A stretch of DNA of 37,654 nt from an uncultured Pelagibacteraceae bacterium (GTDB lineage: Bacteria > Pseudomonadota > Alphaproteobacteria > Pelagibacterales > Pelagibacteraceae): assembly GCA_902582875.1 (NCBI GenBank), contig CACHTV010000007.1, positions 1-37,654 on the forward strand, written 5' to 3'. Numbering within the stretch: position 1 is the stretch's first letter; each line of letters opens with the position of its first letter. Under the pieces are notes generated by a model. It saw only the letters and a program-made list of their open reading frames with translations, was not told the origin of the DNA and searched no databases. Shown here piece by piece: positions 1 to 37,654 of this stretch. Both the position numbers and the translations under genes were made by a program.

Positions 1-1621
1 TTAAATCTGATGATATAGGATTATAAATTTTAATTTCTTTTTCACCTTTCGAAAATTGTTTATCAATATTTGAATCTGTAAATGACCAAGTAACTGTTTC
101 CATGTAGCCTTTAGATGCTAAAGCTCTTTGTGAAAGATGAAAAAGTTTTTGCTTAAAATTTAGAGTTTCTTTTTGTCTATTTTTTTCGGGTTCAATAGCC
201 TGAATGTTATTAAATCCTTTAATCCTTATTAACTCTTCAATTAAATCAACATCTAGTGAAATGTCAGATCTCCAAGAAGGAATTTCAACTTTTAAAATTT
301 TTTTTGTTTTTTTAACTTTAAAGCCTAAAGATGAAAAAATTTTAATACTTTCAGAAATTGAAGTTGAAATACCTATTAAATTTTTAAATTTTGAAATATC
401 AAAATCTATAACTTTGTTTTTCTGAGGAATTTTTCCAGAAACAGCAAACTTACTTGCCTCTCCTCCACAAATTTTTATTATTAACCCTGTTGCTATTTCT
501 AAACCTTCTTTTACAGAATTAGGATCTATTCCTCTTTCAAATCTATATTTTGCATCAGTATCAATGTTTAATTCACGTGCTGTCTTTCTAATAGACGCTG
601 GTAAAAAATAGGCAGACTCTAATAATATATTTTTTGTATCAAACTCTGTTGAAGTTTTTGTACCTCCAATCACTCCTCCCAATCCAAGTATGCTACTTTT
701 ATCTCCTATAACACACATGTCTTTTTTTAATTTATATGTCACATTATCTAATCCCTTAAACTCTTCTCCTTCTTTTGAATTTCTAACAATAATCTCTGTA
801 TCGATTTTGTCGGCATCATATGCATGTAAGGGCCGATTTAAATCAAACATCACATAATTTGTAATATCTACCACTGCTGAAATAGGTTTTAATCCTAAAG
901 CTATAATTTTATTTTTTAACCATTCTGGACTTTCTTTATTTGTAATGTTCTTTATGTAACAACTTCCAAATGATAAACATCCTTGGTTTTTTTCCTTAGA
1001 GATAGAAACTTTAATGGGCTGCTTTATAGTTTGTCTAAAAGATTTTTTCTTTAACTTTGAAAGACTTCCTAACCCAGATGAAGCAAGATCTCTTGCTATT
1101 CCTCTTACTCCTAAACAGTCAGCTCTGTTAGGCGTAATAGAAACATCTAAAGATTTCTCTGATTTGATGTTAAAATAACTTTTACCAATCTCTTTTTCTT
1201 TGTTCTTTAATTCTATGATACCAGCGCTTTCTTCTGATAAATTTAATTCATTTTCTGAACAGAGCATTCCTCTTGACTCTACACCTCTTATTTTCGCAAT
1301 TTTTAATTGAAACTTTGTCTTTGGAATTGTAGCTCCAGGGGGAGCATAAATAGTAATCAATCCATCTCTAGCATTAGATGCTCCGCAAACTACTTTTATA
1401 ATTCTATTATCTCCTAAACTTACATCACAAATTTTTAATTTATCTGCATTAGGATGTTTTTGGACTTTTAGTATCTTTGCAACCTTAAAATCACTTAGTT
1501 CACCAGAATTTTCTTTTATATTTTCAACTTCAAGTCCAATATTAGTTAATTGATCTATTATCTTGGATTCATTTGCTTTTGTTTGTAAATGCTCTTTCAG
1601 CCAAGAAATTGTAATTATCAT
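1..1621 (-). CDS. pheT: Phenylalanine--tRNA ligase beta subunit (partial, 3' end outside window)
   Basis: This is the beta subunit of the (alpha-beta)2 phenylalanyl-tRNA synthetase, which charges tRNA-Phe in the cytoplasm. I translated it by hand from the ATG at 1621. It begins [13 protein letters not shown] and runs open for 540 codons to the window edge; the family is usually about 800 residues, so roughly the last third is missing. The N-terminal tRNA-binding (EMAP-like) domain is visible around residues 40-150, with HPNADKLK and the [11 protein letters not shown] segment. The B3/4 region follows, with the VVDITNYVM and [11 protein letters not shown] motifs and RFERGIDP. The start ATG overlaps the pheS stop as ATGA (1618-1621), so the two subunits are translationally coupled. 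Identification is firm. Confidence 0.97.
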
Positions 1622-2685
1622 TTACTTAAACCTCTATAATTTGTTGGAACATCCAAAGGATCAAAACCAAAATGACTTAACCATCGATAATCTGTTTCAA
1701 AAAATGCTCTTAGATCATTAATTCCATATTTTAACATTGCAAGCCTATCGATTCCAATTCCAAAAGCATAGCCTTGATATTTTTTTGTATCAACTTTGAC
1801 ATTTTTTAAAACATTAGGATGAACCATTCCACATCCTAAAACTTCTAACCATTTGTTCCCCTCACCGATAACTATTTTACCATTCTCTAACCTATAACCT
1901 ATATCTACTTCTGCTGAAGGTTCTGTAAATGGAAAATGACTAGGTCTAAATCTCATCTTAATGTTTTTAACTTCAAAAAATTCCTTAATAAAATAATCTA
2001 AACATCCTTTTAAATGACCCATTGTAATATTCTTATCTATATGAAGTCCTTCTAATTGATGAAACATTGGAGCATGAGTTTGATCACTATCTGACCGGTA
2101 AGTTCTTCCAGGAACTATAATCTTAAAAGGTGGTTTTTCATCTAACATAGTTCTAATTTGAACAGGAGAGGTGTGCGTTCTTAATAAAAGTTTTTTATTT
2201 TTATCCAAATAAAAAGTATCATGCATATCTCTTGCTGGATGATCCTCAGGAGTATTAAGTGCAGTAAAATTATTAAATTCAGTTTCTACATCAGGACCTT
2301 CTGCAACTGAAAAGCCAATTTCTGAAAATATAGAGGAGATTTCATCAATCACTTGTGATACTGGGTGAATTTTACCTTGCCGGTAAGATCTTATAGGTAA
2401 AGTTACATCAATTTTTTCGCTTTTCAATTTTTCATTAATTTCTTGTGTTTCAATTTCTAAATCTTTTTTCTCAATTTGATTTGATAAATTATCTTTTAGC
2501 TTATTTAAATTAGAGGCAAATTCTTTTTTTTCTTCATTAGATAGAGATCCCAATTTCTTGAACTGATTTGTAATTTGCCCATTTTTACCAAAAAATTCTG
2601 TCTTTAAATTTTGTAATTCGTCTTTTGATTTTATTGAGTCTATCTTTGCGTTAAAAATAGAGTTTATTTTATCTAAATCACTCAT
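1618..2685 (-). CDS. pheS: Phenylalanine--tRNA ligase alpha subunit
   Basis: This is the catalytic alpha subunit of phenylalanyl-tRNA synthetase, a class II enzyme (355 aa, normal family length). The N-terminal ~85 residues are a charged coiled-coil that binds tRNA. The class II core follows: [12 protein letters not shown] and the [10 protein letters not shown] substrate-binding segment, motif 2 around [18 protein letters not shown], and motif 3 at [14 protein letters not shown] near the C-terminus. It lies 50 bases downstream of rplT and overlaps pheT by four bases (ATGA). It belongs to the conserved thrS-infC-rpmI-rplT-pheST cluster, as in enterobacteria. The 50-base gap from rplT holds only a short 6-bp hairpin and no obvious attenuator peptide. 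Confidence 0.98.
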
Positions 2686-2735
2686 TAGGTATTTTGATTT
2701 TTTATATTATGTTGAGATTAAATCAAAGGCCCTTA

Positions 2736-3092
2736 TTAGTTAAGGGAAGATTGAACCTTTTTTACTATAGATTTAAAGACTTCTGGATTATTATAGGCCA
2801 ATTCTGCTAACACTTTTCTATCTAACTTAATCTTTGACTTCGTCAGACCATTAATAAATTTTGCATAAGTAAGGCCTTCTATTCTCACACCGGCATTTAT
2901 TCTTTGTATCCACAAAGATCTAAATTCTCTTTTTTTAGCTTTTCTATCTCGATAAGCATATTGCATAGCTTTTTCCATTGCTTGACGAGCTATACGAATA
3001 GTATTTTTTCTTCTACCGTATTGTCCTTTAACAGATTTTAAAACTTTTTTATGTTTTGCTCTACTAACAACACCTCGTTTTGTTCTAGCCAT
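2736..3092 (-). CDS. rplT: 50S ribosomal protein L20
   Basis: Large-subunit ribosomal protein L20 (118 aa, usual length), needed for early 50S assembly. It shows the basic N-terminal extension starting [16 protein letters not shown], followed by the typical [20 protein letters not shown] and the [11 protein letters not shown] segment. Its start lies one base after the rpmI stop, so the two are surely cotranscribed and probably coupled. In other bacteria L20 represses its own operon by binding mRNA upstream of rpmI. A possible paired region lies in the infC-rpmI gap here, but that link is only inference. Confidence 0.98.
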
Positions 3093-3093
3093 T

Positions 3094-3300
3094 TTATCCT
3101 CTTAAATTATATGGCATATACGATTTAACAATTCTTGAATCTTGTTTACTCATTATCGTAGTGCCTCTTTGTCTTCTTATTTGTGAATTCGTTCTCTTAA
3201 TCATACCGTGTCTTTTTCCAGCTTGGGGCATCTTTATCTTGCCTGAGGCTGTAAATCTAAATCTTTTTTTTGCTGAGCTCTTAGTTTTCAATTTTGGCAT
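3094..3300 (-). CDS. rpmI: 50S ribosomal protein L35
   Basis: Large-subunit ribosomal protein L35 (68 aa, usual length). The sequence has the family features: [23 protein letters not shown] at the N-terminus (only the first 15 or so residues are needed to recognise it), a GKRHGMI motif and the RRQRGTT segment. It sits between infC (59 bases upstream) and rplT (1 base downstream), the canonical position. Confidence 0.97.
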
Positions 3301-3359
3301 AAATATTTTGGTTTTATATAATTAATAACTTGTCTTTACAAGATGATATTATCTTTTAT
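3301..3359 (-). promoter_or_regulatory. infC-rpmI spacer with two overlapping short hairpins
   Basis: This is the only spacer of more than a few bases between thrS and rplT. It contains two perfect but short inverted repeats that share bases. One is CTTGT/ACAAG at 3329-3333 and 3338-3342. The other is AAGAT/ATCTT at 3340-3344 and 3351-3355. Because the arms overlap, the two hairpins are mutually exclusive. L20-controlled leaders lie at this place in other bacteria, but the stems are short in AT-rich DNA and could be chance. Confidence 0.25.
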
Positions 3360-3905
3360 TTAGATAGGCTGAATGATCATTACCATCTGCCTACCCTCAA
3401 ATTTAGGCTGGCTTTCAACTTTTGCAATATCTTTTGTTTCTTCAATAATTCTATTCATCAAATCTTTTCCTAGTTCTGTATGTTGCATTTCCCTTCCTTT
3501 AAATTTAACTGTAAATTTTACTTTATCTCCTTTAGTAATAAATTTTTTTGCATTCTTAATCTTAAAATTATAATCATGAGCTTCGGTACCTGGTCTTAAT
3601 TTAATTTCTTTTAAAGAAACAATTTTCTGTTTCTTTTTGGCTAAATTGGCTTTTTTTTGTAAATCATATTTATATTTACCCATATCCATTATCTTACAAA
3701 CTGGAGGATTTGCGTTAGGAGAAATTTCTATCAAATCTAATCCCTCTTGCTTTGCTAGTTCAATAGCTTTATTTAAAGGCATTGCACCCAGATTATCTCC
3801 ACCGCTTCCAATAACTTGGACATCCAAAGCTCTTATTCTTTCATTAGCCTTTGGTCCTTGAGGTTTGCTTCTTCTTTGAAAATAATTTGGTTTAGTATTA
3901 GACAC
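3360..3905 (-). CDS. infC: Translation initiation factor IF-3
   Basis: IF-3 binds the 30S subunit and checks the start codon and initiator tRNA. At 181 aa it has the normal length. The N-domain carries NERIRALDVQVIG, DLIEISPNANPPVCKIMD and GKYKYD; the C-domain contains IKLRPGTEAHDYNFK and a basic helix ending QMVMIIQPI. The start codon is GTG (3905-3903), and the codon just before it in frame is the TAA stop of thrS. No upstream in-frame start is therefore possible, and no ATG lies near it. A non-ATG start is typical of infC: the enterobacterial gene uses AUU, on which IF-3 represses its own synthesis. Confidence 0.97.
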   Translation of the reverse strand: MSNTKPNYFQRRSKPQGPKANERIRALDVQVIGSGGDNLGAMPLNKAIELAKQEGLDLIEISPNANPPVCKIMDMGKYKYDLQKKANLAKKKQKIVSLKEIKLRPGTEAHDYNFKIKNAKKFITKGDKVKFTVKFKGREMQHTELGKDLMNRIIEETKDIAKVESQPKFEGRQMVMIIQPI

Positions 3906-5825
3906 TTAATTTAAGGGCATCTTGTTTGCTTTAAGCATATTTTTTATAAGTTCTTCTCTTTTAATTGTTTCTTGTTTTTCAGATCCGAGTTTTCTAACAG
4001 TTGCAGTATTATCTGCAACTTCTTTTTTACCACAAATAATAATAAAAGGTATTTTTGCAAGAGAATGTTCTCTTATTTTATAATTTATCTTCTCGTTTCT
4101 TAAATCCACTTCACATTTTATACCTTCTTTAAATAAATCTTCAAATAACTTTTTGACATAATCGTTGTTCTCCTCTGCTATAGGACACACCACTGCTTGT
4201 GTTGGTGACAACCAAAAAGGCAATTTACCAGCATAATTTTCTATTAAAATTCCTATAAATCTTTCCAGAGAACCAAATAGTGCTCTATGTAACATTACAG
4301 GAATTTTTTTTGTCCCATCTTTATCAACAAATGTAGCACCCAGTCTACCAGGAAGATTTAGATCGACTTGTAAAGTTCCGCATTGCCAATCTCTGCCAAT
4401 AGCATCTCTCAATACAAACTCTATTTTAGGGCCATAAAATGCTCCCTCCCCTTTGTTAATAGTATATTCAAGTTTTGATTTTTTTATTGCAGATAAAAGA
4501 GCAGCCTCAGATTTATCCCATACTTTATCTTCACCAACTCTCTTTTCAGGTCTATCAGAATACTTCAAGACTACATTTTCAAATCCAAGAGCTTTATAAA
4601 TTTCTAAAATCAAATTAGTAACTACTAACGTTTCTTCGGTAATTTGATCTTCTGTGCAAAAAATATGAGCGTCATCTTGTGTAAAAGCTCTAACTCTCAA
4701 TAATCCATGCAATGCACCAGATGGTTCATATCTATGAACTTTTCCAAACTCTGATAATTTTAATGGTAAATCTCTATAACTTTTTAAACCTTGATTAAAA
4801 ACTTGAACACAACCAGGACAATTCATGGGTTTTATTGCAAAAATTTTTTCATCTGGTGTCTCTGAAGTAAACATGTGCTCCCCAAATTTTTCCCAGTGGC
4901 CAGATTTTTCCCATAATGTTTTATCTAACAGTTCAGGGGTATTTATCTCTTTATAACCTGCCAAACGTTGCTTCATTCTCATATATTCAACTAATCTTTG
5001 AAATAATAGCCAACCTTTATCATGCCAAAACACTGAGCCAGGACTTTCTTCCCTAAAATGAAATAAATCCATTTCTTTACCAAGTTTTCTATGATCTCTT
5101 TTTTCTGCCTCTTCTAATCTATGTAAGTAGTCATCTAATTCTTTTTTTGAACCCCAACATGTTCCATAAATTCTTTGTAACATTTCATTATTAGAGTCAC
5201 CTCGCCAATAAGCTCCGGATACTTTTGTTAGTTTAAAAGCTTTTCCTATTTTGCTCGAAGACTCCAAGTGAGGGCCTCTACACAAGTCATGCCAAGTATC
5301 TCCATGGTGGTATACAGATAGTTCTTCATCTTTAGGAATGCTCTCAATAATTTCTGCTTTATATTTTTCTCCAATTTTTTTAAAGTGAGCAATAGCTTTA
5401 TCTCTTTTCCATACTTCTCTTCTTGTCTTAACGTCTCTATCAATTATTTCTGACATTTTTTTTTCTATCTTTTTTAAATCTTCGCTTGTGAATGGTTCTT
5501 TTCTGGCAAAGTCGTAATAAAAACCATTTTCGATAACTGGGCCTATTGTTACTTGAGTTCCTGGAAACAATTCTTGGACTGACATTGCCATAATATGCGC
5601 AGCATCATGTCGAATAACTTCTAAACCCTCTTTGTCTTTTGATGTGATAATTCTTACTTTTGCGTCCTTTGTAATTTCATGGCTTAAATCTTTTAATGCT
5701 CCATCAACTTCCATAATTAGAGCACTCTTTTCTAGGGATTTGCTGATTTTTTTTGTTAAATCAAAACCATTGATTGATTTTAAGAAAGGAATATTTGTTC
5801 CGTCTAATAATTGAATTTGAGGCAT
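3906..5825 (-). CDS. thrS: Threonine--tRNA ligase
   Basis: Threonyl-tRNA synthetase, a class II enzyme of 639 aa (usual length). It has an N-terminal TGS domain (residues 1-63) and then the editing domain with the HDAAHIMAMSVQELF and HDLCRGPH metal-binding motifs. The catalytic core shows the three zinc ligands in MNCPGCVQVF, the HRYEPSGALHGL segment with RVRAFTQDDAHIFC, and MLHRALFGSLERFIGI (motif 3). A C-terminal anticodon-binding domain starts near residue 535. The gene starts three bases after the stop of the upstream glycosyltransferase and is followed with no gap by the GTG of infC, so it sits inside one transcription unit. Confidence 0.98.
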   Translation of the reverse strand: MPQIQLLDGTNIPFLKSINGFDLTKKISKSLEKSALIMEVDGALKDLSHEITKDAKVRIITSKDKEGLEVIRHDAAHIMAMSVQELFPGTQVTIGPVIENGFYYDFARKEPFTSEDLKKIEKKMSEIIDRDVKTRREVWKRDKAIAHFKKIGEKYKAEIIESIPKDEELSVYHHGDTWHDLCRGPHLESSSKIGKAFKLTKVSGAYWRGDSNNEMLQRIYGTCWGSKKELDDYLHRLEEAEKRDHRKLGKEMDLFHFREESPGSVFWHDKGWLLFQRLVEYMRMKQRLAGYKEINTPELLDKTLWEKSGHWEKFGEHMFTSETPDEKIFAIKPMNCPGCVQVFNQGLKSYRDLPLKLSEFGKVHRYEPSGALHGLLRVRAFTQDDAHIFCTEDQITEETLVVTNLILEIYKALGFENVVLKYSDRPEKRVGEDKVWDKSEAALLSAIKKSKLEYTINKGEGAFYGPKIEFVLRDAIGRDWQCGTLQVDLNLPGRLGATFVDKDGTKKIPVMLHRALFGSLERFIGILIENYAGKLPFWLSPTQAVVCPIAEENNDYVKKLFEDLFKEGIKCEVDLRNEKINYKIREHSLAKIPFIIICGKKEVADNTATVRKLGSEKQETIKREELIKNMLKANKMPLN

Positions 5826-5828
5826 GTA

Positions 5829-6992
5829 TTATATGTTTAGCAATTTTTTATACTCTCTTAAAGTTGAATCGCACATAGCTTCTACGTCAAATTTTTTTGT
5901 TATGTTTTTTCTACCCTCGTTTCCAATTGAATTCAATGCATCTTGATCTAATTCAAGGACTTTATTTAAAGCTTTTGCAAGCTCTCTAGCATCGTTATGT
6001 TTGTATAAAAAACCTGATTTTCCATTTAAAATTGTTTCTTTTGAACCTCCAAGATTACTTGCTACAATAGGTTTTCCCATAGCTTGAGATTCAACTGATA
6101 CTCGACCAAATGCTTCTGGCTCTATCGAAGCAGACACTACTACATCAGCTAATGAGTAAGCTAAAGGCATTTCGCTACAATGATTAATAAATTTTATCTT
6201 TTTGCTTAACCCATATCTTTCGACTAAATTGATAAGTTTCTTTGTATAAACTTTTCTGCCTTGATCTGAGCCCAGTATTACTGTTTGAAAATTAGAATTA
6301 TTGTAATCTTCAATTAAAATATTTAACGCTTCAATTAATTTTTCTTGACCTTTCCAATATGTCAATCTTCCTGGCATAAGAATAGTAAATTTATTTGAGA
6401 TAAGTTCCCACTCCTTTTTTATTTTTTCTTTTTTTAAAATTGAAATATTTTTTTGGTTATAATAATCAATATTTATCCCTCTAAAGATGACTCTTAATTT
6501 TTTTTTTCGATTTAAATATTCGTTATAATTTTCATTAATGTGATTAAAAATAAAATTTGATCCAGCTATAGTCAGTTTTGACCTTAACATGATGCTATTA
6601 TAAAATTTTTTTAAATTATTTTTATAATTATAGGTTCCGTGAAAAGTAGTAACAAAATTTCTTCTTGTTATTGTACATGCTAAGTAACAAGACCATGCCG
6701 GGGCACGACTTCTTGCATGTACAATATTTATATTATTAATTAATATAAATATTGATAGAATTAGTGCATTTAGAATAATCAAAAATGGATTCTTGGAATG
6801 AACTGGCAGCCGAAGAATTTTAACTTTGTTTTTTTTTACGAATTTTAATAACTTTCCTCCAGAAGTTGCTATAAAAGAACTGCAACCTTTTTCAGCTAGA
6901 TAATGAGCTAAATCATAACAGCCAGTCTCGGCGCCTCCATACCCTAGCTTAGGAATAACTTGAAGAACTTTTATTTTTGTTGTCATACTCAA
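5829..6992 (-). CDS. Family 4 (GT-B) glycosyltransferase
   Basis: A 387-aa retaining-type GT-B glycosyltransferase that probably adds a sugar to a lipopolysaccharide or other envelope glycan at the inner membrane face. The N-terminal half starts VLQVIPKLGYGGAETGCYDLA, matching the glyco_transf_4 acceptor domain. The C-terminal half has the GT1/GT4 donor domain: ILMPGRLTYWKGQEKLIEAL, and the conserved E-x7-E region SIEPEAFGRVSVESQAMGKP followed by VASNLGGSKETI. The sugar donor and acceptor cannot be read from sequence. It stops three bases before thrS, so it is the first visible gene of the translation operon, an odd functional partner. It is divergent from the hydrolase at 7025, with only 32 bases between them. 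Confidence 0.9.
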   Translation of the reverse strand: MSMTTKIKVLQVIPKLGYGGAETGCYDLAHYLAEKGCSSFIATSGGKLLKFVKKNKVKILRLPVHSKNPFLIILNALILSIFILINNINIVHARSRAPAWSCYLACTITRRNFVTTFHGTYNYKNNLKKFYNSIMLRSKLTIAGSNFIFNHINENYNEYLNRKKKLRVIFRGINIDYYNQKNISILKKEKIKKEWELISNKFTILMPGRLTYWKGQEKLIEALNILIEDYNNSNFQTVILGSDQGRKVYTKKLINLVERYGLSKKIKFINHCSEMPLAYSLADVVVSASIEPEAFGRVSVESQAMGKPIVASNLGGSKETILNGKSGFLYKHNDARELAKALNKVLELDQDALNSIGNEGRKNITKKFDVEAMCDSTLREYKKLLNI

Positions 6993-7024
6993 TGTAATAT
7001 AACAAATTAAATTAGTAACCTTAC

Positions 7025-7780
7025 ATGAAAAAATTTAAGTATTTAAAAATCTCAAAAAGCTTAAAACTTAGGTATATAGACAATTATTACAGAAAAAAAC
7101 TGTATGTTATTTTTCTTCCAGGATTCATGTCTGATATAGAAGGGAAAAAACCTCAAACATTTAGAAGATACGCTATCAAAAATAAACTTGGGTTTTTAGC
7201 TCTAGAATATTTTGGTCATGGCAAATCCTCTGGAGAATTTACTAAAGGTAATATTAGTATTTGGACTAATAACACTAAATTTTTAATTAAAAAGATAGTT
7301 AAAAAAAATAATTTTGTCCTTATCGGATCCAGTATGGGAGCCTGGATTGCGCTTAATCAATTTAAATATTTTAAAAAACAGATTAAAGGATTTATTGGTA
7401 TTGGTTCTGCGCCAGAATTTTTAACAAGATTAATGTGGAATAAATTTCCAAAAAAAACTAAGCAAGAAATTTTAAAAAAAGGAATCACTACAATTGAAAA
7501 AGGTGAATACAAATATCCTATTACAATGCAATTGATAAAAGATGGAAGAAAAAATAGAATTTTATCAAAAAAAATTTCTCTCAATATTCAGATTTCTATG
7601 TTTCACGGAAAAAAAGATGAAGTTGTTCCAGTAGTATTTTCAAAAAAAGTCTTAAAAATCTTCACTAGAGCAAAAAAAAATTTATTTATAATAAAAAATG
7701 GTGATCATAGTTTGTCAGATACAAGATCACTTAGTAAGATAAAAAATCAACTATCGAAAATTATTAAAAATATTCTTTAA
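7025..7780 (+). CDS. Alpha/beta hydrolase (ABHD10-like serine esterase)
   Basis: A 251-aa alpha/beta-hydrolase-fold enzyme without signal peptide, so probably cytoplasmic. The N-terminal strand VIFLPGFMSDIEG supplies an oxyanion region. GSSMG (residues 101-105) is the nucleophile elbow, with Ser103. HGKKDEVVP supplies the likely Asp, and GDHSLSD the catalytic His. The LEYFGHGKSSGEF segment resembles small esterases/thioesterases related to mitochondrial ABHD10. The substrate is unknown. The 3' end overlaps the convergent epimerase-like gene by 30 bases, and there is no room for a terminator between them. Confidence 0.85.
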   Translation: MKKFKYLKISKSLKLRYIDNYYRKKLYVIFLPGFMSDIEGKKPQTFRRYAIKNKLGFLALEYFGHGKSSGEFTKGNISIWTNNTKFLIKKIVKKNNFVLIGSSMGAWIALNQFKYFKKQIKGFIGIGSAPEFLTRLMWNKFPKKTKQEILKKGITTIEKGEYKYPITMQLIKDGRKNRILSKKISLNIQISMFHGKKDEVVPVVFSKKVLKIFTRAKKNLFIIKNGDHSLSDTRSLSKIKNQLSKIIKNIL

Positions 7781-8623
7781 CCCTTCTTTATAAGTTGGAT
7801 ACCTTAATCTAATTTTAAGGAAATTTTTCATATTTTTATTACTTACCTTTTTGGAGTCTTTATAAAATTCGTTGATCATCTTATTTTTAAATTTAGAAAT
7901 AGATATTGGTTTTAAAGATTTTATTTTTAATAATCTTGCAGCATAATTAGCTACTTCCATATTTGTTGAAGGCTTATCATCAGAAGCATTTAAAGTCATA
8001 GTCTTTCTTGGAGAGTAAAACATTTTTTTAATAATATTGGCCAAATCTTCTATTCTTATTCTTGAGAAATATTTCTTTTCTTTGACATAAGTATTATTTT
8101 TAAGAATTCTTTTAAGTGCATTGCTTTCTTTAGAATAAATGCCAGAAACTCTTAAAATATTTATATCAAGATTTGTTTTATTTCTAAATCTTACCCAATC
8201 ATTTTCTACTAATTTTCTACCTAGTCCAAATTTAGTTTTTCCTTTTAATTTTGAATTTTCATTTACCCAATTACCATTATGATTTCCATATACACTAGTT
8301 GCTGATAAATAAATTAATTTTTTAAAATTTGAATTTCTCAATAATTTTCTAAATTTTTTTAAAACTAAATCTTTTTTATTTTGTGGTGGTATTGAAATTA
8401 AAATATAGTTAGATTGTAATAATTCTTTAATCAATTTTTTATCATAGTTAGAATTTTTAAATTTAAAAGATCTGAATTTTTTTTTGTTAAAATGAAATAA
8501 GCTAGTCTTTTTTGTATTTGTCGCACAAAAAGAAAAATTTTTTTTTGAATTAATTAATTCTTTTACAAAGTATTTTGCCGTCTGGCCAAAACCAAAAAAA
8601 AAGAATTTATTTTTTTTCTTCAT
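7751..8623 (-). CDS. NAD(P)-binding SDR/epimerase-like protein (YeeZ-type)
   Basis: A 290-aa Rossmann-fold protein of the extended SDR (NAD-dependent epimerase/dehydratase) type. The nucleotide-binding loop near the N-terminus reads FFGFGQTAKYF, a GxGxxA-like pattern. The serine segment is YLSATSVYGNHNGNW. The usual Tyr-x3-Lys site appears as KFGLGRK, with Phe in place of Tyr, so normal SDR catalysis is doubtful. E. coli YeeZ-like proteins share this overall layout and have no well-settled function. The start ATG overlaps the gltB stop by one base (TAATG), giving translational coupling to glutamate synthase. Its 3' end overlaps the convergent hydrolase gene by 30 bases. Confidence 0.75.
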   Translation of the reverse strand: MKKKNKFFFFGFGQTAKYFVKELINSKKNFSFCATNTKKTSLFHFNKKKFRSFKFKNSNYDKKLIKELLQSNYILISIPPQNKKDLVLKKFRKLLRNSNFKKLIYLSATSVYGNHNGNWVNENSKLKGKTKFGLGRKLVENDWVRFRNKTNLDINILRVSGIYSKESNALKRILKNNTYVKEKKYFSRIRIEDLANIIKKMFYSPRKTMTLNASDDKPSTNMEVANYAARLLKIKSLKPISISKFKNKMINEFYKDSKKVSNKNMKNFLKIRLRYPTYKEGLKNIFNNFR

Positions 8624-11600
8624 TAAGCTGATTTAGATTTTAATGTTTTTATGGAAATAGGATTGTCGAGTTTATCTAACATCTCTACTGGACAAACCTG
8701 AATAAAATTTTTAAGCTCTTTATCAAAGTTATTAAGTATCTTTTTTACAATACTTGATTCTGTTTCATTGTAAAATTCCTTAAGCGTATCATTTAAATAT
8801 TTTTTCCAAAAATTTGTTTCTACCGATTGCCATATTATAGAGTTTGGATTTACGTAATTTTCAAAATTATTTTTTTCGTCATAAATAAAAGCCATACCTC
8901 CTGTCATTCCTGCTCCAAAATTATCTCCTACTTGTCCTAGTATAATAGCTGTTCCTCCGGTCATATATTCGCAACCATGCGCACCACAACCTTCAACTAT
9001 AGCTAGGCCACCAGAATTTCTTACAGCAAATCTTTCGCCAGCTTGCCCGGCTGCAAATAATTTTCCTGATGTTGCGCCATAAAGAACTGTATTACCAATA
9101 ATAGTATTTTCGTTTGATATTAGTTTACTTTTTAAAGAAGGGCGGACTATTATCGATCCTCCTGATAATCCTTTTCCAACATAATCGTTTGTATCTCCCT
9201 CAACAATCAGCTTAATCCCACTTGTTAAAAAAGCTCCGAGTGATTGTCCAGCTGACCCCTTAAGTTTAATATTAATTGTATCTGGTTTGAGTTTTTTATT
9301 ACCGAATTTTTTATAAACATAATGAGATAGTCTAGTACCAACCGATCTGAAAGTATTTTTTATATTATATTCAAATTCATTTTTTTTTGTAATTTCTATT
9401 TTATTTTTAATATCTGACCAAATTTTTTCATCCAAAGTATCAGGTACTTTATTAATCATTTTATATTTACTATATCTTGGATTGTTACCTGGATCTGCTT
9501 GAACTAAAAGCGGGTTAAGATCTAGATCATCTAAGTTTGAAGAGCCCTTATTTACTTGTGATAATAAATCTGTTCTTCCTATAATCTCATTAATTGATTT
9601 ATATCCAAGAAAAGCAAGTATCTCTCTAACTTCAGTAGCAACAAATGTAAAAAGATTTACAATTTTTTCTGGCGTTCCTGAAAATTTTTCTCTTAATGTT
9701 TTATCTTGGCTACATACTCCTACAGGACATGTATTTGAATGACATTGTCTTACCATAATACACCCCATTGCTACTAAAGATGAAGTTCCTAATCCATACT
9801 CTTCAGCACCCATCATAGCTGCAATTACTATATCGCGACCAGTTTTTATTCCACCATCAGTTTTTAAAGTAACATTATGTCTTAAATTATTTAAAGTTAA
9901 TATTTGATTTGCCTCAGTCAACCCCATCTCCCATGGAATACCAGCATATTTTATGCTTGTTTGGGGGCTAGCGCCTGTTCCGCCTGCATGACCAGAAATT
10001 AAAATTATGTCTGCTTTTGCTTTAGCTACTCCGGCTGCAATAGTTCCTATTCCAGTTGAAGCAACAAGTTTAACGCTTACTCTAGCTTTTGGATTAATTT
10101 GCTTCAGGTCATAAATTAATTGAGCTAAATCCTCAATTGAGTAAATATCATGATGTGGTGGAGGAGATATAAGAGTGACTCCAGGAGTTGAGTGTCTTAG
10201 TTTTGCTATTTCATTAGTAACTTTGAATCCAGGAAGTTGACCGCCTTCTCCCGGTTTAGCACCTTGAGCCATTTTAATTTCAATTTCATTTGCATTATTT
10301 AAATAATCAATTGTAACACCGAATCTTGCAGATGCTATCTGCTTCACTCTTGAATTAGCAGAATCCCCATTAGACAAAATTTTAAATCTCTTTGCATCCT
10401 CACCTCCTTCTCCACTACATGAAGCTCCTTTTATCCTGTTCATTCCAATTGCTAGAACCTCATGAGCCTCGGCTGATAATGCGCCATGAGACATGCTTCC
10501 GCTTCCAAAACGTTTTAAAATTTCATCAACTGGTTCCACTTCATTAATATCAATTGATTTTCTTTTATTTTTAAATTCCAATAAATCTCTTAGATTTATT
10601 GGAGGCAAATTATAAATACCTGATGAATACTTCTTATAAAGTTCGTAGGAACCTTTACCTACCGCGCTTTGTAACAAATGAATAAGATTACCTTGATGTT
10701 GGTGTTTTTCTCCACTTTTTCTATAACGATATAAACCTCCAATAGGTAATGCATAAACATTTTTACTTGTGAATTTTTTGTGTAATTCTTTAATTTTTGT
10801 CTCTATCCCTACAATGCCTATTCCTGAAATTCTTGAGGACATTCCTGGAAAATAGTCAGATACAATTGCTCTACTTAAACCAACTGCTTCGAAATTACAC
10901 CCTCCTCTATATGAGCTAATAACTGAAATTCCCATTTTAGACATTATCTTTAATAATCCTGAGTCGATAGACTTTTTAAACTTGCAAATACAATTTTCAA
11001 AATCTGATTTACCAAAAAGCTTTTTTTCATATCTTTGATATATGCTGTCTAAAGCTAAGTAAGGGTTTATTGTAGTAGCTCCAACTCCAATTAAAACTGC
11101 AAACGAGTGAGTATCCAATGCATCAGCACATTCAACATTTAAAGAACAATAGCCTCTTAGACTATTTCTAACTAGATGAGAATGTACTGCGCCTACAGAT
11201 AAAATACTCGGTATACTTGCTCTTTTATTAGAAATATTTTTATCAGATAGTATTAAAGTGCTACTTCCTTCTCTAACTGCAGTCTCACACTCAGTTTTAA
11301 TTGTCTCTATTCTATCTTTGAGAGAAGATGTTGTTTCAAAAGTGCAATCAATTATTTTAATTTTTTTTGAAAAGATTTTACAAAATTTACTAAATTGAGA
11401 ATTTGTTAAAATAGGACTATCTAATACATAAATATCCTCTTCAGTTAAATTATCAAAGTCGAGAATGTTTCCAAGATTTCCAAATCTAGTTTTTAAACTC
11501 ATGACTTTATTTTCTCTTAATGAGTCAATGGGTGGATTGGTAACTTGACTAAAGTTTTGTCTAAAATAGTGTGCAACTGGCCTGAAGTGACTTGATAAAA

Positions 11601-13119
11601 CAGCAACAGGAGTATCGTCTCCCATTGAACCAGAGGCTTCCTTGCCTTCTTCCGCCATTGGATGTAATATTAATTCTAGATCTTCTATGCTCAGACCAGA
11701 CAAATATTGTCTTTTTTTTAATTCCTCACCTATAAATTTGGCTTTTTCACTTTCTGTTGAAATCTTTTTATCCAGATCAATAATCTGTTTATTATACTTT
11801 TTGTAATCTTTAGCTAAATAGTCTTTTATTTCCATGTCTTTAAAAAGTTTTCCTTTTTTAAGGTCAATTGCTATTATTTGACCAGGTCCTAATTTTCCTT
11901 TTTCAATAATTTTTTCTTCTGGAATATTAATCATGCCAGTTTCTGACCCAGCAAAAAATAGATTATCAGATGTAATTGTATATCTTAAAGGACGTAATCC
12001 ATTCCTATCTGTGGAGGCTAAAACCCATTTAGCATCAGTTGCGCAGATAGCTGAGGGACCGTCCCAAGGTTCTATAGTGCTATTAAGAAAATTAAATAAA
12101 TCTTGGTGATTTTTTGAAACTGTTTTACTTCTCTTAGACCAAGCATCTGGTATCATCATCAATTTTATTAAGGGTGCCAATTTTCCTGAGTGTGTAAGTA
12201 ACTCAAAAACATTATCAAGGGCACCGGAGTCAGATGAGCTTCTTATAACAGGAAGTAAATCTTTTACATTTTCAAATAATGAGCTAGACATGTCTTGCTC
12301 ATGAATTTTCATCCAATTTATATTTCCCTTAAGAGTATTAATTTCTCCATTATGAGCAAGTGTCCTAAATGGCTGAGCTAAATCCCAACTTGGAAAAGTA
12401 TTAGTTGAGTATCTTTGATGAAAAATTGCAAATCTAGAAGTTAATTTTTTATCGTTTAAGTCAGGATAGAATTCAGCAAGCATTTCGGCTAAAAACATTC
12501 CTTTGTAAACAATTGATCTTGAGCTAAAAGAACAAATATAAAAATTTTTAAGCTGATTTTCTCTAGCAAGTTTTTCTATTTTTTTTCTAGCTTCAAATAA
12601 GTTTCTTTCTAGATCATTTGTCTTCAAATTTTCATTTTTTTTAAAAATTACTTGAGCTATTTCTGGTCTATTTCGTTCTGCTGTTTTCCCTAGAACATTT
12701 GAATTAACTGGAACCTGCCTCCATCCATAAATTGAATAATTTTTTTCAAGTAATACTGATTCAATAATTTCTCTACATTTTTCCTGATCGCTGTAATCAG
12801 TTCTAGGAAGAAATACCATTCCAACACAAATTCTTTTTGTTTCATCAAGTGTATGGCCAGTAGATATAATCTTTTCTCTAAAAAAATCTCCAGCTATTTC
12901 TATCTGAATTCCTGCACCATCTCCAGATTTACCATCAGCATCAACTGCTCCTCTGTGCCAAATAGCTTTTAAGGCCTCAATGCCATGTTCAACTATTTTT
13001 CTGGATTTTTTTCCGTCAAAAGTAGCAACCATACCCACACCACAAGCGTCATGTTCCATATTTTCATTGTACGAAAAATTTTTTGTAAGATTTTTTTTAT
13101 TTTTTAAATATCTTTCCAT
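8623..13119 (-). CDS. gltB: Glutamate synthase (NADPH) large subunit
   Basis: The large subunit of NADPH-dependent GOGAT (1498 aa, full length) converts glutamine plus 2-oxoglutarate into two glutamate, the second step of ammonium assimilation with GlnA. The class II amidotransferase domain begins at Cys26 (HDACGVGMV), which should become the N-terminal nucleophile after removal of a 25-residue propeptide. That supports the chosen ATG at 13119. The central domain is followed by the FMN-binding synthase domain with SGEGGEDAKRF and GQLPGFKV. The 3Fe-4S cysteines lie in CIMVRQCHSNTCPVGVC. A C-terminal GXGXG beta-helix domain follows (GSAGQSLGAFL to GDNFGAGMTGGMAF). It begins seven bases after gltD and is coupled to the epimerase-like gene downstream. 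Confidence 0.98.
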   Translation of the reverse strand: MERYLKNKKNLTKNFSYNENMEHDACGVGMVATFDGKKSRKIVEHGIEALKAIWHRGAVDADGKSGDGAGIQIEIAGDFFREKIISTGHTLDETKRICVGMVFLPRTDYSDQEKCREIIESVLLEKNYSIYGWRQVPVNSNVLGKTAERNRPEIAQVIFKKNENLKTNDLERNLFEARKKIEKLARENQLKNFYICSFSSRSIVYKGMFLAEMLAEFYPDLNDKKLTSRFAIFHQRYSTNTFPSWDLAQPFRTLAHNGEINTLKGNINWMKIHEQDMSSSLFENVKDLLPVIRSSSDSGALDNVFELLTHSGKLAPLIKLMMIPDAWSKRSKTVSKNHQDLFNFLNSTIEPWDGPSAICATDAKWVLASTDRNGLRPLRYTITSDNLFFAGSETGMINIPEEKIIEKGKLGPGQIIAIDLKKGKLFKDMEIKDYLAKDYKKYNKQIIDLDKKISTESEKAKFIGEELKKRQYLSGLSIEDLELILHPMAEEGKEASGSMGDDTPVAVLSSHFRPVAHYFRQNFSQVTNPPIDSLRENKVMSLKTRFGNLGNILDFDNLTEEDIYVLDSPILTNSQFSKFCKIFSKKIKIIDCTFETTSSLKDRIETIKTECETAVREGSSTLILSDKNISNKRASIPSILSVGAVHSHLVRNSLRGYCSLNVECADALDTHSFAVLIGVGATTINPYLALDSIYQRYEKKLFGKSDFENCICKFKKSIDSGLLKIMSKMGISVISSYRGGCNFEAVGLSRAIVSDYFPGMSSRISGIGIVGIETKIKELHKKFTSKNVYALPIGGLYRYRKSGEKHQHQGNLIHLLQSAVGKGSYELYKKYSSGIYNLPPINLRDLLEFKNKRKSIDINEVEPVDEILKRFGSGSMSHGALSAEAHEVLAIGMNRIKGASCSGEGGEDAKRFKILSNGDSANSRVKQIASARFGVTIDYLNNANEIEIKMAQGAKPGEGGQLPGFKVTNEIAKLRHSTPGVTLISPPPHHDIYSIEDLAQLIYDLKQINPKARVSVKLVASTGIGTIAAGVAKAKADIILISGHAGGTGASPQTSIKYAGIPWEMGLTEANQILTLNNLRHNVTLKTDGGIKTGRDIVIAAMMGAEEYGLGTSSLVAMGCIMVRQCHSNTCPVGVCSQDKTLREKFSGTPEKIVNLFTFVATEVREILAFLGYKSINEIIGRTDLLSQVNKGSSNLDDLDLNPLLVQADPGNNPRYSKYKMINKVPDTLDEKIWSDIKNKIEITKKNEFEYNIKNTFRSVGTRLSHYVYKKFGNKKLKPDTINIKLKGSAGQSLGAFLTSGIKLIVEGDTNDYVGKGLSGGSIIVRPSLKSKLISNENTIIGNTVLYGATSGKLFAAGQAGERFAVRNSGGLAIVEGCGAHGCEYMTGGTAIILGQVGDNFGAGMTGGMAFIYDEKNNFENYVNPNSIIWQSVETNFWKKYLNDTLKEFYNETESSIVKKILNNFDKELKNFIQVCPVEMLDKLDNPISIKTLKSKSA

Positions 13120-13126
13120 TTTAAAA

Positions 13127-14566
13127 TTAAGCAGCTTTAAATGATTTTTCTGCTTTGTTGTTTAAATATTTTTCTATTTGAACTGCCGCATCTCTTCCAT
13201 CTTTAATAGCCCAAACAACTAATGATGCACCTCTTACTATATCCCCTGCAGCGAACACTCCATCTAAATTTGTCTGCATTGTCTGTAGATTTATTTTTAT
13301 TGTGCCCCACTTTGATACGGCTAATGAATCTGAGCTAAATAATTTGGGTAAATTTTCTGGATCGAAACCTAAAGACTTAATAACTAAATCTGCTGAAATT
13401 CTAGACTCAGATCCAGATTTTATTACTGGTTTTTTTCTTCCTGAAGAGTCTGGTTCGCTTAGTATCATCTTGTTAATTTCTACCTCTTCAACTTTATCAT
13501 TTCCCAAAAATTTTTTTGGGCTAGTTAACCAAACAAATTCTACTCCTTCTTCTATTGCGTTAGCTACTTCTCTAGCGGAACCTGGCATGTTTTCTTGGTC
13601 TCTTCTATATAAACATTTAACAGATTTAGCTTTTTGTCTAACTGCTGTTCTCACACAATCCATAGCAGTGTCACCGCCTCCAATAACTACAACTTTTTTT
13701 CCTTCAGCATTTAAAGTTCCATTATCAAATAAATCAACTTTATCTCCTAAGCCTTTTTTATTTGATGCAGTTAAAAAATCTATTGCTGGAAATATATTTT
13801 TTAAGTCATGTCCTGGTAATTCTATTTCTCTTGCTTTGTAAACTCCTGTTGCAATTAGAATAGAGTCATGCTTCTTTCTTAATTCATCTAAAGATTTTTC
13901 TTTGCCAACCTCAAAATTTTGAATGAATTTTATTCCACTTTCTTTTAAAAGGTTTGTTCGTCTTTCAACAACAAACTTTTCTAATTTGAAATTAGGTATA
14001 CCATAAATAAGTAGCCCCCCTGGTCTGTCATAGCGATCATAAATGGTTATTTGATAGCCAGATTTTCTTAGTTCTTCTGCACATGCTAACCCAGCAGGTC
14101 CTGCGCCTATAATACCCACAGACTGTTTTAATTCTTTCTTAACTTTAATAGGCTTAACCCAACCTTTTTCCCATGCTGTATCAGTAATATATTTTTCTAT
14201 TGATCCGATGGTTACTGTTCCATGACCTGATTGTTCAATTACGCAATTTCCTTCGCATAGTCTATCTTGAGGGCAGATTCTTCCACAAACCTCTGGCATA
14301 TTATTAGTGCTTTGTGAAACTTCATAAGCCTCTTGCAATCTTCCCTCTGCAGTAAGCTTTAACCAGTCAGGTATATTGTTGCTTAATGGACAATGAATTT
14401 GACAAAAAGGAACACCACACTGAGAACATCTGCTAGACTGTTCTTTTGCCTTACTACTAATATACTCATTATAAATTTCATTAAAATCTTTACTCCTTTT
14501 CTTAGTATCTCTTTTAATAGGAGTTTCTTTTTTCAAATCAACAAATTGCAACATTTTTTTAGTCAT
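13127..14566 (-). CDS. gltD: Glutamate synthase (NADPH) small subunit
   Basis: The small subunit of GOGAT (479 aa, usual length) takes electrons from NADPH through FAD and two 4Fe-4S clusters to GltB. The N-terminal cluster ligands are Cys47, Cys50, Cys55 and Cys59 (CSQCGVPFCQIHC). A second group, Cys94, 98, 104 and 108 (CGRICPQDRLCEGNC), follows. The FAD GxGxxG motif is GAGPAG near residue 155 and the NADPH motif is VVVIGGGDTAMDC near residue 290. The C-terminal GVFAAGDIVRGASLVVWAIKDGR motif (its core AAGDIVRG) closes the FAD site. It is the first gene of a gltD-gltB-epimerase operon. A TATAAT box and a 17-bp palindrome lie 84-119 bases upstream of its start. Confidence 0.98.
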   Translation of the reverse strand: MTKKMLQFVDLKKETPIKRDTKKRSKDFNEIYNEYISSKAKEQSSRCSQCGVPFCQIHCPLSNNIPDWLKLTAEGRLQEAYEVSQSTNNMPEVCGRICPQDRLCEGNCVIEQSGHGTVTIGSIEKYITDTAWEKGWVKPIKVKKELKQSVGIIGAGPAGLACAEELRKSGYQITIYDRYDRPGGLLIYGIPNFKLEKFVVERRTNLLKESGIKFIQNFEVGKEKSLDELRKKHDSILIATGVYKAREIELPGHDLKNIFPAIDFLTASNKKGLGDKVDLFDNGTLNAEGKKVVVIGGGDTAMDCVRTAVRQKAKSVKCLYRRDQENMPGSAREVANAIEEGVEFVWLTSPKKFLGNDKVEEVEINKMILSEPDSSGRKKPVIKSGSESRISADLVIKSLGFDPENLPKLFSSDSLAVSKWGTIKINLQTMQTNLDGVFAAGDIVRGASLVVWAIKDGRDAAVQIEKYLNNKAEKSFKAA

Positions 14567-14649
14567 ATATTCTCAAAAATAGTCGAAAAAGCTAAAATTT
14601 AATAGTTTATTTAGGTAAGTATTAATTACCTTTTATATTGAAAAACCTT

Positions 14650-14685
14650 ATTATAAAGGATCAATTTTTGCATAACTCCTATGCA
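14650..14685 (-). promoter_or_regulatory. Putative gltD promoter with overlapping 17-bp palindrome
   Basis: On the minus strand a perfect TATAAT lies at 14655-14650, about 84 bases upstream of the gltD ATG. Immediately upstream, at 14669-14685, is a perfect palindrome TGCATA-ACTCC-TATGCA. It would cover the -35 position (14673-14678, GAGTTA, a poor match to TTGACA). The palindrome fits the TGC-N11-GCA spacing known for NtrC-type sites. A weak -35 overlapped by an operator suggests an activated or repressed promoter. The site is equally able to act on the divergent uppP gene. Confidence 0.5.
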
Positions 14686-14692
14686 TTTCAAC

Positions 14693-14720
14693 ATGACATT
14701 AAGTAAACATCCTTTATATG
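14693..14720 (+). promoter_or_regulatory. Possible uppP promoter
   Basis: ATGACA (14693-14698, one mismatch to TTGACA) and TATATG (14715-14720) are separated by 16 bases on the plus strand. Predicted transcription start would be near 14727, only about six bases before the uppP ATG at 14733, so the mRNA would be nearly leaderless. No Shine-Dalgarno is visible before that ATG. In DNA this AT-rich, chance matches are common. Confidence 0.3.
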
Positions 14721-14732
14721 TAGTTTATTGAT

Positions 14733-15491
14733 ATGATTGAAATATTAATACTTTCTATAATTCAAGGGGTTACAGAATTTTTACCAGTTAGTTCTTCCTC
14801 TCACTTAATTTTAATTTCAGATTATATCAAATTTGATAACAAAGGCCTTTCCATTGATATCAGCTTGCATATCGGTTCTTTCTTAGCAGTTATAACCTTT
14901 TTTCAAAAAGAAATCTTTAACTTTGTTAAAAATAAAGAGCTTTTCTTTAAGGTTTTCTTGTCTTCAATACCTGTAATGATAACAGGATTCATATTATTTA
15001 AAACTGGTCTAGTTAATTATCTAAGAGTAATTGAAATCATTGGGTGGACTACATTAATATTTGGAATTTTATTATTTATAAGTGACAAATTTAATTTAAA
15101 TAAAAATTTGAAAAAAAACCTCAGCTATAAATATGTATTTATAATTGGTATATTTCAGGTGTTATCTCTTGTGCCGGGTGTAAGTAGATCAGGAATAGTA
15201 ATTACAGCTGCAAGATTTCTTAATTTTAATAGGGTGGACTCAGCAAAAATATCTTTTTTATTGTCAATACCTACATTGGCTGCTGTTTTGATTTTTGGAG
15301 TCATTAACCATATAGAAAGCCAAAATTTGGGTTTTACTATCTTAAATATATTTGCAATTTTATTTTCTTTTATCTTTTCTTTAATTACTATTAAATATTT
15401 TTTAAATTATATCAAAAATTTTAGTCTTAACGTATTTGTAATTTATAGAATTTTATTGGGAGTATTAATTCTGTATTTTGTTTATTCATAA
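14733..15491 (+). CDS. uppP: Undecaprenyl-diphosphate phosphatase (BacA family)
   Basis: An integral membrane phosphatase (252 aa, usual length) that recycles undecaprenyl pyrophosphate to the monophosphate carrier for peptidoglycan and other envelope glycans. Both signature motifs are present: the (E/Q)GxTEFLPVSSSSH stretch at the N-terminus (GVTEFLPVSSSSH) and the PGxSRSG motif (VPGVSRSGIVITAARF). About seven to eight hydrophobic helices are visible. It is divergent from gltD and tail-to-tail with the glycan operon downstream, whose enzymes are expected to use polyprenyl phosphate, so its location is functionally sensible. Confidence 0.97.
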   Translation: MIEILILSIIQGVTEFLPVSSSSHLILISDYIKFDNKGLSIDISLHIGSFLAVITFFQKEIFNFVKNKELFFKVFLSSIPVMITGFILFKTGLVNYLRVIEIIGWTTLIFGILLFISDKFNLNKNLKKNLSYKYVFIIGIFQVLSLVPGVSRSGIVITAARFLNFNRVDSAKISFLLSIPTLAAVLIFGVINHIESQNLGFTILNIFAILFSFIFSLITIKYFLNYIKNFSLNVFVIYRILLGVLILYFVYS

Positions 15492-15498
15492 AAATATA

Positions 15499-15522
15499 GT
15501 TAATAATATCAAAATTATTAAT
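15499..15522. terminator. AT-only hairpin between uppP and the GT39-like gene
   Basis: Arms at 15500-15507 (TTAATAAT) and 15514-15521 (ATTATTAA) pair perfectly across a 6-base loop, eight bases after the uppP stop. The position between convergent genes suits a bidirectional terminator. On the minus strand the stem is followed by a T-rich stretch (CTATATTTTT). The stem has no GC pairs, so it would be weak. The rest of the 94-base gap shows nothing convincing. Confidence 0.3.
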
Positions 15523-15585
15523 ACTAAGATGAAAAAAAATATAACAGCTTTGTTTAATGATAAAGATAAAATTTTCTTCATAGAT

Positions 15586-16800
15586 TTAAAAATTTGGTTT
15601 AACCTTTTTTAAAACAAATAAACTTAATATTATTTGAATTGTCAATAAAGAAAGGCTATACCTTGGCAATATAAAAAAGAATGAAAATAAACCTATATTA
15701 GCAAAATAAAATAAAATTACGTAATTTGTCATTGAAAGCCTTAAGTTAAAAGCCAATATAATTCCTATAAAACTTGTAATTGCTAAAAGCATCTTTGGTA
15801 TAATATGCATTGGAGAATAGTAATTTTTGTAAGATGCATTCAAGTCAATAAACATAAATGATATAAATTTTTTGAAATAAAGACTCAAATATCTAACAGG
15901 ATCTTCTTTGATGAAAGTAATTGCTTGCTCCATTAAAATTTGATCTTGCAATAAATCATATTTTTCTAAAGGCCCTTGTGACTTTAAATTTTTTAATTTT
16001 AACTCCACTTCTGGAATAACTTTTTCAATATTGCCAAACATTCCAACACCTTCTACTTTTGTTCTTGGGTGATTGCCTTTAAGCAAATTATACCCGGATG
16101 ATTTGGTTACAGTAATCACACCAAATATATCGTAATTTCTGTAAAGATAAGGTGAAACAACAATTAAAGTAATTAAACTCATAATCAATATCTTACTTAG
16201 TTGTCTCTTTTTAAAATACAAATAAGCAACAGATAATATTGCAAAAATGAAATATTCACCTCTAAGTAAAATTAGCAAACCTGATGAAATTGAAAAAAGT
16301 ATAATGTGTTTATATCTTAGGACATTAAATAATTTAAAATAAGAGTAGAGAAAAATATTGAAAAGAAAAACCTGAAGTGTAACTGAAGAAATTTGAGAAA
16401 CTGCATAAACATTCATAGGAAATATTGCAAACACTAGAGTGCCTAGAATACTCAGTCTTCTAGAAAAAAAATTTAAAAGTATTTTGTGTGTCAAATAAAC
16501 TGTAAATATTCCCAAAAGAAGCTGTATCAAGAAAATTGCCCATAAAAATGTATCAGTATTTACAAAAAAGATTTTTATTGAATATAGGAACAATGGATAT
16601 AAGGGCGGCATAAATATATTAGGTACTGGAACATTTTGAATTGTATGAACACTTAAAATTCCATTCATTTCTAAATTCATTAATATAATTCCCCACTCAT
16701 TATCAACTTGCGAGTCTCTAAAAAAAATTATTGCAGCTAATCTAAGGGTAAAAGAAATTAATAAAATTATTAATAAATTATTTTTAACAATATATTTCAT
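15586..16800 (-). CDS. GT39/ArnT-like membrane glycosyltransferase
   Basis: A 404-aa polytopic membrane protein resembling the GT-C glycosyltransferases of the dolichyl-phosphate-mannose / ArnT group, which use polyprenyl-phosphate sugars on the periplasmic side. After the first helix the expected acidic loop is present (FFRDSQVDNEWG, Asp33 being a candidate catalytic residue), then MPPLYPLFLYSIK, typical of the PMT_2 family. About ten further hydrophobic segments follow. It is shorter than ArnT (about 550 aa), with only a small C-terminal domain. The start overlaps the stop of the SDR gene as ATGA, making it the last gene of the GT2-DprE1-DprE2-GT39 operon. The acceptor is unknown. Confidence 0.75.
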   Translation of the reverse strand: MKYIVKNNLLIILLISFTLRLAAIIFFRDSQVDNEWGIILMNLEMNGILSVHTIQNVPVPNIFMPPLYPLFLYSIKIFFVNTDTFLWAIFLIQLLLGIFTVYLTHKILLNFFSRRLSILGTLVFAIFPMNVYAVSQISSVTLQVFLFNIFLYSYFKLFNVLRYKHIILFSISSGLLILLRGEYFIFAILSVAYLYFKKRQLSKILIMSLITLIVVSPYLYRNYDIFGVITVTKSSGYNLLKGNHPRTKVEGVGMFGNIEKVIPEVELKLKNLKSQGPLEKYDLLQDQILMEQAITFIKEDPVRYLSLYFKKFISFMFIDLNASYKNYYSPMHIIPKMLLAITSFIGIILAFNLRLSMTNYVILFYFANIGLFSFFFILPRYSLSLLTIQIILSLFVLKKVKPNF

Positions 16801-17537
16801 TTAGTCAAAATTTTATATAATTTTACTAAAATTGAAAAAGGTATTATCTTTAAGGCAAAGCTAATTATTCCCCAATATTTTGGAAAAAAAGTTTTCTTAA
16901 AATAAGATTTTTTATTTTTAAAAACAATATGAGCTAACTTTTTCGTTGAGCCTTTTGGCAATACAAGTTTTTTTCCAAATGCAAGATTAGTATCTAAATA
17001 TCCAAGTGTATAAAATTGTATTTTTGAATTTTTAAATTTTTTTTCAAAAGCTAAGCTTTCAAAGAATGACTCTAAAGCTCTTTTAGCAGCTGCATAATTA
17101 GAGTTTAAGTTTCTTCCAAGAAGCCCTGAAACAGATCCAAATCCAACAATGGTTGAGTTATTCTCTAGATAATTACTTAACTTATTAATAGTAAATGAGA
17201 TTGACAAAAAATTTGCAACTATTAATTTTTGAACATTCTCTTCTTTTGTTTCAAAATTATCATTTTCAAACATTAAGCCTATTGGAAATAAAACGCCTTC
17301 AATATTCTTAAGAATTTCCTTGTTTGTTAAAAGCTTTTCATTTATCTCATTTAACGATGAGAAATCTATAGCTAAACACTCAACTTTTACTTTAAATCTT
17401 AACTCTAAATCTGACTTTAAAGCATTTAAATCTCTAAAATCTCTAGAAACGATAATTAAATTATTATTTTCCTGAGCAAATTTTATTGAGAGCTCTCTTC
17501 CTAGACCTGATGATGCTCCAATTATCAAATAACTCAT
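16797..17537 (-). CDS. DprE2-like short-chain dehydrogenase
   Basis: A 246-aa classical SDR with the NAD(P) loop GASSGLGRE (residues 7-15), catalytic Ser in GFGSVSG (about residues 135-137) and Tyr148-x3-Lys152 (NYAAAKRAL). The C-terminal part, FFPKYWGIISFALKIIPF, resembles the end of mycobacterial DprE2, which has a similar WAP-x-x-hydrophobic-IP pattern and is membrane associated. DprE2 reduces decaprenylphosphoryl-2-keto-ribose to the arabinose form after DprE1 oxidises C2'. The next gene upstream is a split DprE1-like oxidase (its C-terminal ORF overlaps this start as ATGA at 17534-17537), which strongly supports this role. The actual sugar epimerised is inferred, not shown. Confidence 0.75.
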   Translation of the reverse strand: MSYLIIGASSGLGRELSIKFAQENNNLIIVSRDFRDLNALKSDLELRFKVKVECLAIDFSSLNEINEKLLTNKEILKNIEGVLFPIGLMFENDNFETKEENVQKLIVANFLSISFTINKLSNYLENNSTIVGFGSVSGLLGRNLNSNYAAAKRALESFFESLAFEKKFKNSKIQFYTLGYLDTNLAFGKKLVLPKGSTKKLAHIVFKNKKSYFKKTFFPKYWGIISFALKIIPFSILVKLYKILTK

Positions 17538-17872
17538 AATTCAAGACGTTTTGAAACTTCAGATTTATAAATTCGTTTTTTATCAAACTCAAAAAGTTTT
17601 TTTTTGAATTCTGATGCGTATTTGTAAGTTTTATAAAAGATATCCTTATTAATCCTTGAGTCTTTTATAATTGAAGGTAAAATTTCATATTTTGAATATA
17701 GTTTATCCACCTCATTCAAAAACATTAGTGAGGATTTATTTCTTATAAAGTCAAAAGTTATACAAACTTTATTGTCTTCAAATCTTATCAAATTATGTTT
17801 TCCACTCATATTTTTTAAAGAAAATAATGCTATTGTGGGTTTATAAATTTTGTAAAGTTTTTTTAAATTCAT
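17534..17872 (-). CDS. DprE1-like oxidase, C-terminal part (+1 frame after homopolymer)
   Basis: This 112-aa ORF is best read as the C-terminus of the DprE1-like protein encoded just upstream, in the other frame. Its tail, with IKDSR, a central FYKTY and the terminal SKRLEL, matches the end of mycobacterial DprE1 (KDSR ... FHAMYP ... ARRLELL). Its first residues (MNLKKLYK) repeat the end of the first ORF in a shifted frame. It overlaps that ORF by 32 bases. Removing one base from the seven-A run (minus strand, 17859-17865) joins the two into one protein of about 442 aa, close to the family size. If translated alone from its own ATG it would lack the FAD domain and could not be active. Confidence 0.8.
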   Translation of the reverse strand: MNLKKLYKIYKPTIALFSLKNMSGKHNLIRFEDNKVCITFDFIRNKSSLMFLNEVDKLYSKYEILPSIIKDSRINKDIFYKTYKYASEFKKKLFEFDKKRIYKSEVSKRLEL

Positions 17873-18863
17873 CTAAAAACTGCTGTATATTATCTTGACT
17901 AATTAATAATTGAATTTCTAAAAATCCTTTTTTACCAAAAAAATTAAAGTAATTTTCTTTTCCATAAAATGGAAAAATTACTTTTAAAAAGTCCTCTTTT
18001 TTCTCTTTTTTTTCAAAGTTATTAAAATAAAAAAAAATAAAGTTAATCAAGCTAATAGAGAACTTGTTCCAGACAGGAAATAATAATGAATTAAATTTAG
18101 ATTTTTTTATCCTAAAATTTTTAAAATTTTTTGATGATTGAGAGTCAATATAATTTTCATAAATAATTCCTTTGCCAAAATTTCCTAAGCTGTCTGCCCT
18201 ATGCCATGAATAAATAAAGGAAGAATTTTTATTGTCTTTTTTGAAGTATTTTTCACATTCTTTAATATTATCCACGTTTATTTTTTTAGTATTAAAGCTT
18301 GTATTTTCTATTTGTACTAAGTTGAAAGTTACTTGTACTATCGTTCCAGTAAGTCCAAGACCTCCTATGGTAAGATCAAAAATATCTTTATTTTTGTTTT
18401 CTGAAAGCTCCAACCATCCATTTATTTTATGATACAGAAGAATGCTTTTAATCGATTTTCTAATAGTTCCATGTAAAGCACAGGACTTCCCGTGCGAATT
18501 TGCTGATACAGCTCCTCCAATAGTTATGGTTGGGTAACCCGGAAGCTGAGGTATCCATAAATTTTTACTCAATGTAAAGTTAAGAAAATCAATTAGTAAT
18601 ATACCGGCCTCTACAGTTATTGTCTTCTCATTTTTGTTAAAATTAATAATTCTATTAAATTTTTTAAATTCTAGCGAAACACCATTTTGATTTATACCTA
18701 AAGGGCTATAAGATAAATTAGATCCAGTATTTATAATCTCATCATAATCTCTGCTTATTCCTTCTAATTGTTTATATTTATCAGGTCTAGCGCATAAAAT
18801 GTTTAGAGAAAAATTTTTGTCAAAAGAAAAAGTTTTTTTCTCTTCGGTAATGCTATTTTTCAT
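17841..18863 (-). CDS. DprE1-like FAD-dependent oxidase, N-terminal part (frameshifted)
   Basis: A 340-aa FAD-binding oxidoreductase of the vanillyl-alcohol-oxidase/PCMH fold. The FAD domain includes TVEAGILLIDFL, then LPGYPTITIGGAVSANSHGK (residues 108-126), which corresponds to the VTVGGAIACDIHGK segment of mycobacterial DprE1 including its active-site His, and GGLGLTGTIVQVT. DprE1 oxidises the 2'-OH of decaprenylphosphoryl-ribose. The reading frame ends early at LDEFKKTLQNL, and the missing C-terminal substrate domain continues in the ORF at 17534-17872 in the +1 frame. The break is in a run of seven A. It could be an assembly error, a real null mutation or slippage-dependent expression. 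It starts directly after the GT2 stop (TAAATG). Confidence 0.85.
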   Translation of the reverse strand: MKNSITEEKKTFSFDKNFSLNILCARPDKYKQLEGISRDYDEIINTGSNLSYSPLGINQNGVSLEFKKFNRIINFNKNEKTITVEAGILLIDFLNFTLSKNLWIPQLPGYPTITIGGAVSANSHGKSCALHGTIRKSIKSILLYHKINGWLELSENKNKDIFDLTIGGLGLTGTIVQVTFNLVQIENTSFNTKKINVDNIKECEKYFKKDNKNSSFIYSWHRADSLGNFGKGIIYENYIDSQSSKNFKNFRIKKSKFNSLLFPVWNKFSISLINFIFFYFNNFEKKEKKEDFLKVIFPFYGKENYFNFFGKKGFLEIQLLISQDNIQQFLDEFKKTLQNL

Positions 18864-19565
18864 TTAAATTTTAATTTTATAAAATAACTCTAACATTTCT
18901 TTTATTGTAAGTAATATATTTTTTAAGCTTACTGTTGATCCCGTTCCAAAAGTTCTAGGATATGTGTGTATACCCATTTCATTAACATTATATCCTCCGT
19001 ATTTGCTTTTGATCGCTAATTCAGCTCCTATAAAAGGGCTATTAGAAACTAAAGTTATTTTTTTTAGAAGAGATTTTTTAATAAGTCGTGACCCAGTAGA
19101 AATATCTTTAAATTTAGTATGAAATAGTATTCTCAAAATTTTATTATAAATCCAAGAAATAACTATTCTACTTGTGTTGTATTTCTTTTTAAATCTATAG
19201 GTGATTACCAAATCTGAATTATTAGATTTTTTAATTAATTTTGAAAGATCAAAAACATCATATTCTGCATCACCGTCAGTTTGAAATATCCAATCAGATT
19301 TACAATTTTTCAATCCTGTTTTTATTGCAGCACCATAGCCTAAGTTTTTTTTATGGAAAATAACTCTTATATTTTTATTTTTATTTGAGATCTTTTTTGC
19401 ATAAATTCCAGATCCTTGGGGACAACCATCGTCTACTATTACTATTTCGTTTTTTTTTATATTTACTTTTTTAAGTATTTGAACGCTTTTTGAAATCATT
19501 TTTTTAACTGTTTTCCGGTCTTTATAAAGTGGAAACATTATACTTAAAGATTTTATTTTTTTCAT
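18864..19565 (-). CDS. Family 2 glycosyltransferase (DPM1-like)
   Basis: A 233-aa soluble GT-A glycosyltransferase. The N-terminus starts SLSIMFPLYKDRKTV, followed by IVIVDDGCPQGSG (nucleotide-binding Asp pair) and FQTDGDAEYD, the metal-binding DxD equivalent. NLGYGAAIKTGL is the typical GT2 segment seen in dolichol-phosphate mannosyltransferases and their polyprenyl-phosphate relatives. No transmembrane segments are visible. It heads a four-function operon (GT2, DprE1-like, DprE2-like, GT39-like). The plausible role is charging polyprenyl phosphate with a sugar for the later enzymes, but the donor is unknown. The start lies 13 bases downstream of tRNA-Arg on the same strand, so a shared transcript is likely. 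Confidence 0.88.
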   Translation of the reverse strand: MKKIKSLSIMFPLYKDRKTVKKMISKSVQILKKVNIKKNEIVIVDDGCPQGSGIYAKKISNKNKNIRVIFHKKNLGYGAAIKTGLKNCKSDWIFQTDGDAEYDVFDLSKLIKKSNNSDLVITYRFKKKYNTSRIVISWIYNKILRILFHTKFKDISTGSRLIKKSLLKKITLVSNSPFIGAELAIKSKYGGYNVNEMGIHTYPRTFGTGSTVSLKNILLTIKEMLELFYKIKI

Positions 19566-19578
19566 TTAAATCACTGCT

Positions 19579-19655
19579 TGGTGCGCCTGCTAGGATTTGA
19601 ACCCAGAACCTCCTGGTCCGTAGCCAAGCGCTCTATCCAGTTGAGCTACAGGCGC
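19579..19655 (-). tRNA. tRNA-Arg (anticodon ACG)
   Basis: The minus strand folds into a complete cloverleaf of 77 nt. The acceptor arms GCGCCTG and CAGGCGC are perfectly paired. The D-stem is GCTC/GAGC, and the anticodon arm CTTGG-CTACGGA-CCAGG gives anticodon ACG. The variable loop is AGGTT. The T-arm is CTGGG-TTCAAAT-CCTAG with one G-T pair. The discriminator is A and CCA is encoded. Anticodon ACG reads CGN arginine codons after A34 is changed to inosine. A TAAAAT sequence at 19674-19669 is a candidate -10 box. Confidence 0.96.
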
Positions 19656-19755
19656 CTTAAATTTAATTATTTTACTATTTGTATAAACAAAAACTAATTA
19701 ATGCTATAAATAAATTTCTTAGATTCCAAAAATATTATAATAATATGTTATAGAT

Positions 19756-21066
19756 ATGTCTTTATTCTCTTCAAAATATTTAACAAAAACAAATTATTTA
19801 AACTTACTTTTTGCAGCCATACCCATAAGTTTTATAGCTGGCAATATGATCATAAATATAAATATTTTGTTATTAATACTTTCAACTTTTTTTATTTACT
19901 GGAGAGAAATCTTTAAAATAAAATATTATTTTCTAGACAAATTTATTTTTTTATCTTTTTTATTTATTTTATTTACTGGCTTTTATAATGAGTATCATTT
20001 CCACTTAATGGAATTAACATGGAAAGGCCCATTTACTACAATTATGAAATCTTTTTTTTATTTAAAATATTTAGCTTTATATTTAGTTTTAAGATTTTTA
20101 ATAGAAAAAGATAATATTAGTCTTAAACCATTTTTTATCACTTGTTCTATATTTTCTTTATTTGTCTGTTTTGATCTGTTTTTTCAATTATATTTTGGAC
20201 AAGATATATTTGGTTTTAAAAGTACTGGAAGAAAACTTTCAGGACCGTTTGGAGACGAATTAATTGCAGGGGGCTACGTGCAAAGGTTTTCTTTATTTGC
20301 CTTTTTCTTGTTTCCAATTTTCTTCAAAACTGAAACTGAAAAAATGATTAAGTTTTTAATACCATTATTATTTATAATTTTTTTTTCAGGAATAATTATA
20401 TCTGGAAATAGAATGCCCTTAATTTTATTTTTGTTTACGTTCTTTTTAGTTATAATTTTTCAAAAACAAACAAGAAGATACCTTTTTTCCTTTTTAGCAA
20501 CTTTTGTAATCATATTTCTTATTTTATTTTCTTTTAATAAAGAAATTAGAATTAACTACCTAGATTTCAAAGCAAAAATTGTAAGGGTATATGAAAATTT
20601 ATCCTCAGATCAAAAAAACATACAAGATGACGGAAAAAACTATTACTATTGGGAATTTGCTAGCTTTTACGATACTTGGAAATTAAATAAATATATCGGT
20701 GGTGGTATAAAAAATTTTAGATATTACTGTCACCATAGACCAAATAAAGAAAATTATCCTAATTTTACTTGTAACATGCATCCACACAATTATTATTTTG
20801 AAATATTAACGGAAACTGGTTTAATTGGTTTTATTATAATCTCAATCATCTTTTTAAACATATTATATATTTCATTTTTTAAAAAATATTTTTCAAATTC
20901 AAATTTAAGAGACAACCATCTAATTACTCCTTTTATATTTTTGTTCATTACTGAAATATTCCCGATAAAAAGCACTGGTAGTTTCTTTACTACAGGTAAC
21001 TCGACCTATATTTTTTTGATAATAGCAATAATTGTTGCTCTTACCAGAAAGCAAAATTTAAGTTGA
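19756..21066 (+). CDS. O-antigen ligase / Wzy-like membrane protein
   Basis: A 436-aa polytopic membrane protein with about ten to twelve hydrophobic helices and one large periplasmic loop (roughly residues 280-345). The loop ends in MHPHNYYFEILTETGLIGF, the Wzy_C signature (H-N-x-x-x-E-x-x-x-E-x-G) of O-antigen ligases and polymerases. RMPLILFLFTF before the loop matches the conserved Arg region. Such proteins transfer polyprenyl-linked glycans to lipid A core or other acceptors in the periplasm. A TATAAT lies at 19736-19741 just upstream, without a clear -35. It is divergent from the tRNA/GT2 operon and probably belongs to the same envelope-glycan pathway. Confidence 0.85.
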   Translation: MSLFSSKYLTKTNYLNLLFAAIPISFIAGNMIININILLLILSTFFIYWREIFKIKYYFLDKFIFLSFLFILFTGFYNEYHFHLMELTWKGPFTTIMKSFFYLKYLALYLVLRFLIEKDNISLKPFFITCSIFSLFVCFDLFFQLYFGQDIFGFKSTGRKLSGPFGDELIAGGYVQRFSLFAFFLFPIFFKTETEKMIKFLIPLLFIIFFSGIIISGNRMPLILFLFTFFLVIIFQKQTRRYLFSFLATFVIIFLILFSFNKEIRINYLDFKAKIVRVYENLSSDQKNIQDDGKNYYYWEFASFYDTWKLNKYIGGGIKNFRYYCHHRPNKENYPNFTCNMHPHNYYFEILTETGLIGFIIISIIFLNILYISFFKKYFSNSNLRDNHLITPFIFLFITEIFPIKSTGSFFTTGNSTYIFLIIAIIVALTRKQNLS

Positions 21067-21096
21067 AAGAGTTTAGTTAATATATAAATTAATATT

Positions 21097-22269
21097 ATGA
21101 AAGATATTGTTATAACATCAGCTTGTAGGACAGCTGTCGGATCTCTAGGAAAGACGCTTAAAAAAGTTAAAGCAGATCAACTGGGTTCAGCTGTGATATC
21201 AGAGTCCATCAATAAGTCGAAGATTAAACCTGCGGAAATAGATGAGGTTATTATGGGACAAGTTTTAACTGGTGGCGCTGGGCAGAATCCTGCTAGACAA
21301 GCAGCTATTAGATCAGGAATTCCAAAAGAAAGTCCAGCATTTATCGTCAATCAAGTTTGTGGTTCTGGAATTCGATCAGTAGCATCTGGATTTCAAAGCA
21401 TCAAAGCTGGGGACTCAAAAATTGTAATTGCTGGAGGTCAAGAAAGCATGTCATTATCACCTCACGCTATTCACCTAAGAGAAGGAAAAAAACTTGGTGA
21501 CTCAGAGATGATAGATACAATGATTAAAGATGGTTTGTGGGATGCTTTCCATGGCTACCATATGGGGGTAACAGCTGAAAACGTGGCTACAAAATTTCAA
21601 GTTACCAGAGATGATCAAGATAAATTCTCATTACAATCTCAAGAAAAAGCTCTTAAGGCTCAAAAAGAAAATAAATTTAAGGAAGAAATAATTAATTTTA
21701 AAGTTAATTCAAAAAAAACTGAAATAGATTTTAATAATGATGAGCATCCAAGACCAGATATTACTCTGGAAGCTTTAAAAAGACTCAAGCCTGTCTTTAA
21801 AAAAGATGGCACTGTTACAGCTGGAAATGCCTCAGGAATTAATGATGGAGCTGCTGCTGTAACATTAATGACAGAAGAAGAATCCAAAAAAAGAAAGCTA
21901 AATAAATTAGTTTCGATTAAATCTTGGGCGAGTTGTGGAGTAGATCCAGCTTTAATGGGAACTGGACCAATACCTGCTTCAAAAAAAGCTTTGGATTTAG
22001 CTAAGTGGTCTATAAAAGATGTCGATCTTTTTGAAGTCAATGAAGCATTTGCAGCGCAAAGTATTGCAGTTATTAGAACTCTTTCTATTCCTGAAGAAAA
22101 AGTAAATGTAAATGGTGGAGCAATAGCCTTGGGACATCCTATTGGTGCTTCTGGTACAAGAATACTTGTAACATTAATTCATGAAATGATTAAAAGAGAT
22201 GTAAATAAAGGCTTAGCAACTTTATGTATAGGTGGAGGCATGGGTATAGCGATGTGTGTTGAAAGATAA
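21097..22269 (+). CDS. atoB: Acetyl-CoA acetyltransferase (thiolase)
   Basis: A 390-aa thiolase that interconverts two acetyl-CoA and acetoacetyl-CoA in the cytoplasm. The acylated nucleophile is Cys88 (NQVCGSGIRSV). The second site has NEAFAAQ, then GGAIALGHPIGASGTR with the catalytic His. The C-terminal Cys is in LCIGGGMGIAMC. Length and motifs match the biosynthetic/degradative acetoacetyl-CoA thiolases (AtoB/PhaA). No PhaB/PhaC gene is nearby. Instead a convergent acetoacetyl-CoA synthetase lies next door, so the likely direction is thiolysis of acetoacetyl-CoA. The stop overlaps the start of a 44-codon ORF (TAATG). Confidence 0.95.
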   Translation: MKDIVITSACRTAVGSLGKTLKKVKADQLGSAVISESINKSKIKPAEIDEVIMGQVLTGGAGQNPARQAAIRSGIPKESPAFIVNQVCGSGIRSVASGFQSIKAGDSKIVIAGGQESMSLSPHAIHLREGKKLGDSEMIDTMIKDGLWDAFHGYHMGVTAENVATKFQVTRDDQDKFSLQSQEKALKAQKENKFKEEIINFKVNSKKTEIDFNNDEHPRPDITLEALKRLKPVFKKDGTVTAGNASGINDGAAAVTLMTEEESKKRKLNKLVSIKSWASCGVDPALMGTGPIPASKKALDLAKWSIKDVDLFEVNEAFAAQSIAVIRTLSIPEEKVNVNGGAIALGHPIGASGTRILVTLIHEMIKRDVNKGLATLCIGGGMGIAMCVER

Positions 22270-22403
22270 TGGAAATATCTAAACCGATTAAAGGTAAAAA
22301 GAAACGTAAAATTACAAAAATGCCATTTACGGTAAAAGGTTATATTTTATACTATGCCTTCTTTTGGGTAATAATTATTTCAATTTATTTATCATATTAT
22401 TAA
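22269..22403 (+). CDS. Small single-pass membrane protein (44 aa), unknown function
   Basis: A short ORF whose ATG overlaps the thiolase TAA by one base (TAATG). It encodes 44 residues. The N-terminal half is very basic (SKPIKGKKKRKITK) and is followed by one hydrophobic helix (GYILYYAFFWVIIISIYLS) ending at YY, consistent with an inner-membrane protein with its N-terminus inside. The stop overlaps the convergent acetoacetyl-CoA synthetase stop by four bases, so the ORF exactly fills the gap between two genes. Coupling, membrane-protein logic and exact fit support a real gene. I recognise no family. Confidence 0.65.
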   Translation: MEISKPIKGKKKRKITKMPFTVKGYILYYAFFWVIIISIYLSYY

Positions 22404-24331
22404 ATTTTAAGTTGAGAAAGATTTTTAAAAAAATCTAAACTTTCTGGATTAGCTATTGCTTCTTTATTGTTCAGTTTTTCTCCATTAATTAATTTTCTCA
22501 CAGCAAGTTCAACAATTTTCCCACTTTTAGTTCTAGGTATTGATGGAACTTTTATTATTATTGCAGGAACATGTTTTGGTGAACAATTCTTTTTAATTCT
22601 GTCTTTAATTGTTTGAATTTTTTCATCATTTAAATCTTCGTTATTTTTTGTTGTTACAAATAAAACTATTCTTATATCGTCCTTATAATCTTGTCCTACA
22701 ACCAATCCCTCTGTAATAAAATCGATGCTTTCAACTTGTTGGTAAATTTCTGATGTTCCAATTCTAACTCCCCCAGGATTTAAAGTGGCATCAGATCTGC
22801 CACTTAGAATAAATCCATTATTAGAAGTTCGTTCTACAAAGTCTCCATGATGCCAAATATTTTTGAATTTTGTGAAGTACGCTTCATGGTATTTTTTACC
22901 ATCTAGGTCACCCCAAAATTTAATTGGCATAGATGGAAATGGTTGTTTCACCACAAGTTCACCTTTCTCATTATCTTTTGTGCTTTTTCCTTGTTCATTA
23001 AAGATATCAACATCAATTGCTAGACTCTGGCCTTGGATTTCTCCTTTGTGAACATTAGAGAATAAATTTCCTAAAACTAAACAACCAACTAAATCAGTCC
23101 CGCCGGCGATAGATGCTAAATGAACATCTTTTTTTATGTTATTATAAACATATTCAAAACTTTCTTCGACTAAAGGAGAACCAGTCGAAGTTATTATTTT
23201 AATTGAACTCAAGTCTAAATTTTTTGCACTAAAATTTTCATTTTTTAAATGATCAATATATTTTGCACTAACACCAAACAAATTAAACTTTTTTTTTTGA
23301 CAGTATTCAAAAAGAATATCTATTTTTGGATATACTGGTGCTCCATCAAACAAATATATTGTTGAACCTGTTGCTAGTCCTCCTACTAGCCAGTTCCACA
23401 TCATCCAGCCAGTGGTAGTATAATAAAATAATTTTTCATCCTCTCTTATATCGCAATGAAGCATAAATTCTTTATTATGTTCAATCAGCACATTCCCAGC
23501 TCCATGAGTGATACATTTTGGTTTCCCTGTAGTTCCGCTAGAATAAAGAATATAAATTGGATGATTAAATTCAAAACGTTCGAATGTTTCATCTAATTTT
23601 GATTGACTTAAAACTTCATCAAAATCTTCAAAATTATCTAAATGTAATTTTTCTTTTTTATTATAAGAAAATACCAAAACTTTATTTATCGATGGAATTT
23701 CTTCTAAAATCTTATTTATCTTTTCTAAAATATTTATCTTTTTTCCATTATAGAAATAATAGTCAGTAGTTATTAAAATTTTTGGTTCAATTTGTTTAAA
23801 TCTATCAACTACACCTTGAGCACCAAAATCAGGTGAGCACGAGGACCAAATTATTCCATTCTTAGCACATGCTAAAAAACTTACTATGGACTCTATTTTG
23901 TTTGGCACATAAGCAGCTACTCTATCTCCTTTTTTTAGATTTAAAGTCTTTAAATACCCAGATAACTTACAGACCTTTGAATATAAATCCTTCCAAGTAA
24001 TACTTTCTTCATATCCACTTTCAGATAAAAAACCTATAGCAGGATGATCTGATTTTTTTTTAAGAATATTTTCTGAATAATTTAATTTTGAGTCAGGAAA
24101 AAATTTTGTTTTGTTAAAAATTTTATTTTTTAAAATAATTTTCTTCCCTTTATCACCGATTATTTTGGAATAATCCCAAAACTTAGACCAAAAAATTTCT
24201 GGATTTTCAACACTCCATTTCCACAAATTTTTAAAATTATTTGAAGTTTTTAAATTTATAAATTTTGAAAAATCCTTTAATAAAGAATCTTCTTTTTTTT
24301 TATCAGTTGGTTTCCAAAGAGGTATATTCAT
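22400..24331 (-). CDS. aacS: Acetoacetyl-CoA synthetase
   Basis: A 643-aa ANL-superfamily ligase that activates acetoacetate with ATP and CoA. The N-terminal domain typical of acetoacetyl-CoA synthetases is present: PLWKPTDKKKE, WKWSVENPEIFW and FWDYSKIIGDKG. The AMP-binding motif is ILYSSGTTGKPKCITHG. Further core motifs are YTTTGWMMWNWLVGGL, IAGGTDLVGC and the hinge around SGRSDATLNPGGVRIG. The C-terminal catalytic Lys lies in IPRTKSGKIVELAVRK. The similar acetyl-CoA synthetases differ at the N-terminus. With the neighbouring thiolase it makes a two-step acetoacetate-to-acetyl-CoA route. Confidence 0.92.
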   Translation of the reverse strand: MNIPLWKPTDKKKEDSLLKDFSKFINLKTSNNFKNLWKWSVENPEIFWSKFWDYSKIIGDKGKKIILKNKIFNKTKFFPDSKLNYSENILKKKSDHPAIGFLSESGYEESITWKDLYSKVCKLSGYLKTLNLKKGDRVAAYVPNKIESIVSFLACAKNGIIWSSCSPDFGAQGVVDRFKQIEPKILITTDYYFYNGKKINILEKINKILEEIPSINKVLVFSYNKKEKLHLDNFEDFDEVLSQSKLDETFERFEFNHPIYILYSSGTTGKPKCITHGAGNVLIEHNKEFMLHCDIREDEKLFYYTTTGWMMWNWLVGGLATGSTIYLFDGAPVYPKIDILFEYCQKKKFNLFGVSAKYIDHLKNENFSAKNLDLSSIKIITSTGSPLVEESFEYVYNNIKKDVHLASIAGGTDLVGCLVLGNLFSNVHKGEIQGQSLAIDVDIFNEQGKSTKDNEKGELVVKQPFPSMPIKFWGDLDGKKYHEAYFTKFKNIWHHGDFVERTSNNGFILSGRSDATLNPGGVRIGTSEIYQQVESIDFITEGLVVGQDYKDDIRIVLFVTTKNNEDLNDEKIQTIKDRIKKNCSPKHVPAIIIKVPSIPRTKSGKIVELAVRKLINGEKLNNKEAIANPESLDFFKNLSQLKI

Positions 24332-24356
24332 AAAAGCTAATTTAGCCTCTAAGAAT

Positions 24357-24458
24357 TTATCTTAACAAGTATTTTTTTAATAGGATTTTTTGAACAATTG
24401 CTGTTCTATCTGATTTAATTTCTTTTTTTTTGAACAATAAACTTATTAGCCATTTCAT
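24357..24458 (-). CDS. Possible 33-aa basic peptide upstream of acetoacetyl-CoA synthetase
   Basis: An ORF of 33 codons with ATG at 24458, ending 25 bases before the aacS start. It begins MKWLISLLFKKKEI and ends in ILLKKYLLR. It is amphipathic and basic. The frame stays open for 18 more codons upstream of the ATG but has no standard start there. No Shine-Dalgarno is visible. It overlaps the palindrome at 24392-24406. A chance ORF is at least as likely. Confidence 0.25.
   Translation of the reverse strand: MKWLISLLFKKKEIKSDRTAIVQKILLKKYLLR
24392..24406. promoter_or_regulatory. Palindrome in the aacS-aceE divergent intergenic region
   Basis: The 268-base region 24332-24599 separates two divergent metabolic genes. 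It holds a perfect palindrome GAACA-ATTGC-TGTTC at 24392-24406. A second copy of its left part, within a shared T-tract-TGAACAAT context, lies at 24431-24438, so the GAACA repeats are 40 bases apart. This could be a regulator-binding site for aacS. A TATAAT at 24586-24591, eight bases before the aceE ATG, is the only clear -10 on the plus strand and lacks a -35. Confidence 0.3.
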
Positions 24459-24599
24459 GCCATATCTGACTAAATTTAATTGACTAAAAATAGCATAAAA
24501 TATGTCGAAAATGAACTTATCAAGCGATTTGTCCTATTCTTTATAGTTTATTATTAGTGCTCTTTTTAATATGTTCCAACCAGTTTATAATAGGCAAAT

Positions 24600-27500
24600 A
24601 TGGCTCAAAATATTTCTGTTCCTGATATTGGTGATTTTAAAGATGTTGAAGTAATTGAAGTTTTAGTCAAACCTGGAGATAAGGTAAATAAAAACGACCC
24701 AATTGTAACTATAGAAAGTGATAAATCTAGTCTTGAAATTCCTTCGCCATCATCTGGTGAAATTAAAGACTTAAAAGTTAAAATAGGAGATAAAGTTTCT
24801 GAAGGAAGTATCTTAGCTACGATTGAAAATGGTCAAATATCTTCCAATCCTAAAAAAGAAAAAATAAAGAAAGAACCTATTAAAGAAGAGCCAAAAAAAA
24901 ATGGAGATCTAAATCCTGTTAAACAAGTTAAAAAAGTCTTTGCTGAAACTGCGTCTAAGGATGATATTGATCCAATAGAAACTAATGAATGGATCGACTC
25001 ATTAAATTCTGTAATTGAAAATGATGGAGCACCAAGAGCAAGTTATTTATTAAATCAGGTAATTGACCAAGCTTATAAATCCGGTTTAGTTTTACCCGAC
25101 ACAAGGACTACTCCTTATATAAATACAATACCTCCTGAAATTGAGATTAAGTCACCAGGCGATCAAAATATTGAGAAAAAGATAAGAGCTTATATAAGAT
25201 GGAATGCTGCAGCTATGGTGGTCAGAGCGAATAAAAAAAGCTCAGAATTAGGTGGACACATTGGAACCTTTGCATCTGCCGCAACTCTTTATGATGTTGG
25301 AATGAATCATTTCTGGAGAGCAAAAAATAATAAGTTTGGGGGAGATTTAATTTACTTTCAAGGACACTCTGCTCCAGGAATGTATGCTCGAGCATTTTTA
25401 GAAGGTAGACTTACTTCGAAACAATTAGATGGTTTCAGACAAGAGGTTAATAAAGGTGGTTTATCTTCATACCCTCATCCATGGTTAATGCCAAACTTTT
25501 GGCAGTTTCCTACTGTTTCGATGGGACTTGGGCCGATAATGGCGATTTATCAAGCACGATTTTTAAAATACTTAATTAATAGAGGTTTAGTAAAAGATGA
25601 GGGAAGAAAAATTTGGGTTTTCTTAGGTGATGGTGAGATGGATGAGCCGGAGTCACTTGGTGCAATAGGATTAGCAGCAAGAGAAAAATTAGATAATTTA
25701 ATTTTTGTAATTAATTGCAATCTTCAAAGATTAGATGGACCAGTCAGAGGAAATGGAAAAATTATTCAAGAACTTGAAGGAAGTTTTAGAGGAACTGGAT
25801 GGAATGTAATTAAAGTTATATGGGGTTCCTATTGGGATCAGTTATTAGCAAAAGACAAAACTGGATTATTAGTAAAAAGAATGAATGAATGTGTAGATGG
25901 TGAATATCAAGCTTTTAAAGCTAAAGGTGGATCATACGTGCGAGAAAATTTTTTTGGGAAATATACTGAGTTAAAAGAGTTAGTGTCTTCAATGACTGAT
26001 AAAGATATTTGGAAATTAAATAGAGGGGGGCATGATCCCCATAAAGTTTACGCTGCATATCATTCTGCGATGCAACACAAAGGTTCACCTTCAGTTATAC
26101 TTGCGAAAACAATCAAAGGTTATGGTATGGGAAAATCTGGTGAAAGTATGAACACTACTCACCAACAAAAAAAGTTAGATGAAAAAGACTTGCTATATTA
26201 TAGGGATAGATTTGGCGTTCCACTTACAGATAAACAGGTTAAAAATATTGAATATTATAAGCCAGATGAAAATTCTGAAGAAATAAAATACTTAAAAGAT
26301 AAAAGATTAAAACTTGGTGGTTTTATCCCAGAAAGATCATCTTTTGCCAAAGCGATTAAAGCACCTCCAAAAGATATTTTTGAGTCTTTTATGAAGTCTA
26401 CTGGAAATAAAGAGATGTCTACAACGATGGCTCTTGTAAGAATGTTAACGGCTCTTCTTCGTGATAAAAATCTGTCTCCAAGGTTAGTACCGATTATTCC
26501 TGATGAAGCAAGAACATTTGGGATGGAAGGGTTTTTTCAAAAAATTGGAATTTATGCTCATGAAGGACAAAAATATGAACCAGTGGACTCTGAACAGTTG
26601 AGTTCTTACAGGGAAGATAAAAGTGGGCAAGTATTGGAAGAAGGTATAACCGAGTCTGGTGCAATGTCATCTTGGATAGCAGCTGGAACATCTTACACTA
26701 ATCATGATTTAGAAATGATACCCATTTATATTTTTTATTCTATGTTCGGCTTCCAAAGAGTTGGGGACTTAGCTTGGGCCGCAGGAGACTCACAAGCTAG
26801 AGGATTCTTAATCGGTGCTACGGCAGGTAGAACAACATTGGCAGGGGAAGGGTTACAACACCAAGATGGCCATAGCCATTTACTAGCTTCTAATATTCCT
26901 AATTGTGTAAGTTACGATCCAACTTTTGCTTACGAAATGGCAACAATATTTAGAGATGGAATTAAAAGAATGCATGAAAAAAAAGAGAACATTTTCTATT
27001 ACATAACTGCAATGAATGAAAATTATTCTCATCCTGAAAAACCAAAGGGTTGTGATGAAGGTATACTTAAAGGAATGTATCTTTTTAAAGAATTTAATAA
27101 AAAAGGAAAGACAAAAGTTCAACTTTTAGGATCTGGAACAATATTAAGAGAAATTATATCCGCAGCAAAAATTTTATCTGAAGATTATGGTATAGACTCA
27201 GATGTGTGGAGCATTACAAGTTTTAATGAGTTAAGAAAAGACGGTATGGAAACAGAAAGATGGAACCTTTTGAATCCCGACGAAAAAAGAAAAAAATCTT
27301 ATGTGCAGAAATGCTTAGAGAAAAGAGATGGACCAATTATTGCTGCATCAGATTATACAAGATCTTTCTCTGACCAAATAAGACCTTACACTGAAAAGCC
27401 ATTTTACTCTTTAGGTACTGATGGGTATGGAAGAAGCGATACAAGAAAGAATTTAAGAAAGTTTTTTGAAGTAGACAAAGAACACATAGTTGCCTACACC

Positions 27501-27605
27501 TTAAGTGCTTTAGCTAAAGAACAATTAATAGAAACAAAACAAGCAGAAAAAGCAATTAAGAAATATAAAATTGATAAAAATAAAGATTTTCCTTCTAACT
27601 TATAA
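24600..27605 (+). CDS. aceE: Pyruvate dehydrogenase E1 (homodimeric AceE type) with N-terminal lipoyl domain
   Basis: The thiamine-diphosphate-dependent E1 of pyruvate dehydrogenase, which decarboxylates pyruvate and acetylates lipoyl groups. At 1001 aa it is about 110 residues longer than E. coli AceE. The extra part is a complete lipoyl domain (residues 1-76) with the lipoyl-lysine Lys42 in ESDKSSLEIP, followed by a charged linker to about residue 125. The AceE core follows: EIDPIETNEW-like start (DDIDPIETNEWIDSL), LGGHIGTFASAATLYDVG, the ThDP/Mg motif GDGEMDEPESLGA ending in INCNLQRLDGPV, YAHEGQKYEPVDS and QDGHSHL. The E2 gene begins two bases downstream. A lipoyl domain on a homodimeric E1 is unusual; the closest parallel I know is a lipoyl domain on the E1-beta of some alphaproteobacteria. 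Confidence 0.95.
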   Translation: MAQNISVPDIGDFKDVEVIEVLVKPGDKVNKNDPIVTIESDKSSLEIPSPSSGEIKDLKVKIGDKVSEGSILATIENGQISSNPKKEKIKKEPIKEEPKKNGDLNPVKQVKKVFAETASKDDIDPIETNEWIDSLNSVIENDGAPRASYLLNQVIDQAYKSGLVLPDTRTTPYINTIPPEIEIKSPGDQNIEKKIRAYIRWNAAAMVVRANKKSSELGGHIGTFASAATLYDVGMNHFWRAKNNKFGGDLIYFQGHSAPGMYARAFLEGRLTSKQLDGFRQEVNKGGLSSYPHPWLMPNFWQFPTVSMGLGPIMAIYQARFLKYLINRGLVKDEGRKIWVFLGDGEMDEPESLGAIGLAAREKLDNLIFVINCNLQRLDGPVRGNGKIIQELEGSFRGTGWNVIKVIWGSYWDQLLAKDKTGLLVKRMNECVDGEYQAFKAKGGSYVRENFFGKYTELKELVSSMTDKDIWKLNRGGHDPHKVYAAYHSAMQHKGSPSVILAKTIKGYGMGKSGESMNTTHQQKKLDEKDLLYYRDRFGVPLTDKQVKNIEYYKPDENSEEIKYLKDKRLKLGGFIPERSSFAKAIKAPPKDIFESFMKSTGNKEMSTTMALVRMLTALLRDKNLSPRLVPIIPDEARTFGMEGFFQKIGIYAHEGQKYEPVDSEQLSSYREDKSGQVLEEGITESGAMSSWIAAGTSYTNHDLEMIPIYIFYSMFGFQRVGDLAWAAGDSQARGFLIGATAGRTTLAGEGLQHQDGHSHLLASNIPNCVSYDPTFAYEMATIFRDGIKRMHEKKENIFYYITAMNENYSHPEKPKGCDEGILKGMYLFKEFNKKGKTKVQLLGSGTILREIISAAKILSEDYGIDSDVWSITSFNELRKDGMETERWNLLNPDEKRKKSYVQKCLEKRDGPIIAASDYTRSFSDQIRPYTEKPFYSLGTDGYGRSDTRKNLRKFFEVDKEHIVAYTLSALAKEQLIETKQAEKAIKKYKIDKNKDFPSNL

Positions 27606-27607
27606 AT

Positions 27608-28870
27608 ATGACTAGTACAAAAATTTTAGTTCCAGATATGGGTGATTTCAAGGATGTAGAGATTATTGAAGTTCTTGTAAAAGAAGGTCAACAAGTTAAT
27701 AAAAATGACTCTTTAATAACATTAGAAAGTGATAAATCTAGTGTAGAAGTCCCTTCTACTCATAAAGGAACTGTAGAAAAAATTAACATAAAAGTTGGTA
27801 ATAAAGTAAATCAAGGAGATCTAATTCTTAGTCTTAAATCAGAAAACAAAACAGAGGAAAAAAAAGTAGCAGTAAATAAAGATAAAAAAATTGAAAAAAG
27901 AGTTGAAGATAAAAAGCAAGAAGTAATTGAAAAAAAGCAAATTATACCAACTGCTCCTTCTTCACAAAGTGTAACTAAGTCTGCTAGCCCAAAAGTTAGA
28001 AAATTTGCAAGAGAACTGGGCGCGAATGTACTTGAAATAACTGGATCACAAAGAGCAGGGAGAGTTTCCGAGGAAGATGTAAAAAATTTCATTAGATCAC
28101 AAGTTGCTGTTAGTGGCGGTAAAGTAGAAAAAAAAATCCATAAAGAAGAATACCCTCATGAAGAGTTTGGAGAAATTGAGTTAAAAGATATACCGCGTGT
28201 CAAAAAATTATCAGGACCCCAGCTAGTTAGGTCTTGGACAGAAATCCCTCATGTTACGCAACATGAAGAAATTGATATTACAGAAATGGAACAATTTAGA
28301 TCATCTTTGTATGATTATTACTCTGGAGAAATGATAAAAGTAACTCCTCTAGCATTTATATCAAAAGCTTTAGTAAGTGCGCTTAAGACTTTTCCAAATT
28401 TCAATGCCTCAATTGACCCTATCCATAATAAAATAATTTATAAAAAATATTTTCATTTAGGTTTTGCAGTTGATACCCCTCATGGCTTAATGGTGCCTAA
28501 AGTTAGAAATGTAGACCAAATGAGTATTAAGCAAATAGGTGAAGCATTAAAAAAAACTAGTAAACTTTGTAGAGAATTAAAAATAGATAAAAAAGAATTC
28601 TTTGGTGGTTCTATGACAATATCAAGTTTAGGAGGTATTGGAGGAACATTTTTTACTCCAATAATTAATCCTCCAGAAGTGGCGATACTAGGTGTTGGTA
28701 AAAGTTTTGATAAGTTAATAAAATTAAAAGGTAAAATTGTTTCTAGAAAAATTTTACCAATTTCTTTGTCTTATGATCATAGAATAATTGATGGGGCAGA
28801 AGGAGCAAGATTTTGTGTCTATTTAAGTGAATGTTTAGGTAAAGATTTCGCTTTCAAGCTTGCTGTTTAA
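27608..28870 (+). CDS. aceF: Pyruvate dehydrogenase E2, dihydrolipoyl acetyltransferase
   Basis: E2 core of the pyruvate dehydrogenase complex (420 aa). A single lipoyl domain (residues 1-78) carries the lipoyl Lys in LESDKSSVEVP. A Lys/Glu-rich linker follows. The peripheral-subunit-binding domain is near residues 120-160 (SPKVRKFARELGANV, GRVSEEDVKNF). The catalytic domain ends with SYDHRIIDGAEGARF, the HxxxDG motif with catalytic His. Its lipoyl domain is closely similar to the one fused to E1 (VPD-x-GDFKDVE-x-IEVLVK in both), suggesting a local domain duplication. E. coli AceF has three lipoyl domains; here one lies on E2 and one on E1. No lipoamide dehydrogenase gene is in the window. 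Confidence 0.96.
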   Translation: MTSTKILVPDMGDFKDVEIIEVLVKEGQQVNKNDSLITLESDKSSVEVPSTHKGTVEKINIKVGNKVNQGDLILSLKSENKTEEKKVAVNKDKKIEKRVEDKKQEVIEKKQIIPTAPSSQSVTKSASPKVRKFARELGANVLEITGSQRAGRVSEEDVKNFIRSQVAVSGGKVEKKIHKEEYPHEEFGEIELKDIPRVKKLSGPQLVRSWTEIPHVTQHEEIDITEMEQFRSSLYDYYSGEMIKVTPLAFISKALVSALKTFPNFNASIDPIHNKIIYKKYFHLGFAVDTPHGLMVPKVRNVDQMSIKQIGEALKKTSKLCRELKIDKKEFFGGSMTISSLGGIGGTFFTPIINPPEVAILGVGKSFDKLIKLKGKIVSRKILPISLSYDHRIIDGAEGARFCVYLSECLGKDFAFKLAV

Positions 28871-28893
28871 TATAATTTACAATAATAAACATC

Positions 28894-29796
28894 ATGAATA
28901 AAAAATTGATCTCCTTGATCTGCGCTATCTCTTGCTCATTTTTATGGGGCACAGCATTTATTGCTCAAGACATGGGAATGGATTATATCGGGCCCTTTTC
29001 TTTTACTGCTGGAAGAATGTTTCTAGGTTTTATTGCCTTAATCCCCTTTTTTTTTATTTTTGAATTTAAAAAAATTAAAGAAAAAAAATTTTCTTATAAT
29101 ATTGTTTTAATTTATCTAGCTCTTCTTGGATTTTTTCTTAGTGGAGGATTTGCATTACAACAATACTCGTTGCTTTATACAGATGTTGCAAATTCAGCAA
29201 TATTTACAATATTTTATGTCCTAATTGTTCCTGCTATATCTTATTTTGTATTTTCTAAAAAAATTCATTGGTCTGTTTGGCCAGCTGTTCTAGTTTGTAT
29301 TATTGGAGGTTTTTTATTAACAGAAATTAAAGATGTAAATGTAAGATTGGGAGACACATTCGTTTTGTTAGGAGCTTTTTTTTGGGCTTTTCATATTGTT
29401 TATTTATCAAAATTTTTAAAATTATTTAATTATCCTCTTGCTATAACTATGGGAACTTGTCTCATTGGATCTATAATTGCATTTATTCCTTCTCTGGCAA
29501 TTGAAAATATTACGTTAGGAAATTTATTGATGGAAAAAAATGAACTTCTTTATGCAGGCGTTTTATCAAGTGGAATAGGATTTTTATTACAAGCTTATAG
29601 TCAACAAAATTTATCTCCTGCCCCAGTTGCAATTATTTTTTCGTTAGAGGGTGTTTTTGCTGCAATATTTGGATGGATACTTTTAAATCAATTCTTAAGT
29701 GATCTTAAAATATTTGGAATAGTATTAATATTGATAGCCGTAATTTTCTCTCAACTAGCTCCAATTTATGGTAAAAATTTCTATGGACGAAACTAA
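28894..29796 (+). CDS. EamA/DMT-family transporter
   Basis: A 300-aa inner-membrane protein with ten hydrophobic helices arranged as two EamA repeats (about residues 8-140 and 152-290). SCSFLWGTAFIAQDMG is the typical first helix with the conserved Trp-Gly, and SLEGVFAAIFGWILL is the matching segment of the second repeat (the Glu-Pro/Glu-Gly motif region). DMT transporters export or import small metabolites such as amino acids or nucleosides; the substrate cannot be read here. It begins 23 bases after the E2 gene, and its end overlaps the thioesterase gene, so aceE-aceF-eamA-thioesterase may form one transcript. Confidence 0.9.
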   Translation: MNKKLISLICAISCSFLWGTAFIAQDMGMDYIGPFSFTAGRMFLGFIALIPFFFIFEFKKIKEKKFSYNIVLIYLALLGFFLSGGFALQQYSLLYTDVANSAIFTIFYVLIVPAISYFVFSKKIHWSVWPAVLVCIIGGFLLTEIKDVNVRLGDTFVLLGAFFWAFHIVYLSKFLKLFNYPLAITMGTCLIGSIIAFIPSLAIENITLGNLLMEKNELLYAGVLSSGIGFLLQAYSQQNLSPAPVAIIFSLEGVFAAIFGWILLNQFLSDLKIFGIVLILIAVIFSQLAPIYGKNFYGRN

Positions 29797-30157
29797 AAAA
29801 GGTTTTATGCAAAATATTGGTGATTTATCTTTTAAAAAGATAGATGAAACTAATTTTGAATTTAGTATTGTGGTTTTAGAAAAATTTTTAAATACTGGAG
29901 GAATAGCTCACGGTGGTTTTATCGCAACTATAGCTGACACTGGTATGGGAAATGCTGCTCATATTGCTGCGGGAAATAAAAGATGTGTAACTATAAACTT
30001 AGATATTAAATTTATTTCTGCAGGAAAACTCAATGAAAAATTAACAGGAAAAGTAAAAGTTTCGAAAAAAACAAGGACGTTAGTTTTTATCTCTAGTGAA
30101 ATATATGGTTCCGAAAAGATAGTTGCAACTTGTGCAGGAATTTGGAAAATTCTTTAA
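29783..30157 (+). CDS. PaaI-family hotdog thioesterase
   Basis: A hotdog-fold acyl-CoA thioesterase-like protein of 124 aa. The signature GGIAHGGFIATIADTGMG contains the HGG motif and the acidic residue of the active site. NLDIKFISAGKLNEKLTGKV forms the central strands. Two starts are possible: 29768, which adds MVKIS, or 29783 (MDETKKGFM). I chose 29783 because it shortens the overlap with the transporter from 29 to 14 bases. Neither start has a good Shine-Dalgarno. The substrate is unknown; PaaI relatives hydrolyse aryl- or medium-chain acyl-CoA. Confidence 0.88.
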   Translation: MDETKKGFMQNIGDLSFKKIDETNFEFSIVVLEKFLNTGGIAHGGFIATIADTGMGNAAHIAAGNKRCVTINLDIKFISAGKLNEKLTGKVKVSKKTRTLVFISSEIYGSEKIVATCAGIWKIL

Positions 30158-30303
30158 CGTTTTTTTCTCAATTTTTTAATTCCACAATCTTTACACTTTA
30201 CTGTTTCAGTTGAGCCGCCTGGTCCAAAACTAAAGCTAATATCTATTTTTTCGTATCTGTGCAATCCTACGTAGCAAAATAACAAATACAACCACTTAAT
30301 CAT
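30154..30303 (-). CDS. 49-aa CxxC (zinc-ribbon-like) small protein
   Basis: A short minus-strand ORF, ATG at 30303, stop at 30154-30156, overlapping the convergent thioesterase gene by four bases. It starts MIKWLYLLFCYVGLHRYE and continues with a glycine-rich SFGPGGSTETVKCKDCGIKK segment and a basic tail RKKR. The CxxC in a KC-x2-CG context looks like half of a zinc ribbon; Cys10 and His15 could supply the other ligands. This layout (short hydrophobic start with C/H, then a C-x2-C near the end) is seen in small uncharacterised zinc-binding proteins of phages and bacteria. No function can be assigned. Composition is clearly protein-like. Confidence 0.6.
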   Translation of the reverse strand: MIKWLYLLFCYVGLHRYEKIDISFSFGPGGSTETVKCKDCGIKKLRKKR

Positions 30304-30347
30304 AATTTTAACAAAAAAAAGTTTTAAGTTAACTTGGAGGTAATAAA

Positions 30348-30404
30348 ATGTCTGGATGGGAAATATTAATTGTTGTTGCTATTATAGTAGCAATTGCTGG
30401 TTAA
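30348..30404 (+). CDS. 18-aa membrane peptide with strong Shine-Dalgarno
   Basis: An ATG at 30348 is preceded by TTGGAGG (30334-30340) at a spacing of seven bases, by far the best ribosome-binding site I saw among the plus-strand genes here. It encodes 18 residues, MSGWEILIVVAIIVAIAG, a single hydrophobic helix with a Trp-Glu pair at the membrane edge, then TAA. The product resembles tiny inner-membrane peptides that modulate larger membrane complexes, but no partner is evident. The ORF lies in the only open space between two convergent gene ends, with its start 44 bases from the start of the divergent 49-aa gene. It could instead be a chance ORF, but the ribosome-binding site argues against that. 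Confidence 0.6.
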   Translation: MSGWEILIVVAIIVAIAG

Positions 30405-30429
30405 TACAAAATAAACATAAAAATATTTT

Positions 30430-32778
30430 TTAGGTAGTTTTATTAAGGGGATTTCTTTTCCCAAATTTATAATTTGTATATCCGAAAATAAATAATAACA
30501 ATAAAGCAAAGGGGTATACAATCGCTTTATTTGGTCTATCAGGATTTTCAATCTTAAAGTTACTAATTATATCACCTGTTTGCATACCTGATTTTTTTGC
30601 CTGTCCTTTCCAATTTAATTTATCGACAACAACTTGATTATTATCTTCAGCTAAATTAAGCCCAAAATCATCTAGGTTATAATCATTTTCAAAAATACCT
30701 TTGTCAATTACAAATAGTTTATATCTTTCTCCATATTCTGTAACTCTGGTTACTTTAATGTGTACTTCTTTTGATGGATCAAAAGTTAAACTTTGAATTG
30801 ATTTTGATGATAATTTTTGCTCATTAAATTTAGGATAAAATTTACTAAGAACAAAATCAGGTGCTAAAAAAGATATAGAAATTATTAAAAAAGCAATAAT
30901 TTCATACCAGCTTAATCTATTAATAAACCATATTTGTGTTGCTGCAGTAAATACTAAAATCCCGATTAAAGAAGTTATTATTACCAATAACGCCTGCCAG
31001 ATATTTTCAACTCCAATCAAAAGCAATTCATGGTTAAATAAAAATACAATTGGCAAAATTCCTGTTCTTAAACTATACCAAATTGCCTGCAGACCTGTTT
31101 TCAAAGGATCGCCCCCTGAAATTGCTGCTGCCGCATATGATGCTAAACCTACTGGAGGAGTAACATCCGCCATCAATCCAAAATAAAAGACGAATAAATG
31201 AACTGCAATAAGAGGAAAAATATAACCGGATGCATTACCTACATCAACCAATACTGTTGCCATCAGTGAGGCTACTACTACATAATTTGCAGTAGTTGGT
31301 AAACCCATTCCAAGAAGCAAACATAATATAATCGTAAGAAGAATTAGCACTATCACATTGTCTCTGGCTATTGTTTCTATTACTATAATTAAATTAGTAC
31401 TTAATCCTGTAGAACCAACAGCTCCAACAATTATTCCTGCCGTTGCAATTGCAATTCCAACACCCACCATATTAATTGCACCTTTTTGAAGGCCAACAAT
31501 TGTTTGATTGTACCAATCAATCAAACCAACTTTAAAAACAGGATTTTTAACAATACGGTTTACTAAATTAACTAAGATTAAAGAGATTGTAGCATAAAAA
31601 ATTGAAAAACCTGCGGTATATCTCATATAAACAAGTAAAAAAATTAAAACGAAAATTGGTATTAAAAAGTGTAAGCCAGATAAAAATGTTTTCTTTAAAT
31701 GAGGTACATCGCTATCTTCCATTCCTTTAAGGCCTAATTTTAAAGCTTCAAGATGAGATATGTAAAATAAAGCGATATAGGAAATTATAGCTGGAAGAAA
31801 AGCATGTTTTACTACTTCGAAATAAGTAACTCCAATAAAACTTGCCATTACAAAAGCGGCTGCACCCATTACAGGTGGCATTATTTGACCATTAACAGAT
31901 GATGAAACTTCTATTGCACCAGCTTTTTCTTTAGAGAAACCTGTTTTTTTCATTATAGGAATTGTAAAAGTTCCAGTAGTAACTGTATTTGCAATTGAAG
32001 ATCCTGAAATCATTCCTGTCATCCCAGAGCCTAGTATTGCAGCCTTTGCTGGGCCACCTCTCATTTTTCCCACCATTGCAAAGGCTAAATCTAAAAAATA
32101 TTTTCCTCCTCCTGCTGTCTCTAAAAGAGCGCCAAACAATACAAATAAAAATATGAAATCTACAGATACTCCAATAGGAATTCCAAAAATTGCCTCTTGA
32201 TCAAACCATTGAAATCCTACCAATCTTTTTAATGATAAACCGCCATGGGAAATAATATCTGGTGCGTACTTTCCAAAATATGAAAATAAAAGAAAGCAAA
32301 TCGCAATTATTACTAAAGGTAAACCAATAGCTCTTCTTGTTGCTTCTAATAAAATTATAATTCCAATTGCACCGATTATTAGTTCTATCGGAAAACTAAA
32401 ACCAAATATATTTTTAACCAAAAGTATGCCACCTCTATTTACTAAATCATCATAAAAAAAATAAATATATAAACAACAAAAAGCAGCTATAAGACTAATT
32501 AGAATATCAATTGATGTAATTTTTTTACCACGAGCTACTGGAAAAATTAAAAAAGTTAATGTTAAAGCAAAGCCTAAATGTATTGCTCTTGCAGGTAAGC
32601 CTTTAAACATTCCTATGTTAAGCCAGAAAGGAAATGGTGATGCATACCAAAGCTGAAATAAGGTCCATACTATTGCGATGGACATTACAATTTTAAGATG
32701 TATTCCTTGTAGATTTTTAGTAGGAGATAAATCTTCACTTATCTTTTGCTTAATTTTATCTTTTATATTTTCACTCAT
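30430..32778 (-). CDS. TRAP transporter permease, fused small and large subunits (TAXI type)
   Basis: A 782-aa inner-membrane permease in which the 4-helix DctQ-like part (about residues 25-165) is fused to the 12-helix DctM-like part (about 165-650), the usual form for TAXI-type TRAP transporters. The large subunit shows GSGMTGMISGSSIANTVTTG, INGQIMPPVMGAAAF-like (VNGQIMPPVMGAAAF) and LGMGLPTTANYVVVA motifs, and DVTPPVGLASYAAAAISGG. These transporters take up organic acids driven by a sodium or proton gradient. After the last core helix comes a soluble region (about residues 655-750) with VDKLNWKGQAKKSGMQTGD, which looks PDZ-like, and then one more helix. This resembles the DUF3394 extension of some TRAP permeases. 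It lies downstream of the binding-protein gene, separated by a terminator. Confidence 0.95.
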   Translation of the reverse strand: MSENIKDKIKQKISEDLSPTKNLQGIHLKIVMSIAIVWTLFQLWYASPFPFWLNIGMFKGLPARAIHLGFALTLTFLIFPVARGKKITSIDILISLIAAFCCLYIYFFYDDLVNRGGILLVKNIFGFSFPIELIIGAIGIIILLEATRRAIGLPLVIIAICFLLFSYFGKYAPDIISHGGLSLKRLVGFQWFDQEAIFGIPIGVSVDFIFLFVLFGALLETAGGGKYFLDLAFAMVGKMRGGPAKAAILGSGMTGMISGSSIANTVTTGTFTIPIMKKTGFSKEKAGAIEVSSSVNGQIMPPVMGAAAFVMASFIGVTYFEVVKHAFLPAIISYIALFYISHLEALKLGLKGMEDSDVPHLKKTFLSGLHFLIPIFVLIFLLVYMRYTAGFSIFYATISLILVNLVNRIVKNPVFKVGLIDWYNQTIVGLQKGAINMVGVGIAIATAGIIVGAVGSTGLSTNLIIVIETIARDNVIVLILLTIILCLLLGMGLPTTANYVVVASLMATVLVDVGNASGYIFPLIAVHLFVFYFGLMADVTPPVGLASYAAAAISGGDPLKTGLQAIWYSLRTGILPIVFLFNHELLLIGVENIWQALLVIITSLIGILVFTAATQIWFINRLSWYEIIAFLIISISFLAPDFVLSKFYPKFNEQKLSSKSIQSLTFDPSKEVHIKVTRVTEYGERYKLFVIDKGIFENDYNLDDFGLNLAEDNNQVVVDKLNWKGQAKKSGMQTGDIISNFKIENPDRPNKAIVYPFALLLLFIFGYTNYKFGKRNPLNKTT

Positions 32779-32800
32779 AATAAAGAAGATACATTATTAT

Positions 32801-32833
32801 AAAAAAAAAGGCCCAAAAAATTTGGGCCTTTTT
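32801..32833 (-). terminator. Intrinsic terminator between TRAP binding-protein and permease genes
   Basis: A perfect 13-bp inverted repeat: AAAAAGGCCCAAA at 32805-32817 pairs with TTTGGGCCTTTTT at 32821-32833, with a 3-base loop. On the minus strand the stem is followed by a run of T to 32801. It lies 21 bases after the stop of the binding-protein gene and 22 bases before the permease ATG. It is the only GC-containing, clearly terminator-like structure I found in the window. It should let through only part of the transcription into the permease gene. Confidence 0.88.
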
Positions 32834-32853
32834 AATTTAATCAAGTAGTTGGA

Positions 32854-33858
32854 TTACATTAATCCAGCTTCTTTATAATACTTAATTGCACCAGGATGTA
32901 ATGGAGCTGATAAACCATCAGCTATCATATTTTTCTTTTCCAGTGGGCCAAAAGCAGGATGTTGATCTCTGAAAGAATCAAAGTTTTCAAAAACTGCTTT
33001 AGTTACTAAGTATACAAGTTCTTCAGAAACATCAGCGCTTGTTACAACAGTAGCTTTTACACCAAACGTTGTAGCGTCTTTTTTCTGATTTGAGTAAGTT
33101 CCTTTTGGAATTACAGCTTTAGCATAATAGTCAGCTCCATCAATTAAACCTTGAACTGGCGCACCAGTAAGATTAATTGGACTTGCTTTAGCTTTACAAG
33201 TTGCTGCTTGCTCCATAGCACCATTAGGAAATCCTACTGAATATCCGAATGCATCTATTTTACCATCACAAAGAGCTTTTACTTGTTCAGAAGAAGTAAG
33301 TTCAGTAGTTGCTTTGAACATGCTCATGTCTGCTCCCATAGCTTTCATAAGCTCTTCCATAGTTCCTCTTTGACCAGAACCAGGGTTACCGATGTTAACA
33401 GTTTTTCCTTTTAGGCCTTTAAAATCTTTAATTTTAGATTTTTTACTAGCCCAAATTTGAAATGGCTCGTTGTGCACTGAGAATACAGCTCTTAAATTGC
33501 TGAACTGTTTGCCTTCCCATTTGCTTGATCCGTTATAGGCATGATACTGCCAGTCAGACTGAGCTACACCAAATTGAAACTCACCATCTTTAATTTGACC
33601 GATATTATAGTTTGAACCACCTGTAGAAGGCGCAGTACATCTGTAAGCTTTAGCTGTACCTTTTTTTCTACCGTGATCAGCACTTATTGCTGATTTATGA
33701 AGCATTTTACAAATAGCATTACCTGTTTGAAAATATACTCCAGTAGGTCCACCAGTTCCTATCGTAAAGAACTCTGCAGATTTCGCAATTGAAGTAATAG
33801 GGCTTGATAAAGCAAAAGTTACTAAAATAGCAGAAATCATTGATATTATTTTTTTCAT
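32854..33858 (-). CDS. TAXI-family TRAP transporter solute-binding protein
   Basis: A periplasmic binding protein of the TAXI family. The start at 33858 gives 334 aa with signal peptide MKKIISMISAILVTFAL and likely cleavage after SIAKSA. An upstream in-frame ATG (33870) would add MGDH, but GGGGGATC directly precedes the 33858 ATG and acts as its Shine-Dalgarno. The mature protein starts EFFTIGTGGPTGVYFQTG, characteristic of TAXI proteins, and contains STGGSNYNIGQI, FGVAQSDW and VNIGNPGSGQRGTMEEL, the ligand-binding strands. The ligand is unknown; characterised relatives bind glutamate, 2-oxoglutarate or other organic acids. A terminator follows, then the fused permease. An aminotransferase gene lies 64 bases upstream on the same strand. 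Confidence 0.95.
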   Translation of the reverse strand: MKKIISMISAILVTFALSSPITSIAKSAEFFTIGTGGPTGVYFQTGNAICKMLHKSAISADHGRKKGTAKAYRCTAPSTGGSNYNIGQIKDGEFQFGVAQSDWQYHAYNGSSKWEGKQFSNLRAVFSVHNEPFQIWASKKSKIKDFKGLKGKTVNIGNPGSGQRGTMEELMKAMGADMSMFKATTELTSSEQVKALCDGKIDAFGYSVGFPNGAMEQAATCKAKASPINLTGAPVQGLIDGADYYAKAVIPKGTYSNQKKDATTFGVKATVVTSADVSEELVYLVTKAVFENFDSFRDQHPAFGPLEKKNMIADGLSAPLHPGAIKYYKEAGLM

Positions 33859-33884
33859 GTGATCCCCCATTTGTTAATGTAATA

Positions 33885-33913
33885 ATTTAACTATTAATAA
33901 AGACGAACGTCAA
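33885..33913 (-). promoter_or_regulatory. Candidate promoter of the TAXI binding-protein gene
   Basis: On the minus strand TTGACG (33913-33908) and TTAAAT (33890-33885) are separated by 17 bases, in the 64-base gap after the aminotransferase gene. Five of six -35 bases match consensus; the -10 match is poorer (four of six). A start near 33878 would leave a leader of about 20 bases containing the strong Shine-Dalgarno. Confidence 0.4.
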
Positions 33914-33922
33914 AGAGAATCT

Positions 33923-35158
33923 TTATAGATTTTTAGCCCAATTTGATAATTTTTTGACACCTTCAACTACATTTGGTGCGTACTTTTCAATTATTTTATC
34001 ATCAATAATTTTACTGTTTATAGGGGCTTTAAGAAACTCAGTTCCATTAAAATCAATATAGCATAATCTAGTAAGCATCTTTTTTGGACTAAAACCAAAA
34101 TCAGAGGCTGGTAACATAGCTACTCCAGTTGTATCTAATATTCTTTCGCACAATTCTGTAGAAGTTTTATATTTCTTGTTAGGAAACTCAGGCATTAAAT
34201 AAAAAGCACCTTGAGGAGGATTAATTAGAACTTTATTTGATTTGAGGTTATTGTAAACATAATTACCTACAGATCTCAAAATATTTAAAGTTTTATCTTT
34301 ATATTCCTTGAAGTCACCCTCATAAGCTTTAACTGCTGCGAATTGTGCTGGGCTATTGACTGTAGAATAGGATTCGCTGGCTAATGTTTTTATATTTTCT
34401 AAAAGTTCAGATAATTTGTCAGGTACAGCAAAAAATCCTACTCTCCATCCTCCCGCACCACACCATTTACTTAAGCCTCCGCTAATAAATGTCTTCTCAG
34501 GATAATATTGTGAAATAGACTCATATTTATTACAAAAGGTTAAATCAGTATAAATTTCATCGGATAAAACTATAAGATTATATTTTTTTGCAACTGCGGC
34601 TAATTCTTTAAGATTTTTACATATTGTTCCTGAAGGATTATTTGGAGAATTAATAATAAATATAAGATTCTTTTTCTTTATTGATCTAATTTTTTTTTCA
34701 AGTTGCTGAGCTGTTGGAAACCAGTTATTCTCTCTTGTAGTCTGTATCCAGTGAACTTTATTTCTGCCTATAATTGCTTGAGGTTCATATGAAACCCAGC
34801 TAGGAGCAGAAAGAATAATTTCACCATTAAAAGCAACATGTAATAAGAGCATAGCTTCCTTTGAGCCAGGAGTTATTACAATATTTTCTTTAGGATAATT
34901 AATTCCTATTTTTTTTTCCAGATTCTTAGAAATAGACTCCCTTAATTTGATTAAACCCTGTATTGGTAAATACTCTTTTCTATGTGCGTTTTCTTTTAAA
35001 GTATTCACAATTGCTTCTGGAACTGGAAACGGTGATTGTCCAAAACCAAACTGATAAACTTTTTTTCCTTGATTGATAAGTTTCTTACACTTTTCGTTGA
35101 TAACTAAAGTTGATGATTGTTTAAGTTTTAGAATGTTTTTTTTAGTAAGGTCTTTCAT
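33923..35158 (-). CDS. Class I/II PLP-dependent aminotransferase
   Basis: A 411-aa fold-type I aminotransferase of the AspC/AAT-like group. SPNNPSGTI binds the PLP/substrate carboxylate region, VLSDEIYTDLTF supplies the Asp and Tyr contacting PLP, SGGLSKWCGAGGWRVGFF carries the Schiff-base Lys and the following Arg, and the C-terminal MLTRLCYIDFNG provides the substrate Arg. The N-terminus includes KVYQFGFGQSPFPVP, like the LxxGxPxF motif of aspartate/alanine aminotransferases. The amino donor is not determined. It is on the same strand as the TAXI transporter genes, 64 bases upstream, so a role with the imported substrate is possible but unproven. The upstream region 35159-35240 shows only a 5-bp hairpin (35188-35204). 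Confidence 0.9.
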   Translation of the reverse strand: MKDLTKKNILKLKQSSTLVINEKCKKLINQGKKVYQFGFGQSPFPVPEAIVNTLKENAHRKEYLPIQGLIKLRESISKNLEKKIGINYPKENIVITPGSKEAMLLLHVAFNGEIILSAPSWVSYEPQAIIGRNKVHWIQTTRENNWFPTAQQLEKKIRSIKKKNLIFIINSPNNPSGTICKNLKELAAVAKKYNLIVLSDEIYTDLTFCNKYESISQYYPEKTFISGGLSKWCGAGGWRVGFFAVPDKLSELLENIKTLASESYSTVNSPAQFAAVKAYEGDFKEYKDKTLNILRSVGNYVYNNLKSNKVLINPPQGAFYLMPEFPNKKYKTSTELCERILDTTGVAMLPASDFGFSPKKMLTRLCYIDFNGTEFLKAPINSKIIDDKIIEKYAPNVVEGVKKLSNWAKNL

Positions 35159-35240
35159 AATAACTTTTTGACAAAAGCTATTATTGACCTTACCGGGACT
35201 AAGGGTTTTAAGTCAATTCAAATCTTAGTAATTAGAACAT

Positions 35241-35269
35241 TTGACAAATTGATTCGGTCATGTTTTAAT
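35241..35269 (+). promoter_or_regulatory. Sigma-70-type promoter for the Suv3-like helicase gene
   Basis: A perfect TTGACA (35241-35246) is followed after exactly 17 bases by TTTAAT (35264-35269), one mismatch from TATAAT. Predicted start near 35276 gives a leader of about 53 bases before the ATG at 35329. This is the best -35/-10 pair I could find in the window. Confidence 0.6.
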
Positions 35270-35328
35270 CTTATTTTGTTCTCAACAAAGACCTATATAT
35301 AGTATAAAAAAATTTACCTAACACAAGA

Positions 35329-37654
35329 ATGCAAAATCACTCTCAAAAAATTGTAGCTCTATTAGGACCAACTAATACTGGCAAAACTTACGTGGCGATA
35401 GAAAAGATGCTGCAGTTTAACTCTGGTATATTTGGTTTGCCTTTAAGACTTTTAGCTCGAGAGGTTTACGATACGTGTGTCAAAAAAGTTGGTTTAGATA
35501 AAGTAGCTTTAATTACTGGTGAAGAAAAAATTATACCAAGTTCTGCTGACTATTTTATTTGTACTGTTGAGTCCATGCCAAAAGATAAAGAGGTGGACTT
35601 TGTTGCAATTGATGAAATTCAGATGTGTGCAGATCGCGAAAGAGGTCATATTTTTACAGAGAGATTATTGCACTCAAGAGGACAAGAACTAACAATGTTC
35701 CTTGGTTCTCAAGTGATGGCTAGTATAATTAATGATTTAATTAAAAATGTTGAATTTGAAAAAAAAGAAAGATTTTCAAAATTAAGTTACTCAGGTTATA
35801 AAAAAATTTCTAAACTAGATAGAAAAGTAGCAATCATAGCATTTTCAATAGAAGATGTTTACGCAATTGCAGAATTAGTTCGTAGACAAAAAGGTGGGGC
35901 TGCTGTAATTATGGGATCTTTAAGTCCTAAAACTAGAAATTCACAAGTAGGACTTTATCAATCAGGCGACGTTGATTATCTTATAGCTACCGATGCAATT
36001 GGGATGGGTTTAAACATGGATATAAATGAGATTTATTTCTCAAATTTAAAAAAATTTGATGGAAAAAAAACTAGAAGATTAAATTTAGTAGAATTATCTC
36101 AAATTGCAGGTCGAGCTGGAAGATACAAAAATGATGGTGGATTTGGGACGACTGGAGATTGTGAAAATCTTAATTCAGATGAAATTGAAAATATTGAAAA
36201 ACATCTTTTACCAGAAACAAAAATGATATATTGGAGGAATTCCAAATTAAATTTTGAAAATCCTAATAAACTTATTACCTCTCTAGAGCTTAAACCTGTC
36301 AAAAAAAATCTGTTACGGACTAATGACTCTCTAGATGAAAGTGTGTTGAGACATTTCTTAAAAAAAGGAGCAAATAATATTATCTATCACAAAAATCTTG
36401 AGCTATTATGGGAGTGCTGCCAAATACCAGATTTTGAAAAAAAAGCTTACGGTCAACACATAGATATTGTAGATAGAGTTTTTCAATTTTTATCTAATAG
36501 GAAGAAAAAAATTCCTAGTTCTTTTATGAAAGAACAATTAAAAGGACTTGAAAAGGATCATGGAAATGTAGACCTTTTATCTCATAGATTATCTAATGTC
36601 AGAACATGGTCGTATGTAGCTAATAAAAAGAATTGGGTTGAAAATTCTGACTATTGGATACAATTAACAAAAAGTATTGAGGACAAGCTGTCAGATAAAT
36701 TGCATGATGAACTCACTAAAAGTTTTATAGATAAAAAAATTAGCCTTCTTTCAAGAAGTTTGAAACAAGATGTAGTCCTCAAAACAAAAATTAATGAGGA
36801 GAATAAAATATACATTGATGAACAATTAATTGGGGAATTGAAAGGTCTTAGGTTTATTATAGAACTTACCTCAAAAACTCTTGATACAGATATTAAGTCT
36901 ATAAAAAAAGCTGCTCGAATAGGAGTAAAAGAAGAGTTGGATAAAAGAGTAAAATTAATTATTGATAAAGAAAAAATACTTATTGATACTAGTAGCAAAA
37001 TTATTTGGGAAGGAAATCCCATAGCGAAACTTAAAAAAGGTTATAACTATTTAAATCCTGAAATAGAGATTATAGCAGATGAGTCGTTGGAGTTAGAAAC
37101 AAAGTTAAAATTAGAGGAATTTCTAAAAAAATGGCTTCATAATTATACTAATAAAATACTTGGAGACCTAATTAACCTCACAAAACAAAAAATAGAAAAT
37201 CAATATTTAAGAGCTTTAATATTTCAGCTATATGAAAAAAATGGAGTTATAAAAAGAAATGAAATCGATAATATAGTAAAACTAATCCCTGCTGAAGAAA
37301 GAAAAAAATTATGGGGAATGGGTATTAAAATAGGAAGGTATCATATTTATTTGCCTAAAATGTTAAAACCAAAAGCTGTGGAGTTTAGAATCTCATTATG
37401 GAAAATTTTTTATAACCTTACAAATAAAGAAGAGATACCAAAATTTGGGTTAAATTTTTTAATTGATAGAAGTTATGAAAAAAATTTCCTTTTATTATGT
37501 GGTTTTGAGAAATTTAAAGATTATTTTGTTAGAATAGATATATTAGAAAAATTATTCATAAAGATATTAGACAATTCTAAAGATCGTAAATTTAAGATTA
37601 ATGCAGAAATGATGAATTTGCTTGGTTGTACAAAGGAGAATTTTTATAAATTAA
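35329..37654 (+). CDS. Suv3-like superfamily 2 RNA helicase (partial, 3' end outside window)
   Basis: I translated this frame by hand from the ATG at 35329; it stays open for 775 codons to the window edge. Walker A is LLGPTNTGKTY, the characteristic form of mitochondrial SUV3 and its alphaproteobacterial relatives. Walker B is FVAIDEIQMCADRERGH. Further motifs are TERLL (Ib-like region), MGSLSPKTRNSQ, IATDAIGMGLNMDI (motif V) and LSQIAGRAGRY (motif VI). A long C-terminal region continues after the helicase core with no recognisable motifs. SUV3 unwinds structured RNA for degradation; the bacterial homologues are mostly unstudied. A good sigma-70 promoter precedes it. Confidence 0.92.
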   Translation, partial: MQNHSQKIVALLGPTNTGKTYVAIEKMLQFNSGIFGLPLRLLAREVYDTCVKKVGLDKVALITGEEKIIPSSADYFICTVESMPKDKEVDFVAIDEIQMCADRERGHIFTERLLHSRGQELTMFLGSQVMASIINDLIKNVEFEKKERFSKLSYSGYKKISKLDRKVAIIAFSIEDVYAIAELVRRQKGGAAVIMGSLSPKTRNSQVGLYQSGDVDYLIATDAIGMGLNMDINEIYFSNLKKFDGKKTRRLNLVELSQIAGRAGRYKNDGGFGTTGDCENLNSDEIENIEKHLLPETKMIYWRNSKLNFENPNKLITSLELKPVKKNLLRTNDSLDESVLRHFLKKGANNIIYHKNLELLWECCQIPDFEKKAYGQHIDIVDRVFQFLSNRKKKIPSSFMKEQLKGLEKDHGNVDLLSHRLSNVRTWSYVANKKNWVENSDYWIQLTKSIEDKLSDKLHDELTKSFIDKKISLLSRSLKQDVVLKTKINEENKIYIDEQLIGELKGLRFIIELTSKTLDTDIKSIKKAARIGVKEELDKRVKLIIDKEKILIDTSSKIIWEGNPIAKLKKGYNYLNPEIEIIADESLELETKLKLEEFLKKWLHNYTNKILGDLINLTKQKIENQYLRALIFQLYEKNGVIKRNEIDNIVKLIPAEERKKLWGMGIKIGRYHIYLPKMLKPKAVEFRISLWKIFYNLTNKEEIPKFGLNFLIDRSYEKNFLLLCGFEKFKDYFVRIDILEKLFIKILDNSKDRKFKINAEMMNLLGCTKENFYKL

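Follow-up and report, generated by a model that had tools for sequence, protein, structure and literature searches.

Between the divergent genes gltD and uppP of SAR11 bacteria lies a 17-bp palindrome, here called element A, whose near-perfect conservation stands out from the variable DNA on either side; it is thus very probably a genuine operator, that is, a predicted docking site for a regulator. The palindrome was singled out in a preliminary description of a 37,654-nt stretch of DNA from an uncultured Pelagibacteraceae bacterium (the window), and it is half of a two-element region, the other half being a second palindrome, element B. SAR11 bacteria are among the most abundant marine cell types, and our literature search, with most subscription papers outside its reach, found no published description of this site. 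A is a highly conserved site that occurs about once per genome and has a defined partner in B, which reduces the question of the regulator to a binding test on one DNA fragment.

The gltD-uppP locus and the conservation of element A

The preliminary description took the window to come from a SAR11 genome, and this origin is borne out: the window gltD matches that of 'Ca. Pelagibacter ubique HIMB058' at 88%, and its named relatives are Pelagibacteraceae or Pelagibacterales records (source genome 0.91 Mb, 73% complete; the window is its contig 7). On the minus strand, gltD (glutamate synthase small subunit, 479 aa; positions 13127–14566; Pfam Fer4_20 and Pyr_redox_2) is followed by gltB (large subunit, 1498 aa; 8623–13119; Pfam GATase_2, Glu_syn_central, Glu_synthase and GXGXG), and uppP/bacA (undecaprenyl-diphosphatase, 252 aa; 14733–15491; Pfam BacA) lies on the plus strand. 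Element A, TGCATA-ACTCC-TATGCA (TGCATAACTCCTATGCA), defined by its sequence and by its conservation over 70 loci, occupies positions 14669–14685 (minus strand; centre 14677), its centre lying at a distance of 111 nt from the gltD ATG and 56 nt from the uppP ATG, upstream of both. The sharing of this region by a divergent uppP, as originally described, is a general feature, found in 70 of 70 loci of the window's genus (g1), with 154–172 nt between the genes, in 59 of 61 loci from other genera, the two exceptions stopping at contig edges, and in 10 of 10 loci of a sister family. Past uppP, window positions 16797–21066 encode a short-chain dehydrogenase, an FAD-binding protein and an O-antigen ligase-like protein, and resemble a cell-surface polysaccharide cluster.

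As first reported, the 17 bp of element A form a perfect 6-5-6 inverted repeat with the TGC-N11-GCA spacing of NtrC sites. From one genome alone this is insignificant, because a perfect 6-bp inverted repeat with a 3–8 nt loop turns up in 59% of 2000 shuffled versions of the gltD-uppP intergenic region of the window, and TGC-N11-GCA is not enriched in the window (3 found vs. 3.9 expected). The window's genome contains three matches to TGCATA-N5-TATGCA with at most one mismatch, and the two besides that at gltD lie inside reading frames.

A gltD search of 101 same-genus genomes returned at least 75 places in at least 74 genomes, and 70 loci were analysed; those left out were in G004 (partial), G061, G063 and G094, together with one of the two G071 copies. 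Intact A sites 111–114 nt from gltD are listed also for G061 and G063. Scored against the consensus GCATA-nCWGn-TATGC (maximum 12.5), element A reaches at least 11.5 in 70 of 70 g1 loci, a score attained by none of 7000 dinucleotide shuffles, 17 of which reach at least 10.5. Mean pairwise identity is 0.97 across the 12 specified columns of element A and 0.51 across the other 132 columns, five of which exceed 0.9; apart from two blocks, corresponding to A and B, and a few scattered columns, the alignment is mostly unconserved.

Since the consensus was built from the same 70 loci, other genera provide a fairer, independent check. Among the matches listed, 126 genomes of the family have gltD, and 61 loci outside g1 were analysed; two of these (L147 and L159) had too little upstream DNA and were set aside, so that 59 remained, and genera g15 and g16 were left out. 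Element A scores at least 10 in 45 of the 59 loci, spread over 8 of 11 further genera: 17/18 in g3, 11/11 in g6, 9/9 in g11, 2/2 in g12, 1/1 each in g14, g17 and g18, and 3/3 in g13, where it is asymmetric. It is absent from the gltD-uppP loci scored in g2 (0/5), g4 (0/4) and g5 (0/4). Among named public genomes, which are partly the same as those of our own set, 80 loci were returned, and 77 of the 78 usable ones carry element A at a score of at least 10. The alignment of the region across SAR11 genomes, proposed at the outset as a check, thus went in favour of the palindrome, and a chance origin of element A is rejected.

In two sister-family loci (L433 and L434), element A scores 11.5 of 12.5 and lies exactly 61 bp from B, as it does in g3, and a weak A (9.5) occupies the same place in a third (L435). 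In a GltD+UppP tree rooted on the sister family, g2, g4, g5 and g13 appear to group together, apart from a second clade that takes in the remaining genera sampled; the tree comprised 66 of 67 chosen loci (L144 was dropped), six loci whose ends were incomplete and the majority of g1 loci having been excluded beforehand. The presence of element A in L433 and L434 at the g3 spacing suggests that it may predate the family and was subsequently lost, or that it arose twice.

Element B, the probable target gene and the promoter region

Element B is a 19-bp palindrome on the gltD side of element A, with the consensus AGGTmA-N7-TkACCT. In the window, where it was defined by alignment of related loci, it reads AGGTAA-N7-TTACCT at positions 14613–14631 (minus strand; centre 14622), which puts the centres of A and B 55 bp apart. 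Mean pairwise identity over its 10 core columns is 0.93 in g1, and it is present in 76 of the 78 usable loci of named public genomes. The centre-to-centre distance between A and B is 54–56 bp in g1, 55–57 bp in g6, 54–55 bp in g11, g12 and g14, and 61 bp in 18 of 18 g3 loci and also in g17 and g18; g13 is the exception, with 30 bp in 3 of 3 loci. On visual inspection, g2, g4 and g5 show either one half of B or a palindrome that has diverged near its place. B-like elements are present in g4 loci, which lack A, and also in the sister family, where TCA-N7-TGA palindromes occupy the place of B, as a pair in 7 of 10 loci and singly in 3 of 10; of the two elements, B thus seems the older and the more widely distributed. 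In the seven sister-family loci with two such palindromes (L427, L429 and L431–L435), their centres are ~75 bp apart and the second lies close to the gltD start codon.

B contains T-N11-A, which we take to be the core of LysR-type sites. It is not a repeated regulon motif: in 24 genomes, among the matches listed, sites with one mismatch are rarer than, or about equal to, those of a reversed control. Nor does B qualify as a RegA site, despite a half-site (GGTCA/TGACC) resembling some RegA ChIP sites, as g2 and g5 have markedly different elements there and their RegA is nearly unchanged.

The distance from element A to the gltD ATG is 107–129 nt in every A-bearing genus, while that to the uppP ATG, estimated from intergenic lengths, is ~28–30 nt in g11, g12 and g14, ~55 nt in g1 and ~63–73 nt in g3, g6 and g18. 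Because the distance to the gltD start is the steadier, we assigned A to gltBD, and we consider gltBD rather than uppP its main target with good confidence. It is very improbable that A is mainly a uppP element which affects gltBD only through proximity. Such a role would suit its position ~28–73 nt from the uppP start, the control of envelope genes by NtrX in Rhodobacter described in a ChIP-seq study (PMC7240162), and a sigma-70-like -10 element for uppP in g1, found 38 bp from the middle of A in 17 loci and 39 bp from it in 17, and so in at most 34 of 70. The A-uppP distance, however, varies more than twofold, whereas A stays at a tightly held distance from both B and gltD, within most genera as well as between them.

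The preliminary description had also placed element A over the weak -35 of a gltD promoter with a perfect TATAAT (positions 14650–14655, minus strand), as expected of an activator at a sigma-70 promoter. This did not hold up: TATAAT is present at the same offset from A in only 2 of 70 g1 loci, the window included, and the argument from a weak -35 fails with it. No firmly conserved -10 was found between A and gltD, and the best candidates vary by genus: the best offset in g1, which falls within B (-2 from its centre), is occupied in 56% of loci, a candidate 31 bp past the centre of B is present in 75% of the 12 g11, g12 and g14 loci, and no offset exceeds 50% in g3. Transcription starts of the SAR11 strain HTCC7211 have been mapped by an environmental primary-transcriptome study (PMC5069720).

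A palindrome of this type could also act as RNA, with element A forming the hairpin of a leader element or attenuator instead of a DNA site. Folding of the region's minus strand is slightly more favourable than that of shuffled sequences (z -2.0), in 66 of 70 g1 loci the arms of the A core could form all five pairs, and one g6 locus (L139) has changed both arms symmetrically, the latter two observations fitting a DNA palindrome equally well. We nevertheless rejected a structured RNA leader, and rate this explanation as extremely improbable: the outer pair is non-pairing in 8 of 18 g3 loci (T-C in 6, A-C in 2), 51 of 70 B elements in g1 are mismatched (44 A-G, 7 C-T) where a hairpin requires a pair, and the region has no match in Rfam. 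Moreover, the central C-W-G is symmetric, which no 5-nt loop would need, and this symmetric centre, together with the non-pairing changes in the arms, argues for a DNA site read by a dimer.

Further occurrences of element A and candidate regulators

Sites resembling element A were searched with one mismatch in the 101 same-genus genomes and also in 26 genomes of other genera. Among the matches listed, element A is near-unique per genome, and the intergenic sites that recur are those of gltD and, in a number of g3 genomes, of regA. Twenty further g1 sites were inspected, of which 19 lie inside reading frames and one at the junction of two; eight more listed non-gltD sites of g1 are outside these 20. 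In the 26 genomes of other genera, the exact matches listed comprise those at gltD, those in the regA region (G115 and G136) and four elsewhere, three of which were inspected and all found in genes. GCA-N9-TGC, the geometry of element A, occurs in 0 of 21 regions upstream of ntrY, one of the places where the preliminary description had suggested looking for further sites. The proposed nitrogen regulon is therefore not supported by the ntrY regions, by the 19 of 20 other sites in reading frames or by the recurrent sites, and a regulon of several nitrogen or envelope genes sharing A is likewise unsupported among the matches listed.

The first clue to regA was a set of six g3 matches between the divergent genes odc and regA. 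As these loci (L075–L080) were found via the site itself, they were excluded from a separate count of 25 g3 regA loci picked independently of the site: in 9 of these A scores at least 11 in the odc-regA intergenic region, compared with 0 of 3800 shuffles; the regA-promoter sites of g3 are thus real. Outside g3, none of 45 regA loci reaches 11, and two g1 loci score 10.5. Other features of the odc-regA intergenic regions (L228–L262) were noted by eye: a separate block like ATGTAAAG in most genera, including A-lacking ones, replaced by ATGTCAAC in most g11 loci, and, upstream of regA in four g6 loci (L239–L242), TTGTCGCAT, which resembles one half of a RegA site as seen in Rhodobacter ChIP data and might reflect RegA autoregulation.

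According to the preliminary description, SAR11 genomes are reported to lack GlnB, GlnD and NtrBC but to keep NtrYX, and gltBD was reported to rise under nitrogen limitation. A phosphoproteomic study (PMC13198564) credits SAR11 with sigma-70 and sigma-32 as its only sigma factors and with four two-component systems, including NtrY/NtrX and RegB/RegA. From ChIP-seq in Rhodobacter sphaeroides, GCA-N9-TGC has been proposed as the NtrX site, and autoregulation of NtrX was suggested there; the same study reports envelope targets for NtrX and no evidence for a role in nitrogen metabolism (PMC7240162). A different site, CAA-N2-5-TTG, is reported for the NtrX of Brucella and Sinorhizobium (PMC9223101).

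The spacing TGC-N11-GCA equals the geometry of GCA-N9-TGC, and element A fits both. GCA-N9-TGC is found in A in the window, in 61 of 70 g1, 10 of 11 g6 and 9 of 9 g11 loci. Because of this match to the Rhodobacter motif, NtrX is the best candidate for the protein that reads element A, and with NtrC-type geometry on one side and NtrX as an NtrC-family regulator found in these genomes on the other, NtrX binding to A would be the most likely mechanism; judged from sequence, we hold this identification only tentatively. Among the matches listed for 34 genomes, NtrX is largely complete in 28 (in one of them in two frames), represented by its C-terminal part in one and not found in five, among them the window's own genome, which is 73% complete. 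In a g5 genome (G252:C1:945829-947162), NtrX is split into two frames of 79 and 379 aa by a frameshift or an assembly error. In 16 genomes searched for HTH_8 domains, the matches were NtrX, RegA and, in three g3 genomes, an additional protein of ~365 aa; a single match came from each of two genomes, that of the window among them. The earlier suggestion of NtrX remains a sensible one as regards the motif, and has lost the nitrogen regulon that went with it.

Several observations count against NtrX: the lack of a site at ntrY, the 30-bp A-B spacing of g13, and the presence of GCA-N9-TGC in only 8 of 18 g3 and 0 of 3 g13 loci. Rhodobacter NtrX is reported to have shown no nitrogen targets, and Brucella NtrX, which is identical to SAR11 NtrX over GMERSALHRKLK (the recognition helix), is reported to bind CAA-N3-5-TTG, a core absent from element A. 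Finally, A is missing in genera that keep NtrX: the three searched members each of g2, g4 and g5 retain it with a nearly unchanged recognition helix. As both NtrX and RegA are kept in A-lacking genera, the presence or absence of either regulator does not explain the loss of A.

The last point also bears on the possibility that A is a real gltBD operator read by another family, such as a dedicated Lrp/AsnC, GntR, MarR or LysR protein, which was lost in the A-lacking genera. The absence of A from g2, g4 and g5 in spite of nearly unchanged NtrX and RegA helices would follow directly, as would the A variants of g3, which are unmatched by a change in either helix, and a nearly single target among the matches listed is what a dedicated local regulator would have. 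On this explanation, it would be by coincidence that A has NtrC-type spacing and agrees with the motif proposed for NtrX; we regard the explanation as possible, at about one chance in three or slightly better. Operation of A by RegA, the regulator of the RegB/RegA redox system, autoregulating regA in some species and controlling gltBD, is unlikely in our view. RegA has a Fis-type helix-turn-helix, is matched in 143 of 147 genomes (in a few by related receiver domains only) among the matches listed, and has the g3 regA sites and the two weaker g1 sites in its favour; the ChIP sites of Rhodobacter capsulatus RegA are 15-mers that often have GC at either end (PMC5359404). Most of the sites shown, however, have GCG/CGC ends that A lacks, the RegA helix hardly varies between genera that have A and genera that lack it, and no regA locus outside g3 reaches a score of 11.

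We thus prefer, at somewhat less than an even chance for the reading as a whole, elements A and B as operators of gltBD with NtrX at A. Element A would be an operator of the gltBD operon held by selection in most of the SAR11 genera examined; a homodimeric helix-turn-helix protein would recognise both TGCATA arms together with the C-W-G at the centre, all as double-stranded DNA, and A would act jointly with B as a second palindromic operator, usually 54–61 bp nearer gltD. The geometry of A is that of NtrC-family Fis-type helix-turn-helix domains, and NtrX bound there would set gltBD transcription from a sigma-70 promoter, possibly also affecting the divergent uppP, a target that would suit the reported envelope role of NtrX in Rhodobacter. 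Conservation, symmetry, A-B spacing and motif match are observed features of the loci; the identity of the binder, the direction of its effect and the transcription start are inferences. A more far-reaching version, with a two-operator gltBD switch shared with uppP, NtrX at A coupling nitrogen assimilation to cell-wall synthesis by way of what is essentially a single site in each genome, and regA as a second target in some species, appears doubtful. If NtrX binds A, SAR11 NtrX would gain a nitrogen target, and GCA-N9-TGC would be favoured over the competing CAA-N-TTG motif; binding by another protein would instead reveal what regulates an operon central to metabolism.

Comparison with known systems

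Fis-type helix-turn-helix proteins fit TGC-N11-GCA spacing, and the enteric NtrC consensus is TGCACC-N5-GGTGCA. Like these enteric sites, element A has outer TGCA arms, 17 bp and TGC-N11-GCA, but its inner bases are TA/TA where theirs are CC/GG. As SAR11 has only sigma-70 and sigma-32 according to the phosphoproteomic study (PMC13198564), action as a sigma-54 enhancer is inapplicable. With the NtrX motif proposed for R. sphaeroides (PMC7240162), element A shares the inverted GCA/TGC arms, their 9-bp spacing and an envelope gene, uppP, on one side; it differs in the strong constraint on its inner TA-nCWGn-TA, in gltBD as its probable main target and in the absence of a site at ntrY. The Brucella recognition helix matches that of SAR11 NtrX, but unlike the Brucella and Sinorhizobium NtrX sites, A has no CAA...TTG, and B has it only when its variable bases fit.

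The sites of RegA/PrrA/ActR (PMC5359404) are likewise inverted repeats of 15 bp that frequently begin and end in GC and have a Fis-type reader, but A, as GCATA...TATGC, lacks their GCG/CGC ends. A further likeness to this system is that certain g3 species have A in the promoter of regA. Glutamate synthase itself, as gltBD or gltAB, is controlled by Lrp and ArgR in E. coli and by GltC in B. subtilis. The sequence of element A differs from the sites of these regulators, and what the three systems have in common is a glutamate synthase operon served by a dedicated upstream operator region.
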